This document shows, piece after piece, positions 1 to 64,000 of a stretch of DNA of 64,000 nucleotides. Each line of letters opens with the position of its first letter. Within the stretch, counting starts at the first letter, position 1. Origin of the DNA: Paramagnetospirillum marisnigri (GTDB taxonomy: Bacteria > Pseudomonadota > Alphaproteobacteria > Rhodospirillales > Magnetospirillaceae); assembly GCF_001650715.1 (NCBI RefSeq), contig NZ_LWQT01000120.1, positions 62,001-126,000 of the forward strand, given 5' to 3'. Under the pieces are notes generated by a model, which had not been told where the DNA came from, did no database searches, and worked only from the letters and a program-made list of their open reading frames with translations. Made by a program: the position numbers and the translations under genes.

Positions 1-1
1 G

Positions 2-703
2 GCGGTGATTGCCGATGCCCCCTGCGACTGGATTCGCCTGGGCGAGGCGGGCACCGGCTTCGAGCGCTTGCGTCAGGCCGGGGTGGCAGAGGTGGTGATG
101 ATCGGCCCGGTCCGGCGTCCCACCCTGTCCGAGTTGGCGCCTGACTTCCGCACCGCCCGCTTTTTCGCCAAGGTCGGCCTGAAGGCCCTGGGCGATGACG
201 GCCTGCTGCGCGCCGTGGTGGCCGAGCTGGAGCATGAGGGGTTCCGGGTGGTCGGTGTCGATCAGGTCCTGGCCGATTGCTTGGCTCCGCCGGGGCCTTA
301 TGGACGGCTGCGGCCCGATGCACAGGCCGAAGCCGATATCGCGCGCGGGATCGAGGTCGGGCGCGGCCTCGGTGCCCTGGATGTGGGGCAATCGGTTGTG
401 GTGCAGCAGGGCATCGTGCTGGGGGTGGAAGCCATCGAGGGCACCGACCGCCTGCTGGATCGCTGCGACGAACTGGCCCGCGACGGGGTCGGCGGCGTAC
501 TGGTGAAATTGCGCAAGACCGGCCAGGATCGTCGCATCGACTTGCCCACCATCGGTGTGACCACGGTGGAGGGCGCCGCCCGGGCCGGGCTGCGCGGCAT
601 TGCGGTCGAGGCGGGTGGCACCCTGGTGCTGGGACGTGACGCGGTAGCGGCAGCGGCCGATAGGCTGGGTCTGTTCGTGGTCGGGCTGGAGCTCGATTCA
701 TGA
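2..703 (+). CDS. lpxI: LpxI, UDP-2,3-diacylglucosamine pyrophosphatase (5' partial)
   Basis: This protein hydrolyses UDP-2,3-diacylglucosamine to lipid X in lipid A synthesis, replacing LpxH in most alphaproteobacteria. About 233 C-terminal residues are visible, whereas LpxI proteins are usually about 270-290 residues. The frame is open to the left edge, so the N-terminal part lies outside the window. The C-terminal half carries the family's conserved run VEAIEGTDRLLDRC and the stretch around VLVKLRKTGQDRRIDLPT. The stop overlaps the lpxB start by 4 bp (ATGA), the usual coupled arrangement of these genes. Family assignment comes from motif recognition and from the lpxB neighbour. Confidence 0.9.
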   Translation, partial: AVIADAPCDWIRLGEAGTGFERLRQAGVAEVVMIGPVRRPTLSELAPDFRTARFFAKVGLKALGDDGLLRAVVAELEHEGFRVVGVDQVLADCLAPPGPYGRLRPDAQAEADIARGIEVGRGLGALDVGQSVVVQQGIVLGVEAIEGTDRLLDRCDELARDGVGGVLVKLRKTGQDRRIDLPTIGVTTVEGAARAGLRGIAVEAGGTLVLGRDAVAAAADRLGLFVVGLELDS

Positions 704-1875
704 CCCGGACGGCACCGTTGATTTATGTGATCGCGGGCGAGCCCTCGGGCGACCTGCTGGGCGGGCGGCTGATGGCGGCCCTGAAGGCCCGGACCGATGG
801 CGCGGTGCGCTTCGCCGGGATCGGCGGTGAATCCATGCGGGCCGAGGGGCTGGAACCGCTGTTTCCCATGGCGGAGCTGTCGGTGATGGGGCTGGTGGAA
901 GTATTGCCCCGGCTGCCCAACATCCTCCGCCGCATCGGCCAGACTCTTTCCGACATCGAAACAAAGCGCCCCGATGCGGTGCTGACCATTGATTCCTGGG
1001 GATTTACCGGCCGCATCCACAAAGGGTTGAAGGCGCGGGGTTCGACCATTCCCCGCATCCATTACGTGGCGCCCATGGTCTGGGCCTGGAAGTCGGGACG
1101 GACCAAGACCCTGGCGCGGGTGTTGGACTTGCTGCTGACCCTGCTGCCCAACGAGCCCGCCTGGTTCGAGAAGGAAGGCCTGCGCTCGGTCCATGTGGGA
1201 CATCCGGTGATCGAGGGGGGAGCGGGCAGGGGGGACGGCGCCGCATTCCGCGCCCGCCACGGCCTGGCCGCCGATGCCGAGTTGCTCTGCGTGCTGCCCG
1301 GCAGCCGTCATTCCGAGACCTCGCGGCTGCTGCCCGCCTTCGCCGAGACCTTGGCGCTGCTCGCCTCCCGGCGCCCTGGGCTGGTGGCGGTGGTGCCCAC
1401 CGTCGAGACCGTGGCCGAGGACGTGACGGCCGCTGCCCGAAGCTGGCCGCTGCCCACCATCGTGGTGCGCGGCGCGGCGGAAAAGCATGACGCCTTCGCC
1501 GCCTGCAGCGTCGCCCTGGCAGCATCGGGGACGGTGGCGCTGGAACTGGCCATGGCGGGCCTGCCCTCGGTGATCACCTACAAGGTTTCCAAGCTGTCGG
1601 CCTTCATCGCCACCCGCTTCCTGGGGCTCAGCCTGAAATTCGTCACCCTGGTCAATATCCTGGTGGACCAGCCGGTGATGCCGGAACTGCTGCAGGACCA
1701 GTGCCGCCCCGACCGGCTGGCGGCGGCGGTGGAGCATCTGCTGATTGATCCGGCCGCCCGCGAAGCCCAGGTGGCGGGTGCCCGCCGGGCGCTGGAAAAG
1801 CTGGGCCTGGGCGGCGCCAGCCCCAGCCTGCGCGCCGCCGACACCGTGCTGGCCTACATAGGAGAACGGTCATGA
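700..1875 (+). CDS. lpxB: Lipid-A-disaccharide synthase LpxB
   Basis: This GT19 glycosyltransferase joins lipid X to UDP-2,3-diacylglucosamine to make the lipid A disaccharide at the inner membrane. Its 391 residues are the normal length. The N-terminal AGEPSGD motif (residues 12-18) and the C-terminal ASGTVALELAM nucleotide-binding segment are family hallmarks, and HYVAPMVWAWKSGR is the conserved central block. It is translationally coupled to lpxI upstream and overlaps the glyoxalase gene downstream by 4 bp, so the three are probably cotranscribed. Confidence 0.97.
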   Translation: MTRTAPLIYVIAGEPSGDLLGGRLMAALKARTDGAVRFAGIGGESMRAEGLEPLFPMAELSVMGLVEVLPRLPNILRRIGQTLSDIETKRPDAVLTIDSWGFTGRIHKGLKARGSTIPRIHYVAPMVWAWKSGRTKTLARVLDLLLTLLPNEPAWFEKEGLRSVHVGHPVIEGGAGRGDGAAFRARHGLAADAELLCVLPGSRHSETSRLLPAFAETLALLASRRPGLVAVVPTVETVAEDVTAAARSWPLPTIVVRGAAEKHDAFAACSVALAASGTVALELAMAGLPSVITYKVSKLSAFIATRFLGLSLKFVTLVNILVDQPVMPELLQDQCRPDRLAAAVEHLLIDPAAREAQVAGARRALEKLGLGGASPSLRAADTVLAYIGERS

Positions 1876-2267
1876 CCACTCCCGAGTTCCGCTTTCTCCA
1901 CACCATGATCCGGGTCGGCGACCTGGATCGCTCGCTGGCCTTCTATACCGGCCCGCTGGGCATGACGCTGCTGCGCCGCCAAGACTATCCCGAGGGGCGC
2001 TTCACCCTGGCCTTCGTCGGTTATGGCGCGGAGCGCGACCAGACGGTGATCGAACTGACCCATAACTGGGACACCGCTGCCTACGACATCGGGACCGGCT
2101 TCGGCCATCTCGCCCTGGGCGTGCCCGATATTCACGGCGCCTGCGACCGACTGGTCGCCGCCGGGGCCAAGCTGGTGCGTCCGCCCGGCCCCATGAAGCA
2201 CGGCTCCACCGTCATCGCCTTCATCGAGGACCCAGACGGGTACAAGATCGAACTGATTCAGCGCTGA
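1872..2267 (+). CDS. gloA: Glyoxalase I (lactoylglutathione lyase)
   Basis: This enzyme isomerises the methylglyoxal-glutathione hemithioacetal to S-lactoylglutathione in methylglyoxal detoxification. It is a 131-residue single vicinal-oxygen-chelate protein. All four metal ligands expected for glyoxalase I are in place: His10, Glu61, His79 and Glu127, and the C-terminal DPDGYKIEL block is typical. The start overlaps the lpxB stop by 4 bp, which implies cotranscription with lipid A genes. Its 3' end overlaps the convergent trmFO by 10 bp. Confidence 0.93.
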
Positions 2268-3601
2268 ATGATGTCCAGCCAGCCGGGAAGCGCCTCACGC
2301 GCCCGTTCGGCATAGAGCTTCTTGCGGTCGCGGCCCTTGATGCGGCGGCCCTTGTCGTCACGCTCGGGCGGCGGCGGGAACAGGCCGAAATTGATGTTCA
2401 TGGGCTGGTAGGTCTCGGCCTCGGCGCCGCCGGTGACATGGGCGAGCAGGGCACCCAGCGCCGTGGTCTGGGGCGGTGGCGGCAGGGGCTGGCCCAGGGT
2501 CTCGGCGGCGGCGAACAGTCCCGCCAGCAGGCCGATGGCGGCGCTTTCCACATAGCCCTCGCAGCCGGTGATCTGCCCGGCCAGGCGTAACCGGGGCTGG
2601 GCCTTCAGACGAAGAAATCCATCCAACACTCTGGGACCATTGACGAAAGTGTTGCGATGCAAACCGCCGAGACGGGCGAATTCCGCCGATTCCAGCCCCG
2701 GGATGGCGCGGAAGATACGGGCCTGTTCACCATGGCGCAGCTTGGTCTGGAACCCCACCAGATTGTAAAGCGTGCCCAGCGCGTTGTCCTGGCGCAACTG
2801 CACCACGGCGAAGGGCTTGGGGCCGTTGGGATTGGTCAGGCCCACCGGCTTCATGGGGCCAAAAGCCAAGGTGTCGCGACCGCGCGAGGCCATGACCTCG
2901 ATGGGCAGGCAGCCCTCGAAATAGGGTGTGTCCTTCTCCCAGTCGTGGAATTCCACCTTGTCGCCTTCGATCAGGGCGTCGATGAAGGCGTAATACTGGT
3001 CCTTGGACAGCGGGCAGTTGATGTAGTCCGAGCCGGTGCCCTTGTCGTAGCGCGACTGGAACCAGGCCTGGGAGAAATCGATGCTGTCCTTGGTGACGAT
3101 GGGGGCGATGGCATCGAAAAAGGCCAGCGACTCCTCGCCGGTCAGCCCCCCCAGCCCTTCGGCCATGGCAGCGGAGGTCAAGGGACCGGTGGCGATGATG
3201 GTCTGCCCCCAATCCTCGGGCGGCACCCCCGTCACTTCCTCGCGCACCAGGGAAACCAGGGGATGAGCGGCCAGGGCGGCCTCGACCCCGGCCGAGAACC
3301 CCTCGCGGTCCACCGCCAGGGCGCCGCCCGCCGGAACCTTATGGGTATCCGCCTGGGACAGGATCAGCGATCCGGCGCGGCGCATCTCCTCGTGCAGCAG
3401 GCCGACGGCGTTATAGTCGGCGTCGTCCGAGCGCAGGGAGTTGGAACAGACCAGTTCGGAGAGACCGTCGGTCTGGTGGGCGGGGCTGCGGCGATGGGGC
3501 CGCATCTCGTGCAGCACCACCGGGATATCGGCCTGGGCGAGCTGCCAGGCGGCTTCGCACCCGGCCAATCCGCCGCCGATCACATGGATAGGCTTAGTCA
3601 T
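2258..3601 (-). CDS. trmFO: TrmFO, folate/FAD-dependent tRNA m5U54 methyltransferase
   Basis: TrmFO methylates U54 in the tRNA T-loop using methylenetetrahydrofolate and FAD. The N-terminal dinucleotide-binding motif [14 protein letters not shown] is at residues 9-22. Cys52 in [10 protein letters not shown] matches the catalytic cysteine of characterised TrmFO proteins, and a second cysteine is present in the [14 protein letters not shown] block. At 447 residues it is full length. It is transcribed alone and converges with gloA. Confidence 0.96.
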
Positions 3602-3645
3602 GCCCCGTCACATAGACGCTCGGACGGCGTCTGTCCAGGGGATGG

Positions 3646-3915
3646 CTATTTGATGTTCTGCGAAACCGCCAACTGGGTCAGCCAGCCAACGGAGCCGCCG
3701 GTGGCCGCCGCCACCGATTTGTTGCCCTGGGCCGAATTCTTGCGGGCGCCCTCCACGTCGGTGCCTTTGTTCTTGTCCGGCAGATCCATGGGGCCGAAGG
3801 CATAGGTGGCGAAGGCCGAGGATGGGCCGGACGCGGCCTTGCGGGTGGAATGGCTGGCCGGGTTGTCCTTGCGGTTCAGAAGGATGTGGGACGAGGCCCC
3901 GGAAAGAGCTTGCAT
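3646..3915 (-). CDS. Small hypothetical protein
   Basis: An 89-residue protein I do not recognise. The ATG at 3915 is chosen because a GGAGA ribosome-binding site precedes it. The upstream in-frame extension to 4089 has a cysteine/arginine-rich composition unlike a real N-terminus. The protein is polar and rich in Ser, Ala and Asn, with no signal peptide or membrane span, and the middle block AFGPMDLPDKNKGTDVEGARKN looks disordered. It lies downstream of the divergent DUF4170 gene and upstream of trmFO. Confidence 0.55.
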   Translation of the reverse strand: MQALSGASSHILLNRKDNPASHSTRKAASGPSSAFATYAFGPMDLPDKNKGTDVEGARKNSAQGNKSVAAATGGSVGWLTQLAVSQNIK

Positions 3916-4118
3916 GGTCGGTCTCCGACGCGAAAAAGGAACTGCCCTCCACACTGCATTCGCCGTGCCAGCACGAAAAGCCAGCGTTTCCGCCGATCTG
4001 CCTCGGCATGCCCGGCAAATGCTGCCGGGTACGGGTGCAAGGAAGGAGATTTCTTCCCGGCGCGGATTAGGGTATAAGCACGCCGCCACCCCCTTTCGGA
4101 TGGGAAAGAGACTACCCC

Positions 4119-4520
4119 ATGGCCAAGACCTACTATGTCGTCGGCGGCGAATACGCCGATACTTCCTTTACCGTCATCGCCCCCGGCCATGTCGAGGAGC
4201 ATTTCGGCCCGTTCGACGAGCACGAGGCCCATATCTGCTGGCGGGCACTGACCGGCAAGTCCGTGGACAACGCCATGATCCGCTACTTCATCCGCGCGAC
4301 CGAGCAGGAGACGGTGGAGGAAGGCTGGTACGTGGTCGGCGGCGAATATGCCGACAACTCCTTCCAGGCCATCGCGGGCGGGCGCAAGCCCGACGTGTTC
4401 GGCCCGTTCAGCCGCAAGGAAGCCTTGGACAAGTGGCGCGAGCTTACCGGACGCACCGTCGATAGCGCGCTGACCCGCTATGACCTGTGCACCGCCGAGG
4501 AATTGAAGCGGGGCGATTAG
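4119..4520 (+). CDS. DUF4170-type protein with two tandem repeats
   Basis: This 133-residue protein consists of two head-to-tail copies of one roughly 65-residue unit. The first begins YYVVGGEYADTSFTVIA and the second WYVVGGEYADNSFQAIA, and both continue with a FGPF block and an LTGK/LTGR-TVD segment. The unit resembles DUF4170, small alphaproteobacterial proteins of unknown function that normally have a single copy. There is no signal peptide or membrane segment. It is probably a monocistronic cytoplasmic protein. Confidence 0.75.
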   Translation: MAKTYYVVGGEYADTSFTVIAPGHVEEHFGPFDEHEAHICWRALTGKSVDNAMIRYFIRATEQETVEEGWYVVGGEYADNSFQAIAGGRKPDVFGPFSRKEALDKWRELTGRTVDSALTRYDLCTAEELKRGD

Positions 4521-4594
4521 CCATTGATTGGCTGGTCAAACCGCGCTCATCGCGGTATCTCCTGAAGGGTTGAATCAAGCACCGGAGGCTTGTC

Positions 4595-4927
4595 GTGTCG
4601 CATTACCCCAACAAGTATCATGCCTTCATCTGCACCCAGCGTCGGCCCGAGGGCCATCCGCGCGGCTGCTGCACCACCAAGGGCGGCGGGATGCCCATGT
4701 TCGAACGCCTGGTCGGCCAGATCAGCGCCAAGAATTTGTGGGAAGCGGGTGTCAGCGTCGCCTCCAGCAGCTGCCTAGGCTTTTGCAAGGCGGGGCCGCT
4801 GATGGTGGTCTATCCCGAAGGCACCTGGTACAAGGTTGAAAAGCTGGAAGATATCGACGAGATCGTCGAGTCTCACTTCACCAAGCATACCCCGGTGGAA
4901 CGACTGATCGTTACTCCCAGCAAGTGA
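4595..4927 (+). CDS. Thioredoxin-like [2Fe-2S] ferredoxin
   Basis: A 110-residue protein of the thioredoxin-like 2Fe-2S ferredoxin family, presumably an electron carrier. Cysteines at the start (FICTQ), after a 12-residue loop (GCCTTKGG), and in SSCLGFCKAGP give the C-x(12)-C...C-x(3)-C arrangement of this family. Translation starts at GTG 4595, supported by a GGAGG box just upstream. It converges with the CULT-domain gene, whose stop follows immediately. The physiological partner cannot be told from the context. Confidence 0.85.
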   Translation: MSHYPNKYHAFICTQRRPEGHPRGCCTTKGGGMPMFERLVGQISAKNLWEAGVSVASSSCLGFCKAGPLMVVYPEGTWYKVEKLEDIDEIVESHFTKHTPVERLIVTPSK

Positions 4928-5296
4928 TCAGGTCCGGGCCGTGGTCAGGGCATCCTTGATCAGGCCGAAGAATATCCTGGGCTCGGCGCTGCCTTCATAG
5001 CGCCAGCCCAGGTGGGCTTCGCAGCCCCGGCAGGCGCACAGCCGCCACAGATATCCCCGAAACCAGGTAAATACCCCCGAGGCCGCGCCCACCGCCGTCG
5101 CGCCCGGTGCGTCGCGGAAGCACAACACCCTGAACACCAGTCCCGCCGGGTTGAAGAAGACGTGTTCATGGCCGCCATTCAGGCTCATTTCCCAGCGGCC
5201 CCGGGTGACCAGGGCGCCGCAGCGGGCGCAATAATACTCGATGTCTTGCGTCCAGGGCGCCAGGACCGCGTCGTGCGAGGGAGCATCGCGGGGCAT
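4928..5296 (-). CDS. CULT-domain protein (bacterial cereblon-like)
   Basis: This 122-residue stand-alone protein looks like the thalidomide-binding (CULT) domain of eukaryotic cereblon. Two CxxC pairs (Cys23/26 and Cys89/92) would bind structural zinc. Trp78, Trp84 and Trp98 form the expected tri-tryptophan cage, followed by Tyr100. The blocks GGHEHVFFNPAG (residues 41-52), FTWFRGYLW and HLGWRYEG match my recollection of the Magnetospirillum gryphiswaldense protein used as a structural model for cereblon ligands. Its natural ligand and cellular role in bacteria are unknown. It converges with the ferredoxin gene. Confidence 0.88.
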   Translation of the reverse strand: MPRDAPSHDAVLAPWTQDIEYYCARCGALVTRGRWEMSLNGGHEHVFFNPAGLVFRVLCFRDAPGATAVGAASGVFTWFRGYLWRLCACRGCEAHLGWRYEGSAEPRIFFGLIKDALTTART

Positions 5297-5342
5297 TCGG
5301 CCTCCAAATCTGCTGCCGCCACCGAATGTTGGAAGCGATCAT

Positions 5343-5648
5343 ATGACCATTCCAAGGTATGAGGCGCTAATGCCTTTCCCCATTATGCAGATCGGCAGTG
5401 CTGAAATACCTTGGCACAAGAAACCTAGGGGTATTCGCGACGTGCAATTGGGGCATCACGATAGCGGCAGTGCCATCGACCGTCTCGCCAGCTTGCTGGA
5501 CGAGGAAGCGGTGGGCCGCCCCATTGATCCGGACGAGGTGATCCGCCTTGCCCAGGAGGTTTCGCGGATCGTCCCGGAAATCACACCCTTCATGCATCGG
5601 GTGATCCATCGCATGAAGGCGAAGCAATCCCGTATCCGGGCGGCCTGA
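5343..5648 (+). CDS. Small hypothetical protein
   Basis: A 101-residue soluble protein without a recognised family. The ATG at 5343 is preferred because GGAAG lies 8 bp upstream. The C-terminal two-thirds are predicted helical (AIDRLASLLDEEAVGRPIDP, then a basic HRVIHRMKAKQSRIR tail). The basic tail could contact nucleic acid or a partner, but nothing proves it. It is divergent from the CULT gene and converges with the parvulin gene. Confidence 0.6.
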   Translation: MTIPRYEALMPFPIMQIGSAEIPWHKKPRGIRDVQLGHHDSGSAIDRLASLLDEEAVGRPIDPDEVIRLAQEVSRIVPEITPFMHRVIHRMKAKQSRIRAA

Positions 5649-5654
5649 AGCCCG

Positions 5655-5975
5655 TCAGTCGGTCCGTTGGATCAGGTGGAAACCGAATGGGGTTTCCACC
5701 ACGCCGCTGACCTCGCCCGAGGCCAAGCTAAAAGCGGCCACTTCGAATTCCGGCACCATGGCGCCCTTGGGGAAGACACCGAGATCGCCGCCATCTTCCG
5801 ACGACGGACAATCGGAATACTGCCGGGCCATGGCCTCGAAATCCGCGCCCTCCTTGATCTCTTCCAGAATCTCGGTGATGGCGGTCAGCGCCTCGTCCTT
5901 GCTGCGGCTGGCTTGCGAGCGCATGGAGCCCTTGTACATCAGCAGGATATGGGCGGCGCGGATCTGGTCGGGCAT
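5655..5975 (-). CDS. Parvulin-type peptidyl-prolyl isomerase
   Basis: A 106-residue single-domain parvulin that catalyses prolyl cis-trans isomerisation. The domain starts directly with AAHILLMYKGS, and contains the conserved DFEAMARQYSDCPSSEDGGDLGVFPKGAM block and the C-terminal TPFGFHLIQ motif. There is no signal peptide, so it is probably cytoplasmic, like PpiC (Par10) or a rotamase of that class. It is followed by a convergent small gene and lies downstream of the RNA methyltransferase on the same strand. Confidence 0.92.
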   Translation of the reverse strand: MPDQIRAAHILLMYKGSMRSQASRSKDEALTAITEILEEIKEGADFEAMARQYSDCPSSEDGGDLGVFPKGAMVPEFEVAAFSLASGEVSGVVETPFGFHLIQRTD

Positions 5976-6011
5976 GGTGTCGGCTCCACAGGAGGGGGGA
6001 AGGAGGCGAGT

Positions 6012-6806
6012 TTAGGCGGTTCGGCCCGACTGCGCCAGTTGATGAATCACGATGGCGGCGGTGGCGGCGACGTTCAGGGACTGGATGCGCCCCGAGCCCT
6101 CGATGGTGGCGATCTCGTCGCAGGCGGCCAGGGTGGCGGGGGACAGGCCGTTTTCCTCATTGCCCAGGATCAGGGCCACCGGCTTGGAGGTGGGGGCCAG
6201 GCACTGGGCCAGCGGCCGCCCGGCACCCAGGGCGGTGCCGATGATTCTGTGGGAGTCCCTCAGCCGTTTCAGGGCCGGAATGAACTTCTGGGTGCGATAA
6301 ATATCGATCCATTCCAGTCCGCCCTCGGCGACTCGCTGGGCGGCTTCCGATGGCAGCGCCTGGGCGGGATGGTCCGAGACCAGAAGACGTTCCAGGCCGA
6401 AAAAGGCCATGGTCCGGGCGATGGCTCCCAGGTTATGGGGATTGGAAATGCCATCCAGCACCAGCAAGGGTCGGCCGGACTTGGCCCAAAGCTGGGCCTC
6501 GGCCGGATCGAACACCGCGATGGGGCGCGGCTTGGCCACCACCACGATGCCGCCGTGAAGCTGGGTTCCGGCGATGCGGCTCAACTCCTCGGTGGGGACC
6601 ATGCGGTAGGGCTTGTGCTGGCGCGCCATCACCGCGCAGAAATCGCCCGCCAACACCTTCATGCGATCATCATAGAACAGGCGCTCGGCCCGGCGGGGAT
6701 CACGGGCGAACAGGGCGGCAACGGCGGGCAGTCCCGCCACCCGTTCCAAATCCTCGGCGGGACGCTTCGGGGCGGGCTTCTTGTGCGGGAGCGGGGCTCG
6801 TGCCAT
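6012..6806 (-). CDS. SpoU/TrmH-family rRNA 2'-O-methyltransferase (RlmB-like)
   Basis: An AdoMet-dependent SPOUT methyltransferase that methylates a ribose 2'-OH in rRNA or tRNA. An N-terminal substrate-binding domain (residues 20-105) precedes the SPOUT domain. That domain shows motif 1 LVLDGISNPHNLGAIARTM, motif 2 ALILGNEENGLS and motif 3 IEGSGRIQSLNVAATAAI, including the catalytic Asn and Arg. The N-terminus is Lys/Pro-rich (LPHKKPAPKRP). I start at the ATG at 6806; an alternative ATG six codons upstream (6824) has no better ribosome-binding site. Exact target unknown. Confidence 0.9.
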   Translation of the reverse strand: MARAPLPHKKPAPKRPAEDLERVAGLPAVAALFARDPRRAERLFYDDRMKVLAGDFCAVMARQHKPYRMVPTEELSRIAGTQLHGGIVVVAKPRPIAVFDPAEAQLWAKSGRPLLVLDGISNPHNLGAIARTMAFFGLERLLVSDHPAQALPSEAAQRVAEGGLEWIDIYRTQKFIPALKRLRDSHRIIGTALGAGRPLAQCLAPTSKPVALILGNEENGLSPATLAACDEIATIEGSGRIQSLNVAATAAIVIHQLAQSGRTA

Positions 6807-6832
6807 GACTGAGGGGCCTTGCATTGGTGGGG

Positions 6833-7441
6833 ATGTGTGTTTTGCCTCGGCTGATCCTGTTCAACAAGCCCTATGACGTGCTGACCCAGTTCACCGACCG
6901 CGACGGCGGCCGCGCCACCTTGAAGGATTACGTCGTCATTCCCGGTGTCTATGCCGCCGGGCGGCTAGACCGGGATTCCGAAGGTCTGCTGGTGCTGACC
7001 GATTCCGGGCCGCTGATCAAGCGCATCAGCGATCCCCGCCACAAGCTGCGCAAGGTCTATTGGGCCCAGGTGGAAGGTCAGCCCACCGAGGCGGCGCTGG
7101 AGGCGCTGCGGCGGGGCGTGACGCTCAATGACGGCCCCACCCGTCCGGCAGGGGCGAGACTGATGGAGGAGCCGCCCGGCCTGTGGCCGCGCGACCCGCC
7201 CATCCGCTTCCGCGCCGCCATTCCCACCGCCTGGATCGAATTGACCCTGTCCGAGGGCCGCAATCGCCAGGTCCGGCGTATGACCGCCGCCGTGGGTTTT
7301 CCCACCCTGCGCCTGATCCGCTGGGCGGTGGGCGACTGGACCCTGGACGGACTGGCGCCGGGGCAGTGGCGTGAGATCATGCCACCTCGGACAGAACCCG
7401 GCGCAAGGCCGCGACCGCCTCGTCCAGCAATTCGGGGGTAA
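6833..7441 (+). CDS. RluE/RsuA-type 23S rRNA pseudouridine synthase
   Basis: This enzyme of about 202 residues isomerises a uridine in 23S rRNA. The sequence lacks an S4 domain and begins directly with [19 protein letters not shown], as in RluE. The catalytic motif is [17 protein letters not shown], and [16 protein letters not shown] is the conserved C-terminal RNA-contact block. The ATG at 6833 follows a GGTGGGG box. Its last 65 bp overlap the convergent ornithine aminotransferase gene, an unusually long overlap. It is divergent from the SpoU methyltransferase gene. Confidence 0.88.
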
Positions 7442-8576
7442 TCACCAGCGGCGGCGCGAAGCGAATGGAATTGCGGTGGGTGTCCTTGGTCAGCACCCCC
7501 TTGGCCGCCAGCCGGTCGCAGACCTCGTGGGCGGTGACGCGGGCGGCATCGAACTGGATGCCGACGAACAGGCCCTTGCCCCGGATCTGGGTGATCAGTG
7601 GCGAGCCCAGGCCGCGCAGACTGGACAACAGCCGCTCGCCCAACTCGGCGGACCGTTCGATCAGGCCTTCCTCCACCAGCACCGACAGGGCTTCATGCCC
7701 CACCGCCGCCGCCAGGGGATTGCCGCCGAAAGTGCTGCCGTGGTCGCCGGGCCGGAAGACGTCGATCACCTCGCGCCGCGCCAGGAAGAGCGAGACCGGC
7801 AGCACGCCGCCGCCCAGGGCCTTGCCCAGGGTGACGGCATCCGGGGTGATGCCGTCGTGCTCGCAGGCCAGCAGTCGGCCGGTGCGCCCCAGGCCGGTCT
7901 GGACCTCGTCGGCAATCAGCAGCACCCGGTGGTCATCGCAGATGCGGCGGCAGGCGGCGAGATAGCCCGGCGGCGGCACCACGATTCCGGCCTCGCCCTG
8001 GATGGGTTCCACCAGGAAGGCGGCGGTATCGGGCGTGATGGCCCGCTCCAGCGCCTCGGCGTCGCCGAAAGGAACCTGATCGAAGCCGGCCGGGTAGGGG
8101 CCGAAGCCGTCGCGATACTGCGCCACCGAGGACATGCCGATGATGGCGATGGTGCGGCCATGGAAGTTATCGGCGCAGGAAATGATCCGCGCCTGGCCCG
8201 GTGGCACGCCCTTGACGGTATAGGCCCATTTGCGGGCCGCCTTCAGCGCGGTTTCCACCGCCTCGGCGCCGGTGTTCATGGGCAGGCCGCCATCCATGCC
8301 AGTCAGGCGGCAGGCCAGTTCCAGGAACGGCCCCAGCCGGGTGGTGTGATAGGCCCGTGATACCACCGCCAGCCGGGAGGCCTGCTCGGTCAGCGCCTTG
8401 AGAATGCGGGGATGGCCGTGGCCCAGGCTGACGGCGGAATAGCAGCCCATCATGTCGATGAAACGACGGCCGCCTTCGTCCCACAACAAGGCGCCCTGTC
8501 CGCGCGCCAGGACCACCGGCAGCGGCTGATAGTTATGGGCGCACCAGCGCGCCTCGCGTTCGATAGTGGTGGTCAT
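7377..8576 (-). CDS. rocD: Ornithine aminotransferase
   Basis: A PLP-dependent class III aminotransferase that moves the delta-amino group of ornithine to 2-oxoglutarate, giving glutamate semialdehyde. The 399 residues include the fold-I hallmarks [17 protein letters not shown], the [11 protein letters not shown] block with the PLP-contacting Asp, and the Schiff-base lysine in TLGKALGGG. Thr/Phe-rich [12 protein letters not shown] follows, as in RocD. Its start overlaps the arginase stop by 4 bp, so arginine would go to ornithine and on to glutamate within one operon. Confidence 0.92.
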
Positions 8577-9433
8577 GGAGGGTCTCCCGACGACCGTATC
8601 GCCGCTTCGACGATGGTCTCGACCAGGGCGGCGGTGCGTTGGTCGATGTCGTGGTGGGGATTGTACTCGGCGATTTCCAAGCCGATACAGCGCGGCGAGG
8701 CCAGCAGCGGCGCCAGGGCATCCAGCAATTCATCGGCCCGAATGCCGCCAGGGGCGGGGGTACCCACCCCGGGGGCGTCGGCGGGATCAATGGCGTCTAG
8801 GTCGAGGCTGATGCCGAAGTCGCCCGGCCCGGTGGCCTCGGCCAGGGCGGCGGCAAGGCCGAGCCGCTTCAGTTCGGCCATGCCCATGACCCGGATGCCG
8901 TGGCGGGACGTCCTTGCTTCCTCCTCGGGCTCCCAACTGCGCACGCCCATCAAGGTGACTTCAGTCCCCGTCAACACGGGGGGATGGCGTGCCAATCCCG
9001 GCGGCCCCAATCCCAGCAGGCAGGCCAGTGGCATGCCGTGCAGCGCGCCGGACGGGCTGGTATCGGGCGTATGGAGGTCCATATGGGCATCGATCCAGAT
9101 CAGGCGGAAGGCCGCCCCATGGGCCTGGCGCAAGCCCGCCCAGGTGCCCATGGCGCAGGAATGGTCACCGCCGATGACGATGGGAAAGCGACCGCGGCCG
9201 CATTCCTTGGCCACCAGTGTGGCGAGATGATCGGCGAGACGGGGAATCACCGTTTGGGCGTCACCAAGCGGCGCCTGGAGTTCCAGGCAATGGAGGTCCT
9301 CGGTCAGGCCTCGCAGCCTCTCGCCCATGCCGCCCCGGCGCAAGGCCCGGGGGCCATCGGCGCAACCGCCGTCACGGGCGCCCAAACCACAGCCCACGCC
9401 AAGGATGGTCATGGCTCGACCCGATCCGGTCAT
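8573..9433 (-). CDS. rocF: Arginase
   Basis: A ureohydrolase that splits arginine into ornithine and urea with a binuclear Mn centre. Metal-binding blocks are all present: GGDHSCAMGT, DAHMDLHT and the SLDLDAIDPADAPG block. The ATG at 9433 is selected because GGAGG stands 6 bp upstream; the longer frame to 9535 has no such support. It is coupled to ornithine aminotransferase by a 4-bp overlap, which favours arginase over agmatinase. Length (286 residues) is slightly shorter than the usual 300. Confidence 0.92.
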   Translation of the reverse strand: MTGSGRAMTILGVGCGLGARDGGCADGPRALRRGGMGERLRGLTEDLHCLELQAPLGDAQTVIPRLADHLATLVAKECGRGRFPIVIGGDHSCAMGTWAGLRQAHGAAFRLIWIDAHMDLHTPDTSPSGALHGMPLACLLGLGPPGLARHPPVLTGTEVTLMGVRSWEPEEEARTSRHGIRVMGMAELKRLGLAAALAEATGPGDFGISLDLDAIDPADAPGVGTPAPGGIRADELLDALAPLLASPRCIGLEIAEYNPHHDIDQRTAALVETIVEAAIRSSGDPP

Positions 9434-9653
9434 GTCGGCCTCCATCCGACCACAGGCCCTTATTCCCAATGAGTCATTTAACCATTGTCGGGACTGATTT
9501 GCAGGGGAGCCAAGGGGGACACGGTGAAAAATCACGGTTTCGCCACAATGGCGCCCCGCATGTCGCCGTAATCTCCGGCCATCTTGGCGTTCGGAAGCGG
9601 GAGGGGCGCCCGGCCCGGCTTCCAGACCTCACGCGGCGCCGGAAACAGTGATC

Positions 9654-9779
9654 ATGTCGAGCAAGAGCGAAGCCAGCATCTCCCAGGCCTCTGAAGCTTC
9701 CAAGTCGGCCCAGGAGGCAGCCAAGGCGGCGGCCGAGGCATTGCGGCAGCGCCGGGCCCAGATCGCGGCCTATATCTGA
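9654..9779 (+). CDS. Possible 41-residue Ser/Ala-rich protein
   Basis: A short open frame in the gap between arginase and the OmpA lipoprotein gene. It starts with ATG after a GGAAA box and ends at TGA 9777. The first half is Ser/Ala-rich (MSSKSEASISQASEASKSAQ) and the second half an Ala-rich amphipathic helix ending LRQRRAQIAAYI. No homologue recognised. It could be a real small protein or chance, and the rest of the 350-bp gap shows nothing else. Confidence 0.35.
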   Translation: MSSKSEASISQASEASKSAQEAAKAAAEALRQRRAQIAAYI

Positions 9780-9786
9780 GGATTGA

Positions 9787-10548
9787 TCAGGTGAGGGGGT
9801 GGAGCGGCGGTCCGCGAACCGGCGGAAGGTCGGCCACCCGCTCGCCCATGGGCGCGATGGCGGCGATCCAGGCCGAAGCGGCGCTCGCGGCATCCGTCAC
9901 GGCAGGCAATGTCGCCTCCGGGCCGGAGCCGGCCAGGACACCGGTGACGGGGTCGGAAGCGGCCGTGAGGGTGGCGCCGTCGCTGGCGGGAGACTCGGCG
10001 CTGGTCTGGGGAATATCCACGGCGGCCGACTTGGCCTGGGGCTCCCAGGTGATCTCGACGCGACGGTCGCGGGCTTCCTTGTGCTTGCCTTTACGGGCGG
10101 TGGTGGATTTGTCCGAGCCGAAGCCCACGACTTCCACCTTGGCGGCGACAATGCCCAGCTTGCGGAGCTGGTCAGCCACGGCCTGAGCCCGCTTTTCCGA
10201 CAGCATCCGGTTATAGGACGACTTGCCCGCAGAATCGGTAAAGCCGTGAATGCGGATCACCGAGGGCTGCGCCGCCTTCAGCGCCGGGGCCGCTCCGTGC
10301 AGGACCTGCATGGTCGAAGCCGAGATGTCCGACTTGTTGAGGCCGAAATACACCACCAGCGGCTGAGCTTCCATTTCCACCGGCGCGGCCACGACGGGCG
10401 GCGGGGGCGGGGGGGCGGCACTGGTCACGGGGGCGACGGCACTCTGGGTCGAAACGACGGGAGCCGAGGACTCCATGGAGGGGGACGCCGCGCAGGCGGA
10501 TAAGGCGGTCAGGGCCGCCAGGGTGGTGAATACGCGGACGATCTTCAT
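9787..10548 (-). CDS. OmpA-family peptidoglycan-associated lipoprotein
   Basis: A 253-residue outer-membrane lipoprotein. A signal peptide ends at lipobox LSAC with Cys19, followed by a Pro-rich linker (APPPPPPVVAAP). The OmpA C-terminal domain (about residues 60-170) carries IRIHGFTDSAGKSSYN and LSEKRAQAVADQLRKLGI, which bind diaminopimelate in peptidoglycan, then RRVEI. An unusual 80-residue Ala/Ser/Thr-rich tail follows the domain. The ATG at 10548 is chosen for its ribosome-binding site. The 200-bp AT-richer gap upstream (10549-10758) should hold its promoter. Confidence 0.88.
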   Translation of the reverse strand: MKIVRVFTTLAALTALSACAASPSMESSAPVVSTQSAVAPVTSAAPPPPPPVVAAPVEMEAQPLVVYFGLNKSDISASTMQVLHGAAPALKAAQPSVIRIHGFTDSAGKSSYNRMLSEKRAQAVADQLRKLGIVAAKVEVVGFGSDKSTTARKGKHKEARDRRVEITWEPQAKSAAVDIPQTSAESPASDGATLTAASDPVTGVLAGSGPEATLPAVTDAASAASAWIAAIAPMGERVADLPPVRGPPLHPLT

Positions 10549-10758
10549 GGTCGGTCTCGTCAAGCAATGGCCACGACCGCCCCAGACAGGGACAGGCGCA
10601 ACCTCAATCTTGCAAGACGAGACTCAATTGTCCAGCAAAATACTGGCATGAACGATGTCGAACTAAAGTAAGCGCCATGACAAGGCGCCAATATAGCTAA
10701 AAAGTCACTTTAAAGGCGTTGGATTCACGATCGCAAAAAATAATTGCTAATCAATGCG

Positions 10759-13602
<2,844 letters not shown>

Positions 13603-13706
13603 TTGGGTCCTCGTCGCATGATCAGGGCGCGGATGTTAGAGAGTTTCCCAGAAGGGATAAAGCGTCCTTGCCAGTCGGGGCGCGCATGGCTATCTTCCGC
13701 CCCGTC

Positions 13707-13812
13707 ATTGGGGAGTAGCCTCCTTCACCTCCAGAAGGGGATGCGTCAACAGACTTGGACTGCTTCAGTCCATGGCGCATCCGGCCCGAGCGGCTTGGCG
13801 AGACCTTTGGCG
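13707..13812 (+). promoter_or_regulatory. yybP-ykoY manganese riboswitch
   Basis: The leader upstream of the UPF0016 gene holds the two conserved strings of the yybP-ykoY aptamer. The 5' element TGGGGAGTAGC begins at 13709 and the 3' element GGCGAGACCTTTGGC ends at about 13812, 78 bp ahead of the ATG at 13890. Between them is an internal hairpin (GGACTGCTTCAGTCC). This class senses Mn2+ and normally switches on manganese exporters, which fits the downstream gene. The call is by motif and context. Confidence 0.85.
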
Positions 13813-13889
13813 GGAGTCCCTCGACGCATGGGGTCGGGCGGGACGACCGGCCATTGGTTTCTTCGCCCGATCCCCCCGGACATATCATC

Positions 13890-14462
13890 ATGGAAGCCGT
13901 TCTTCTGTCCCTGACCGTGGTCGCCGCCGCCGAGATCGGCGACAAGACCCAGTTGCTGGCCCTGCTGCTGGCCGCCAAATACCGCAAGCCCGTGCCGGTG
14001 GTGGCGGGCATCTTCGTCGCCACCATCCTCAATCACGGCATCGCCGCCGGAATCGGCGTGGCGGTGGCGCAATGGCTGGGGCCTGACTGGCTGCGCTGGA
14101 TCATCGGCCTGTCCTTCATCGCCATGGCGGCCTGGACCCTGGTTCCCGACAAGATGGACGAGGAGCCGAAGATGTGGGAGCGGGCAGGGGCCTTCGTCGC
14201 CACCACCGTCTCGTTCTTCCTGGTGGAGATCGGCGACAAGACCCAGGTGGCCACCGTCGCCCTGGGCGCCCGCTATGGCGATTTGCTGGCCGTGACCACC
14301 GGCACCACGCTGGGCATGCTGATCGCCGACATTCCCGCCGTCTTCGTCGGCAATGCCCTGGCAGAGAAGATCCCCCTGGGGCTGGTGCGGGTCATCGCCG
14401 CTGCCATCTTCGCCATCCTCGGCGTGCTGGCCCTGATGGGATACGGCAACGAACTTCTGTAA
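13890..14462 (+). CDS. UPF0016/GDT1 family manganese exporter
   Basis: A 190-residue inner-membrane protein with six predicted helices in two inverted halves. Each half carries the family motif E-x-G-D-K-T: AAAEIGDKTQLLALLLAAKY at the N-terminus and EIGDKTQVATVALGARYG in the second half. Characterised bacterial members (MneA/Mnx type) export Mn2+, and the preceding manganese riboswitch supports that here. The ATG at 13890 is selected because the frame extension upstream to 13755 runs through the riboswitch. Confidence 0.9.
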   Translation: MEAVLLSLTVVAAAEIGDKTQLLALLLAAKYRKPVPVVAGIFVATILNHGIAAGIGVAVAQWLGPDWLRWIIGLSFIAMAAWTLVPDKMDEEPKMWERAGAFVATTVSFFLVEIGDKTQVATVALGARYGDLLAVTTGTTLGMLIADIPAVFVGNALAEKIPLGLVRVIAAAIFAILGVLALMGYGNELL

Positions 14463-14467
14463 AGAAA

Positions 14468-14499
14468 AAGCCGCGCAATCAGATGGTTGCGCGGCTTTC
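14468..14499. terminator. Bidirectional intrinsic terminator
   Basis: A 12-bp perfect stem (AAAGCCGCGCAA / TTGCGCGGCTTT) around an 8-base loop sits between the convergent manganese exporter and ssb genes. A/T runs flank both sides, so it can end transcription from either direction. Confidence 0.85.
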
Positions 14500-14516
14500 C
14501 TCTCACCTGTTCCCGA

Positions 14517-15017
14517 TCAGAACGGAATTTCATCGTCCATGTCGGCCGGGGGTTCCCAGCTCTGGCCGCCGCCCTGGCGAGCACCGCCGCCACCGCCGCC
14601 GCCGCCCTGCTGACGCGGGCTGTCGTCGTAGCCACCGCCGCCATAACCGCCACCGCCGCCGCCGTCACGGCCGCCCAGCAGGGTGAGTTCGCCCTTGAAA
14701 CGGCCGATCACCACTTCGGTGGAGTACTTCTCGACGCCCTGCTGGTCGGTCCATTTGCGGGTCTGGAGCGCGCCTTCCACATAGACGCTGCTGCCCTTCT
14801 TCAGATAGCGCTCGGCGATGTCGGCCAGGTTTGGATTGAAGATCACCACCCGGTGCCACTCGGTCTTTTCCTTGCGCTCGCCGGTGGCGCGATCCTTCCA
14901 GGATTCTGAGGTGGCGATATTGAGATTGACGATCTTGGACCCGTCCTGCGAGGTGCGGACCTCGGGATCACGGCCGAGATTTCCAAGCAATATCACCTTG
15001 TTGACGCTACCGGCCAT
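14517..15017 (-). CDS. ssb: Single-stranded DNA-binding protein
   Basis: A 166-residue SSB. The OB fold starts [20 protein letters not shown] and includes the [19 protein letters not shown] and [20 protein letters not shown] blocks. A Gly-rich disordered linker follows, and the tip DDEIPF is the partner-interaction tail, with Glu replacing the more usual Asp. The ATG at 15017 matches the family start; the frame extends upstream to 15206 but without family features. It is likely expressed from its own promoter in the gap to the next gene. Confidence 0.96.
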
Positions 15018-15084
15018 GTCGCACGGGCTCCCCGCTTGAGATTGAAAGCGGGATCGTACTGCATGGCCGAAGGCGGTGAAAGCC

Positions 15085-15483
15085 CTAATGCTTCGCCTTG
15101 GATGGGGGGGCGGGCAGCAGGCGCCCCAGCAGCGAGCCCAGCGCCTTGACATAGGCGGCCGCACCGGAGCGATGCATGCGCAGATTGATCTCGCCCCCCC
15201 GGGCAAGGCGGAAGCCCAGGGTCAGATATTCCTCGTCCGCCTCGGGACGGATGGTCCATTTTTCCACGGCGATGGCCGGGGCGGGGGCGGCGGGGTTGCT
15301 CTGTTCGGTATCGGCCAGGCGTTCGGCATGCTGCAGCCAGGACGACAGGATGGACAACTGGTCCAGCGGCAGGGTGACCACCGCCTCCTCGCCGGATTCG
15401 TCAAGCAGCACCAGCCGCACACCGTCGCCGGTATCCGAGGTTCTGGCCGACAGGACCTGCTGCGCCGATATCACCCGTTTCAT
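15085..15483 (-). CDS. Hypothetical protein
   Basis: A 132-residue soluble protein I do not recognise. It is made of alternating beta-like stretches ([38 protein letters not shown]) and a helix with [12 protein letters not shown], and ends in a Pro/Lys-rich tail. It is divergent from gyrA with about 160 bp between the starts, and upstream of ssb on the same strand, so the two may share a transcript. Confidence 0.6.
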
Positions 15484-15641
15484 GCCGTTTCCCGGTCTGG
15501 AAGCGTTTTGAAGCGGCCCGCATTATGCCACACCCACACGGTTGTCGCACTGCACGATATCTGGTAGCGTGCGCCAGCCTTGGCCCTAGCGGCCACCCCA
15601 TCACTCTTACGGTTTTTCACGAAACCGACGGGAAGATTTCG

Positions 15642-18326
15642 TTGACCACGCCTCCTGCGTCGCCACAGTTCGATATCAGTCCGGTCACCATCGAAGACGA
15701 GATGAAGCGCTCCTATCTCGATTACGCCATGAGCGTGATCGTGAGCCGCGCGCTTCCCGACGTCCGCGACGGTTTGAAGCCGGTTCATCGCCGCATCCTC
15801 TTCGCCATGAAGGAGGCAGGCTACGACTATAACAAGCCCTTCCGCAAATCGGCGCGCATCGTCGGTGATGTCATGGGTAAGTATCACCCCCATGGCGACT
15901 CGGCGATCTATGACGCCATGGTGCGCATGGCGCAGGACTTCTCCATGCGGCTCATGCTGGTGGATGGGCAGGGCAATTTCGGCTCCATGGACGGCGATCC
16001 GCCCGCGGCCATGCGCTATACCGAGGCGCGTCTGGCCCGCTCGGCCCATTCGCTGCTGGAGGATATCGACAAGGATACCGTCGATTTCCAGGCCAATTAC
16101 GACGAATCCACCCATGAACCCAAGGTTCTGCCCGCCCGCTATCCCAATCTGCTGGTCAATGGCGCCGGCGGTATCGCCGTGGGCATGGCCACCAATATCC
16201 CGCCCCATAACCTGGGCGAGGTGATCGACGCCTGCTGCGCCTTCATCGACGATCCCGAAGTGACGGTCGAGCGGCTGATGGAGCTGGTTCCCGGCCCGGA
16301 TTTCCCCACCGGCGGCACCATCCTGGGGCGGTCCGGCATCCGCTCGGCCCAGACCACCGGTCGCGGCTCGGTGATCATGCGCGGCCGCGTCCATATCGAG
16401 GAAGTCCGCAAGGACCGCGAAGCCATCGTAGTCACCGAGATTCCCTATCAGGTCAACAAGGCGCGCATGCTCGAGCAGATCGCCGAGCTGGTGCGCGACA
16501 AGAAGCTGGAAGGCATCTCGGACCTCCGGGACGAATCCGATCGCGACGGCGTGCGCATGGTCATCGAGATCAAGCGCGACGCCATCGCCGACGTGGTGCT
16601 GGCCCAGCTCTACCGCTTCACCCCGCTGCAGACCAGCTTCGGCGTCAATTCCCTGGCGCTCAACGGCGGTCGCCCGATGATGATGACGCTACGCGACATC
16701 ATCAAGGCCTTCATCGCCTTCCGCGAAGAGGTGATCACGCGGCGCACCATCTTCGAACTGGGCAAGGCCCGCGACCGCGCCCATATCCTGGCCGGTCTGG
16801 CCATTGCCGTGGCCAATATCGACGAGGTCATCCGCCTGATCCGCGCCGCCCCCGATCCGGCGGTGGCACGCGAGCAGTTGATGACCCGCCGTTGGCCGGT
16901 GGGCGATGTCGGCCCACTGATCCAGCTGATCGACGAGCCCGGCCGCGGCATCGAGGATGGCACCTATTCGCTGTCCGAGCTGCAGGCCAAGGCCATCCTG
17001 GACCTGCGGCTGCACCGCCTGACCGGGCTGGAGCGCGACAAGATCGGCGACGAGCTGCGCGATATCGGCCGCCAGATCGAGGAATTCCTGCTGATCCTGT
17101 CGTCGCGGCCACGCCTGTTCGAGGTGATGAAGACGGAACTGCTGGAAATCCGCGAGCAGTTCGCCACGCCGCGCCGCACCACCATCGAGGAAAACGAGTT
17201 CGAGGCCGATATCGAGGACCTCATCGCCCGCGAGGACATGGTGGTGACGGTGACCAATACCGGCTACATCAAGCGGGTGCCGCTGTCGGCCTATCGCGCC
17301 CAGAAGCGGGGCGGCAAGGGCCGGTCCGGCATGAACATCAAGGACGAGGACTTCCTGTCCCAGGTGTTCGTGACCAACACCCATACGCCGGTCCTGTTCT
17401 TCTCGTCGTCGGGCATCGCCTACAAGCTGAAGGTCTATCGCCTGCCGCTGGGCAATCCCCAGGCGCGTGGCAAGGCCATGGTCAATATCCTGCCGCTGGA
17501 CGAGGGCGAGACCATCTCGACCATCATGCCGTTGCCCGAGGACGAGACCACCTGGGGCAACCTGCATGTGGTGTTCACGACCTCGTCGGGCGATGTCCGG
17601 CGCAATCTGCTGTCCGACTTCACCGAGGTCCGCGCCAACGGCAAGATCGCCATGAAGCTGGGCGAGGGCGAGCGCCTGATCTCGGTTCAGACCTGCACCG
17701 AATCCGACGACATGCTGCTGGCCACCCGCCTGGGCAAGGCCATCCGCTTCTCGGCCTCGGATGTTCGCGTCTTCAAGGGCCGCGATTCCACCGGCGTGCG
17801 CGGTATCCGGCTGGAGGCGGGCGACGAGGTCATCTCCATGTCCATCCTGCGCCATGTGGACTTCGACTCCGAGACCCGTGACGCTTACTTGCGTGGCGAC
17901 CTGCCCGCCGACCAGATCGAGCGCATGGCGGCGGAGGAGCAGTATGTGCTGACCGTGACCGAGAACGGCTTCGGCAAGCGGACCTCGGCTTACGAGTACC
18001 GCATCACCGGCCGTGGCGGTCAGGGCATCGCCAATATCGACATGACCGACAAGACCGGGCCGGTGACGGCCTCGTTCCCCGTCAATCACGAGGACGAGGT
18101 CATGCTGGTCAGCGACGGTGGCAAGCTGATCCGCATGCCCGTTGACGATATCCGCATCGTCGGACGCCGCACCCAGGGCGTGACCCTGCTGCGCACCGCC
18201 GAGGGCGAAAGGGTGGTTTCGGCCGCCAGACTGTGCGACATCGCCGGAGGGGCCGAGGATGACGACGATTCCGACGGGGACGGCGACGACATCCCCGATG
18301 GTGTGGCGGGAGGCGAGGATGCCTAA
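15642..18326 (+). CDS. gyrA: DNA gyrase subunit A
   Basis: The breakage-reunion subunit of gyrase, which introduces negative supercoils. About 894 residues. The N-terminal [21 protein letters not shown] block, the catalytic tyrosine in [10 protein letters not shown] and the QKRGGKG (GyrA box) are present, the last distinguishing it from ParC. The quinolone region [17 protein letters not shown] retains Ser and Asp at the positions that mutate to resistance. I infer a TTG start at 15642 with GGAAG 7 bp upstream, since residues before it do not resemble GyrA. The C-terminus is very acidic. It overlaps coaD by 8 bp. Confidence 0.96.
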
Positions 18327-18825
18327 ACGGGTCGGCCTCTATCCCGGGACCTTTGATCCCATCACCAATGGCCACCAGGACATCGTCGCCCGCGCCGCGC
18401 GCGCCGTCGATCACCTGATCGTCGCCGTGGCGGTGAACGCCGGCAAGGGGCCGCTGTTCTCCCATGACGAACGGGTGTCCATGGCCGAGGACGAGATGGC
18501 CGATCTGGCCCGCGCCATCGGCGCCAGCATCGAGGTTCGCTCGTTCGACACCCTGCTGGTGGATTTCACCGCCCAATGCGGCGCCAATCTCATCGTGCGA
18601 GGCTTGCGCGCCGTGTCCGACTTCGAATACGAATTCCAGATGGCCGGCATGAATGCCCGCCTGTCGCCCGAGATCGAGACCATCTTCCTGATGGCCTCGG
18701 AACGTTGCCAGTTCATTTCGTCTCGCTTCGTCAAGGAGATCGGGCGGTTGGGCGGTGACATATCCCAGTTCGTCAGCCCCCGGGTGAAGGCGAAGCTGGA
18801 CGAGAAGTTCGGCTTCTCTTCATAG
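18319..18825 (+). CDS. coaD: Phosphopantetheine adenylyltransferase
   Basis: CoaD adenylates 4'-phosphopantetheine in coenzyme A synthesis. The 168-residue protein begins with the nucleotidyltransferase signature [16 protein letters not shown], which holds the T/H-x-G-H motif. The conserved [19 protein letters not shown] and SSRFVKEI blocks follow. The ATG at 18319 lies inside the end of gyrA (8-bp overlap), indicating cotranscription. Confidence 0.97.
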
Positions 18826-18851
18826 CCGACCAAGACCAACGGAGGATTCCC

Positions 18852-19331
18852 GTGGACGCCGAAAACACCCTTTATCTCGACCTCAAGGACGGCCGCGTGG
18901 TGATCCAGCTGCGCCCCGATCTCGCCCCCAATCACGTGGCCCGCATCAAGGAACTGGTGCGCGAGGGCTTCTATGACGGCCTGAAGTTCCATCGGGTCAT
19001 CGACGGCTTCATGGCCCAGACCGGGTGTCCCAAGGGCACCGGCACCGGCGGCTCCGACAAGGGCCACCTGAAGGCCGAATTCTCGGGCGAGAAGCATGTG
19101 CGCGGCACCTGCTCCATGGCTCGTGCCGCCAGTCCCGACAGTGCCAGTTCGCAGTTCTTCATCTGCTTCGGCGCCCATTCCCATCTCGACCGCCAGTATA
19201 CCATCTGGGGACAGGTCTCCGAGGGCATGGACTTCGTGGATGCCATCAAGAAGGGCGCGGCGCGCAGCGGCAGCGTCGATTCTCCTGATTCCATCATCCG
19301 CCTGCGGGTCGCGGCGGATTGCGAGGACTGA
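18852..19331 (+). CDS. Cytoplasmic cyclophilin peptidyl-prolyl isomerase
   Basis: A 159-residue cyclophilin. It has the catalytic FHRVIDGFMAQTGCP block (the Arg is active) and SSQFFICFG, both family hallmarks. It begins with GTG 18852 behind GGAGG, and has no signal peptide. It is followed 8 bp later by a second cyclophilin gene with a signal peptide, so the pair serves cytoplasm and periplasm. It forms a run with gyrA and coaD. Confidence 0.93.
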   Translation: MDAENTLYLDLKDGRVVIQLRPDLAPNHVARIKELVREGFYDGLKFHRVIDGFMAQTGCPKGTGTGGSDKGHLKAEFSGEKHVRGTCSMARAASPDSASSQFFICFGAHSHLDRQYTIWGQVSEGMDFVDAIKKGAARSGSVDSPDSIIRLRVAADCED

Positions 19332-19338
19332 TCAGATC

Positions 19339-19893
19339 ATGACTTCCGTTTTCAAGCGCTTCGCCCTGGCCCTGGCGGCCCTGGCGCTGTCCGCCCTGCA
19401 TCCCGCCCTGGCCGCCGGCCCCGACGACACCTGGGTGTTGGAATTGTCCTCGGGCAAGGTGGTGATCGAATTCCGCAACGATCTGGCGCCCCATCACGTG
19501 GCCCGGATCAAGGAACTGACCCGCAAGGGCTTCTATGACGGCACCCCGTTCCACCGCGTCATCGCGGGCTTCATGGCCCAGGGCGGCGATCCCACCGGCA
19601 CCGGCTCCGGTGGTTCGGGCACCAGGATCAGGGCCGAATTCACAGGCGAGCCCTTCGTGCGCGGCGTGGTCGGCATGGCCCGTTCCGGCAGCCCCGATTC
19701 CGCCGATTCCCAGTTCTTCATCATGCTGGGCTCCGCTCCCAGCCTGGACGGCAAGTACACCGCCTTTGGCCGGGTACTCGAAGGCATGGAATTCGTCGAT
19801 CGCATCAAGAAGGGCGACGCGGGCGACAATGGCATTGTTTCCAATCCTGACAAGCTGCTCCGGGCCCAGATCCTGGCCGACGTCAAGAAATAA
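19339..19893 (+). CDS. Periplasmic cyclophilin peptidyl-prolyl isomerase
   Basis: A 184-residue paralogue of the preceding protein. Residues 1-24 form a signal peptide ending in HPALAAG. The mature domain keeps FHRVIAGFMAQGGDP and SQFFIMLGSAPSLDG. The ATG at 19339 was taken because it starts the signal sequence; the longer frame overlaps the previous gene. It probably folds exported proteins. A duplication followed by acquisition of a signal peptide is the simplest history for the pair. Confidence 0.92.
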   Translation: MTSVFKRFALALAALALSALHPALAAGPDDTWVLELSSGKVVIEFRNDLAPHHVARIKELTRKGFYDGTPFHRVIAGFMAQGGDPTGTGSGGSGTRIRAEFTGEPFVRGVVGMARSGSPDSADSQFFIMLGSAPSLDGKYTAFGRVLEGMEFVDRIKKGDAGDNGIVSNPDKLLRAQILADVKK

Positions 19894-19905
19894 TCTTTCC
19901 CGCCG

Positions 19906-19934
19906 TTGACGGAGGGCGCTCACCTGCCTATGGT
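19906..19934 (+). promoter_or_regulatory. Promoter of tRNA-Lys
   Basis: A -35 box TTGACG (19906-19911) and a -10 box TATGGT (19929-19934) are separated by 17 bp, 20 bp before the tRNA-Lys start. This is a good sigma-70 match for this GC-rich genome. Confidence 0.65.
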
Positions 19935-19953
19935 GGCGCCCTCTGGAAATTGG

Positions 19954-20029
19954 GGGTCCGTAGCTCAGTCGGTAGAGCAAGCGACTTTTAATCGAGAGGT
20001 CGTGGGTTCGAGTCCCACCGGACCCACCA
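19954..20029 (+). tRNA. tRNA-Lys (anticodon TTT)
   Basis: A 76-nt tRNA with encoded CCA. The acceptor arms GGGTCCG and CGGACCC pair fully, the D arm is GCTC/GAGC, and the T arm is GTGGG TTCGAGT CCCAC. The anticodon loop is CTTTTAA. At the top of the anticodon stem two pairs are A-G and G-A instead of Watson-Crick (positions 27-43 and 28-42). Confidence 0.97.
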
Positions 20030-20049
20030 CTTTCCAGGAGATCAGGCAA

Positions 20050-20082
20050 GGGAGCATCCCGGTTCGGGAGGCTCCCATTTTT
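20050..20082 (+). terminator. Intrinsic terminator after tRNA-Lys
   Basis: An inverted repeat (GGGAGC / GCTCCC, with further pairing inside) is followed directly by ATTTTT, a standard rho-independent terminator for the tRNA transcript. The remaining ~185 bp before the next gene show nothing else that I recognise. Confidence 0.75.
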
Positions 20083-20268
20083 CTGGGCGCTCACGGACTT
20101 TTGATTTGCTTCCAAAGGTATGTTTATCCCTTCGGGCGCCAGGGCCATCCCCGAAGCATGGGTGCATGGTGAATAAGAATAGTTGGAGCGACTCTAGGGT
20201 GATTCCCTGATAGGCGGCACCGCCAAAATGATCAAAGACTAACCAAGTCACGATCACTGGAGGCCACC

Positions 20269-20499
20269 ATGTCGACATCCATCATTCCCGGCACCTGCGG
20301 CGCCTGCTCTCAGTACAGCGGTGGCCAGTGCCAATCCACGGGATCCCAATTCTCCGGCAAGCCGGTCTGGGCGCTGTCCTGCCTTCCCTGCCAGGGGTAT
20401 CGGCGCAGCTCGGCGGCTGCCACTCCAGTGGATCCGGTTGCCCTGGAGGCTGTCGTCCGCCGGGCCATGGTCAATGCGAGCGCGGCGCCGTTCCACTGA
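20269..20499 (+). CDS. Small cysteine-rich hypothetical protein
   Basis: A 76-residue protein with a good ribosome-binding site (GGAGG 5 bp before the ATG). Cys10, Cys13, Cys21, Cys38 and Cys41 form two CxxC pairs (CGAC, CLPC) with an extra Cys between, which suggests a bound metal or a small iron-sulphur/zinc site. I cannot assign a family. It stands alone, convergent with the glycosyltransferase gene. Confidence 0.6.
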   Translation: MSTSIIPGTCGACSQYSGGQCQSTGSQFSGKPVWALSCLPCQGYRRSSAAATPVDPVALEAVVRRAMVNASAAPFH

Positions 20500-20518
20500 G
20501 GCAAGGGTGCAGGATGCC

Positions 20519-21589
20519 TCAGACCCGGCCGATCATGGCCACCAAGATGCGCTCTGCCCGGTCCAGCCATGTGTGCCCAGCCTGGTAGGCGGGTAGGGCG
20601 GCGCGGGCCACGTCCCGCCAGTGATTGGCCCTGAGGGCCTGGTCGACAAGGTCACCGACCTGCCGGGGATCGTCGTAGAACAGGATGGACTCGCCATGGG
20701 TGAAATCCTGTTCCACGAAGGTCGAGCGGTTGGAGATCAGCGCCGCTCCTGCCGCCATGCCGTACCAGATGCGTTCATGCGACCCTTCGGGAAATTTCTG
20801 CGAGACATTGATCACCACCTTGGAGCGGCGCATCAGGGCCAGGCTCTCGGTGAAGGAGCGGTTGAAGCCGTGCCGCACGCAGCCATCCGGTAGGTGCCCG
20901 GCCACATCCTCCGGAACATGTCCGACCACGTGCAGGCCTGACTGGCGAATGCTGGACAGGGCGGCAAGGCGGGCACAACGCTGGGCCTCGTCGGTGGCCA
21001 GATTCAGCAGCCGCGCCAGTTCGTCGGCCTGACGGCTTCCCAGGGCGGCCACAAGCGACGGGAAGGGATCGATGGCTCCCCTGGCGGCGGCGCTTCCGAC
21101 CGCCAGGGCGACAGATTCCGATTCATCGAGGGCTGTGGTCGCGTCCAGGATATTGCCCACGAACAAGACGTCGATATCGCGCTCTCCTTCCAGCGCCGAG
21201 GCATCGGCGTTGGGGCCGCCATGGGGAATGAAGGCGGCGGGAGCCCGCAGATAGTCGGAGGCCCGGCAGTGCCCCTGGTCGATCAGTCCCAGCACGGTAC
21301 GGGTTCCCGTCTGAAGCAGTCGGGGATGGCTGACCGGATGATCGACCACCAGCGACAGCTTGGGGAAATCCCCGGTGTGGATCTTGCTGTTGACGTCGAT
21401 GGCGAAGGAGCCGGGATGGCGCATGGCCTCGTGGGGCAGGGCCGGTGGGGTGCCGTTTCCGAGCATGGTCAGAATGGCTGGCCTGCCAAGATCGTGGAAC
21501 GCCAGGGTAAGATCGGCGAGGAACCGGTTGACGGTGTCGGCGCTGTCCACATGGCCGAACAGCAGAATGGTTCCTGGCACTGTGATCAC
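20519..21589 (-). CDS. CgeB-like family 1 glycosyltransferase
   Basis: A 356-residue protein of the GT-B fold. The conserved C-terminal domain (about 230-320) carries SLALMRRSKVVINVSQKFPEGSHERIWYG-type sequence, the signature of CgeB and related glycosyltransferase family 1 proteins, and AAGAALIS with a downstream acidic FVEQDF. The N-terminal part is variable. There is no signal peptide, so it acts in the cytoplasm on an unknown acceptor, perhaps a surface glycan. It is a monocistron. Confidence 0.8.
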   Translation of the reverse strand: MITVPGTILLFGHVDSADTVNRFLADLTLAFHDLGRPAILTMLGNGTPPALPHEAMRHPGSFAIDVNSKIHTGDFPKLSLVVDHPVSHPRLLQTGTRTVLGLIDQGHCRASDYLRAPAAFIPHGGPNADASALEGERDIDVLFVGNILDATTALDESESVALAVGSAAARGAIDPFPSLVAALGSRQADELARLLNLATDEAQRCARLAALSSIRQSGLHVVGHVPEDVAGHLPDGCVRHGFNRSFTESLALMRRSKVVINVSQKFPEGSHERIWYGMAAGAALISNRSTFVEQDFTHGESILFYDDPRQVGDLVDQALRANHWRDVARAALPAYQAGHTWLDRAERILVAMIGRV

Positions 21590-21682
21590 TCCCCGTCAGG
21601 AAGGTCGAGCCCGGCAAGCCTGTGTCTACGACCTTTCTTTGGATATCATCACCCGAGGACGTCCAGTGGGAAAGCAGGAATT

Positions 21683-22072
21683 ATGATCCGAATCGACCAT
21701 CTCGACCATCTGGTGCTGACCGTGGCCAGCATCGAGAAAACCACTGTATTCTATGCCGATGTCCTGGGAATGGTGGTCGAGACCTTCGGCGGCGGGCGCA
21801 CCGCTTTGCGTTTCGGCAATCAGAAGATCAATCTGCATCAGGCGGGGCAGGAATTCGAGCCAAAGGCCAAGGCGCCGACACCGGGGTCCGGTGATCTCTG
21901 CTTTATCACCACGACCAAGTTGGAGGATGTCATTGCCCATCTTGCCCGGCTCGCCATTCCCATCGAGCAAGGCCCGGTGGAGCGGACGGGTGCGACAGGG
22001 AGAATCCGGTCGGTCTATATCCGTGATCCGGATGCCAATCTGATCGAGATTTCCAATCCCCTGGACGGTTGA
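21683..22072 (+). CDS. VOC-family (glyoxalase-like) protein
   Basis: A 129-residue vicinal-oxygen-chelate protein. It opens with IDHLDHLVLTVASIEKT and ends with DPDANLIEISNPL, so His6/His9 and Glu122 could be metal ligands. The ATG at 21683 with GGAA upstream was chosen. The substrate is unknown; VOC members include fosfomycin resistance enzymes, dioxygenases and lyases, and nothing here points to one. It is more distant from glyoxalase I than the gloA gene near the left end. Confidence 0.8.
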   Translation: MIRIDHLDHLVLTVASIEKTTVFYADVLGMVVETFGGGRTALRFGNQKINLHQAGQEFEPKAKAPTPGSGDLCFITTTKLEDVIAHLARLAIPIEQGPVERTGATGRIRSVYIRDPDANLIEISNPLDG

Positions 22073-22189
22073 AGGTCAGGCGACAGGCACGCCCCGCGTT
22101 AACAGCATGTTCACCGGGATTTGGTAGGGTAAATGAAACGGTCATCCTGTTTCGGGTGCCGTCGAACCGTCAGAATGACGGAGGCCGCC

Positions 22190-22339
22190 ATGATCCCGCG
22201 TCTGTTGCTCAGTCTTGTCGCCACGTATCTCGCCCTGGAAGGTTATTCCATCCTGACGGCACCGCCAGACTTGGTGCGCCAGGCTATCGCCAAGGCCCAG
22301 GAAAGCACGCGCGCCTTTCCCGAAGTGGATGTCGTATAG
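22190..22339 (+). CDS. Small membrane-associated hypothetical protein
   Basis: A 49-residue protein starting at ATG 22190 with GGAGG 6 bp before it. A hydrophobic segment (LLLSLVATYLALEGYSI, residues 4-20) looks like a membrane anchor or signal sequence, followed by a short amphipathic helix. No known family. It precedes the chemoreceptor-like gene by 71 bp. Confidence 0.5.
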   Translation: MIPRLLLSLVATYLALEGYSILTAPPDLVRQAIAKAQESTRAFPEVDVV

Positions 22340-22410
22340 GTAATGCAGAATTGCCAGCGAGTGGCGGTGGCCCTATCATTCGGGCGCACAGGGGCCGTGG
22401 TGACAGGTTC

Positions 22411-23136
22411 ATGATTGAGACGTTTGAGGGATCATCCGGCGACGGCGATGCCGTCTGGCGGAACAGCCTGCATGACCAAGCCGGGCGAACTTCCGATCTT
22501 TACGCCAATTGCGTGGGAGCCTACCACGCATTCGACAGCCTGCCGCGTCTGGTGGAAGGACTGCGTTTGCTGTCCATCAATGCCGGGCTGGTATCCGCCA
22601 GGGCAGGGGATTACGGCCGTTCCGTGCGGGTACTAACTCATTTCGCTACCGAATCGGTGGTTCGGCTGCACGAGGCCGTGCCCAAGATGCTGGCTCTGAA
22701 GCGCGACACTTATGAAACCGCGGCCGGGGTCATGCGGGCCATCAACGACATTGGCAAGCTGGAAGCGGCCGGGACCCTGATCCTGCGCAACTCGGGGCCG
22801 GAGGCTGCCGCGCTGATCCGGATGGGGGCGGCCTGGCGGTCGCGGGTACAGCATTTGGGGCGCGCGGCCGGGCATCTGGCTGCCACCAACGACCAGTTGG
22901 TGGCCATGGTCAAGGTGGCGCGGGAAGTCATGCTGCAAACCGAGCTGATCGCCGCCAATATCGCCATCGAGGCCACCTCGGCCGGCCCTTGGGAAGCGGA
23001 ATTGACGGCCATCGCCGACACCATCCGGGAAAAAGTCGACGAGTTGCGGACCATGGTGGACGAGGCGGGACGACGGCTGCGCAACGCCACCGAGACCATC
23101 GTCGGATTGGTGGCCTTCGGTCACAGGACACAATAA
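22411..23136 (+). CDS. Soluble chemoreceptor-like helical protein
   Basis: A 241-residue, almost wholly helical protein without a membrane span or PAS domain. Two internal segments resemble the hairpin tip of methyl-accepting chemotaxis proteins: LSINAGLVSARAGDYGRSVR (residues 54-73) and ELIAANIAIEATSAGPWEAE (178-197). The first retains the ARAGDYGR turn; the second keeps AIEA. It lacks the canonical GRGFAVVA string, so coupling to CheA/CheW is not assured. The next gene, 16 bp on, encodes a di-iron ODP-like protein, suggesting a joint signalling role. The ATG at 22411 is preferred over the longer frame. Confidence 0.65.
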   Translation: MIETFEGSSGDGDAVWRNSLHDQAGRTSDLYANCVGAYHAFDSLPRLVEGLRLLSINAGLVSARAGDYGRSVRVLTHFATESVVRLHEAVPKMLALKRDTYETAAGVMRAINDIGKLEAAGTLILRNSGPEAAALIRMGAAWRSRVQHLGRAAGHLAATNDQLVAMVKVAREVMLQTELIAANIAIEATSAGPWEAELTAIADTIREKVDELRTMVDEAGRRLRNATETIVGLVAFGHRTQ

Positions 23137-23152
23137 TGAAGGAACGGATGGG

Positions 23153-23926
23153 ATGAAGTGCACCGAGCTGTGGGCCGAGGGCGAGTACCGCTGGCTGGCT
23201 TTTGCCGATGACCCGGCCAAGCCGGAGAACGTCATCGACACCAACCAGTTGGTGGTGGTCGGCTCCCAAGGCTGCATGCTGATCGACCCGGGCGGAGTCG
23301 AGGTGTTTCCCGCCATGGTCGCCGCCGTCACCCAGGAAGTGCCGGTGGATACCATCCGCCATCTGTTTCTCAGCCACCAGGACCCCGACGTGTCGTCGGC
23401 GCTGCCGCTGTGGCGTCAGGTTTGCCGCGAAGACCTGACCACCCATGTATCGTGGATGTGGACCGGCTTTGTCAGCCATTTCGACCGTGAGGCCCGCTTT
23501 CACGCCATTCCCGATGAGGGGTGCGATATCCAGGTGTCGCCGGAAGTCTGGCTGAAGGTTCTGCCCGCTCATTACCTGCATTCACCGGGAAATTTCTCCA
23601 TCTACGACCCCAAGGCCAAGGTGCTGTTCTCCGGCGATATCGGGGCCGCTCTGGTGCCGCGCGAGCGCCGCTCGGGGATTTACGTCGAGGATTTCGCCAG
23701 CCATATTCAGTACATGGAAGCGTTTCATCGGCGCTGGATGGGATCGGCAGCGGCCCGCGACAAGTGGATTGCCATGGTCCGCCGTCTCGACGTGGATATC
23801 CTGGCCCCCCAGCATGGGCTGCTGTTCCGGGGTGCCGATGTGGGCCGTTTCCTCGATTGGCTCGGCGAGTTGCCTCTGGCGGGCGGACTGGACTCCTTCG
23901 ATCAGGCAACGGCCCGACTGGGTTGA
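23153..23926 (+). CDS. ODP-like di-iron metallo-beta-lactamase-fold protein
   Basis: A 257-residue protein of the metallo-beta-lactamase fold related to flavodiiron proteins, but lacking the flavodoxin domain. Candidate metal ligands are His75, Asp77 and Asp79 in the SHQDPDVSS motif, His143 in AHYLHSPGNF, Asp162 in FSGDIG and His221 in APQHG. This resembles oxygen-binding di-iron proteins (ODP) that serve as oxygen/iron sensors feeding chemotaxis in Treponema. The adjacent chemoreceptor-like gene supports that reading. Alternative: an oxidoreductase of unknown electron partner. Confidence 0.8.
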   Translation: MKCTELWAEGEYRWLAFADDPAKPENVIDTNQLVVVGSQGCMLIDPGGVEVFPAMVAAVTQEVPVDTIRHLFLSHQDPDVSSALPLWRQVCREDLTTHVSWMWTGFVSHFDREARFHAIPDEGCDIQVSPEVWLKVLPAHYLHSPGNFSIYDPKAKVLFSGDIGAALVPRERRSGIYVEDFASHIQYMEAFHRRWMGSAAARDKWIAMVRRLDVDILAPQHGLLFRGADVGRFLDWLGELPLAGGLDSFDQATARLG

Positions 23927-23975
23927 CAAGTGATCGCACGGGAAGCACTGTCAACGCATTGTTGACGGGGAAGTG

Positions 23976-24932
23976 ATGGATCTCTTCGACCAACTGAGCG
24001 AGGGGCGCGAGGAGAAGGCGCTGGACCGCCTGTCCTCCATGCTGGCCCAGTTCGAAGCCGAAAACGAAATTGAACAGGATCTGGCGCTGGAGCGGGCCTC
24101 GGCCTATTGCGACCGCGAATGGGGAAGCTACGCCGCCGGGCTTGAGGCCCTGGCTCTCCGTGTCGAAAGCCGGGGCAACGGTTCGGTGGATGCGTCGCTG
24201 GAAGCGCTTCGTCTGCGCGAGGAGGCCGACAATCCCGGCGGGATCATCGCTGCCATCCGCCGCCGCCGGAACCGCGAGCGCGGCCAATTGAGCGAGCGCG
24301 AAACCGTGATCGCCCTCTATGGCTCGGAAGAAGCCGTGGCGGCGCCGACGGCATTCGAATCCGTCTTCATCCATGCCTGCGACCATTTGCGTGATGGGGC
24401 CTCGGACTCCGACGATCCCTTCCTGCCCCTGGCGGGATGGAGCCTGGCCTGGCACGATCTGCCGCCATCGCTGCGCCAGGCGGTGTCGGGCGCCTATCCG
24501 CTTCCCGGAACCGTTCAGGCCGCCCGCGATGAATGCCTGCGATGGGAAACCCGCCTGCGTCATCTGGAACTGCTGTTCGGCTGCCCCGGTTCCGGCATCC
24601 TGCCCACCGCCTGCGCCGCCCGGCGTAAGCTGGTGGAGGAGATGTGGCGCAAGGACCTGGCCGCCGCCAGCCTGGAGGACTTCGCCGCCCGCCTGGACTA
24701 CTGGGCGGAGCGGGGAGGCGAGGACGGCACCGGCTATGTCGTGCTGCGGCGTGATCTTCCGGTGGTGACGGCCACCCTCGCGGTGGCCAGCCCCAGGGAA
24801 AGCACCAAGGACCGTGCCCGACGCCTCAAATCCGAGAATCCGGACTGGTCGCTGGCCCGTATCGGCAAGCAGCTCGGCATTTCCCGTCAGGCGGTGCACA
24901 AGCATCTGAAAGGGTTCACCCTACCGGTATGA
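23976..24932 (+). CDS. Hypothetical protein with C-terminal helix-turn-helix
   Basis: A 318-residue protein. The N-terminal 240 residues are helical, Glu/Arg-rich and unassigned. The C-terminus (about 285-315) contains WSLARIGKQLGISRQAVHKHLKG, a classic helix-turn-helix, so it likely binds DNA. It begins with ATG at 23976 and follows the ODP-like gene by about 50 bp. A direct repeat with CAACGCATTGTTGAC lies just upstream, possibly an operator. Regulated genes are unknown. Confidence 0.65.
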   Translation: MDLFDQLSEGREEKALDRLSSMLAQFEAENEIEQDLALERASAYCDREWGSYAAGLEALALRVESRGNGSVDASLEALRLREEADNPGGIIAAIRRRRNRERGQLSERETVIALYGSEEAVAAPTAFESVFIHACDHLRDGASDSDDPFLPLAGWSLAWHDLPPSLRQAVSGAYPLPGTVQAARDECLRWETRLRHLELLFGCPGSGILPTACAARRKLVEEMWRKDLAAASLEDFAARLDYWAERGGEDGTGYVVLRRDLPVVTATLAVASPRESTKDRARRLKSENPDWSLARIGKQLGISRQAVHKHLKGFTLPV

Positions 24933-24998
24933 CCGATTGGCGGCGAGATGGAAGCCCTGTATGCTCGCTAAATCGGCTTTCACTTACCGGATTACGCC

Positions 24999-25586
24999 AT
25001 GTACCGCTCCGCTTTCGTCCTTCTTGTCACCGCCTTGGTGTCGAGTCCGGCCTCGGCCCAGCTTCTGGACGTGCTGACCGCCCCCAAGACCCTGATCGAA
25101 CGGGCCGCCGAAGCCCGCTCCATGGGGGATATTGCCAGCGACAACGCCATTGTGGTCAAGGTCAACGCCGCCATGGCCCGTCAGGGCACCATCGCGGCCG
25201 CCACCGAAATCTATGAACAGCGCCTGCTGGTGACGGGGTTGTTCGATGACAAGGCCAAGTTCGAGGCGTTTCAGCGCGACGTGAAGGCGGTGGAGGGGGT
25301 GAAGAAGCTTTACTGGCACGCCCTCTATTTGCCCGAGACCGACCCCAAGCGGAAGGGAATGCCCAGTTGGAGCGACACCCTGGCCCTGACCACCAAGGCC
25401 CAGGTGAGGCTGACCAAGGCGATCGGTGGACGCTATGTCAATTTCCGCATCGCCGCGGATTCCCATGGCACCCTCTATGTCATCGGCCGCGCCTACACCA
25501 AGGACGAGGCCAATAGCGTGATCGCCGCCCTCAAGGACGGTGATGGCGTCAAGAAAGTCGTCAACTACATGGATGTGAGGCCCTGA
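24999..25586 (+). CDS. Periplasmic BON-domain protein
   Basis: A 195-residue secreted protein: a signal peptide with cleavage near SSPASAQ (about residue 20), followed by two BON-like modules (residues about 50-110 and 130-190). The modules show the pattern of conserved Gly and hydrophobic positions, for example LVTGLFDDKAKFEAFQRDVK and YVIGRAYTKDEANSVIAALK. BON proteins associate with membranes or phospholipid and help maintain the envelope. It lies 2 bp before a small membrane protein gene and upstream of the exporter, so these may share a transcript. Confidence 0.8.
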   Translation: MYRSAFVLLVTALVSSPASAQLLDVLTAPKTLIERAAEARSMGDIASDNAIVVKVNAAMARQGTIAAATEIYEQRLLVTGLFDDKAKFEAFQRDVKAVEGVKKLYWHALYLPETDPKRKGMPSWSDTLALTTKAQVRLTKAIGGRYVNFRIAADSHGTLYVIGRAYTKDEANSVIAALKDGDGVKKVVNYMDVRP

Positions 25587-25588
25587 TC

Positions 25589-25822
25589 ATGGCCCAACGC
25601 CTACCCCGTCACGTCATCGGTGCCATCAGCGTCGCCATCGGTTTCTTCGGCGGTATCGCCATGCTGCTGATCCTGCCCCAGAAATTTGGTGTTTCACCGA
25701 AGCTGACCGGCTTCATGGCCCTGGCCGTCTGGATCGCGTCCACCTGGGTGTTCTGGACCGGCGGCAAAGAAAAAAAGGGAGAAACCGAGACGGCACCGCC
25801 GCCGCCCGCCGGAGAGTCATGA
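25589..25822 (+). CDS. Small two-span membrane protein
   Basis: A 77-residue protein with two hydrophobic helices, about residues 9-29 (VIGAISVAIGFFGGIAMLLI) and 38-56 (LTGFMALAVWIASTWVFWTG), then a Lys/Glu/Pro-rich soluble tail. No family recognised. It sits between the BON protein gene and the DMT-type exporter gene, all in the same direction, with only a few bases between, so probably one operon. Confidence 0.6.
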   Translation: MAQRLPRHVIGAISVAIGFFGGIAMLLILPQKFGVSPKLTGFMALAVWIASTWVFWTGGKEKKGETETAPPPPAGES

Positions 25823-25825
25823 GGC

Positions 25826-26704
25826 ATGCGTGATCACGCCTGGACCCGCGCCATGCCGGGCGTCTTCGTGCTGTTGTGGAGCACGGGGTTCATCGGTGCA
25901 AAATATGGACTTCCCTATATCGAGCCCTTCACCTTCCTGGTGCTGCGCTTTGTCATCGTCGTGGCCCTGCTGGGGGTGGCCATCGGGATCGCCCGCGCCC
26001 CATGGCCGCGCGATCCGGGCCTGATCCTGCATCTCTCGGTATCCGGCCTGCTGGTCCATGCCATCTATCTCGGCGGGGTCTTCTCCGCCATTCGGCATGG
26101 GGTGCCCTCGGGACTGGTGGCATTGGTGGCCGGTCTGCAGCCACTGCTGACCGCCGCCGTTGTCGGGCCGCTGCTGGGGGAGCGGGTAGGGGGCAAGCAA
26201 TGGCTGGGCCTCACCCTGGGGCTGGTGGGGGTGGCCATGGTCCTGTCAACCCGGCTAACGGGCCTCGGCTTCGATACTTTCGGCTGGGATGGCATGGCCT
26301 TTGCCATTGCCGCCCTGGTGGGAATCACCGCCGGAACCCTCTACCAGAAACGTTTCTGCACCGGAATGGATCTCCGCACCGGCACCATGGTGCAGTATTT
26401 GGCGGCTCTGGCCGCTGTCGCCCCCGCGGCTTTTGCCCTGGAAACCATGGAAATCCGCTGGACGCTCCCCTTTGTCCTGGCGCTGGCCTGGTTGGTGCTG
26501 GTTCTGTCGCTGGGCGCCATCAGCCTACTGATGACCTTGATCCGCCTGGGAGAGGCGGCGAAAGTGGCCAGCTTCTTCTATCTGGTGCCACCCATGACCG
26601 CCATCCTGGCTTTCCTGCTGTTCGACGAGGCGTTGACGCCCCTGGCGCTGGCCGGAATGGCCGCCACGGCGGTGGGCGTCGCCCTGGTTGTGCGACAGAA
26701 ATGA
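25826..26704 (+). CDS. EamA/DMT-superfamily exporter
   Basis: A 292-residue inner-membrane protein with ten predicted helices in two EamA repeats (about 5-140 and 155-290). Typical sequence elements are the LVHAIYLGGVFSAIRHG segment and the end PMTAILAFLLFDEALTPLALAG. Members export amino acids, metabolites or drugs; the substrate cannot be inferred here. It converges with argE. Confidence 0.85.
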   Translation: MRDHAWTRAMPGVFVLLWSTGFIGAKYGLPYIEPFTFLVLRFVIVVALLGVAIGIARAPWPRDPGLILHLSVSGLLVHAIYLGGVFSAIRHGVPSGLVALVAGLQPLLTAAVVGPLLGERVGGKQWLGLTLGLVGVAMVLSTRLTGLGFDTFGWDGMAFAIAALVGITAGTLYQKRFCTGMDLRTGTMVQYLAALAAVAPAAFALETMEIRWTLPFVLALAWLVLVLSLGAISLLMTLIRLGEAAKVASFFYLVPPMTAILAFLLFDEALTPLALAGMAATAVGVALVVRQK

Positions 26705-26708
26705 TTCC

Positions 26709-27842
26709 CTAGCGCTGGCTCATCCAGTCGGCCAGACGGCGCAGGAAGCTCTCGCACTGGGCCACCTGATCCAAGGTGATGAATTCATCAGGTTTGTGGG
26801 CCTGCAGGATGCTGCCGGGGCCGCAGACCACGGCGGGAATGCCCGCCCGCTGAAACAGCCCGGCCTCGGTGGTGAAGGCCACTTTGCTGGTGTCGTTGTT
26901 GCCGGTCAGGGCACAGACCAGGGCCACCGCCTCGTGGTCGGCGGGCATGTCGAGGCCATCGGTGGTGTTGTGTTCATCCAGCATGATCCCGGCCTCGGGC
27001 GACACATCGAGCATTTCCGGCACCAGATCCTGGGCCCAGCCGCGCATCTCGGCCATCAGGCTTTCCGGATCATGGGCGGGCAGGTTGCGGATCTCGAATT
27101 CGAAGTCGCAACTGCGGGGAACGATGTTCAGCGCCGTTCCGCCCCGGATGGTGCCGGTATGAATGGTGGTGTAGGGGGGCTGGTAATCGAAGTCGAAGGG
27201 GCCGGTCTCGCGGATGCGGCGCTGCAGACCGCGCAGCCGCGCCACCAGATCGGCAGCGATTTCCACCGCGTTGACGCCCTTGTGATTGAGGGCGGAATGG
27301 CACTCATGTCCCTCCACATGGCAACGCACGCTTTTTTTGCCCTTGTGGCCGATGATGGGCTTCATCTCCGTGGGCTCGCCGACGATGCACAGGCGGGGAG
27401 GGACGGCCAATCCAGCCAAATCGTCGATCAGGCGACGAACCCCAAGGCAGCCGATTTCCTCATCGTAGGAAAAGGCGAAATGCACCGGCATGGCAAGGTC
27501 GCGGGCGGCGAATTCCGGGGCCAGGGCCAGGCAGACGGCGATAAAACTCTTCATGTCGGCGGTGCCGCGCCCCACAAGCCTGTCGTCCAGGCGAACCAGG
27601 GAAAACGGATCGGCGCTCCAGTCCTGGCCGTCCACCGGAACCACGTCCGAATGGCCGGACAGCACCACTCCGGGACGGTCCGCGGGACCAATGGTGGCAA
27701 ACAGATTGGCTTTCTGGCGGCTGTCGTCCCAGGTCAAGCGGATGTCGGCCCCGAGCGCGGACAAGACATCGGCAGCAAAGTCTATTAACTTCAAATTAGT
27801 CTTGTAGCTCGTAGTGTCGAACGCTACTAGATGTTCGATCAT
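26709..27842 (-). CDS. argE: Acetylornithine deacetylase
   Basis: An M20 metallopeptidase-family enzyme releasing ornithine from N-acetylornithine. The LSGHSDVVPV motif (metal His/Asp), GRGTADMKSF (bridging Asp) and YDEEIGCLG (catalytic Glu) are complete, as are GEPTEMKP and the C-terminal AHKPDEFI block. The ATG at 27842 gives 377 residues; a TTG at 27884, which would add 14 residues, is equally possible. The gene is divergent from the type I secretion operon; the 287-bp gap between them shows no further gene. Confidence 0.92.
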   Translation of the reverse strand: MIEHLVAFDTTSYKTNLKLIDFAADVLSALGADIRLTWDDSRQKANLFATIGPADRPGVVLSGHSDVVPVDGQDWSADPFSLVRLDDRLVGRGTADMKSFIAVCLALAPEFAARDLAMPVHFAFSYDEEIGCLGVRRLIDDLAGLAVPPRLCIVGEPTEMKPIIGHKGKKSVRCHVEGHECHSALNHKGVNAVEIAADLVARLRGLQRRIRETGPFDFDYQPPYTTIHTGTIRGGTALNIVPRSCDFEFEIRNLPAHDPESLMAEMRGWAQDLVPEMLDVSPEAGIMLDEHNTTDGLDMPADHEAVALVCALTGNNDTSKVAFTTEAGLFQRAGIPAVVCGPGSILQAHKPDEFITLDQVAQCESFLRRLADWMSQR

Positions 27843-28129
27843 CTCGATGCTGGAAAAGTGTTGCGCCGCTGGATGTCTGATCAAGGACAGGGTCTCTCGC
27901 TGAAGGGCCGTCGGCCAAAAATCCCGGGGACAATCCCGGGCGCTTTGTCTTGCCATCATACGGTGGCTTTGGGACGAGGCACCAGTCATTGCGCGCAGGT
28001 TATTCCCAATCGGCTATGGTCGCGCGACAGGGGCACCGCTATTGTTGGGCCATCGGGCTGCCGCGGATTTCCGCGATCCCGCCTTGTTGAAGCAGGGAGC
28101 GTGGGGGATGTCCCCCATGTGGCGATGTG

Positions 28130-29875
28130 ATGGCGGATACCGGCGCGGAAACGCGGAATGGCGCCCAGGAGGCCCCGGTCAGCATCGCCTCGCTGTCAAC
28201 GCTGCGCAACAACATGATCGACCTTACCTTGGGGTCGGTATTCCTCAATATCCTGGGCCTGGCCCTGCCCATGGCGCTGCTGCAGGTCTACGACCGCATC
28301 CTGCCCAACAGTTCCGTTGGCACCATGTTTCTGTTGATGGGCGGCGTGCTCGGGGCGTTGTTGCTGGAATCCACCCTGAATTTCTGTCGCTCCTACGTTA
28401 CCGGCTGGGTTGGCGCCAAGTTCGAGCACAAGGCCGGCTGTACCGCGCTTGACCGTCTGGTCATGGCGGGCATCGACGATTTCGAAAAGGACGGGTCGGG
28501 TGCTCATCTGGAACGCATGGGATCGCTGTCCATGGTGCGCGAATTCTATGCGGGCCAGGCCATTCTGACCCTGCTGGATCTCCCCTTCGCCATTCTCTAT
28601 CTGGGACTGGTGGCCATGATGGGCGGCTGGCTGGTGATGGTACCGCTCGTCATCCTGGTGGCCTTCGCCGTTACCGCCATCGTGATCGGCACAAGGTTGC
28701 GCGGTTCGCTGCAAAAGCGCATGACCGCCGACGACCGCCGGTTCAACTTCATCATCGAGGTTCTGGGGGGCATCCACAGCGTCAAGGCCTTCGCCATGGA
28801 AGCCCAGATGGTGCGGCGCTACGAGCGCCTGCAGGAGGCCTGTGCCGAGGGGTCGTATCGCGTCGCCCTGAATAGTTCCACCGCCATGGGCATCTCCTCG
28901 TTCTTCTCCCAGGCCACGACCATCGCGGTCGCCATGGCGGGCGCCTTCGTTGTGATCCAGGGGGAGATGACCACCGGCGGCCTGGCCGCCTGCTCCATGC
29001 TGGCCGGTCGGGCCATGAACCCTCTGCAGAAGGCGCTGGGTGTGTGGACCCGTTTCCAGTCCTTCATGCTGGCCCGCCATCGCCTGTCGGAGCTGTTCAA
29101 ACTGAACCCAGAAGCCCCCAAGGGCCTGCCCAAGGTGGGGCAGATCAAGGGGGCGCTGGAATTCGACAATGTCAGTTTCCGCTACGGCGAGAAGCTACCC
29201 TATATCGTCAAGGACGCTTCCATCGCCATCAAGGAGGGCGAGTGCATCGTCATTTCGGCGGGCAACGGCGCCGGCAAGACGACGTTGCTGACCCTGATGC
29301 AGGGCACCCTTCGCCCCACCCAAGGACGCCTGCTCATCGACGGCGAACCCGCGTCCCAGTACGAGCCGCAAAGCCTGCGTGACCAAGTGGCCTATCTGCC
29401 GCAGATGGGCGAGTTGTTCCAGGGCACCATTCTCCAGAACATCACCATGTTCCGGAAGGAATTCGACGACGTCGCGGTAGAGACCGCGGGATTACTGGGT
29501 TTGGACGAAGTGGTGGCCACCATGGCCCTGGGCTTCGATACGCCGGTCGGCGACGGCGCCTATGACTCGCTGCCGCGCGGCATCAAGCAGCGTATCGCCA
29601 TCGCCCGCGCCCTGGTCAACAATCCCCGCATCGTGCTGTTCGACGAGGCCAATACGGCGGTGGACGCCACCGGCGACAATTATCTTCGTGTCTGGCTGGA
29701 AAGAGCCAAGGGCAAGCGAACCCTGGTCCTGGTCACCGCCCGCCCAAGCCTGGCCAAGATGGCGGACCGGATCTTCGAACTGGACCGGGGAGAACTTCGC
29801 CTCAAGCCGCCGCGCGAGGATCGTGCCCCGGTGCAGGCCCCCGGCGGCCTTTTGCCGCAGGGGGGCGTGCCATGA
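28130..29875 (+). CDS. Type I secretion ABC transporter subunit with degenerate ATPase
   Basis: An inner-membrane exporter half with six transmembrane helices (residues 30-310) and an ABC domain (340-560). Nucleotide-binding features are eroded: the P-loop at 378-385 is AGNGAGKT with Ala for the first Gly, the signature LSGGQ is SLPRGIKQ (481-488), and the switch His is Ala538. Walker B FDEA is intact. It overlaps the second ABC gene by 4 bp, so the two likely form a heterodimer. A short GGGGGATGTCCCCC hairpin lies just before the start and may affect translation. Confidence 0.88.
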   Translation: MADTGAETRNGAQEAPVSIASLSTLRNNMIDLTLGSVFLNILGLALPMALLQVYDRILPNSSVGTMFLLMGGVLGALLLESTLNFCRSYVTGWVGAKFEHKAGCTALDRLVMAGIDDFEKDGSGAHLERMGSLSMVREFYAGQAILTLLDLPFAILYLGLVAMMGGWLVMVPLVILVAFAVTAIVIGTRLRGSLQKRMTADDRRFNFIIEVLGGIHSVKAFAMEAQMVRRYERLQEACAEGSYRVALNSSTAMGISSFFSQATTIAVAMAGAFVVIQGEMTTGGLAACSMLAGRAMNPLQKALGVWTRFQSFMLARHRLSELFKLNPEAPKGLPKVGQIKGALEFDNVSFRYGEKLPYIVKDASIAIKEGECIVISAGNGAGKTTLLTLMQGTLRPTQGRLLIDGEPASQYEPQSLRDQVAYLPQMGELFQGTILQNITMFRKEFDDVAVETAGLLGLDEVVATMALGFDTPVGDGAYDSLPRGIKQRIAIARALVNNPRIVLFDEANTAVDATGDNYLRVWLERAKGKRTLVLVTARPSLAKMADRIFELDRGELRLKPPREDRAPVQAPGGLLPQGGVP

Positions 29876-32046
29876 ACCAGATGGTTGCCTCCACCGCGCT
29901 GCCCTCCAAGCCCAACCAGAAGGCACTGGAGCAGTACGAACAGCAATTGGCCCAGAACGCGCTGGGCGGCTTTTCGGCGGCATCCGATCTCGCCGCCTGC
30001 CTGCTGCCTCTGCTCAAGGCATTGGGGTGGAAGGGCGATCCGCGCCATGTGGCGGAATCCCTGCCGCATTTCGCCAATGAGCTTGACCTGACCGGCCTGC
30101 GCAATGTCATGGCGACGCTCAACTATTCCAGCCGCCCCGAGATGCTGGAACTGGAAACCATCGACCCCCGACTGTTGCCGTGCCTGTTCCTGCCCGAGAA
30201 CCAGCCCGCCATGGTGGTGAAGGCCATCGACGATTTCGGCAATGCCGAGGTGTTCGACAGCGCCGAGGCCTCGTCACGCAGCATCGAGCCCTGCCATTTG
30301 AAGGGCATCGCCTATTTCTTCACCAATCTGGGGGCGGATACCGCGGCCAAACCGGCCAGTTGGTTCAGGAGTGTGATCGAACGCTTCCGGCCGCTGTACT
30401 GGCAGGCCTTCTTTGTCACCCTGATCCTCAATGTGTTTTCGCTCTCGACGCCGCTATTCACCATGGCGGTCTATGACAAGGTGATCGGCGCCTCGTCGCT
30501 GTCCATGCTGTGGGCCTTGTCCATCGGCGTCGTCTTCGCCCTGCTGGCCGACGCGGTGCTGCGCGAGGTACGTGCCCGGGTCCTGGCCTTTGTCGGCGCC
30601 CGGCTCGATAACATCATGGGCAACAATATCTTCCAGCACATCCTGGCCCTGCCGCCAGGGTTCACCGAGCGGGCCACCATCGGTGCCCAGGTCGCCCGTA
30701 TCAAGGACTTCGAATCGGTTCGCGAGTTCTTCACCGGGCCGCTGGCCACGGTGTTCATGGAACTGCCCTTCGCCTTCTTCTATTTCGCGGTGATCGCCAT
30801 GCTGGGCGGCATCATCGCGGTGGTGCCCATGATCGCCACGGTCATTTTCCTGATCGGCGGCTATCTGGTGCTGCCCATCGTGCGCAAGAATGTGGGCATC
30901 GCATCCCGTGCCGCCTCTCGCCGCCAGGAATTCCTGGTGGAGACCCTGGGCAAGATGCGGGCGGTGAAGCTGGCCTCGGCCGAGCATACCTGGGTCAAGC
31001 GCTATCGCGAGATGTCGGCCCGCGCCGCCATGGGCGGATTCAAGAACGGCGTCTTCGCCTCGCTGATCACTACCCTGTCCAATATCCTGATCATCAGTTC
31101 GGGATTGGCGACCATTTCGGTCGGTGTGCTGGGTGTCATCGACGGCACCATGACCATCGGCGGTCTGATCGCCGCCATGATGCTGGTCTGGCGGGTGCTG
31201 TCACCCATCCAGACCGGCTTCACCATGATCCAGCGGGTCGAGCAGGTGAGGGGCTCCATCCGCCAGATCGACGGACTGATGGGCATCAAGCCCGAGCGCG
31301 ACCCCAAGGCCATCGTGGCGCCGCTGAAGAATGTGAAGGGCAGGGTGGTGTTTTCGCGTGTTTCCCTGCGCTACACCAACGATGCCGACCCGGCGCTGGT
31401 CGGCGTGTCGTTCGAGGTCGAGCCGGGCGAGGTGGTGGCGGTGACGGGGCGCAACGGTTCCGGCAAGTCGACGGTGATCAAGCTGCTGTTGGGCCTCTAT
31501 CAGCCGCAGGCGGGTAACATCAAGATCGACGCCGCCGATATCCGCCAGATCGATCCAATCGAGATGCGGCACATGATGTCCTATGTGCCGCAGACCTGCA
31601 GCCTGTTCTTCGGCTCCATCGCCCAGAACCTGCGTCTGGCCAATCCCACCGCCACCGACGCCGATATCCGCTGGGCCTGCGACCAGGCCGATGTCTGGGA
31701 TGAAGTCGCCGCCCTGCCGCGTGGCCTGGAGACCCGCATCGGCGAGGGCTCGGCCGATCACCTGCCCACCAGTTTCATCCAGAAACTGTCGCTGGCCCGG
31801 GGCTATCTCAAGCGCAGCCCCATCATGCTGTTCGACGAGCCGGTCAATGGCCTTGATTTCGAGGGCGACCGGACCTTCATGCAGGCCGTGGAGAATTTCC
31901 GCGGCCAATCGACCATCTTCATGGTTACCCATCGCCCAAGCCACCTTCGTATCGCCGATCGCATCCTGGTATTCGACGGCGGCTATCTGCGTCTTGCCGG
32001 TCCCGCCGAAGAGGTGAGGGCTCGCATTCCTCCGGATCTGATCTGA
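29872..32046 (+). CDS. Type I secretion ABC transporter subunit with N-terminal peptidase-like domain
   Basis: A 724-residue exporter half. Residues 1-160 resemble the degenerate, catalytically dead peptidase-like domain of HlyB-type proteins. Six transmembrane helices lie at about 170-450. In the ABC domain, the P-loop GRNGSGKS (526-533), Walker B LFDEP (Glu656) and switch His687 are intact, while the signature is LPTSF (about 630-634) in place of LSGGQ. It overlaps the preceding gene by 4 bp and the HlyD-type gene follows after 1 bp. It probably provides a competent site of a heterodimeric exporter. Confidence 0.9.
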   Translation: MNQMVASTALPSKPNQKALEQYEQQLAQNALGGFSAASDLAACLLPLLKALGWKGDPRHVAESLPHFANELDLTGLRNVMATLNYSSRPEMLELETIDPRLLPCLFLPENQPAMVVKAIDDFGNAEVFDSAEASSRSIEPCHLKGIAYFFTNLGADTAAKPASWFRSVIERFRPLYWQAFFVTLILNVFSLSTPLFTMAVYDKVIGASSLSMLWALSIGVVFALLADAVLREVRARVLAFVGARLDNIMGNNIFQHILALPPGFTERATIGAQVARIKDFESVREFFTGPLATVFMELPFAFFYFAVIAMLGGIIAVVPMIATVIFLIGGYLVLPIVRKNVGIASRAASRRQEFLVETLGKMRAVKLASAEHTWVKRYREMSARAAMGGFKNGVFASLITTLSNILIISSGLATISVGVLGVIDGTMTIGGLIAAMMLVWRVLSPIQTGFTMIQRVEQVRGSIRQIDGLMGIKPERDPKAIVAPLKNVKGRVVFSRVSLRYTNDADPALVGVSFEVEPGEVVAVTGRNGSGKSTVIKLLLGLYQPQAGNIKIDAADIRQIDPIEMRHMMSYVPQTCSLFFGSIAQNLRLANPTATDADIRWACDQADVWDEVAALPRGLETRIGEGSADHLPTSFIQKLSLARGYLKRSPIMLFDEPVNGLDFEGDRTFMQAVENFRGQSTIFMVTHRPSHLRIADRILVFDGGYLRLAGPAEEVRARIPPDLI

Positions 32047-32047
32047 C

Positions 32048-33448
32048 ATGAGCAGCAACAGCCAGAGCCTCGCCAACGTTTCCGGCAATCCGCAGAACCT
32101 GCCGCAGACGGTGGCCCCCAAGCCGCCAGCGGTCAAGATGTCGTCACGGCAGTCCCGCCATCTGGCCCAGGCGGTTGTGCTTGAGGAAAGCGGCACCTCC
32201 GGCCTGGTTCGCTTTACCATGCTGGTGGCCAGCGTCACGACCGCCGCCTTCGTTGTCTGGGCGGCGCTCACCGAAATTCCGGAAATTGCCTCCGCCGAAG
32301 GCAATGTCATTCCCAGCGGCCAGATTCAATCGATCCAGCATCTGGAAGGCGGCATCATCCAGGAAATCGTGGTCAAGGAAGCGGAGATCGTCGAGGCGGG
32401 CCAAGTGATCGTGCGCCTCAATCCCGCCCAGGCCATTTCCGACCTGGAGCAGACCCGTGCCCGCGAAGCCAGCCTGCTGATCAAGGCCGAGCGCTTGCGC
32501 GCCTTCGCCGAGGAACGTCAGCCTGATTTCAGTGGCATGCCGCCCGGCTATGAACGCCTGATCGCCGATAACATGGCCATCTTCGCCAGCCAGAACCAGG
32601 CCCGAGATACGGCCCGCTCGGTGATTTCCTCGCAGATCGACCAGAAGCGCTCCGACCTCAAGCTGCTGCAAAACCAAGAGATCTCGCTGCGCGAGCAGTT
32701 GGGGCCTCTTCAGGAAGAAATGACCATGCGCCAGGAACTGGTGGCCAAGGGCCTGGTGTCGCGGGTGGTCTATCTCGACACCAAGCGCGAGCTGTCGCGT
32801 GTCCAGGGCGAAGTCGCGCGCTTGATCGGACAGGAGGTCACGGCGCGCGGCGCCTTGATGGAGGTGGAGAACCGCCTGATCGACAGTAATTCCTCGCTGC
32901 AGAAGCAAACCATGGACGAGATGGGCGTCACCGTGAACGAACTGGCCCAGGTCCAGGAGAGCATCGGTCGCCTGGAGGACAGGGTGAAGCGCCTGGACGT
33001 GGTGTCGCCGGTGCGCGGCATCGTCAAGGGACTGGCGGTCAAGAATCAGGGGGCGGTGATCGCGCCCGGTGGTCAGGTCTGCGATATCGTCCCGATCGAG
33101 GATGAAATGAAGATCGATGCCAAGGTCACCACCAAGGATGTCGGTCATCTCAAGATCGGTCAGCCGGTCAAGGTCAAGGTGACCACCTATGACTTCGCCC
33201 GTTATGGCGCCGCCGAAGGCACGCTGACCAAGATTTCCGCCTCCAGTTTTACCGATGAGAAGGGCAATCCCTTCTTCAAGGCGGTGATCGTGCTTCACCA
33301 GAATTACGTGGGCAAGGTGCCTGGACGTTTCATGGTCCATCCCGGCATGACGGTTACCGCCGAAATCATCACCGGCGAAAAAACCCTGCTGCAATACATG
33401 CTGAAGCCCATCTTCACCCAGATCCAGCAGTCGTTCCATGAGCGTTGA
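32048..33448 (+). CDS. HlyD-family membrane fusion protein
   Basis: A 466-residue periplasmic adaptor. A single transmembrane helix lies at about residues 55-75, followed by the barrel start GNVIPSGQIQSIQHLEGGIIQEI typical of HlyD, long coiled coils (about 110-300), and the C-terminal barrel RGIVKGLAVKNQGAVIAPGGQV. Substrate and outer-membrane partner (a TolC-like protein) are not in the window. It completes the operon with the two ABC genes, and its end overlaps the DUF502 gene by 11 bp. Confidence 0.93.
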   Translation: MSSNSQSLANVSGNPQNLPQTVAPKPPAVKMSSRQSRHLAQAVVLEESGTSGLVRFTMLVASVTTAAFVVWAALTEIPEIASAEGNVIPSGQIQSIQHLEGGIIQEIVVKEAEIVEAGQVIVRLNPAQAISDLEQTRAREASLLIKAERLRAFAEERQPDFSGMPPGYERLIADNMAIFASQNQARDTARSVISSQIDQKRSDLKLLQNQEISLREQLGPLQEEMTMRQELVAKGLVSRVVYLDTKRELSRVQGEVARLIGQEVTARGALMEVENRLIDSNSSLQKQTMDEMGVTVNELAQVQESIGRLEDRVKRLDVVSPVRGIVKGLAVKNQGAVIAPGGQVCDIVPIEDEMKIDAKVTTKDVGHLKIGQPVKVKVTTYDFARYGAAEGTLTKISASSFTDEKGNPFFKAVIVLHQNYVGKVPGRFMVHPGMTVTAEIITGEKTLLQYMLKPIFTQIQQSFHER

Positions 33449-34115
33449 GACCCGCGAGGACACCAAGGCCAGACCCAGCCTGATCCCCCGCCTGGGGATC
33501 GGCGCCCGGCTGCGTGCCTATTTCTTCGCGGGTGTGGTGGTGGTGGCCCCGGTCTCCATCACCTTCTATATCGCCTGGAAATTCATCAGCTTCGTCGATG
33601 GGCAGGTCTCGCCACTGATACCGCCCGCGATCCTGCCGCAGCATTGGGCTTTGCCCGGGGTCGGCCTGGTGATTGCCGTGGTCGGCCTGACCCTGGTGGG
33701 GGCGCTGACCGCCAACTTTGTCGGCAGGCTGGTGGTGCGGATATCCGAGGCCATCCTGACCAGGATGCCGGTCATCCGGGGCATCTATAGCGCGGTGAAA
33801 CAGATTTTCGACACCATCTTCGGCCAGAAGGCGGAAGCCTTTCGCGAAGTGGTCCTGGTGGAATATCCGAGGGCAGGGGCATGGACCATCGCCTTCGTGA
33901 CCGGCCAGGCCTCGGGAGAGATCAAAGACGCCTTCGCGGACGAGATGGTCAGTGTCTTCGTGCCCACCACGCCGAATCCGACTTCGGGATTCCTGCTGTT
34001 CGTGCCCAAGGCCGATCTGCGGCCGCTGGCCATGACGGTGGAGGAGGGGCTGAAGATGGTGGTGTCCATGGGGGTATTGACCCCGGCCGGGACACCTGCG
34101 GCGGTCCAGGGCTGA
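33438..34115 (+). CDS. DUF502 membrane protein
   Basis: A 225-residue protein of the DUF502 family, with two transmembrane helices (about residues 24-46 and 72-96) and a soluble C-terminal domain. Family blocks are MPVIRGIYSAVKQI and FVPTTPNPTSGFLLFVP. Function is unknown. Its start lies within the end of the HlyD-type gene, suggesting it is part of the secretion operon here, though DUF502 is found widely outside such operons. Confidence 0.88.
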   Translation: MSVETREDTKARPSLIPRLGIGARLRAYFFAGVVVVAPVSITFYIAWKFISFVDGQVSPLIPPAILPQHWALPGVGLVIAVVGLTLVGALTANFVGRLVVRISEAILTRMPVIRGIYSAVKQIFDTIFGQKAEAFREVVLVEYPRAGAWTIAFVTGQASGEIKDAFADEMVSVFVPTTPNPTSGFLLFVPKADLRPLAMTVEEGLKMVVSMGVLTPAGTPAAVQG

Positions 34116-34121
34116 GCAGCG

Positions 34122-34337
34122 TCAGCCCGGAGGCAGGTCTTCTTCCAGGATGGTCATGTGCAACGAATACGACACTTCGCCGTCTTCGTCGTCACGGTGC
34201 AGCACACCGATGAATTCTCCACCCAGGGTCACTTCGATCGGCGCGCCACGCTTCTTGGGCGGCTCAATCCTGATCTTGGGGTTGCCGAAGGTCGCGCGCA
34301 GATAGGCCTCGACCCGGGCGATGTCTTTGGGGGTCAT
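34122..34337 (-). CDS. DUF3126 small protein
   Basis: A 71-residue alphaproteobacterial DUF3126 protein: ARVEAYLRATFGNPKIRI, KRGAPIEVTLGGEFIGVL and DGEVSYSLHMTIL. It is probably soluble; function unknown. The ATG at 34337 was chosen over a GTG three codons upstream. It is convergent with DUF502 and downstream of the cold-shock gene. Confidence 0.8.
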   Translation of the reverse strand: MTPKDIARVEAYLRATFGNPKIRIEPPKKRGAPIEVTLGGEFIGVLHRDDEDGEVSYSLHMTILEEDLPPG

Positions 34338-34435
34338 GCAAGTCACCGAATGGCTTGATCAAGGGGGAGGGAGCCTTGGCACCCTCTCGGCAAGGACAGT
34401 CGGTGACCCTTGGGCCACCGACCACCTTTAAAGAC

Positions 34436-34645
34436 TCAGAGAGCCTTCAGATTGACCGCGGAGGTCTTGCCCTTGCGGGGGTCGCGCTCTTCTTCGAAAA
34501 ACACCTTCTGGCCGTCCTTCAGGCCACCCAGGCCGGCACGCTCCACGGCAGAGATGTGGACGAACACGTCGGCGCCGCCGTTATCCGGAGCGATGAAGCC
34601 GTAACCCTTGGTGCTGTTGAACCATTTGACAGTGCCGTTCGGCAT
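34436..34645 (-). CDS. cspA: Cold-shock domain protein
   Basis: A 69-residue single cold-shock domain that binds single-stranded RNA/DNA and melts mRNA structure. Motifs [17 protein letters not shown] (RNP1 KGYGFI) and DVFVHISAV (RNP2) are perfect. The ATG at 34645 follows TGGAGAC; the upstream in-frame extension to 34741 lies in what should be a 5' leader. It is the last host gene before the left dif-like site (about 200 bp away). Confidence 0.96.
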
Positions 34646-34851
34646 TTGATGTCTCCAATCATGAGCAAAGCCCAGCGCAGGAATGCGCCGAGCATCAAGT
34701 GCCGAGCGATTCTGGTCGTTTCGAAAGGCAGGTTTGATCAAGGCACTCTCGATTGGATCGGGCGGAAAAGCAAGAGAAAGAAAGCATAAGTCTTGATTTG
34801 GGGGCGTGCGCGCGACGCGGGTCTACCCCATTCCCGACGGCCTGCATCCTT

Positions 34852-34879
34852 ATGTCGCATAATGTATATTATGGAAACT
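34852..34879 (+). other. Left dif-like attachment site (attL)
   Basis: A 28-bp site in dif layout: an 11-bp XerC-side arm ATGTCGCATAA (34852-34862), central TGTATA (34863-34868) and an 11-bp XerD-side arm TTATGGAAACT (34869-34879). The inner CGCATAA-TGTATA-TTATG matches the E. coli dif core exactly. Its XerC arm is well conserved and its XerD arm partly (8 of 11). With the right site it bounds the prophage. Confidence 0.85.
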
Positions 34880-34964
34880 GTCGCTTTGGCGGATACGGGA
34901 CGCCAAGCCATTGATCCGATTAAACAAAGCGCAAACCAACCCAACCGAACCCGCCGAGGTCAGA

Positions 34965-35432
34965 ATGATCAAGATACAGCTATCCATTGACGACAAACAC
35001 TTACCAGTGATCGAACAGTTCTTGGCTTCCGCATTGGCGGAAGTACAAAAGGCGCGCAATCCTGCATATATGCCTGAAGTATGTTGCAAAAAGACAACAG
35101 CGTATTTCGACACCGTTCAGAAGCTCGCAAAGGCAGCAATGGAGCGGGTTACGCTGGGGACGCCGATAGATGATGCTGTTGCAGAAATGACACGCCAAGC
35201 CCCATACCCTGCATGGGATACCGCGCTTGCCAACCTAAGACTAGCCATGAAAAAAAGGGACCGCGAGACGCGACTAAAGCGCGATGCGCTCATAGAGCGG
35301 ATGCTGCAAGCCGGATATAGGAACCGCCAGATCGCCGAAGCCATCGGGTCAGACGAGAAATTCGCCGCCAAGCTGGCGGCTGCCGCGAAATCCAGAATTA
35401 TGAAGGAAACTCGCCCATGTACTGGTTCTTGA
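34965..35432 (+). CDS. Prophage rightward gene, possible regulator
   Basis: A 155-residue protein encoded against the direction of the phage operon and next to the left junction. The ATG at 34965 is supported by GAGG 8 bp before. The C-terminal third has a predicted helix-turn-helix (ALIERMLQAGYRNRQIAEAIG) between basic stretches, suggesting DNA binding. In the circular phage it would be divergent from the main operon across the attachment site, the place of a repressor gene. Base composition is AT-richer than host genes. Confidence 0.6.
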   Translation: MIKIQLSIDDKHLPVIEQFLASALAEVQKARNPAYMPEVCCKKTTAYFDTVQKLAKAAMERVTLGTPIDDAVAEMTRQAPYPAWDTALANLRLAMKKRDRETRLKRDALIERMLQAGYRNRQIAEAIGSDEKFAAKLAAAAKSRIMKETRPCTGS

Positions 35433-35620
35433 TGATCATCACCATGACGAATGGGCAACCGTCCATTCAGTCAATCACCCCTATGCCAAGTAAAGAAGTG
35501 TGCGAAGATTTTGTTTCAAGACTTCAGGATATGACGATCGCGACACATGATGGAAAACACATCCGTTTTCACTCAAATCTCAAATGCTTGTCTAGCGCCG
35601 TGACAACGCCCAAGCCATAA
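35417..35620 (+). CDS. Prophage small hypothetical protein
   Basis: A 67-residue frame overlapping the end of the preceding gene by 16 bp and the convergent phage operon end by 29 bp. It begins with a hydrophobic stretch (MYWFLMIITM) and contains two cysteines. No family recognised. It may be translated through coupling to the previous gene. Confidence 0.4.
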   Translation: MYWFLMIITMTNGQPSIQSITPMPSKEVCEDFVSRLQDMTIATHDGKHIRFHSNLKCLSSAVTTPKP

Positions 35621-35804
35621 GGACAATTGACCCGACGATAAACCAGAATGCCGCTTCGGCTTCTTTGCGGGTCAGGATCGTGCCGGTGGCGGAAATATAG
35701 ACCCGCTCGACGCCATCGGTTCCGGTGTAGAACGTCGGGCGGGGTTCCGGGCGGGGCGCATCAGCCCCGCTCAATCCGCCATCCTGGAATTCCTCTTCGT
35801 ACAT
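35592..35804 (-). CDS. Prophage single-span membrane protein, last operon gene
   Basis: A 70-residue protein: a Pro/Glu-rich N-terminus, the block YTGTDGVERVYISATGTILTRKEA, and a C-terminal transmembrane helix (FWFIVGSIVLMAWALSRR). The start 35804 is preferred because GGAGG stands 6 bp before it, inside the end of the upstream gene; the adjacent ATG at 35807 overlaps that gene's stop. Such C-terminally anchored small proteins are typical of membrane-containing phage virions. Confidence 0.6.
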   Translation of the reverse strand: MYEEEFQDGGLSGADAPRPEPRPTFYTGTDGVERVYISATGTILTRKEAEAAFWFIVGSIVLMAWALSRR

Positions 35805-36142
35805 CATCGCCTCCGCTTGTGACTGGCGACCACCATGACCAGCCCCAAGGCCACCAGGGCGACCCACAGCCATTTGTGATTTTTTCCCACAAATCCATCC
35901 AGCGAGGCCCCGAGGCCGGTGGCGCTGTCGCCTTCGGCTGATCCAGCATCAGATCCATTGTCCTGCGTCACGGCATCAATCGTGGCTTGATATGACCCAT
36001 CATCAACTGGTTCTGTCCTGGCCCCATCAGGCATGCCAGGGGCGACCGTAATTTCTGGATCGTACGCCCGTGATCCGTCCGTATAGACGACCCACCGATT
36101 CCCCCGCTCGTCATATTCGACATGGTCAACATAGACCGCCAT
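35804..36142 (-). CDS. Prophage membrane protein, C-terminal anchor
   Basis: A 112-residue protein. The N-terminal YVDHVEYDERGNRWVVYTDGS region is beta-like, the middle is acidic and low-complexity (NGSDAGSAEGDSATG), and a C-terminal transmembrane helix (WLWVALVALGLVMVVASHK) ends in KRRR. It is likely in the internal virion membrane. It is coupled to the next gene by overlap. Confidence 0.65.
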   Translation of the reverse strand: MAVYVDHVEYDERGNRWVVYTDGSRAYDPEITVAPGMPDGARTEPVDDGSYQATIDAVTQDNGSDAGSAEGDSATGLGASLDGFVGKNHKWLWVALVALGLVMVVASHKRRR

Positions 36143-36155
36143 CGCCTTCCCTCCT

Positions 36156-36311
36156 CTATCTGGACGCGATGAAGACGGCGAACACCAGGACGGCCCCGCC
36201 GATCACCGCGAGAGGCAGATAGCTGTCAATGGTTTCGCCCGCCCCCTTGGCGGCTTGCTCCCGGATGTAGTTTCCGGGAGCATCCAGGATGGCGTTGAGC
36301 CAGTCCGGCAT
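36156..36311 (-). CDS. Prophage 51-residue membrane protein
   Basis: A short gene with GGAGG 5 bp before the ATG. It starts with an amphipathic helix (MPDWLNAILDAPGNYIREQA) and ends with a transmembrane helix (LPLAVIGGAVLVFAVFIASR). It lies between two other small leftward genes, with only 2 bp between its start and the next stop. The WLNAILDAP opening echoes WLDGILGTV in the 112-residue protein at 40009-40347, so the two may be related. Confidence 0.6.
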   Translation of the reverse strand: MPDWLNAILDAPGNYIREQAAKGAGETIDSYLPLAVIGGAVLVFAVFIASR

Positions 36312-36313
36312 AT

Positions 36314-36415
36314 CTACCTCCGCCGACGCTTGGCCTTGGCCTTGACGATCTTGCCGCCCTTGGTCAGGCGATAGCCCTTCTTGATCCGCCCCGAGGCGGT
36401 GCGCGCCTTAGCCAT
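36314..36415 (-). CDS. Prophage very basic 33-residue protein
   Basis: A tiny protein with 15 Lys/Arg residues among 33, ending KAKAKRRRR. Its composition suggests a DNA-condensing or nucleocapsid peptide, as seen in some icosahedral membrane phages. The gene overlaps the preceding holin-like gene by 8 bp. The call rests on frame integrity, coupling and composition. Confidence 0.5.
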   Translation of the reverse strand: MAKARTASGRIKKGYRLTKGGKIVKAKAKRRRR

Positions 36416-36587
36416 TGGGCACCCCGCCATTGTTCGGGGTGACAAAGGCGAGGACGGCCGCCATCACGGCGCCAATGGCGGTGTTGGCGTCGACGGTGCC
36501 GGTCGCCACGCCGATCCCCGCCCCCACGGCGGAAAGCAGGGCAGTGCGGGACGAGTTTTCGGACAGGCGCTTCAGGAACCACTTCAT
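36408..36587 (-). CDS. Prophage holin-like 59-residue protein
   Basis: A short protein with two hydrophobic segments, RTALLSAVGAGIGVATGTV (about 14-32) and AIGAVMAAVLAFVTP (37-51), behind a charged start (MKWFLKRLSE). Size, two spans and position just downstream of the endolysin make it a holin candidate. It overlaps the preceding gene by 4 bp and the following by 8 bp. Confidence 0.5.
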   Translation of the reverse strand: MKWFLKRLSENSSRTALLSAVGAGIGVATGTVDANTAIGAVMAAVLAFVTPNNGGVPNG

Positions 36588-36748
36588 CGGTCACATTCCT
36601 TCTCGAAATTGCAGGGAAGCCGCTTGAACAGGATTTCCAGCTCCAGGATGCGGCGGTCCAGCTTTTGCCAGACCCACAGGATTGCGGCGGCGGGAAGCGA
36701 CCCGGGCGCCACGGCGGAAAGCATGTTGATCAGTTCGGCGTCAGGCAT
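36584..36748 (-). CDS. Prophage 54-residue protein beside the endolysin
   Basis: A small protein with a hydrophobic stretch (APGSLPAAAILWVWQKL) and a charged helix (DRRILELEILFKRL). Its start overlaps the endolysin stop by 8 bp and its end overlaps the holin-like gene by 4 bp. It may be an anti-holin, spanin-like or virion membrane protein; the sequence does not decide. Confidence 0.5.
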   Translation of the reverse strand: MPDAELINMLSAVAPGSLPAAAILWVWQKLDRRILELEILFKRLPCNFEKECDR

Positions 36749-37238
36749 AGAAGACGTGCCTCCCGATCTGAGCGGTGACGGTCAGTTCATCCGCCCAGGC
36801 CGGGTGAATGTTGACCGTGTGATAGTGGGTGGCGCCCCCGGTGATATCGTCCAGGCCACCGTTGACGGCCGCCGTAGCGATTTCGACGGCCGCCGCGAAC
36901 GACGGATCAGCCGTGGTGACGGTGGCGAGCTTGACCAAGTTGGGGTCGTTGGCGTTCCAGGCGCTGAACTGGTAGGGGGCTTGGCACACCCCGACCCATC
37001 CCCGCCCCCACCACCCCGGATTGGCAACCCGGTTGGAAATCACATTGGCGACGGCCTGCATGCCGGTCGCGCCTTCACCGCGGGCCTCGCCCCAAATGGT
37101 GCGGGCCACCACATCAACGGCGGCATCGGCTTCGGGCATTGCGTCATAATTGGCGGAAAGAGCCGCCTTGGCTTGGCGAGACGTGAGCATGAACACTCCA
37201 TAGGCGAGCAGTCCGAGACCGAGCAGACGGACCAGCAT
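36741..37238 (-). CDS. SleB-type cell wall hydrolase (prophage endolysin)
   Basis: A 165-residue peptidoglycan hydrolase of the Hydrolase_2/SleB family. An N-terminal signal or anchor helix (LLGLGLLAYGVFMLTS) is followed by the catalytic domain, with the key Glu in ARTIWGEARGEGATGMQAVA, then NVISNRV, the CQAPYQFSAW block and the ATHYHT element. It would cleave host peptidoglycan for lysis or entry. It lies in the lysis cluster of the phage operon. Confidence 0.88.
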   Translation of the reverse strand: MLVRLLGLGLLAYGVFMLTSRQAKAALSANYDAMPEADAAVDVVARTIWGEARGEGATGMQAVANVISNRVANPGWWGRGWVGVCQAPYQFSAWNANDPNLVKLATVTTADPSFAAAVEIATAAVNGGLDDITGGATHYHTVNIHPAWADELTVTAQIGRHVFYA

Positions 37239-37241
37239 TGG

Positions 37242-37310
37242 TTAATTTCCAGGGGCGAAAGCATCGTCGGGGACCGGGTTTTCACCGGGCTTGATCGGCA
37301 ACGGGGGCAT
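37242..37310 (-). CDS. Possible 22-residue prophage peptide
   Basis: A 22-codon frame between the spike-like gene and the endolysin, with GAGGTGATC just before the ATG. The peptide is Pro-rich (MPPLPIKPGENPVPDDAFAP). Its position and ribosome-binding site favour a real gene, but its size keeps confidence low. Confidence 0.3.
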   Translation of the reverse strand: MPPLPIKPGENPVPDDAFAPGN

Positions 37311-37317
37311 GATCACC

Positions 37318-38289
37318 TCACTTGGCCTGTATCCAGACGCCATGATTGGAAAGGGTGTAGGCGGCGCTGGTACGCCAGCGCCAATAGATGCTTGACCCGG
37401 CCGGTTGAGCCGACAGGTTGACGAGCCCGCCGACAATGCGGGTGGTGGCATTGAACTTGCCCAGATCGGCCAGGGTGACGGCCGCCCAGGTGGTGCCGTC
37501 ACGCGACAGGTCAAGCATGCAGTCCGTCCCGATGGCCCCGCCGCCAAGCTCTACCGGACACACAATGCGTGCCTGGGATGGCTGGAACCCGAGGGCAAAT
37601 GCGGCAGATACCACCGTCACGGCGGCAGCCGCGCCGACCGTCTGATAGGTGTATCGCAGGATCGGCGCTTGAGCCGTTCCGGACCCGACTTCCGTCATTG
37701 ACACCGCTCCCGACGCATCCCCGGACATCCAGGCCGCGTTTCCCGGAGCGCCGTTGACCATGCTGTAGCCACTGGACGCATAGGCTGCGAGGCAGAACGT
37801 GCCCGACCCTGGCACCGCATAGGCACTGGATAGCGTCGCGTCTTCCCAGCCCGTTCCGCCATGGGCCAGGGTCGCCGAAGCCACCACCGTAAAGGCACCC
37901 GCCCCGGTCCTCTGCATCAGCTTGACCGGTATCGACGCGGCGACCGTGGAATAGACCCCGATTTTGGTGACGGTTGCTCCATTGGTGACGGTGAAAGACA
38001 TGTCCACCACCGTGCGGCCAACCCAGGCGCCGAAAGTCGAATTCGCGGACCAAGACGTTGCGGCGGTGCCGCTACTTACTGATTGATTTCGCACCGTCTT
38101 GGCTGTCGCGTCATAGGCGCCGCCGCCAAGCGCCGCAATCCCGGTCTGATCGGTAAAGGCATCGGCCATGCCGGTAGAGAGTGCCAGAACCGACCACCCA
38201 TCCTTGAGCACATCCCGGAGCGAGGCGACGGCTACGTCAACCTGGAGTGCGTCAAGGTCAGGACGAAGATTGGGAATGATCATGCCCAT
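37318..38289 (-). CDS. Prophage spike / receptor-binding protein candidate
   Basis: A 323-residue protein rich in Ala, Gly, Ser, Thr and Val, predicted all-beta. A helical N-terminal segment (LRPDLDALQVDVAVASLRDV) could attach it to the particle. The middle repeats short hydrophobic strands, and the C-terminus (SIYWRWRTSAAYTLSNHGVWIQAK) recalls the ends of tail-fibre or spike proteins. The ATG at 38289 follows GGAGGG. No catalytic motif is seen. I infer a role in receptor recognition from composition and order. Confidence 0.6.
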   Translation of the reverse strand: MGMIIPNLRPDLDALQVDVAVASLRDVLKDGWSVLALSTGMADAFTDQTGIAALGGGAYDATAKTVRNQSVSSGTAATSWSANSTFGAWVGRTVVDMSFTVTNGATVTKIGVYSTVAASIPVKLMQRTGAGAFTVVASATLAHGGTGWEDATLSSAYAVPGSGTFCLAAYASSGYSMVNGAPGNAAWMSGDASGAVSMTEVGSGTAQAPILRYTYQTVGAAAAVTVVSAAFALGFQPSQARIVCPVELGGGAIGTDCMLDLSRDGTTWAAVTLADLGKFNATTRIVGGLVNLSAQPAGSSIYWRWRTSAAYTLSNHGVWIQAK

Positions 38290-38291
38290 GA

Positions 38292-38900
38292 TCAGCCCTC
38301 CGCCATGACGCGCACATCGGTTCCGGCCGTGTCGGAGATTGCCCAGATCGCCGCCGTGGTGCCTTCGAAGGTGAACCCTTCGCCCGGCCCCAGGGGGAAG
38401 CCGCTGGCCGTGGTGACGGCATTGGACGAGCCCAGATAGACCTTGGCGGCGGTGGAATTGTTGCGCACGGTCAATTTCTGGCGGGTGGAGCTGGAGGCCG
38501 CCGCCTGGACGGCCGAAGTCCCGACCGTGACGGCCACGGCCGACAAGACGGACGAAACCGACTGCGTTACCAACTGGCGGGACGGCGGCGCCGAAATCAT
38601 CAAGTCCTCGTTGGGCGCCACCAGCAGATAGGCCGTCACGCCGGGTTGAGCCGCCCAGGTGAAGCGGATCATGGGCACCGGCTGGCGCGCCCGGATGATG
38701 CAATTGGTGGTCATGGGCACGCTGTCCATGACCACGTCGCCCAGCATCACATTGACCTTGGCGCCCAGCACCTCGGCGCCCGACGCGTCTTCGGCACGGA
38801 TGAAGCTGATCACCCCGGCCAAATCGTTGAAATCCTTGGAGCCCGCCGACGACAAGTCGACGGGCACAATCTGGAAAGTGGGGCCTTTGGCGAACGCCAT
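38292..38900 (-). CDS. Prophage structural protein, penton/vertex candidate
   Basis: A 202-residue, mostly beta protein. The N-terminal half is FQIVPVDLSSAGSKDFNDLAGVISFIRAEDASG followed by strands; the C-terminal half (KLTVRNNSTAAKVYLGSSN, then FPLGPGEGFTFEGTTAAIWAIS) is a domain often seen in phage adhesion or decoration proteins. It lies next to the spike candidate. A penton or vertex role is inference. Confidence 0.55.
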   Translation of the reverse strand: MAFAKGPTFQIVPVDLSSAGSKDFNDLAGVISFIRAEDASGAEVLGAKVNVMLGDVVMDSVPMTTNCIIRARQPVPMIRFTWAAQPGVTAYLLVAPNEDLMISAPPSRQLVTQSVSSVLSAVAVTVGTSAVQAAASSSTRQKLTVRNNSTAAKVYLGSSNAVTTASGFPLGPGEGFTFEGTTAAIWAISDTAGTDVRVMAEG

Positions 38901-38902
38901 GA

Positions 38903-39256
38903 CTATCTCCGGGTCAGGATCAGGGCAGCGGCACCGATCAGCGCCGCCGTGATGGTTGCTTTCGATCCGCCATCCACATGGGCCGAATAGGCTTCCATGG
39001 TGGCCTTGGTGTTGTCCTGCACCGCCTGAATGGCCTTGACGGCGGTGACTGCAATTCCTTCCGCCACGCCCTTGATCGCTGTGGCGTTGATGGTGGCGCT
39101 TTGGGTCTGGGCCTGGGCTTGGGCCTCCGACGCCACAGTCAGCGCCTTGGCGATATCGGCATTGTCGACCGTGACATTGACCGTCACGTCATTGCTTGCC
39201 GTCGACTGGCTACTTGACCCCCCTCCCCCTCCGCCGCTGTCGAAAGGGTCGCTCAT
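38903..39256 (-). CDS. Prophage membrane protein with Gly/Ser-rich N-terminus
   Basis: A 117-residue protein. It starts with FDSGGGGGGSSSQ, continues with an Ala/Gln-rich helix (SEAQAQAQTQSATINATAIK) and ends with a single transmembrane helix (ATITAALIGAAALILTRR). The ATG at 39256 is used since it begins this low-complexity region. It overlaps the upstream gene by 4 bp. Confidence 0.55.
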   Translation of the reverse strand: MSDPFDSGGGGGGSSSQSTASNDVTVNVTVDNADIAKALTVASEAQAQAQTQSATINATAIKGVAEGIAVTAVKAIQAVQDNTKATMEAYSAHVDGGSKATITAALIGAAALILTRR

Positions 39257-39612
39257 GGCGTGATCCGATAGGTGCGGCCGATTTCGCGCCACCCCAAGCG
39301 GGTCAGATGATGCATGGCTCCAGGTCGGTGGGTGAATGCACGAGCCCCTTCGAACCCGCCCGCCAGCACCGCCGCCATGACGTAATCGTGGGCGGCGTCG
39401 ACCAATCCGGCCCCGCTACCCGCCAGGGCACGGACAACCAGGTCATGACCAATGCCATCCTGAGCGGCGGAAAAGGCCATGGCGCCAATCTGTTTGTCAT
39501 CCCGTTTGACATACACGCCATAGGCCCCAGCTAGCAGATCAACCCGGCCGCCGAAGACGGCAGGCGCCAGGGCTTGAGGATCGAAATCGGAAGTGGGCTC
39601 GAAGATGATCAA
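39253..39612 (-). CDS. Prophage GNAT-like protein
   Basis: A 119-residue protein in the structural operon. The C-terminal block AFTHRPGAMHHLTRLGWREIGRTYRI resembles the last strands of GNAT acetyltransferases, where a loop precedes a G-W/F-E strand, and VYVKRDDKQIGAMAFS fits an earlier strand. The full acetyl-CoA-binding loop (Q/RxxGxG/A) is not visible. It overlaps both neighbours by 4 bp. It might modify a host or phage protein or be a repurposed fold. Confidence 0.5.
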   Translation of the reverse strand: MIIFEPTSDFDPQALAPAVFGGRVDLLAGAYGVYVKRDDKQIGAMAFSAAQDGIGHDLVVRALAGSGAGLVDAAHDYVMAAVLAGGFEGARAFTHRPGAMHHLTRLGWREIGRTYRITP

Positions 39613-40004
39613 CGCCGCCGCCCTCCGCCGCCGCCTCCGGTCAGCATGATCAGGGCGAAGCCACCGAACAGCAGCATCCAGATCATGGTCTGGGGATTGG
39701 TGGTGACACCAAGTTTGACGCCATTGGGATCACTGGTGGGAACATACTGGCCAGCCCCAATTGCGGATCGCGGCGTCGTCGTCCCTCCAAGACTGCCCAT
39801 CGACCCCGGCAGGGGGACTTGCAGCGACGCGGGGTTGGATTGCGTCGCCGTTGACGTTGATGTTGGTACCATCGTCTGGGGAGCGTCAACATAAGGGCTG
39901 GCGGCGCCAGTCCCCGTCAGGGCCGTGATTATCGGGTTGAAGCTGATTTGATTGGTCGCCAACGACGACGATGACGACACACTATCTCCGCCGAGGATTG
40001 CCAT
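39609..40004 (-). CDS. Prophage membrane protein, Ser/Thr-rich
   Basis: A 131-residue protein rich in Ser, Thr and Pro, ending in a single transmembrane helix (MIWMLLFGGFALIMLT) followed by GGGGGGRRR. It could be an internal-membrane virion protein. The C-terminal end overlaps the GNAT-like gene by 4 bp. Confidence 0.6.
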   Translation of the reverse strand: MAILGGDSVSSSSSLATNQISFNPIITALTGTGAASPYVDAPQTMVPTSTSTATQSNPASLQVPLPGSMGSLGGTTTPRSAIGAGQYVPTSDPNGVKLGVTTNPQTMIWMLLFGGFALIMLTGGGGGGRRR

Positions 40005-40008
40005 GGGC

Positions 40009-40347
40009 TTACCTCGCCTGAGCGGTCTGGCGCAGCAGCAGCACGAACATCAACAGCGCCGCGCCGATATAGAGCGCCTGCCGATTGGACTGCGATGCCA
40101 ACACCGAGTTGGTTTGTGCCAGTTGAGCCATATAAGCCTGTTGGGCGCGCTGCTGATCAGCTTGCCCCTTGGCCGTGTAGATGGTTCCGATCACGCCGCC
40201 CGCCGTTTCGGCCACGTCGCCCACCGTCCCCAAAATTCCGTCAAGCCATTCGGGCATGCCCGAGCCTCCATCAGAGGAGGGGGCGGCATCGGCCGCCCCC
40301 AACACGCTGTCAAGCCACCCCGGATCAGTAATGTCCGTGGGGTCCAT
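40009..40347 (-). CDS. Prophage membrane protein, C-terminal span
   Basis: A 112-residue protein. It has two WLD-type repeats near the N-terminus (WLDSVLG and WLDGILGTV), a Gln/Ala-rich helix (KGQADQQRAQQAYMAQLAQ) and a C-terminal transmembrane helix (ALYIGAALLMFVLLLRQ). It follows the capsid gene by 10 bp. Probably a virion membrane component. Confidence 0.6.
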   Translation of the reverse strand: MDPTDITDPGWLDSVLGAADAAPSSDGGSGMPEWLDGILGTVGDVAETAGGVIGTIYTAKGQADQQRAQQAYMAQLAQTNSVLASQSNRQALYIGAALLMFVLLLRQTAQAR

Positions 40348-40357
40348 GGCCGCCTCC

Positions 40358-41368
40358 CTATCGGATCAGGGGGCGGATGGCCTCGCGCTGGATGGCGAGC
40401 TTGCAGACGGTGCCCTGCTTGGTCAGGTCCATGACCGCCTTCAGATCGCCTTCGAGTTCGGCGGTGTTGATGGCGTTGACCACCGACCCATCCAGGCGCG
40501 GCTCGATGTAGAGCAAGCCCGCCTGCGTCGCCGCGTTGTCCAGGTACAAGTCCATGATATTTTCCGCCCGGATCAGGGCGGCATCACGGTTGAGGTAGAC
40601 GAAGCTGGCCGCCTCCATGCGAATGGAATTGACGACGGTATCCACGCCCACGTTGTCGGACAGCTGGGCCATCAGGAACGAGGTCACCAGCAGGCCGGTA
40701 CGGCTGTCGAGGATGGCGCTGAACGCGGTCGACGATGACGTGACGTCGACTTCGGTGTAATCCAGCTGGCGAACCAGATAGGGCTTGCCCGTCTTGCCCG
40801 ACACGGCGGTGCCGTTGGCGGCACGCATCGGGTTGGCGACGTAGTGGCCTTCCACGTCCAGCGACACGTTGGAGATCGCGGCGCCGTTGGGGGTGGTGAA
40901 CAGGTCGGAGGCGTCCGACCGGCCCCAGGTGACGATCAGGGAAAGCTGCTGCAGGCCGGTGGTATCCAGGGCGCAGTCTTCCTCACGGCGGCCAAGCGGC
41001 AAGGTGAAGTCGACGGGCAGGATTACGTCATAGGTGGTGACAGCGCTGTTGGTCAGCACCACCGTGGCGCCCATGCCGTAGGGCAGGCGGCCGTTTTCCA
41101 GGAACGCGCGGGCGGCGAGGAAATAGCCGGGCACCGACTGAACCATGTCGCGACCACCGGCCAGGACTTCGATCCGGGACAGCAGGCGGGCCAGGGTCTG
41201 GAACAGCGGCCCCACCGGGCCGGTGGCACCGTTGGTGACGGTGAACCGCAGCCGCAGCATCAGGCGCAGCAGCACGCCGTTCTTGTCGATTTCCAGGCTT
41301 TCCCGGCCCGCGCTGGTGTAGCGAACGGTTCCGAGCTTGCGCTTGTGCAGGGTGGGGTTGGAGGGCAT
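40358..41368 (-). CDS. Major capsid protein candidate (double jelly-roll type)
   Basis: A 336-residue protein and the largest structural candidate. It is rich in short beta strands, with the N-terminal half LLRLMLRLRFTVTNGATGPV and VVLTNSAVTTYDVILPVDFTLPLG, and the C-terminal half TGLLVTSFLMAQL and VNSIRMEAASFVYLNRDA. Size and strand pattern fit the two barrels of PRD1/PM2-lineage capsid proteins, which range from about 270 to 400 residues. A good ribosome-binding site (GAGGAGG) precedes the ATG. Position between the ATPase and small membrane proteins supports the role. No structural proof is available. Confidence 0.65.
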   Translation of the reverse strand: MPSNPTLHKRKLGTVRYTSAGRESLEIDKNGVLLRLMLRLRFTVTNGATGPVGPLFQTLARLLSRIEVLAGGRDMVQSVPGYFLAARAFLENGRLPYGMGATVVLTNSAVTTYDVILPVDFTLPLGRREEDCALDTTGLQQLSLIVTWGRSDASDLFTTPNGAAISNVSLDVEGHYVANPMRAANGTAVSGKTGKPYLVRQLDYTEVDVTSSSTAFSAILDSRTGLLVTSFLMAQLSDNVGVDTVVNSIRMEAASFVYLNRDAALIRAENIMDLYLDNAATQAGLLYIEPRLDGSVVNAINTAELEGDLKAVMDLTKQGTVCKLAIQREAIRPLIR

Positions 41369-41382
41369 GTCTTCGGCCCTCC

Positions 41383-41469
41383 TCAGATCTTACCGCGAAC
41401 GAACTTCTCGTAGACGATCATGCCGACGATCACACCGGCGGCGGCCTTGGCAATGGCGATGGGGGACAT
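41383..41469 (-). CDS. Prophage 28-residue hydrophobic peptide
   Basis: A 28-codon frame between the ATPase and capsid genes, encoding MSPIAIAKAAAGVIVGMIVY followed by a Lys/Arg-rich end. One membrane helix with a positive tail resembles tiny membrane proteins of PM2-like phages. Weak ribosome-binding site. Confidence 0.4.
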   Translation of the reverse strand: MSPIAIAKAAAGVIVGMIVYEKFVRGKI

Positions 41470-41569
41470 GGAGTTGAGCCTTAGAAAGTTGAGCACTTTC
41501 ATCGGCTTGCCATGAGACCCTAAACCAAGCCACCACGTAACGTATACGTTACGTGTCTAGGCAGGAAAA

Positions 41570-42169
41570 TCACTGGAACGGCGATTTTTTTACGGCCACC
41601 CCAGCTTCCGACCAATCCAGTGCGTGATAATCACGTAACGTTGGAAGTTGCTTTGCCGCGTCCCCGACATAGTCGGCAAAATATCGAAGGTCGCGTGGCT
41701 CTGTCGTACGGAACACCGCCATACGGGTTGCGAGGGCGGTCAGGGTCCGGTTCATGCGATAGGGGCGGCGCGAGCATGCGATGATGCGAAGGCCCCGGTG
41801 GCGCCCTGCCTGGACGAGATTGTCAGCGATCGGCGGCAGTTTCATGGGGTCGGTGAAGCGGTCAACCTCGTCCCACACCACGAACATGTTTTCGCCAGCC
41901 CAGGCGCACCGATTAGCCCACTCGAAGGCCCCTTCCCCGCCGGTCATGACGCCACGCCAGCAGATGCGGACCTTCCCCGGCCGCGCCACCAGTTCCACCA
42001 GTTCGGCCTGATCCTCCGTCACCACGGCGCCCTTCGCCCATGCATCCTCTCCATTGGGATCGAAGATCAGCACCCGCTTGGCCTTGGCGACCCAAGAGCG
42101 GGCCAGGGTACTTTTCCCCGACCCGCTCTTGCCCAGGCACAGCCGAATGTCGGCGGCATCCAGCTTCAT
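41570..42169 (-). CDS. HerA/FtsK-type DNA-packaging ATPase
   Basis: A 199-residue P-loop ATPase. Walker A GKSGSGKS is at residues 13-20, Walker B FVVWDE at 96-101, and the RxxxR-like segment ACSRRPYRMN follows, as in Zot/FtsK-like and PM2 P9-type packaging ATPases. It would drive DNA into the preformed membrane-containing capsid. The short size matches phage packaging ATPases rather than host FtsK. It overlaps the upstream gene by 4 bp. Confidence 0.85.
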   Translation of the reverse strand: MKLDAADIRLCLGKSGSGKSTLARSWVAKAKRVLIFDPNGEDAWAKGAVVTEDQAELVELVARPGKVRICWRGVMTGGEGAFEWANRCAWAGENMFVVWDEVDRFTDPMKLPPIADNLVQAGRHRGLRIIACSRRPYRMNRTLTALATRMAVFRTTEPRDLRYFADYVGDAAKQLPTLRDYHALDWSEAGVAVKKSPFQ

Positions 42170-42603
42170 GTGCCCGGCACCCGGTCCATGGCGGTCTCGA
42201 CCACCCCGGCCACGTCGCCAAACGACGGCGGCGGCGAAGCGGCGATTTCGGCTTCCTCCGCCACCACCGGAGCCAGCGGGCGGCGGGCCGACACGACACC
42301 GATGCAGGCCAGACCGAACCCCATCCAGGCCGCCCCCTTGGGGTCTTTCGGCCCCAGGTCATAGACCGTCACCAGCTGGGCCAGGGCCTGCCCCAGCACA
42401 TCGGCCTCCGCCGTCACCAGGGGGGTGACGTTGGCGCGGCGACACGCGGGAATGGACAGGCCGTAGATCGCCATGGAAAGGGCCTGCACAAGGGCGGGAT
42501 CGGCGACGGGCGCCATTTCCTCCATGACCGCTTCGGTAACGGGTTCCGTCTCGGGAGCCGGGAGAGCCTCGGCACGTAACGTGTTCAGTTCATCCTGCGA
42601 CAT
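42166..42603 (-). CDS. Prophage hypothetical membrane-associated protein
   Basis: A 145-residue protein with an acidic N-terminus (LPAPETEPVTEAVMEEMAPV), a moderately hydrophobic helix (AAWMGFGLACIGVVSARR, about 97-114) and an acidic end. No family recognised. It is coupled by overlap to the ATPase gene (4 bp) and to the zinc-ribbon gene (1 bp). Confidence 0.55.
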   Translation of the reverse strand: MSQDELNTLRAEALPAPETEPVTEAVMEEMAPVADPALVQALSMAIYGLSIPACRRANVTPLVTAEADVLGQALAQLVTVYDLGPKDPKGAAWMGFGLACIGVVSARRPLAPVVAEEAEIAASPPPSFGDVAGVVETAMDRVPGT

Positions 42604-42905
42604 CAGATGATCTCCTTCTCCCACCACGGCACGCTGGCCGGTTTGCTCTCCGGTTTCGGGTTTCCGCCGCCCTCTCCGAGCAGGCGCGCCCGGTCTTCCT
42701 TGTTGGCCCATTTTGTGATCCTCTTCGCCAATTCCCGGTCGCCCTTCTCCGATCGGCTGGTGGTTCCCGACAGGCACCCGCCATCCGCCTCGACGACGCA
42801 ATAGACGTACAGGTGCCCTTTCTTGTTGACCTTGTAGGCGGCGCCATTGCCGCAGTTCGGGCATGGCCCGGTCCCGATCACTCGCCCCCTCTGTTCATCC
42901 GCCAT
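42603..42905 (-). CDS. Prophage zinc-ribbon protein
   Basis: A 100-residue protein with CPNCG at residues 15-19 and two further cysteines in YVYCVVEADGGC, forming a zinc ribbon as found at the start of primases and other DNA-handling proteins. A Lys/Arg-rich helix (RELAKRITKWANKEDRARLL) follows. It overlaps the replicase gene by 11 bp, which fits a replication role. Confidence 0.65.
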   Translation of the reverse strand: MADEQRGRVIGTGPCPNCGNGAAYKVNKKGHLYVYCVVEADGGCLSGTTSRSEKGDRELAKRITKWANKEDRARLLGEGGGNPKPESKPASVPWWEKEII

Positions 42906-44166
42906 CGATGGCCCTCCTCAGTGCTAGGCCCTTGTCGACAAGCATGGACAGGGCGGCGGGCCATCCGCCCCGCTCTACGGCTTCCAGCACGTCAACGGCC
43001 AGCCCGGCCCGCATGATGCGGACCCACACGCCCCGCCGGATGTGCGCAACGATGGTTTCCCCGGTTTCCTTGACGATTTCGGCCGGGTCTATGCCGTGTT
43101 CCATGGCGGCGATTTCCGCGTCGGATAGCTCCTGGCCATCCAAGTAGGTGTCGCGCAAACCGTGGCTCATGGTGATGTGCTTAGTCCCGGCCATGACGGC
43201 GGCATATTCCCGCCACCGGATACGGGCTTCCACGTCGCCCTCGGCGGCGGATGCCAGCAACTGCCATGGCGATAGGTTCTTCCCCCTGCCCTTCTTCACG
43301 TGCCACTTCGCCAATTCCGCGTCGCATCCCCACTTGGCGACGTAATCCCCGGCTTCCTTGACCGCCGTGGCGCGATACAGGTCAACCCCATGGGCCTCCG
43401 ACACCATCCCCAGGCCCATCTTGGCGACGAACCGCGCCCACCGCTCATAGAGGGCGTGCCGCAGGGTCATTTCGACGCAGGCGCCCGGCTTCCCCAGGAT
43501 CAGCACATGCAAGTGGGGATGCCATCCGTTCTTGCCATGGGTCAGTTCCATGGCGCGGATCACTCCCACGATGCCGCATCGCGCCTTGAGACGATCCCAT
43601 GCGGCGCCCCGCAGCACACGGCGCCAGCATTCAGCGACATCTTCCCTCAATCGGTCCAGGCTATCCCACCGGCCATGGGGCACGGTGAATGTCGCCATGT
43701 AGACCGCTCCGGGCGCCGCCTGATATCCCTGCCATTCCCCACCCCAGGTGTCGCCCGGCTGCTTGACAAACCGCCGCCTACGGCCCTCGCAATGGGCATG
43801 CAGCATGGTTTCTATTTCAGCTCGGCGATGTTCGGCGATCTTGGCGCTGCATACGGGGCACAGCCATACCGAGCCGCAGGTTTCCAGCCCGAGGAACCGG
43901 GCGCCCCCCTCCCCCGCCACAACGGCAAGCTGGCCGCCCAGGATATGACGGCCGCACCGGGCCACACGGTGCAGCACGTCACGGGTGGTCCCGTCCAGGC
44001 CAAGGATTGACCGCCGGGGTAGCATCCGCCCGGCATGGTCCCGGAGGCGCCATTTGAGACGGCGAACAGGTTCAGCCAGGGGACCCTCCCAGGCTCCGCC
44101 TTCGGCTCCGGGGAGGGGGGGGGTTACATTACTTGCGATGTTCCCGAGAGGGTTCACAGCGCCCAT
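42895..44166 (-). CDS. Rolling-circle replication initiator (HUH Rep)
   Basis: A 423-residue replication initiator that would nick and religate the origin. A zinc cluster (Cys97, Cys103, Cys106 in CGSVWLCPVCSAKIAEHR) is followed by motif 1 YMATFTVPHG (156-165), the HUH motif HPHLH (216-220), and the catalytic tyrosine in GDYVAKWG (Tyr275). This order is standard for Rep_1/PM2 P12-type proteins. The start at 44166 overlaps the preceding small gene by 13 bp. Confidence 0.88.
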   Translation of the reverse strand: MGAVNPLGNIASNVTPPLPGAEGGAWEGPLAEPVRRLKWRLRDHAGRMLPRRSILGLDGTTRDVLHRVARCGRHILGGQLAVVAGEGGARFLGLETCGSVWLCPVCSAKIAEHRRAEIETMLHAHCEGRRRRFVKQPGDTWGGEWQGYQAAPGAVYMATFTVPHGRWDSLDRLREDVAECWRRVLRGAAWDRLKARCGIVGVIRAMELTHGKNGWHPHLHVLILGKPGACVEMTLRHALYERWARFVAKMGLGMVSEAHGVDLYRATAVKEAGDYVAKWGCDAELAKWHVKKGRGKNLSPWQLLASAAEGDVEARIRWREYAAVMAGTKHITMSHGLRDTYLDGQELSDAEIAAMEHGIDPAEIVKETGETIVAHIRRGVWVRIMRAGLAVDVLEAVERGGWPAALSMLVDKGLALRRAIDGG

Positions 44167-44318
44167 CCCTTCCCGGTCTTCGGGTCATAGCCCATGGCTC
44201 TGGCGTCGTTTTTCCCCTTGCGCTTGGCGGCTTTCCAGACGGCGGCAAGGCCGTCTTTCTTGGACAGCCCTTTGGCGACAGTGACGCTCACGCGTTTGAT
44301 CCCGTAATTTCGCGCCAT
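44154..44318 (-). CDS. Prophage basic 54-residue protein
   Basis: A small basic protein (VAKGLSKKDGLAAVWKAAKR, then GKNDARAMGYDPKTGKGWAL), overlapping the replicase start by 13 bp and the upstream gene by 1 bp. It may bind nucleic acid. Intact frame and tight coupling argue it is real. Confidence 0.5.
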   Translation of the reverse strand: MARNYGIKRVSVTVAKGLSKKDGLAAVWKAAKRKGKNDARAMGYDPKTGKGWAL

Positions 44319-44611
44319 CAGACGCGCCTCGCGTTGCCGAGCATGAGGCGGCTGGTGTTGTGTTCGCGGCCGGGCACGATTTCCAGGATGCCGCGCGCGA
44401 GGATGCGGGCATCCTCAAGGGTCAACCACATGCCGCCGATCAGTTTGTCGGGATCTTGGTTCGTCACCTCGCAAAGGGACAGCAACACCTCCTCTCCGGT
44501 GGCATGGACCTTCAGGCGCCAGAATTCAGACCGGTTTGGCACGAAGGCGGTGAAATGGATAAGGCCGGATTTCTCCGGCCCCTCCTCCCGATAGATTTCG
44601 ATCCTAGCCAT
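44318..44611 (-). CDS. Prophage hypothetical protein
   Basis: A 97-residue protein. The sequence looks like a small alpha/beta domain: LIHFTAFVPNRSEFWRLKVH, VLLSLCEVTNQDPDKLIGGM, then a helix LEDARILARGILEIV. No known family. It overlaps the next genes at each end by 1-8 bp. Confidence 0.55.
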   Translation of the reverse strand: MARIEIYREEGPEKSGLIHFTAFVPNRSEFWRLKVHATGEEVLLSLCEVTNQDPDKLIGGMWLTLEDARILARGILEIVPGREHNTSRLMLGNARRV

Positions 44612-44798
44612 TGGCCTGCCCCGACGCCTGGAGCCCCGCCTTGCCGACCACGGTCGAAACCGATAGCGCGACTTCTGCGGACAGCACGAACGAATGGCGT
44701 TGCCCCGCCAGGGCGACGGTCATGTAGACCTCGCCATTCACGGCATTGGCGATGACCTCGAAAGGCATCGGGATACCGCAAATCTTGGCGGTATCCAT
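44604..44798 (-). CDS. Prophage small hypothetical protein
   Basis: A 64-residue protein beginning at ATG 44798, with a beta-like FEVIANAVNGEVYMTVALAGQ segment and an end rich in Ala/Gly. No family seen. Its start overlaps the stop of the DUF736-like gene by 1 bp. Confidence 0.5.
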   Translation of the reverse strand: MDTAKICGIPMPFEVIANAVNGEVYMTVALAGQRHSFVLSAEVALSVSTVVGKAGLQASGQANG

Positions 44799-45169
44799 CA
44801 CGCGGCCGCCACGGCACGCGGGCGGCGCCACACCACCTCATATTCGGTGAAGTCTTCCTTGTCCTTGGCCTTGACCAGCACGAAGGCGGTCAGGTTCAGC
44901 GGCGCCTCGAAGCTCGGATCATCCACGGTGAAGCTGAAGAACTTGGCGCCACGGTTGGCGCCTTCCTGCACCGTCTTGGTCCAGGCCGCGCCCGCCTCGA
45001 AAGCGCCGCTGGCGCCCTTCAGGTGCACGAGATGCGACGGGCTGTTGCTGTCCCCCTGTTTGTGCTCGGGGTTCTTCTCGAAGATGAAATTGAAGGTCTG
45101 GCGCAGAGAGGTGTAGTTGCCCTCTCCATTGCCGGTGGCATCCAGGATCAAGCGATTGCACTTAGCCAT
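44798..45169 (-). CDS. DUF736-like protein, first gene of the prophage operon
   Basis: A 123-residue protein. The order of SPSHLVHLKG, GAAWTKTVQEGANRGAKFFS, FTVDDPSFEAPLNLTAF and YEVVWRRPR matches DUF736, a family common on alphaproteobacterial plasmids and mobile elements near replication genes. Function is not established; a DNA-binding OB-like role has been suggested by context. It heads the operon about 265 bp after the proposed promoter. Confidence 0.7.
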   Translation of the reverse strand: MAKCNRLILDATGNGEGNYTSLRQTFNFIFEKNPEHKQGDSNSPSHLVHLKGASGAFEAGAAWTKTVQEGANRGAKFFSFTVDDPSFEAPLNLTAFVLVKAKDKEDFTEYEVVWRRPRAVAAA

Positions 45170-45220
45170 GACGGGTTTCCTTCCTTGGCGGGATTATCAG
45201 GCGGTGCCGCTTCGCGGCCC

Positions 45221-45325
45221 CTTGGCGGGTTCTGGTTTCGGGGTCGGGTCGAATGTTTTGCCAAACGACCCGACGCCCGTTTCGGACCTTCCGGCCCCGA
45301 AATCCGCATGGGTAAACCCGCCAAG
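45221..45325. repeat. Nested inverted repeat, candidate replication origin or leader structure
   Basis: Three stems nest inside one another: CTTGGCGGGTT/AACCCGCCAAG (45221-45231 with 45315-45325), TTTCGGGG/CCCCGAAA (45236-45243 with 45295-45302), and TCGGGTCG/CGACCCGA (45244-45251 with 45266-45273). A direct copy of CCTTGGCGGG is at 45183-45192. It could be a rolling-circle origin, a packaging signal or an mRNA leader structure. Confidence 0.6.
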
Positions 45326-45439
45326 GAACCCCATGCGGCAAAGCTCTCCAAACCCCACGATGTTGATCGTCAGGACAGAGCAAAGCCAAGATGCAGGGGG
45401 TTCGTCAACGTATTGGGATAATACTTATCGTCAGCCCAA

Positions 45440-45469
45440 CATATAGTTCAACACAACATGTTGAGCCAA
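45440..45469 (-). promoter_or_regulatory. Candidate promoter of the prophage operon with operator palindrome
   Basis: On the minus strand a -35 box TTGGCT (45464-45469) and a -10 box TATATG (45440-45445) are 18 bp apart. The spacer holds the perfect palindrome CAACATGTTG (45454-45463), a likely repressor site. Transcription would give a leader of about 260 nt that contains the nested inverted repeat. Confidence 0.5.
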
Positions 45470-45600
45470 ACTCACCTATGAAACACAAATTGTTTTCACA
45501 GATGTTAAGTAAAAGCGCGCCACAATGCCGCCTAATTCTTTTATTACTATTTTGCTTGAGACCGACGAGACACGAACAAAAGGCGAAAAACCCGCCTAAT

Positions 45601-45628
45601 TCGCCGTCTTTTGTATATTATGACAAAT
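45601..45628 (+). other. Right dif-like attachment site (attR)
   Basis: A 28-bp site with central TGTATA (45612-45617) and a strong XerD-side arm TTATGACAAAT (45618-45628, 9 of 11 to E. coli dif), but a poor XerC-side arm (45601-45611). Joining the left site's XerC arm to this XerD arm rebuilds a near-consensus dif, so the poor arm probably came from the phage. Confidence 0.83.
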
Positions 45629-45643
45629 CATGCTAACCCGTTG

Positions 45644-46411
45644 TCAGACCTCCAAGATCATCCCGTCATAGGCCGGTTCGACCCAAGGCGGCAGTGTCTT
45701 GCGCAGGGTCTGGTAATCCAGCCGGGTTCCCATATGCGTCAGGACGGCGCGACGCGGTTTTACCCGTTCGATCCACTGCAGCGCCTTGTCCACATGGGCA
45801 TGGGTGGCATGGGGATAGTCCACCAGACAGCCGATGATCCACAGTTCGACGCCTTCCAGCAGATGAAAGGACTCTTCGGGGATTTCGACCACATCGGTGC
45901 TATAGGCAACCTTGCCGAAGCGCAGCCCGATGGTCCGCGAGTAACCGTGATCCTGGTCGAATGGCACCACGGGAATGCTGCCGATCCTGAACGGTCCATG
46001 GATATCGTGGGGTTCCAGCAAGGGCCGATAGATGAACTCCCCCATCTTCTCCATCGGCTCGAAAGCATAGCCGAAGCGTTGGCGGGCGGTATCGAGCACC
46101 TGTGGCGTGCCCCAGACCGGCAGCCATTGCCGGGTTACCCGGTTGATCTCGCGCAGGTCGTCCAGGCCGTGCAGATGGTCGGCATGATCGTGGGTATAGA
46201 CCAGGCCATCGACGATGCGGATATCGGCTTCCAGCAGCTGCTGGCGCAGATCAGGCGTGGAATCCACCAGCACCCTGGTATCCGCGTCCTCTACCAGGAT
46301 GGACGAGCGGGTCCGCCGGTTGCGGGGCTCGTTGGGATCGCAGGCCCCCCATCCCATGGAAATGCCGGGAACCCCAGAAGCTCCACCGCATCCCAGGATG
46401 GTGATCTTCAT
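45644..46411 (-). CDS. Metallo-beta-lactamase-fold hydrolase (PhnP-like)
   Basis: A 255-residue hydrolase of the RNase Z/PhnP branch. It starts ITILGCGGASGVPGISMGWG, has the zinc motif THDHADH, and ends with ATHAHVDKALQWIERVKP and VLTHMG. PhnP itself cleaves ribosyl cyclic phosphate, but the neighbours here are not phosphonate genes, so the substrate is open. Its start overlaps the TatD gene by 4 bp, linking it to the tmk-holB-metG-tatD operon. Confidence 0.9.
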   Translation of the reverse strand: MKITILGCGGASGVPGISMGWGACDPNEPRNRRTRSSILVEDADTRVLVDSTPDLRQQLLEADIRIVDGLVYTHDHADHLHGLDDLREINRVTRQWLPVWGTPQVLDTARQRFGYAFEPMEKMGEFIYRPLLEPHDIHGPFRIGSIPVVPFDQDHGYSRTIGLRFGKVAYSTDVVEIPEESFHLLEGVELWIIGCLVDYPHATHAHVDKALQWIERVKPRRAVLTHMGTRLDYQTLRKTLPPWVEPAYDGMILEV

Positions 46412-47187
46412 GGCGGCGGAACCTTGGTGAACAGCCGCAGGAAATTGGCGGTGGTGGCCTGTTCCAGTTCGCCGACGCCGACACCCTTGACCTGGGCCAG
46501 CCGGGCGGCGGTATGGGCCACATAGGCGGGCTCGTTGCGCTTACCGCGAAACGGGATTGGCGCCAGATAAGGCGCATCGGTTTCCACCAGCAACCGATCC
46601 AGCGGCACCCCGGCCAATGTGTCGCGCAAGGCGTCGGCGGTCTTGAAGGTCATGATGCCGGACGCCGAGACGTAAAGTCCAAGATTTATTGCGATTTCAG
46701 CGAGTTCAGGCCCGGAGCTGAAGCAGTGGACAAGGCCGGTGAAGGCCCCCTTCCCCATTTCCTCGCTCAGGATGGCGGCCATGTCGTCGTCGGCATCGCG
46801 GGTATGGATCACCACCGGCAGGCCGGTGCGCCGCGCGGCCTCGATATGAAGGCGGAAGGACTCCCGCTGCCGCTCGCGCGGGCTCTTGTCGTAGAAATAA
46901 TCCAGGCCGGTCTCGCCCAATCCCACCACCTTGGGATGGTCGGCGAGACGTAGCAGGGTCTCCACATCGGCGAAAGGCTCGACCCCGGCCTCGTGGGGAT
47001 GGATGCCGACGGTGCAATAGACGTTGGGAAAACGCTCGGCCACCCGCAAGACCTGGTCATAGCGGCTGACATGGGTGCCGATGCTGAGCAGGATGCCGAC
47101 ACCGGCCACCCCTGCCCGGCCGACCACCCCGTCAAGGTCGTCGGCGAAATCAGGGAAATCCAGGTGGCAATGGCTGTCGACCAGCAT
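46408..47187 (-). CDS. TatD-family metal-dependent hydrolase
   Basis: A 259-residue TatD/YcfH-type protein, a Mg-dependent 3'-5' DNase or related hydrolase. It shows VDSHCHLDF at the N-terminus, the block GLGETGLDYFYD, the metal-binding HTRDADDD and the end VETDAPYLAPIPFRGKRNEPAYV. In many bacteria this gene lies directly after metG, as here, with 4 bp between the two. Confidence 0.94.
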   Translation of the reverse strand: MLVDSHCHLDFPDFADDLDGVVGRAGVAGVGILLSIGTHVSRYDQVLRVAERFPNVYCTVGIHPHEAGVEPFADVETLLRLADHPKVVGLGETGLDYFYDKSPRERQRESFRLHIEAARRTGLPVVIHTRDADDDMAAILSEEMGKGAFTGLVHCFSSGPELAEIAINLGLYVSASGIMTFKTADALRDTLAGVPLDRLLVETDAPYLAPIPFRGKRNEPAYVAHTAARLAQVKGVGVGELEQATTANFLRLFTKVPPP

Positions 47188-47191
47188 GGCC

Positions 47192-48742
47192 TTAACTCGC
47201 TACCTCTTCGACGTAACGCGGAAACACGCCCTGCGGGCTGGGCAACGGCGTTCCGGTCACCAGGGCGGCAACGGGCGAGAAACTGCGGTAGTCCCTCTGG
47301 CCCTCGGGCACCGCCACCAGATCGAGGATGCGGTTCGACGCGGTGGGCATGAAGGGCTGCGTCGCCAGCGCCAACAGGCGGATGGTTTCGGCCAGGGTCC
47401 ACAGCACCGTGCCCATGCGGGCCGGATCGGTCTTCTTCAGCCCCCAGGGCGCCTGCTTGTCCACATAGGCGTTGGCGGCGCGCACCACCATCCAGATGGC
47501 CTCCAGGGCTTCGTGGTAGAGCTGCCTGTCCATGGCGTCGCGCAGCCGGGCCAGCAGACCATAGGCCGGGGCCAGCATCTCGCTATCGTCCCCAGTGGCG
47601 GGGCCGCGTTCGGGAACCTGGCCGCCGCAGTTCTTGCCGATCATGGACAGCACCCGCTGGACCAGATTGCCATAGTCGTTGGCCAACTCGCTGTTCATGC
47701 GTCCCATCATGGCGCGATGGCTGAAATCGCCGTCATTGCCGAAGGGAACCTCGCGCAGCAGGAAATAGCGCACCTGATCCAGGCCATAGGTCTCAATCAG
47801 GCTCAGCGGGTCGATGACATTGCCCACCGACTTGGAGATCTTCTGGCCCTCGTTGGTCCACCAGCCATGGGCGAACACCCGCTTGGGCGGCGGCAGATCG
47901 GCGGCCATCAGGAAGGCGGGCCAATAGACGGCATGGAAGCGCACGATGTCCTTGCCCACCATATGGATGACGTTGGGCCAGTAGCGGGCGAAATCGCCGC
48001 TGGTGTCGGGATAGCCCAGCGCGGTGATGTAGTTGGTCAGGGCGTCGAGCCAGACATACATGATATGGGCATCGTCGCCGGGAACCGGAATGCCCCATTT
48101 GAAGCTGGTGCGCGACACCGACAGGTCCTGCAGCCCGCCCTTGACGAAGCTCATCACCTCGTTGCGGCGCGAGTTCGGCCCGACACAGTCGGGATTGTCC
48201 TCGTACCACTGGAGCAGCCGGTCCTGCCAGGCCGACAGGCGGAAGAAATAGCTGGGTTCCTTCACCCATTCCACCGGCGCCCCGGTGGGCGCCAGCTTGG
48301 CCCCATTCGGCTCCTTGACCAGTTCGTCCTCGGCGTAGAACGCCTCGTCGCGCACCGAGTACCAACCCTCATAGGCGCCGAGATAGATGTCGCCCTTTTC
48401 CAGCAGCTTGGTCCACAGCGCCTGACAGGCGGCCAGATGACGGGGCTCGGTGGTGCGGATGAAGTCGTCGTTGGAGCAGCCAAGAATGCCCGCCAACTCC
48501 TTGAAATTGGCCGAATTCTGGTCAGCCAGCGCCAGGGGTGGCACGCCTGCCGCCTCGGCCGACTTCTCCACCTTCTGACCATGCTCGTCGGTACCGGTCA
48601 GGAACTTGACGTCGAAGCCGTCCAGGCGCTTGAAGCGAGCCAGAACGTCGCAGGCAAGCGTGGTATAGGCATGGCCGATATGGGGCTTGTCATTGACGTA
48701 GTAAATCGGCGTGGTGATGTAGAATGTCTTGGCCCCGCTCAT
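47192..48742 (-). CDS. metG: Methionyl-tRNA synthetase
   Basis: A 516-residue class I synthetase. The HIGH motif is PHIGHAYT at residues 20-27, and KMSKS is present as KISKS in GQKISKSVGNVI. There is no C-terminal dimerisation domain and no zinc knuckle with four cysteines, so it is the short MetG form common in alphaproteobacteria. It is part of the tmk-holB-metG-tatD operon. Confidence 0.97.
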   Translation of the reverse strand: MSGAKTFYITTPIYYVNDKPHIGHAYTTLACDVLARFKRLDGFDVKFLTGTDEHGQKVEKSAEAAGVPPLALADQNSANFKELAGILGCSNDDFIRTTEPRHLAACQALWTKLLEKGDIYLGAYEGWYSVRDEAFYAEDELVKEPNGAKLAPTGAPVEWVKEPSYFFRLSAWQDRLLQWYEDNPDCVGPNSRRNEVMSFVKGGLQDLSVSRTSFKWGIPVPGDDAHIMYVWLDALTNYITALGYPDTSGDFARYWPNVIHMVGKDIVRFHAVYWPAFLMAADLPPPKRVFAHGWWTNEGQKISKSVGNVIDPLSLIETYGLDQVRYFLLREVPFGNDGDFSHRAMMGRMNSELANDYGNLVQRVLSMIGKNCGGQVPERGPATGDDSEMLAPAYGLLARLRDAMDRQLYHEALEAIWMVVRAANAYVDKQAPWGLKKTDPARMGTVLWTLAETIRLLALATQPFMPTASNRILDLVAVPEGQRDYRSFSPVAALVTGTPLPSPQGVFPRYVEEVAS

Positions 48743-48772
48743 GACGGCCTTGCTCCTGCTTGGGTCTGCCTG

Positions 48773-49864
48773 TCAGCGAGAACCGGCGCGGGCCAGTCTC
48801 TCCACCGCGAGGAAAGCGCCGAGGACGGCCTGCTTGCGATCCAGATGGACCGCCTCGGCGCGGGCGAACAGGGTGCTGATCTTTTCCCACACCTCCAGCC
48901 AATGTTCAAGGCTGGCCGCCGCCAACAGGCGGCCCATCAGCGCCGCCTCGCCCGGCACCACCTCGGCCATGCCCCTGCCCTCGCGCCCGCCCGCCCGCAC
49001 CAACCGCGCCAGCCACCAGATCAGCAGGCCGCTGACGGTGCGGAAACTGGCGTCGTTCTCGGGCCGCGCCACCCGGTCGCCGAAGGCGTGCAGGGCGGGC
49101 ACGTCCAGCCGGGGCAGGCCGTTGAGCAGCAATACCACCTCGCGGTACAGATCAAGCCCGCCCTCGTCGGCCAGCGCCAGGGCCTTGCCGATGCTGCCCT
49201 CGCCCAGCCGGGCCAGGGCGTCGCGGTCGGCGCCCGCGAGTTCGGGGCGCTGCTCGGCCAGAAGCTCGGCCACCGTCGCCTCGGGCAAGGGTTGCAGCAT
49301 CAGGCGGCGACAGCGCGAGCGGATGGTGGGAAGCAACCGGCCAGGTGAATGGGAAACCAGCAACATCAAGGCATTGCGAGGCGGTTCTTCCAGAACTTTC
49401 AGCACCGCATTGGCGGCGTTGCGGTTCATCTCGTCGGCGGAATCGATGATCACCACCCGCCAGCCGCCCTCGGCCGGGGTCAGGGACATGAAGGCGCCGA
49501 TGCCGCGCACATCCTCAACCACGATCTCGGTCTTCAGCTTGGTCTTCTTGTCGTCGGACCAGCCGCGCTCCACCGTCTCCAGGTCGGCATGGCCCTGGGA
49601 GGCCACCCGGCGGTACACCGGATGCTCGGCGCCGATATCCAGGCTGTCGGGCGGGCCGCCGAACAGGCCACCGCCCTCACCGCCCCCGGCAAGGACGAAG
49701 CGGGCGAAGCGATAGGCCAGGCTGGCCTTGCCGATACCCTTGGGGCCGCAGATCAGCCAGGCATGGGCGAGGCGGCCGGAATTCCACGCCTCCAGCAGAA
49801 CCTGTTCCGCCGGGCCGTGGCCCCGCAGGCTGTGATTGACGCGAGGATGCGGAGTCTCGCTCAC
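48773..49864 (-). CDS. holB: DNA polymerase III delta' subunit
   Basis: A 363-residue clamp-loader subunit. It has the P-loop-like motif GPKGIGKASLAYRFARF, in which the usual Ser/Thr is Ala, as in delta' proteins, and the sensor region VVIIDSADEMNRNAANAVLKVLEEPP. I use the GTG start at 49864 that overlaps the tmk stop (GTGA); the open frame extends further but has no RBS or family support. It loads the sliding clamp with the other Pol III subunits. Confidence 0.94.
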   Translation of the reverse strand: MSETPHPRVNHSLRGHGPAEQVLLEAWNSGRLAHAWLICGPKGIGKASLAYRFARFVLAGGGEGGGLFGGPPDSLDIGAEHPVYRRVASQGHADLETVERGWSDDKKTKLKTEIVVEDVRGIGAFMSLTPAEGGWRVVIIDSADEMNRNAANAVLKVLEEPPRNALMLLVSHSPGRLLPTIRSRCRRLMLQPLPEATVAELLAEQRPELAGADRDALARLGEGSIGKALALADEGGLDLYREVVLLLNGLPRLDVPALHAFGDRVARPENDASFRTVSGLLIWWLARLVRAGGREGRGMAEVVPGEAALMGRLLAAASLEHWLEVWEKISTLFARAEAVHLDRKQAVLGAFLAVERLARAGSR

Positions 49865-50526
49865 GGCACCGGCAACCGGGCCCGTACCGTCGCCAGGATG
49901 TCGTCGTGGACCTTGCCCGGCGAGGCGGCGGCGTCGATCACGGCGCAACGCATGGGATTGGCGGCGGCGATGCCGAGGAAGCCCTGGCGCAGGCGCTGGT
50001 GGAAGCCCAGGCCCATGCGCTCGTAGCGGTCTTCCGCCCCCCCTCCTCCACCGGCAGAGCCCCGGCTACCCGCCCGCTTCAGCCCGTCCTCCACCGGCAG
50101 GTCGAGGACCAGGGTAAGGTCGGGAGCGAAATGCCCCACCGCCACCCGGTAGAGGCTGGCGATCACCTCGGGGTCGAGGCCGTGGCCGAAGCCCTGATAG
50201 GCCAGGGTGGAATCGGCGAAGCGGTCACATAAGACCCAATGGCCACGCTCCAGGGCGGGCCATACGGTGCGGACCAGATGGTCGCGCCGGGCGGCGAAGT
50301 GCAGCAGGGCCTCGGTCACCCCATCCCAACGCTCGGTCTCGCCCGAGACCAGCAGGGCGCGAATGGCCTCTGCCCCAGGCGAACCGCCCGGCTCGCGGGT
50401 GGTGACCACCATCAGCCCGTCCTCGCGCAGCGCCTCGGCCAACAGACGCAGTTGAGTGGACTTGCCCGCCCCCTCGCCGCCTTCCATGGTGATGAAACGC
50501 CCGCGCGCGGGACCGGTGGCGGCCAT
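49861..50526 (-). CDS. tmk: Thymidylate kinase
   Basis: A 221-residue kinase that phosphorylates dTMP. The P-loop is EGGEGAGKST at residues 15-24, the DRFADSTLAYQG block holds the dTMP-contacting DRY-like motif, and a LID segment follows near residue 150. The LID carries a Gly-rich insert (AGSRGSAGGGGGAEDRY). The ATG at 50526 gives normal length. It overlaps holB by 4 bp and follows the dac gene by 2 bp. Confidence 0.95.
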   Translation of the reverse strand: MAATGPARGRFITMEGGEGAGKSTQLRLLAEALREDGLMVVTTREPGGSPGAEAIRALLVSGETERWDGVTEALLHFAARRDHLVRTVWPALERGHWVLCDRFADSTLAYQGFGHGLDPEVIASLYRVAVGHFAPDLTLVLDLPVEDGLKRAGSRGSAGGGGGAEDRYERMGLGFHQRLRQGFLGIAAANPMRCAVIDAAASPGKVHDDILATVRARLPVP

Positions 50527-50528
50527 GC

Positions 50529-51725
50529 CTATTTCTTGCTCCCCCACAGGATGCGGCCCAGGGCGGCACTGACCCGCCCGGTGAAGCCCAGGCGATTGAC
50601 GTTGTCCACCGCCACCAGGGGCATTTCCAGCGGCGCCATGCCCGGCGCGGTCACCACGATCTTGCCCAGCTCGGTTCCGGCGATGATGGGCGCGGGAATG
50701 GGACCGTTGTGGACGGTGGTCACCTTCATCTCGGCACGGGCACGCCGAGGCAGAGTCACTTCCACATTGCCCTTGGCCGCCAGACGCACGGTCTGGACCT
50801 CGCCCAGCCACACCTCGGCATCCTCCACCACCACCTCGCCCGCCTTGAACAGGGCATAGCTCTCCCATTCGCGGAAAGCCCATTCGGCGATGCGCTGGGC
50901 TTCCTCGGCACGCTCCTTCATGCTGGACATGCCGTTCAGCACCATGACGATGCGGCGGTTGCCCCGCTTGATGGAGGCGGCAAGGCCGTAGCCCGCCGCC
51001 TCGGTATGGCCGGTCTTGAGGCCATCGGCGCCCGGCGTGTTGTAGAGCAGCGGATTGCGGTTGCCCTGCTTGATGCCGTTGAAGACGAATTCCATCTGGC
51101 TGAACAGCGGATAGTATTCGGGAAAGTCCATGATCAGATGGCGCGACAGGATCGAGAGATCGCGCGCCGTCATCATATGGCCGGGCTCGGGCCAGCCGCT
51201 GGCGTTCTTGAAGGTGCTCCGAGTCAGGCCCAACTGGCGCGAGCGGCGGGTTTCTTCCTCGGCGAAGGCCTCCTCGCTGCCGGAATAGGCCTCGGCCAGC
51301 ACTGAACAGGCATCATTGCCCGACTGGATCACCACGCCCTTCAGCAGATCCTCGACACTGGCGGTGGAATTCACCGGCAGGAACATGAGCGAACCGCCCG
51401 ACTTGACGTGCTTCTTCCACACGGTCTCGCTGACCGGCAGGCGGTCCGACATCTTCCAGGCGCCGGTCTTGAGCTTGTCGAAGACCATATAGACGGTCAT
51501 CAGCTTGCTCATGGAACTGGGGACCATCAGCTCGTCGGCGTTCTTTTCCATCATCACCGCGCCGCTGGCGTAGTCGATGATGATGGCCTGCTTGGCCGCC
51601 GTCTCGATGGTCTGGCCATGGGCGGGCTGGGAAAGCCCGAAACCGGCGACCAGTAGGATCGCGGCGAGCGGACGCATGAAAGGCTTGGAAAACATCGGGC
51701 CTACGACCTCGGCTGTTGATTGCAT
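50529..51725 (-). CDS. D-alanyl-D-alanine carboxypeptidase (PBP5/6 type)
   Basis: A periplasmic penicillin-binding protein that trims the terminal D-Ala of peptidoglycan peptides. The catalytic motifs are complete: S-x-x-K in PSSMSKLM, SGN in QSGNDAC, and KTG in LKTGHTE. A signal peptide ends near HGQTI, and a PBP5 C-terminal beta domain and anchor helix follow. The start is uncertain: ATG at 51725, 51695 or 51677 would all give a signal peptide. It follows rlpA by 3 bp. Confidence 0.93.
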   Translation of the reverse strand: MQSTAEVVGPMFSKPFMRPLAAILLVAGFGLSQPAHGQTIETAAKQAIIIDYASGAVMMEKNADELMVPSSMSKLMTVYMVFDKLKTGAWKMSDRLPVSETVWKKHVKSGGSLMFLPVNSTASVEDLLKGVVIQSGNDACSVLAEAYSGSEEAFAEEETRRSRQLGLTRSTFKNASGWPEPGHMMTARDLSILSRHLIMDFPEYYPLFSQMEFVFNGIKQGNRNPLLYNTPGADGLKTGHTEAAGYGLAASIKRGNRRIVMVLNGMSSMKERAEEAQRIAEWAFREWESYALFKAGEVVVEDAEVWLGEVQTVRLAAKGNVEVTLPRRARAEMKVTTVHNGPIPAPIIAGTELGKIVVTAPGMAPLEMPLVAVDNVNRLGFTGRVSAALGRILWGSKK

Positions 51726-51728
51726 GGA

Positions 51729-52715
51729 TTAGTCCACCACCACGCGGGCGTCCTGGCTGCCCGCCGCCACTACGGCCTCGAGGGTGCGGTCGGCATCCTC
51801 GACATTGGCCATGGGGCCGAGGCGAACCCGGAACACCGGCTTGCCCTGGACACTGGCCTGGGTGATCTGGGCCTTGCCCACCCGCGACAGACGCGCCGCC
51901 AGCCGGTTGGCGTTGTCGTGGCGGCTGAAGGACCCGGCCTGGACGTAGATATTGGTCGGACGAATCGGCACCGAACGCACCTCCTGGGTCGCCAATTCGC
52001 GTTCGACGGCGTCCACGGTCATGCCGCGCTGCGGCTGGACCGGGTTGGAGGACGCCAGTTCAGGCACCGAGGTATTGGCCTTGGAACCGGGCGGTGGCGG
52101 CAGGCTTTCGGCCTGGACCGAGCCTCGTGGCGCCGCCTGGGCGACCTTGGGCTCGTTGCCCGACGTATCCGGCTTGATCTTGCCCGCCAGGGCGCGGCTC
52201 TCCTCGGGCAGAATTTGGACACGGACCTTGGCGGTGCCCTTGCCCTCGATTCCCAGCAACTGGGCCGAACGCCGCGACAGGTCGATGATGCGGCCATGAA
52301 CGAAAGGCCCGCGATCATTGATGCGCAGGATGATGGACCGCCCGTTTTCCAGATTGGTGACGCGGGCGATGGATGGCATCTGCAAGGTCTTGTGGGCCGC
52401 CGTCACCGCGTTCTGGTCGAACACCTCGCCATTGGCGGTCAGCTTGGCGTGAAAATCGGGACCGTACCACGAGGCGATACCGGTCTCGTCATAGGCAAAG
52501 TCTTCCTGGGGATAGTACCAGACCCCGGCCACCTGATAGGGCTTGCCGACCTTGTAATTGGACGAGGCCGAGGCCGATGGCGGCGGCGGCGTCTCGCCCC
52601 CCACCGCCGATTTGGCGCCATGGGCGAACAGATTGATTTCCGAGCATCCCGCCAGGATGGTTCCCGACAGCAACAGCACGGCCAGGCGCGACGCCCGCGA
52701 CGTCTTCCCCATCAT
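51729..52715 (-). CDS. rlpA: RlpA septal lytic transglycosylase with SPOR domain
   Basis: A 328-residue lipoprotein. The signal peptide ends at LAGC. A double-psi beta-barrel domain (about 75-165) has the catalytic blocks GIASWYGPDFHAKLTANGE and ILRINDRGPF. The C-terminal 75 residues form a SPOR domain that binds denuded septal glycan, starting NIYVQAGSFSRHDNANRLA. It cleaves glycan without stem peptides during division. It leads the dac-tmk-holB-metG operon. Confidence 0.95.
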   Translation of the reverse strand: MMGKTSRASRLAVLLLSGTILAGCSEINLFAHGAKSAVGGETPPPPSASASSNYKVGKPYQVAGVWYYPQEDFAYDETGIASWYGPDFHAKLTANGEVFDQNAVTAAHKTLQMPSIARVTNLENGRSIILRINDRGPFVHGRIIDLSRRSAQLLGIEGKGTAKVRVQILPEESRALAGKIKPDTSGNEPKVAQAAPRGSVQAESLPPPPGSKANTSVPELASSNPVQPQRGMTVDAVERELATQEVRSVPIRPTNIYVQAGSFSRHDNANRLAARLSRVGKAQITQASVQGKPVFRVRLGPMANVEDADRTLEAVVAAGSQDARVVVD

Positions 52716-52752
52716 CTAGTCGCCTCCCTCGCCCTTCCACCAAACATATAGT

Positions 52753-53784
52753 CTACTTGCCGCCGATACGGTCCGCAAGATGCCCGACGGTCAAAGCGAA
52801 GAAGGTCGAGCGGTTCCACTTCATGATGGTGCGGAAATTGTCGTAGACCAGGAAGGCAGGTCCCTTGGTTCCTTCCGCCAGCACGACGGAGCCCGTCAGA
52901 TCACGGGCGGGCAAAGGCTTGCCATCGGCGCCGCGCACGCCCAAGGCGTTCCACTCTTCCAGGCTTTTCCTGGTATCGACGCCCAGCAGCTTGGTGTCGA
53001 AACCGGCAGGCAGGCGCACCGCCCGGCCCCAGGTCTGGTCGCCGCGCCAGCCCTCTCCCGCCAGATAGTTGGCGGCGGAGGCCAGGGCGTCGCCCCGATT
53101 GGACCAGATGTTCTTGCGGCCATCGCCGTCCCAGTCCACCGAGAATCTGAGGAAGGTGGACGGCATAAACTGACACTGTCCCATGGCGCCGGCCCAGGAG
53201 CCGATCATGGACGGCGCCGCGATATGGCCCTGGTCGAGGATGGTGAGCGCGTTCATCAGCTCGGTGCGGAAATACTTGGAACGACGGCCGTCATAGGCCA
53301 GGGTCGCCAGGGAAGAGACCACCGACATGCCGCCGGTATTCTTGCCGAAGCCGGTCTCGATGCCCCACAGGGCGACGATGAAGCGCGGCTGCACCCCGTA
53401 GCGCTTCTCGATGGCCTGGAGCAACTCCCGGTTCTCGGCCAGTTTGCGCCGTCCCTCGTCCACCCGGGACTGGGTGACGATCCGGCCGAGATAGTCGTCG
53501 AACCGCAGGGTGAATTCCGGCTGCTTGCGGTCCAGCTCGATCACCCGATCGATATGCTGGACGTTGCCCAGGGCCGCGTCCAGGGTCTCGGCCCGGATGC
53601 CCTTTTCCATGGCCTCGGCGCGAACACCGGCCAGGAAGGACTGGAAGCCACCATCCGCCGCCGGAGTCATGGCCGCCGTCATGACCGGCGCCGCCGGTTC
53701 CTCGGCCGAGGCGGCACAGCCGGTCAGCGCCAAACTCAGCACGGCCACACCGGCCAGCGCCCAAGATTTCGTCGCCCAAGCCAT
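52753..53784 (-). CDS. MltB-type lytic murein transglycosylase
   Basis: A 343-residue lipoprotein (lipobox LALTGC). The glutamate in ALWGIETGFGKNTGG is catalytic, and SWAGAMGQCQFMPSTF and the C-terminal AREL-like fold are typical of family 3 (MltB) enzymes. A peptidoglycan-binding domain is not attached. It is separated from rlpA by 37 bp on the same strand, so the two may share regulation. Confidence 0.93.
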   Translation of the reverse strand: MAWATKSWALAGVAVLSLALTGCAASAEEPAAPVMTAAMTPAADGGFQSFLAGVRAEAMEKGIRAETLDAALGNVQHIDRVIELDRKQPEFTLRFDDYLGRIVTQSRVDEGRRKLAENRELLQAIEKRYGVQPRFIVALWGIETGFGKNTGGMSVVSSLATLAYDGRRSKYFRTELMNALTILDQGHIAAPSMIGSWAGAMGQCQFMPSTFLRFSVDWDGDGRKNIWSNRGDALASAANYLAGEGWRGDQTWGRAVRLPAGFDTKLLGVDTRKSLEEWNALGVRGADGKPLPARDLTGSVVLAEGTKGPAFLVYDNFRTIMKWNRSTFFALTVGHLADRIGGK

Positions 53785-53856
53785 GGACTGAACCCCAAAT
53801 ATAGTGATGCCTTGGTCTGTTGTGCCACATTCGGCGGTGTCAGGGCAACCGCTGCC

Positions 53857-54654
53857 TCATGGATGGGGAAACAAGGCGTCACTCCAGCCGAACACCCGAT
53901 AGGCGGCCAGACCGGTCAGTTCATGCAGAACCAGCCCCAGGCCGCTGCTGGCTGCGGCCAGATTGAAGCGCAGGTCGGACAGGGTCGGAACCTCCCCCGT
54001 GGTGTGGAAATCCACCGGATAAGGCAATACCGGCCAGCCGATGGCCCGGAAGCTGCCCACCGCCCTCGGCATATGGAAGGCCGAGGTTACCAGCAGCCAG
54101 GTCTCCCCCAGCTTCGGCTTGGCCATGGCATGGCTGAACAAGGCGTTCTCATGGGTATTGCGCGATTGGTCCTCATAGAGGAACCGCGATGGATCCTGTC
54201 CAATTTGCTCAATGAATTCCTTGGCGTAATGAGCTTCCTTGAAGCTTTGCTCAAGCATCATTCCCGAGCCGCCGCTAAAGATCACCCGCGCCTCGGGATA
54301 ATTTCGGGCAAGCGGCAACATCGCGGTCAACCGCGTGATGGCGCTGTTGACGGTGGGTTGGCCGCGCCGGGCGCTGACCAGCGGATTGATGCCACCGCCC
54401 AACACGATGATGCCGTCCACATGGTCGGGCAGCGCGGCCGGGATGGGAAATCGGTTCTCCAGCCAGGTCAGGGCCAGGCGTTCAACCGGCACCACCGCCA
54501 CCAGCAGCGCCGCCAGCACCGACACCACCAGCACCCGCCGCCCCCAGGCGCGCAGGCGCCGCGACAGCAGCAGCAGGCACCCCAGGATTACCGCCAGCAG
54601 GAACAGGGTCGAAGGATCGGTCAGGGCCCCCAGCACCTTGGACAGGATGAACAT
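53857..54654 (-). CDS. YdcF/ElyC-like DUF218 membrane protein
   Basis: A 265-residue protein with two N-terminal transmembrane helices (about 10-30 and 38-60) and a DUF218 domain. The domain shows DGIIVLGGGINP, VIFSGGSGMM, SRNTHENALFS and WLLVTSAFHMPRA. This family (ElyC/SanA/YdcF) is linked to envelope polysaccharide handling. I use the ATG at 54654 because GGGGGAAG precedes it. It is divergent from the TPR/glycosyltransferase gene. Confidence 0.9.
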   Translation of the reverse strand: MFILSKVLGALTDPSTLFLLAVILGCLLLLSRRLRAWGRRVLVVSVLAALLVAVVPVERLALTWLENRFPIPAALPDHVDGIIVLGGGINPLVSARRGQPTVNSAITRLTAMLPLARNYPEARVIFSGGSGMMLEQSFKEAHYAKEFIEQIGQDPSRFLYEDQSRNTHENALFSHAMAKPKLGETWLLVTSAFHMPRAVGSFRAIGWPVLPYPVDFHTTGEVPTLSDLRFNLAAASSGLGLVLHELTGLAAYRVFGWSDALFPHP

Positions 54655-54746
54655 TCGCACTTCCCCCCTCACACGACGCTTGCCCGCCGAGGCTTGGCGG
54701 CATCATAAGCTGAGTCAGGGGCCTGGAACCACGTCATTGGAAGATC

Positions 54747-56207
54747 ATGGACGCCAGCAGGGAGTCACGTCTGGCCACCGCCATCGAGCGGCACAAGCGC
54801 GGCCTTCTCACCGAGGCCGAGGCGGAGTATCGCCGCTTGCTGGATCAGTTCCCGGACTTTGCCGAGGCCCATAACGCGCTCGGCATCGCGCTTCAGCAGC
54901 AAGAACAGGTCGAGGCCGCCGCGGATTGTTTCCGGGTCGCCGCGCGGCTGAAGCCCGATTACGTGTCGGCCCGGGCCAATCTGGGCGCCGCCCTGTTGGG
55001 CTTGGGGCGCGCGGACGAGGCCGTCGAGGCGCTGAATGCCGCCCTGGACCTTGATCCCGCCAATGCCGAGATCCATTACAACCTGGCCTGGGCGGCACAA
55101 CAGCACGGCGACACCGAGTCCGCCCTGGCGGGCTATGGCCGTGCCCTGGCGCTCAATCCCGGCCATGCCGCCGCCTGCAACAACACCGGCCTGATCCTGC
55201 GGGCCCAGGGTCGGCTTGCCGAGGCCGTGGCGGCCTATGACCTGGCGGTGGAGCTGGCACCAGCCAATGCCGTGATCCGCTATGGCCGGGCCCAGGCGCG
55301 GCTGGAATCCGGCGACTTCGCGGGGGGATGGCGCGATCACGAGGCCCGGTTCGTCGGAGGGATTGCCCTTGCCCGCCATGAGTCCCGGCCCCGTTGGGAC
55401 GGTGAAGACATCCAGGGAAAGCCGATCCTGGTCTGGGCCGAGCAGGGTCTGGGCGATTCCATGCAGTTCTGCCGCTATCTGCCGATACTCGCCCAGCGCG
55501 GTGCCCAGGTGGTGTTCGAGGTTCAACCGCCGCTCGAGCGGCTGTGCCGCCAAAGTCTGCCCGGCATGACAATTGTGGCCCGAGGGCAGCCCCTGCCGCC
55601 CTGCCAGGTCCAGGTGCCGCTGATGAGCCTGCCCCGGCTGCTGGGCGAGATGCCGTTCTGGCCGGGGGCCTATCTGCGCCCAGACCCGGCCGAGGCGGCG
55701 GCGTGGAAGCCTCGGCTGGGGCCGCGACTCCGGCCGCGCGTCGCCCTGGTCTGGGCGGGCAGTCCCACCCACAAGGACGACCGTAACCGCTCGCTCCCCC
55801 TGGCCGTTCTGGCCCCGCTGCTGGCCCTGGATGGAGTGGACTGGCTGTCGTTCCAGGTCGGCGAGGCCGCCGCCCAGGCCGAGGATGCCCCGGCATTGCG
55901 CCGCCTGCCCCACGGGCTCGGCGACTTCGCCGATACCGCCGCCGCCCTGGTTCACATGGATCTGGTGGTGGCGGTGGACACCGCCGTGCTGCATCTGGCG
56001 GGATCATTGGGCCTTCCGGCCTGGGGGATGCTGCCCTTCGCGCCCGACTGGCGCTGGCTGCAAGGCCGTGACGACAGCCCCTGGTATCCATCCATGCGGC
56101 TGTTCCGCCAGGGACCCTCGCGGGATTGGAAAGAGGTGGTCGCCCGGCTGGCCGAGACCTTACCCGGCGCCTTCCAGGAACTCGGCCAAGGCGCTCAGGG
56201 CGCTTGA
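54747..56207 (+). CDS. TPR protein with C-terminal glycosyltransferase-like domain
   Basis: A 486-residue protein. At least five tetratricopeptide repeats span residues 1-190 (for example PDFAEAHNALGIALQQQEQVEAA-type units). The C-terminal half has GKPILVWAEQGLGDSMQFCR and LVWAGSPTHKDDRNRS, and ends with the VDTAVLHLAGSLGLPAW block of GT9/GT41-like glycosyltransferases. Such proteins are found near flagellar or surface glycosylation genes; here no partner is nearby. Its 3' end overlaps the next, convergent gene by 48 bp. Confidence 0.88.
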   Translation: MDASRESRLATAIERHKRGLLTEAEAEYRRLLDQFPDFAEAHNALGIALQQQEQVEAAADCFRVAARLKPDYVSARANLGAALLGLGRADEAVEALNAALDLDPANAEIHYNLAWAAQQHGDTESALAGYGRALALNPGHAAACNNTGLILRAQGRLAEAVAAYDLAVELAPANAVIRYGRAQARLESGDFAGGWRDHEARFVGGIALARHESRPRWDGEDIQGKPILVWAEQGLGDSMQFCRYLPILAQRGAQVVFEVQPPLERLCRQSLPGMTIVARGQPLPPCQVQVPLMSLPRLLGEMPFWPGAYLRPDPAEAAAWKPRLGPRLRPRVALVWAGSPTHKDDRNRSLPLAVLAPLLALDGVDWLSFQVGEAAAQAEDAPALRRLPHGLGDFADTAAALVHMDLVVAVDTAVLHLAGSLGLPAWGMLPFAPDWRWLQGRDDSPWYPSMRLFRQGPSRDWKEVVARLAETLPGAFQELGQGAQGA

Positions 56208-56480
56208 CAGCAGCCGGTGGTCGCGGGCATCGATCACCGTGCCCAGCACCGCCGCCGCCTCATCGCCCAGCAGTTCGATGGCCTGCATGGAGGCCAGCAC
56301 GCCCTGGCTTTCCAGGGCCTCCTTGGCGGGGCGAAAGGCGCGGTTGCGGCCGCCCTTGGATTCCTGGTCCAGCACCTCGGCCAAGGCTTCCTCGGCGGGA
56401 CGCTTGCGGTGAATCTGGAAGGCCAGGGCCTTCAGCACCCTGACCTTGTCGGCCGTATCGAGATCGCTGCCCTTGGCCAT
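56160..56480 (-). CDS. Small helical hypothetical protein
   Basis: A 106-residue helical protein (VRVLKALAFQIHRKRPAEEA, VIDARDHRLLSSALSALAEF). No family recognised. It overlaps the stop of the upstream pseudouridine synthase gene by 1 bp and the convergent glycosyltransferase by 48 bp. The start at 56480 or 56483 cannot be decided. Confidence 0.55.
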   Translation of the reverse strand: MAKGSDLDTADKVRVLKALAFQIHRKRPAEEALAEVLDQESKGGRNRAFRPAKEALESQGVLASMQAIELLGDEAAAVLGTVIDARDHRLLSSALSALAEFLEGAG

Positions 56481-57193
56481 CATCCACCTTCATTGTCTCT
56501 GAAAATCATGGAAACCTCGTCGGGAGACAGGCAACGCCAGTTTCCTTCCTCCAGATCACCCAGGCCAAGCCCGCCGATCCCGATCCGCCGTAGCCGCTCC
56601 ACATGGTTGCCAACGGCGGCGAACATCCGCTTCACCTGGTGGTAGCGGCCCTCATTGATGGTGATATGGGCGCGTTGGGGCGCCAGTACCAGCATTTTCG
56701 CGGGCGCCAGCGGTGTCTTTTCCGAGCGCAGCATCAAGCTGCCCGAGGCGAAGATGATCGCCTCGTCGCCGTTCAGCGGCCGTGCCAGCTCCACCTCGTA
56801 GGTCTTGGCCACATGAGCGCGCGGCGCGGTGATCCGGTGCGACAGGGCGCCATCGTCGGTCAGCAGCAGCAGGCCGGTGGAATCCCGGTCCAGCCGCCCG
56901 ACCGGAGCCACCAGCGGGCTGCGATGCATGAAGCGCGGTGGCAGCAGTTCATAGACCACCCGGCCGGGGTCCGAGGTGGAACAGGTATAGCCATCGGGCT
57001 TGTTCAGCATCACCATCAGCCCTGGAGCCGGGTCCAGGGGCTCGCCATCGAGACGGATGTCGGCATGGTCGCAGCGGCTGTCGGCGGCCAGAACCTCGCC
57101 GGAAGCGGTGGTCAGCCGCCCGTCGCGGATCATGGCCTTCACCTCTTTCTGGCTTCCATAGCCGAGATTGGCCACCAGGCGTATCAGCCGCAT
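56480..57193 (-). CDS. rsuA: RsuA-family rRNA pseudouridine synthase
   Basis: A 237-residue enzyme with an N-terminal S4 RNA-binding domain (MRLIRLVANLGYGSQKEVKA) and a catalytic domain with the active Asp in GRLDRDSTGLLLLTDDG. The family closer INEGRYHQVKRMFAAVGNHV is present. It most likely modifies 16S rRNA (as RsuA does) or 23S rRNA. It is 6 bp downstream of the RsmC-like methyltransferase gene, so the pair probably share an rRNA-modification transcript. Confidence 0.88.
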   Translation of the reverse strand: MRLIRLVANLGYGSQKEVKAMIRDGRLTTASGEVLAADSRCDHADIRLDGEPLDPAPGLMVMLNKPDGYTCSTSDPGRVVYELLPPRFMHRSPLVAPVGRLDRDSTGLLLLTDDGALSHRITAPRAHVAKTYEVELARPLNGDEAIIFASGSLMLRSEKTPLAPAKMLVLAPQRAHITINEGRYHQVKRMFAAVGNHVERLRRIGIGGLGLGDLEEGNWRCLSPDEVSMIFRDNEGG

Positions 57194-57199
57194 GCCGCC

Positions 57200-58246
57200 C
57201 TACCTGTCGTGCCGGTTGGTGGAAAGGTAGACCTTGAATCCGTCCTTCTGCTCGATCAGCTCCACCTCGCGGAAGCGGCGGCGCAGTTCGACCTCGTAAG
57301 GAAGGCTTTGATTGGCCACCATCAGGAACTTGCCCCGGCGCCGGATGGCGGCCCAGGCGGCGGTGATGAAGGCCCTTCCGATGGCGGGATCGGCCTTGCG
57401 CCCCTCGTGGAAGGGCGGATTGCAGACGATCCAGTCATAGGGCGCGCATTTGGGCAGCCCGGCGCAGACATCCAGCCAGTGGCAGGCGACCCGGTCGGCC
57501 TTGTCCGGCACCAGCCGCGCCAGATTGGCGGGCACGTCGGCCAGGGCCAGGGTCTCGGCCTCGAACAGGTCGATATCCGTGACCTCGGGGCATTGTTGCA
57601 ACAGACGCACCGTCAGATAGCCCCAGCCGCCGCCCAGATCGGCCACCCGCCCGGCGATGGCATCGGTGAAATGCGCGGCCAGGATGGCGGAGCCTCGATC
57701 CACCTGACTGGCGCCGAAAGCACCGGCGCGGGCGACGAAGCCGCTGTCGCCCACCGGCCTGGGCTCGGCCCCCTGCCGCCACTGGGCCAGAAGCTCCGGC
57801 ACGGGACCATCGCCGCGCCGCGTCCAGAACACCCGGGCCTGATGCTTGGACAACTGGCCTTCCAGGCCCAGGGCCTGGTCCACCTCACGTTCGATGCTGG
57901 CCGCTCCCAGGGCCTTGGCGCCGCAGACCAGCAGCAGGCCGCCGGGCTCCAGAAGCTCCCAGGCCCGCGCGATATTGGCCAGGGTCTCGGCCTTATGCTT
58001 GGTGACCAGCACCAGTCCGGCGGGGAAGCTTCCCTCCAGCCGGTCCACCACCAGGAACCCGGCCTGGGCCAGACGGTCGGCGGCGGGCTTGAAGCCCTGC
58101 TCGCACACCAAATGCTCGCGCCAGCCGTCCTCCAGCCCCTCGCCGCCCTCGGGACGCATGAGGAAGGCGCGTTCAGGCCGGGGCAGCAGCCCCTTGTCGA
58201 ACGGCAACAGTAAGGCCTTGATCTGATCCGGCTGGTCCACGCCCAT
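57200..58246 (-). CDS. RsmC/RlmG-like rRNA methyltransferase
   Basis: An AdoMet-dependent methyltransferase of 348 residues. An N-terminal pseudo-domain precedes a C-terminal catalytic domain with VADLGGGWGYLTVRLLQQ (AdoMet loop) and the catalytic NPPFHEG motif. These are the hallmarks of guanine N2-methyltransferases RsmC and RlmG. The ATG at 58246 has GAGGAT next to it; residues upstream of it in the open frame do not match the family. Confidence 0.88.
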   Translation of the reverse strand: MGVDQPDQIKALLLPFDKGLLPRPERAFLMRPEGGEGLEDGWREHLVCEQGFKPAADRLAQAGFLVVDRLEGSFPAGLVLVTKHKAETLANIARAWELLEPGGLLLVCGAKALGAASIEREVDQALGLEGQLSKHQARVFWTRRGDGPVPELLAQWRQGAEPRPVGDSGFVARAGAFGASQVDRGSAILAAHFTDAIAGRVADLGGGWGYLTVRLLQQCPEVTDIDLFEAETLALADVPANLARLVPDKADRVACHWLDVCAGLPKCAPYDWIVCNPPFHEGRKADPAIGRAFITAAWAAIRRRGKFLMVANQSLPYEVELRRRFREVELIEQKDGFKVYLSTNRHDR

Positions 58247-58334
58247 ATCCTCGCGAAAGCCGCCAGGGTGTAGCACGGGCCGCCCGATCAGACCAATGCA
58301 ATGGCCGATGGATGCCCATGCCGGGCCAGACCTG

Positions 58335-58529
58335 TCAGGCGGCGACCTGTCCGGGCTCGCTGTTGGGCAGCAGGCTATCGGCGATGCGCAGCGCCACCAG
58401 CCACGACAGGGTTTCATCGCTCTGCTGGATGGCCTGGGCGGCGAAGTCCAGGGCGATGGCACGATCCATGCCCCCGGCCTTGGCGGCATCGGCGGCATCG
58501 GAAATCAGGTCGAGCAAGGTGGTGTTCAT
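58335..58529 (-). CDS. Small hypothetical protein
   Basis: A 64-residue helical protein (LLDLISDAADAAKAGGMDRA, ALDFAAQAIQQSDETLSWLV) with no known family. It is the first gene in the leftward run, 88 bp before the RsmC-like gene, and may be translated from the same mRNA. Confidence 0.5.
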   Translation of the reverse strand: MNTTLLDLISDAADAAKAGGMDRAIALDFAAQAIQQSDETLSWLVALRIADSLLPNSEPGQVAA

Positions 58530-58659
58530 GGCGGCATCTTGGTCAGGTTCAAATCAGATGCCCCACCATACAAAGGTTATGATTAAGGATCAGTGAAGCC
58601 CCATCTAGCCAAGCCCGATCGGCTCGACTATCTTCCGAGACGGATCGGATGTTTGGTCC

Positions 58660-58747
58660 GGATGGGTGGCAGAGTGGTCTATTGCACCGGTCTTGAAAAC
58701 CGGAGGGGCGCAAGCCTCCGTGGGTTCGAATCCTACCCCATCCGCCA
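58660..58747 (+). tRNA. tRNA-Ser (anticodon TGA)
   Basis: A class II tRNA of 88 nt with encoded CCA. Acceptor arms GGATGGG/CCCATCC pair fully. The anticodon stem CCGGT/ACCGG frames loop CTTGAAA, giving anticodon TGA. The long variable arm (GGGGCGCAAGCCTCC) and T arm (TGGG TTCGAAT CCTA) confirm tRNA-Ser. Confidence 0.97.
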
Positions 58748-58897
58748 GTCCTTTCAATATGTTACGGTGTGTCTTGCGGTGCCCTGGCCTGCTGTCCCGG
58801 TGGCCGGGCGATATCCGTGACGCTTCAGATTATTAAAATTTTTCGGGATCGGCAGGCTCCAGCAGCGACCTGCTGATGGCCCAGGCCGTTCCCCTTA

Positions 58898-58922
58898 TTG
58901 ACCATTAGTTCACTTTATGTTC
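58898..58922 (+). promoter_or_regulatory. LexA (SOS) box and promoter
   Basis: The sequence GTTCACTTTATGTTC (58908-58922) is a perfect GTTC-N7-GTTC, the alphaproteobacterial LexA operator. It overlaps a promoter with TTGACC (58898-58903) as -35 and TATGTT (58917-58922) as a possible -10, 18 bp upstream of the Y-family polymerase start. LexA binding here should block transcription until DNA damage. Confidence 0.85.
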
Positions 58923-58939
58923 TATTCGCATCCCGCTGA

Positions 58940-60202
58940 ATGAGAGTCCAGCCGATGCGGAAGCCGACCGACCCCGAACGCCTCTATCTCGATTTTGACG
59001 GATTTTTCGCCTCATGCGAGCAGTTCGCCCATCCCCATCTGCGGGGAAAGCCGGTTGGTGTTGTTCCGTTTGCCGGGGTGGGCACCACATGCGTGATTGC
59101 CTGTTCGCGTGAGGCAAAAAAGCGTGGCGTCTCCAATGTCATGATGATCAAGGATGCGCTGCGGATCTGTCCCGATCTCATCCTTCAACCGCAAAACCCC
59201 GATCTTTACCGACGCGCCCACAACGCGCTGCTATCGGAAATCGCCATGGTCATCCCGATCGACGCGGTGAAATCCATCGATGAACTGACCTGCCGTCTCG
59301 ACCCGTCCCAACAACAGCATCCCCTGGCGGTCGGTGATGCCATCAAGGCACGCCTGCTCAAGCTGGTGGGCCCCTGGATCAAATGCAGCATCGGCTACGC
59401 CGCCAACAGGCAGCTTGCCAAGATGGCCTGCAAGGCGGGCAAGCCAGATGGAAACATGCTCTGGCATCCCCGCGATATGCCGGGTCCGCTCCTGGCCCTC
59501 CGCCTAGCGGACGTGCCCGGTATCGGCAAGAACATCCTGCACCGGCTCTGGGCGGCGGGCGTCGTCGGCATGGACGATCTGCTTGCCACCCAGCCCAAGC
59601 AGATGCGTGCCTTGTGGGGCAACGTTACCGGCGAGCGGCTTTGGTACGCGCTGCACGGTTACGATGTCCAGCCCCCGGTTTCCGAACGCGGCATGTACGG
59701 CCATGGCAGGGTCATGCCCCCGGATCACCGTTCTCTGGCCGCGGTCAAGCCGATCTCCCGCCTGCTGCTGGTCAAGGCCGCGCGGCGGATGCGGCGCGAT
59801 GGCTGGTCGGCCAGTCGCCTCCACCTTTGGCTGGGCATGTGGGAGGATTCATGGAGCGGCAGCGTCGACATGGCCGCCATCTCCGATGATCCCGGTATCC
59901 TCGATGCCCTGGAGCAGCTTTGGGGCAAGGCAAGGAGGGCCCTGCCCCCCCGCCCCGTCATTGCCCGCCTGGGCGTGACATTGGGGGAACTCAGCCGCAC
60001 CGACCGGCGTCAGCTTGACCTTTTGACCAATGACGAACCCATTCGCCAACGCCTGGAAAAGGTCACCGAGGCCATTGATCACCTGAACAGGCGCTATGGA
60101 CGCACCGTGGTCAGCGTCGGTCCCTGGACACCTCCACCGGGGGACCATGCCGGCGGCAAAATCTCCTATACCCGCATCCCCCGCGCCGAGGACTTCTATT
60201 GA
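58940..60202 (+). CDS. Y-family DNA polymerase (UmuC/DinB-like)
   Basis: A 420-residue translesion polymerase. The catalytic carboxylates are visible: YLDFDGFFASCEQF (Asp18, Asp20) and SIDE (about residues 112-115). The helix-hairpin-helix region ADVPGIGKNILHRLWAAG and the little-finger domain after about residue 240 follow. Length is close to UmuC (about 420). Another ATG five codons in is also possible. The gene has an SOS box in its promoter and is coupled to a small zinc-ribbon gene. It would be induced by DNA damage. Confidence 0.9.
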   Translation: MRVQPMRKPTDPERLYLDFDGFFASCEQFAHPHLRGKPVGVVPFAGVGTTCVIACSREAKKRGVSNVMMIKDALRICPDLILQPQNPDLYRRAHNALLSEIAMVIPIDAVKSIDELTCRLDPSQQQHPLAVGDAIKARLLKLVGPWIKCSIGYAANRQLAKMACKAGKPDGNMLWHPRDMPGPLLALRLADVPGIGKNILHRLWAAGVVGMDDLLATQPKQMRALWGNVTGERLWYALHGYDVQPPVSERGMYGHGRVMPPDHRSLAAVKPISRLLLVKAARRMRRDGWSASRLHLWLGMWEDSWSGSVDMAAISDDPGILDALEQLWGKARRALPPRPVIARLGVTLGELSRTDRRQLDLLTNDEPIRQRLEKVTEAIDHLNRRYGRTVVSVGPWTPPPGDHAGGKISYTRIPRAEDFY

Positions 60203-60453
60203 TGAACTGGAAAAGCGAAAGCCGCCTCTCCGACCTCGATCCCGCGACCCAGATCGAGGTCACGTGCCGTCGATGCGGGCTGACCCGCTACGAAACACAA
60301 CGAAGCCTGATGACCCGGGCACAGTTGCGCCAATCAACCCTGGACGCGGTAGAGGCGGCATTGTCCTGCGCGGACCGATATTGCAAGGGGCGCGTCCGGA
60401 TCGCCTTCATCCACGACGATCTGAATGAGCCATTCGTGGGAGGCCTTGCCTGA
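60202..60453 (+). CDS. Small zinc-ribbon-like protein coupled to the polymerase
   Basis: An 83-residue protein whose start overlaps the polymerase stop (TGATG). CRRCG near residue 22 and CADRYC near residue 55 give four cysteines arranged as a zinc ribbon, followed by a short IAFIHDDL strand. It may be an accessory of the polymerase. No family recognised. About 175 bp without other features separate it from the next gene. Confidence 0.6.
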   Translation: MNWKSESRLSDLDPATQIEVTCRRCGLTRYETQRSLMTRAQLRQSTLDAVEAALSCADRYCKGRVRIAFIHDDLNEPFVGGLA

Positions 60454-60628
60454 TACCGCGACGGGGAGGGAGCAATCCATGGCGTCGATCCCGCCCCCAA
60501 CCGCCAGGTCCAGAGTGCCGCGAAGCGCCCCATCGCGTTGGTATTAGCCGCCATGTGTGGGAAACCCTTGCGGTGAGAGACCTTGGATGGCAGGGTCCAG
60601 AGCTGATAAGCATTTTCTTAGAGGTTGA

Positions 60629-62725
60629 ATGCCCCCGCGCGTCCTGCCCTCCACCGTCGCCGAGGATGATTTCGGCGGCTATCGCTCCTTGTTCGAAAAT
60701 GCGGTGGAAGGCATCTACCGCACCACTCCGGCTGGGCGATATCTGGATGCCAACCCGGCTCTGGCTCGCATCTACGGTTACGACGGCCCCGCCGAGTTGA
60801 TGGCGGCCCTGACCGACATTGCCCATGACCTTTACGTCAATCCCGCCGACCGCGACCGCTTTCGGGAAATCCTGGAGCGGGATTCGGTGGTGCGCAACTT
60901 CGAGGCGCGGGTCTATGGCAAGAACCGCGACATCATCTGGATCGCGGAAAATGCCCGCGCGGTGCGCGGCAGCGATGGCCGTCTCCTGTGCTACGAGGGA
61001 ACGGTCCAGGATATCACCGAGCGCAAACGGGCCGAGGAATCACTCCGCCTCGCCGCCGCCGTGTTTGAAACCGTGGGCGAGGCCATCGTGGTCACCGACG
61101 CAAGACGGCATGTGGTGGCGGTCAATGCTGCTTTCGAGCGCATGACCGGCTGGAATGGCGCCGAAGTCATCGGCCAGCCCTGCGACCTCTTTGCCATCGA
61201 AATGATCGGCTTCGCCGAAATGAACGAGGTCTGGCGTCTGGCCACCACCAGCGGGCTGTGGTCGGGGGAATCCTGGGCCCGACGCAAGGATGGCGACCCC
61301 TTCCCCATCGCCCTGGCTTTGAGCGCCATCGCGGGCGAAGAAAGCGGCGCCGACCGTTATGTCTTGCTGGTGCGCGACATCACCAGCCACCGCCGCGACG
61401 AACAGCGCATCCGCTTCCATGCCAGTCATGACAGCCTGACCAAGCTTGTCAACCGCCGCACCGTGATGGAAAGCCTGGCCGACTGCCTGGAACGCGCGGA
61501 ACGGGGCGGTGAACGCCTTGCCGTGCTGTATCTCGATGTCAACCGTTTCAAGGATATCAACGACAGCTTCGGTCATGCGGTCGGCGACGAGCTGCTGCGT
61601 CAGGTCGCCAGCCGCCTGAAGGCCTGTGTGCGGGCCAGCGACATCATCGGCCGCCTGGGGGGCGATGAATTCGTGGTGGTGCTGCCCAGCGTTGCCGATC
61701 ACTCCACCGCCGAAGTCTGCGTCAGCAAGGTGCTCTATGCCTTCGCCGAGCCCTTCGTCATCAACGAGTTGGAGCTGTTCTCGTCCACCAGCATCGGCGT
61801 GGCTTTGTTCCCCGACGATGCCGAGAATGCCGAAAGCCTGCTGTCGCGCGCCGACGCCGCCATGTACCACGCCAAGCGCAATGGCCATGCCTTCAGTTGT
61901 TTCGATGCCGACATGGATCGCCAGGTGGCCGATCGGGTCAATCTGGAGAACGATCTGCGCCACGCCCTGGCGGATGGACAGTTCAGCCTAGCCTTCCAGC
62001 CCAAGGTGGACTTCCACAAGGGCTGTATCGTCGGCGCCGAGGCCCTGATCCGATGGCGCCACCCCGAACGCGGTCAGGTCTCCCCTGCCCTGTTCATCCC
62101 CGTGGCCGAGCGGGCCGGATTGATCGGCGCCATCGACGACTGGGTGCTGGGACAAGCCTGCGACCAGATGGCGCAATGGCGGGCCATGGGCCTGGATATC
62201 CCCGCCATCAGCGTCAATCTGTCACCGGCCCAGTTCCATGACGGGCGACTGAAGGACAAGGTCAAGGCTGCCCTGGCTCGGGCCCATTTACCCACCCACC
62301 TGTTGGAGCTGGAAATCACCGAGACCATGATGGCCAGCGACGTGGATCGCGCCATCGAAATCCTCAGCCAGTTGACCGCCCTGGGGATCAAGGTGTCGCT
62401 GGATGATTTCGGGACCGGCTATTCCTCGCTGGCCTATCTGAAGCTGTTCCCGGTCTCGGCGTTGAAAATCGACCGCACCTTCGTCGATGACCTGCCCGAC
62501 GATGCCAAGGATGGCGCCATCATCGCCTCGGTGGTGGCCCTGGCCCGCAATCTGGGATTCGCCGTGATCGCCGAGGGGGTCGAGACCCAGGGTCAGGCTG
62601 ACTTCCTGGCCGAGCAAGGCTGCGCCGTCATGCAGGGCTATCTGTTCAGCCGTCCGGTGGACGCCGATGCCTTCGCCCATCTTCTGGCCCATGGCTTGCC
62701 GGGCCTGAAGCCCCGCTGGAGCTGA
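60629..62725 (+). CDS. PAS-PAS-GGDEF-EAL cyclic-di-GMP enzyme
   Basis: A 698-residue cytoplasmic signalling protein. Two PAS domains (about 10-130 and 140-255) precede a GGDEF domain (265-425) with intact RLGGDEFVVVLP, and an EAL domain (435-690) with EALIRW and the catalytic DDFGTGYSSLAYLK and EGVET blocks. Both activities could be functional, so it may make or break c-di-GMP in response to a small-molecule or redox signal. No membrane span or signal peptide. The ATG at 60629 follows GAGG. Confidence 0.95.
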   Translation: MPPRVLPSTVAEDDFGGYRSLFENAVEGIYRTTPAGRYLDANPALARIYGYDGPAELMAALTDIAHDLYVNPADRDRFREILERDSVVRNFEARVYGKNRDIIWIAENARAVRGSDGRLLCYEGTVQDITERKRAEESLRLAAAVFETVGEAIVVTDARRHVVAVNAAFERMTGWNGAEVIGQPCDLFAIEMIGFAEMNEVWRLATTSGLWSGESWARRKDGDPFPIALALSAIAGEESGADRYVLLVRDITSHRRDEQRIRFHASHDSLTKLVNRRTVMESLADCLERAERGGERLAVLYLDVNRFKDINDSFGHAVGDELLRQVASRLKACVRASDIIGRLGGDEFVVVLPSVADHSTAEVCVSKVLYAFAEPFVINELELFSSTSIGVALFPDDAENAESLLSRADAAMYHAKRNGHAFSCFDADMDRQVADRVNLENDLRHALADGQFSLAFQPKVDFHKGCIVGAEALIRWRHPERGQVSPALFIPVAERAGLIGAIDDWVLGQACDQMAQWRAMGLDIPAISVNLSPAQFHDGRLKDKVKAALARAHLPTHLLELEITETMMASDVDRAIEILSQLTALGIKVSLDDFGTGYSSLAYLKLFPVSALKIDRTFVDDLPDDAKDGAIIASVVALARNLGFAVIAEGVETQGQADFLAEQGCAVMQGYLFSRPVDADAFAHLLAHGLPGLKPRWS

Positions 62726-62732
62726 CGGGACG

Positions 62733-64000
62733 TCATCCCAGATGGGTGGCGAGATCGTCCAACGACATGGGGCGGCCCAGCAGGAATCCCTGCACCAGAT
62801 CGCAATCGCAGGAGCGGAGAAAATCCAACTGCTCGGCGGTTTCCACCCCTTCGGCCACGGTTTCGAGCCCCAGGCCATGGGCCATGCCGACGATGGTTTC
62901 CACCAACTGGGCGGTATTGGGGTCGAGCACGGCCCCCTGGACGAAGGACCGGTCGATCTTCAGCGTGTCGAAGGGATAGCGTTGCAGATAGCCCAGGGAT
63001 GAATAGCCGGTGCCGAAATCATCGATGGACAGCCGCACCCCAAGATCACACAGCATCCGCAATGTCTGTCCGGTTTCGGGGGTGTCGTCCATCAACACGC
63101 TTTCGGTGATTTCCAGTTCCAACTGGTCTGGCGCCAGCCCGCTCTCATCCAATTGACGCCGGACCCAGTCGCCGAAGGCACCGCCCTTCAACTGACGGGG
63201 TGAGACATTGACGGCCACCCGCAGCTTGGCACCGCGCCGTCGGGCGAATAGATGCGCTGCCTCCTGGCAGGCGGTGGCCGCCACCCAGTCACCGATTTCG
63301 GTAATCAGGCCCACTTCCTCGGCCAAGGGGATGAAATGGCCCGGTTGAATCAGGGTGTCGGGGGGGCGGCGCCAGCGGATCAGGGCTTCCATGCCGACGG
63401 CACAGCCGGTACCGGCGCTGAACAGCGGCTGGTATTCCAGGCGAAGCTCGCCCCTGGCGGCGGCGCCGCGCAACTGGCTTTCCAAGGCCAGCCGATCCCG
63501 CACCCGCTCGTTGATCTCGCGGGTGAAGAACTGGTAACGCCCCCGCCCCTGCTCCTTGGCCTTGTACATGGCCAGTTCGGCATTGCGCAGCAACACCTGT
63601 CCATCGGTGCCATCGGCAGGAAACAGGCTGATGCCGATGCTGGCCGAGACGAAATGGTCCTGGCCCGACACGGTGAAGGGCGGCGTGAAGGTATCCACCA
63701 CCCGGTCGGCCACCTTCTGCACCGCGATGCCGTCATCGACACCGGGCAGTATGATGACGAACTCGTCGCCACCCATGCGCGACAGGGTGTCGCCTTCGCG
63801 GACACATTCGGTCAGCCGCGCCGCCGCATCCTTGAGCAACTGGTCGCCGAAGGCGTGCCCCAGGGAGTCGTTGACGTTCTTGAAACGGTCAAGATCGATA
63901 TAGATCAAAGCCGTCATGGTCTGGCGGCGATGGGCTACCGCGATGGCCTGTTCCAGACGGTCCAGGGTCAGCAATCTGTTGGGCAGACCGGTCAGTTCGT
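62733..64000 (-). CDS. GGDEF-EAL cyclic-di-GMP enzyme (5' partial)
   Basis: The C-terminal 420 or so residues of a second c-di-GMP protein that runs off the right edge. The frame is open to the edge, where TGLPN, the usual start of a GGDEF domain, is visible. It has RMGGDEFVIILPG (GGDEF), an EAL domain with MEALIRW, DDFGTGYSSLGYL and EGVET. Its stop lies 7 bp from the previous gene's stop, so the two are convergent. N-terminal sensory domains are outside the window. Confidence 0.95.
   Translation of the reverse strand, partial: ELTGLPNRLLTLDRLEQAIAVAHRRQTMTALIYIDLDRFKNVNDSLGHAFGDQLLKDAAARLTECVREGDTLSRMGGDEFVIILPGVDDGIAVQKVADRVVDTFTPPFTVSGQDHFVSASIGISLFPADGTDGQVLLRNAELAMYKAKEQGRGRYQFFTREINERVRDRLALESQLRGAAARGELRLEYQPLFSAGTGCAVGMEALIRWRRPPDTLIQPGHFIPLAEEVGLITEIGDWVAATACQEAAHLFARRRGAKLRVAVNVSPRQLKGGAFGDWVRRQLDESGLAPDQLELEITESVLMDDTPETGQTLRMLCDLGVRLSIDDFGTGYSSLGYLQRYPFDTLKIDRSFVQGAVLDPNTAQLVETIVGMAHGLGLETVAEGVETAEQLDFLRSCDCDLVQGFLLGRPMSLDDLATHLG

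Follow-up and report, generated by a model that had tools for sequence, protein, structure and literature searches.

A soluble receptor-like protein with two chemoreceptor-tip-like ends, paired with a predicted oxygen-binding di-iron protein in Paramagnetospirillum marisnigri and its relatives

In Treponema denticola, an oxygen-binding di-iron protein (ODP) is genetically coupled to a receptor homolog that has neither membrane nor sensing modules (TDE2498/TDE2496; available portions of PMC7666581 and PMC6978683). The Treponema ODP is described as an oxygen sensor, and the receptor homolog as able to modulate CheA (available portion of PMC7666581). ODP-MCP operons in two gene orders, as well as fusions of ODPs to signaling domains, have already been described (available portion of PMC7319448). 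As far as these portions go, it is known that the ODP senses oxygen, that it is coupled to a truncated receptor, and that ODPs occur in operons with MCPs and in fusions. For magnetotactic bacteria, the available text of PMC12442639 states that oxygen receptors had not been experimentally identified before 2025, and the 11 receptors deleted in that study of Magnetospirillum gryphiswaldense are of the PAS, globin, hemerythrin, and Cache types.

The stretch of DNA analyzed here (64,000 nucleotides of the Paramagnetospirillum marisnigri genome, referred to as the window) contains a gene pair that resembles these systems, in which a short receptor-like protein (MCPL) is followed by an ODP. Genes were called by codon-position score; longest-frame calling produced antisense clusters. 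The features of the pair are as follows.

22411 to 23136, + strand: open reading frame of MCPL, a 241-residue receptor-like protein predicted to fold as a soluble bundle of four helices, with two ends that resemble chemoreceptor tips
22567 to 22620, + strand: MCPL tip-like segment 1 (residues 53 to 70), aligned to host receptors
22600 to 22602, + strand: R64 of MCPL in segment 1, at the place of Tsr R388; the E385 place of this segment is without Glu
22945 to 22998, + strand: MCPL tip-like segment 2 (residues 179 to 196), aligned to host receptors
22969 to 22971, + strand: E187 of MCPL in segment 2, at the place of Tsr E385; the R388 place of this segment is without Arg
23137 to 23152, + strand: gap of 16 bp between the MCPL and ODP genes, with a purine-rich stretch ahead of the ODP start
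23153 to 23926, + strand: ODP, metallo-beta-lactamase-fold protein of 257 residues, predicted di-iron (PF19583; 6qrq, 6qnm)
23375 to 23389, + strand: HQDPD motif, ODP residues 75 to 79, present in 44 of 44 aligned ODPs
23570 to 23572, + strand: H140 of ODP, predicted iron ligand, kept in 44 of 44
23636 to 23638, + strand: D162 of ODP, predicted iron ligand, kept in 42 of 44
23810 to 23815, + strand: Q220-H221 of ODP, motif 5 (Q in 43 of 44, H in 42 of 44)

An initial annotation, made from the sequence letters, had described two open reading frames 16 bp apart, the first for a soluble protein with two tip-like segments; both frames and the gap are as claimed, the segment positions are right, and MCPL is without a membrane span by the Kyte-Doolittle scale (largest 19-residue mean, 1.17). 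Judged by sequence, the two genes of the window are probably cotranscribed, and relatives keep the gene order and the close spacing. The window pair is under purifying selection (dN/dS of 0.18 for MCPL and of 0.10 to 0.13 for ODP, at dS values near 1 or above). No che gene was found among its neighbors in the stretch examined. These neighbors are common to Paramagnetospirillum kuznetsovii (locus L058) and locus L059; the gene after the pair, which has a weak HTH match (23.4 bits versus a cutoff of 25), is kept in both. Two adjacent cyclophilin-like genes of the window (identified by eye; positions 18852 to 19893) fall in one gene cluster, which L058 and L059 share.

The second protein is clearly an ODP by sequence, and iron and oxygen binding are predicted for it. 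This is what the initial annotation had proposed from the HQDPD motif, and the assignment is borne out by a match to PF19583 over model positions 1 to 194 of 194 (238 bits; E = 8.5e-71; cutoff, 27.2) and by PDB matches to 6qrq (E = 2.4e-64) and 6qnm (E = 1.9e-53), both titled oxygen-binding di-iron protein. The PDB search also gave a weak hit, to 1e5d (E = 0.021), and Pfam revealed neither a flavodoxin nor a rubredoxin domain in the window protein. The metal motifs are H75-Q-D77-P-D79, H140, D162, and Q220-H221; from the flavodiiron/ODP fold, the His and Asp residues of these motifs are predicted iron ligands. Among 44 aligned ODPs (those of the window and the host paralog, 40 from public loci, and 2 of a variant type described below), HQDPD and H140 are invariant, and the whole motif set is kept by 42. 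Q220 agrees with the Gln reported at motif 5 of the Thermotoga ODP (available portion of PMC7785958). One ODP that adjoins MCPL (locus L105, positions 6654 to 7403) has lost ligands (D162T and H221G), carries no fused domain, and is perhaps a nonmetal descendant. The host genome also encodes a third PF19583 protein (L188; G000:C41:35086-35742; 196 bits), which falls in another subgroup (76 bits versus the ODP profile built here).

The likeness of MCPL to chemoreceptors emerges at the profile level. The Pfam MCPsignal model (PF00015) scores 24.5 bits on MCPL and 30.7 bits on a relative (locus L103), both under the cutoff of 34.6. A single-sequence PDB search with the window MCPL gave nothing convincing, the best match being a catalase-peroxidase (E = 0.044). 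When an alignment of 57 proteins (A3, comprising the window MCPL and MCPLs from 56 of 65 loci) was used as a profile, 13 of 13 PDB matches at E < 1e-3 were chemoreceptors, including 3g67/3g6b and the fragments 4jpb and 3ur1. A3 was split into two halves, each of which was compared by hhalign with 30 receptors taken from the 47 matches in the host. Half 1 scored 40.7 and half 2 scored 54.0 against the host receptor tips, both in register, while the maxima of 200 column shuffles each were 21.1 and 24.0 and the reversed profiles scored 14.9 and 19.8, respectively. As judged by these scores, the homology of both halves to the receptor tip is beyond chance. Compared directly, the two halves show no significant likeness (score, 19.5; probability, 0.2), and their tip segments are identical at 3 of 20 residues; because the halves are so unlike, we do not claim a direct demonstration of tandem duplication, and an internal duplication would instead be deduced through the receptor tip common to both. 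Thus, what the initial annotation had called an unusual internal duplication stands with respect to the two tips, but the duplication is not directly demonstrable, and the imitation of a receptor dimer by a single chain explains the arrangement best.

Structure prediction is consistent with such an imitation. The AlphaFold2 model of MCPL computed with A3 (pLDDT, 93.0; pTM, 0.85) contains helices at residues 21 to 39, 44 to 64, 66 to 126, 132 to 188, and 192 to 239, and its breaks at residue 65 and residues 189 to 191 fall at the two tips, with residues 127 to 131 as the opposite turn; at tip 1, residue 65 alone is nonhelical by DSSP. In VIA-align, the model covers 192 of 194 residues of 8d9o (2.3 Å; Z = 18.7), which we take to be a single-chain four-helix bundle. 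A model was also made for L087, a relative from Magnetospirillum sulfuroxidans without an ODP (pLDDT, 89.8); its helix is unbroken at tip 1, and it covers 194 of 194 residues of 8d9o (2.2 Å; Z = 19.7). The end-to-end alignment of both models to 8d9o speaks for a turn at tip 1, and the placement of both tips in MCPL would follow from these bundle alignments. The predicted helix count and order are those of a receptor dimer tip in one chain, and our reading of the models is that MCPL is a single-chain pseudo-dimer of the receptor tip. The model helices, of about 45 to 60 residues, leave little room for a methylation region. A Foldseek search with the MCPL model gave no match at E ≤ 0.001, and the best matches of the fold searches were single-chain helical bundles; the fold libraries consist of single chains, among which two-chain receptor dimers cannot turn up. 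Covariation (36 effective sequences) gave no signal at either tip turn (centers ranked 120th or lower of 363); its top center is residue 128, in the predicted far turn, with a signal too weak for use.

In Tsr, E385 and R388' form an interdimer ionic lock (available portion of PMC8144572), and both residues occur together in one tip in 30 of 30 host receptors compared. In the 57 rows of A3, the R388 place holds Arg in every half 1 and in no half 2, whereas the E385 place holds Glu in every half 2 and never in half 1 (Ala in 53 and Val in 4). The N381 place is nearly invariant (Asn in 57 of 57 for half 1 and 56 of 57 for half 2), and the tip-loop glycines are altered in half 2. The Glu/Arg split is likewise present in L103, which lies outside A3, and, judged by eye, in all seven distant-variant sequences that were aligned; these lack the second Asn. 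From this pattern, the halves of MCPL would appear to be specialized, and a trimer made of MCPL only could presumably not close every lock.

MCPL comes chiefly from Rhodospirillales. The window protein matches 51 of 99 related genomes at E ≤ 0.001, some of them via ordinary receptors, and 44 of the 99 were counted as carriers with a threshold of E ≤ 1e-9. In a class-wide search of 385 genomes, five match at E ≤ 1e-10, the clear members being the host (G000) and G072; the other three matches (43 to 46 bits) were taken for ordinary receptor coiled coils. A scan of a species-genome collection yielded 61 MCPL loci, most with record titles of Rhodospirillales and six titled otherwise or to class or phylum only (L067, L070, L076, L090, L100, and L105), and MCPL was found in four viral contigs. 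The window-type MCPL forms a clade of eight rows (support, 99/100). The host genome has a second, paralogous MCPL-ODP pair (C55:54035-55536), with 36% and 58% identity, respectively, to the window pair. A BPD_transp_1 permease gene (positions 9537 to 11192 of that locus, L050) takes the final base of the paralogous ODP gene as its first; judged by eye, the permease looks like an iron(III) ABC type, and a binding-protein-like gene lies at positions 14187 to 15206.

The pairing proposed by the initial annotation is real and conserved, with ODP directly after MCPL in 41 of the 61 public loci, but the remaining 20 loci have no ODP beside MCPL. Furthermore, PF19583 finds nothing at E ≤ 1e-5 in 9 of the 44 carriers. 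Because of these ODP-less loci and carriers, MCPL must have an ODP-independent role. Genome G041 has MCPL but no ODP, and genome G008 has an MCPL-ODP pair that belongs to the paralogous type. CheA is present in all 44 carriers and in 39 of the 55 other genomes (Fisher P = 2.6e-5, uncorrected for descent); it is common overall (83 of 99 genomes). In loci L036 and L091, MCPL contains an in-frame stop and ODP lies in two frames, probably because this copy of the pair is decaying, or else through assembly errors.

Fusions point to oxygen as the likely input. ODP is fused to Bac_globin in L097 and to Globin plus Bac_globin in L094, where two iron ligands are altered (D162E and H221R), while in L103, a locus without ODP, MCPL itself is fused to Globin plus Bac_globin. 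The three form one clade (support, 100/99), with L103 as the sister of L094 (100/97); all are metagenome assemblies, and the L103 fusion might be a misjoin. Read most simply, these sequences suggest that a heme oxygen sensor first joined the di-iron sensor and then took its place, with the transducer retained.

Chemotaxis, presumably through CheA, is the likely output. A diverged MCPL variant of about 203 amino acids is paired with ODP in eight genomes of two genera. It has no Pfam match but aligns with the A3 profile with both tips in register (probability, 94.8; P = 5e-8); because its direct alignment with host receptors is weak (probability, 6.3), the variant is tied to receptors through MCPL. 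The variant pair sits with che genes in six of the eight genomes, and in the other two the contig ends early. CheA was named by Pfam in L183, the other che genes of L183 were named by eye, and the names were transferred by tblastn. In G028, the gene order is cheA, cheW, cheR, cheB and, further on, cheD, the variant, ODP, a receiver-like gene, and a receptor-like frame. Likewise, an extra gene follows ODP in five loci of the main family, and the member tested (L114) matches MCPsignal with 54.5 bits and Cache below the threshold. In L183, positions 7286 to 9511 separate the variant pair from the che genes and encode a response regulator bearing a SpoIIE phosphatase domain together with an HATPase_c_2 protein on the opposite strand, an arrangement that resembles partner-switching systems. 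The oxygen or aerotaxis role suggested by the initial annotation is the best fit to the globin series, the che-linked variant, and the receptor-only PDB matches, although aerotaxis itself is something that we infer.

Taken as a whole, the most plausible role of the pair is oxygen-sensing chemotaxis, with two proteins forming the receptor and a pseudo-dimer serving as its transducer, a reading to which we assign a probability of roughly 60%. It draws on what was computed, namely, the pairing itself, the resemblance of each half to receptor tips, the separation of Glu from Arg, and a four-helix model of high confidence. ODP would be the sensor, binding iron and oxygen, and MCPL, as a minimal and soluble chemoreceptor made of one chain, would act as transducer, its four helices being equivalent to those of a normal receptor homodimer. 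MCPL would be reduced to the kinase-contacting tip, the membrane, sensing, and HAMP parts being absent and the methylation region scarcely fitting. Iron or oxygen on ODP would alter a putative physical contact between ODP and MCPL, and MCPL, docked inside the chemosensory array or on its margin, would in turn alter CheA activity. With the lock residues apportioned to different halves, MCPL would probably take part as a guest alongside ordinary receptors.

The altered lock residues and half 2 loop can also be read differently, since by sequence the contact with CheA/CheW may be changed or lost. MCPL could then be a receptor-derived adaptor that acts off CheA, with ODP and MCPL sensing oxygen and the output being transcription, cyclic di-GMP, or iron uptake. 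The weak-HTH gene kept after the window pair in L058 and L059 and the permease gene that begins at the last base of the host's second ODP gene would suit such outputs. However, the HTH-like gene occurs in three loci only, and the permease belongs to none of the recurring gene clusters. In six of eight genomes che genes accompany the distant variant, and the near invariance of the Asn, Glu, and Arg places is hard to reconcile with a lost contact, so that we consider an adaptor of this kind unlikely. It is very improbable that ODP is an oxygen- or peroxide-scavenging enzyme with MCPL as a nonsignaling chaperone or scaffold: the ODP fold is common to oxygen-reducing flavodiiron proteins, as the weak match to 1e5d reflects, but the window ODP has no flavodoxin or rubredoxin domain, MCPL conserves its receptor-tip residues, and globins join or replace ODP.

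The phage neighborhood of MCPL raises another alternative. On the strand opposite MCPL, a phage major capsid gene lies next to it at 30 of 61 public loci, at the host's second pair, and in all four viral contigs; of the 20 public loci that lack ODP, 15 have this capsid linkage. Phage gene identities were obtained by testing one representative per gene cluster; the proteins of the module are a connector (PF12236), a capsid assembly protein (PF05396), a capsid protein (PF19821), tail proteins (phrog_394 and phrog_376), and a tail collar protein, and from these matches the structural module looks T7-like. At the host's second pair (L050, G000:C55:46000-62000), the capsid gene of the T7-like module and the pair lie within positions 2576 to 9537, and a scaffold gene lies further on, at C55:61265-61942. 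Pairs of ODP-less phage-linked MCPLs have dN/dS ratios of 0.07 to 0.17, which indicate purifying selection. These observations would fit a phage-borne modifier of chemotaxis, in which a tip decoy joins or blocks the array, ODP is optional, and the window copy is a relative retained by the host. Nevertheless, neither the window clade (eight rows) nor the che-linked variant has phage genes in the stretches examined, MCPL has no PHROG family match, and, because a methylmalonyl-CoA-mutase-like gene (identified by eye) recurs near the pair or the phage module in several species, the phage-like module is suggested to be an old resident element. A phage-borne modifier is therefore, in our estimation, even less probable than the adaptor.

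A bolder form of the favored reading, oxygen-sensing chemotaxis through a pseudo-dimer transducer, is that MCPL represents a new chemoreceptor class: a pseudo-dimer with an Arg-only and a Glu-only half that enters mixed trimers as a guest, has an exchangeable sensor (di-iron ODP or heme globin), and provides phage-borne oxygen tuning in many lineages. We regard this as possible though doubtful. In the literature covered, which was partial and concerned ODPs and di-iron chemotaxis, Tsr tip residues, Tm14, pseudo-dimer receptors, and prophage-borne chemotaxis genes, we found no description of a chemoreceptor chain with two tips, of a split lock, of an ODP replaced by globins, or of such a gene residing in phages; such proteins may be listed as MCPs in the ODP family paper of Muok et al. 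2019 (PNAS). If the favored reading is true, a single-chain receptor dimer already exists in nature, and each tip half would be separately mutable, which could tell the trimer-facing half from the CheA/CheW-facing half. Likewise, the globin series would mean that the receptor output is retained while the oxygen sensor is exchanged, and phages would, through their linkage to MCPL, be connected with the way the host navigates. The MCPL family occurs in magnetotactic bacteria.

Among known systems, the A3 profile matches 3g67/3g6b (E = 7e-6), a receptor of 213 residues that we take to be Tm14 of Thermotoga maritima. Like MCPL, Tm14 is a small soluble receptor; it presumably has one hairpin per chain and forms a two-chain dimer, whereas MCPL has two tips in one chain. 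CetA/CetB, including CetBA2 of M. gryphiswaldense, is likewise a two-protein redox or oxygen receptor in a magnetotactic relative, but its sensor is FAD-PAS instead of ODP, and the available portion of PMC12442639 makes no mention of ODP. The T. denticola pair comes closest in kind, in that an ODP is coupled to a membrane-free receptor homolog. By the available descriptions, its partner is an MCP homolog, while MCPL is one short chain with two tips and a split lock and, unlike the T. denticola pair as described there, occurs mostly in Rhodospirillales, frequently lies next to phage genes, and can be ODP-less or globin fused. MCPL looks like a new receptor architecture within a known kind of ODP-receptor pair.
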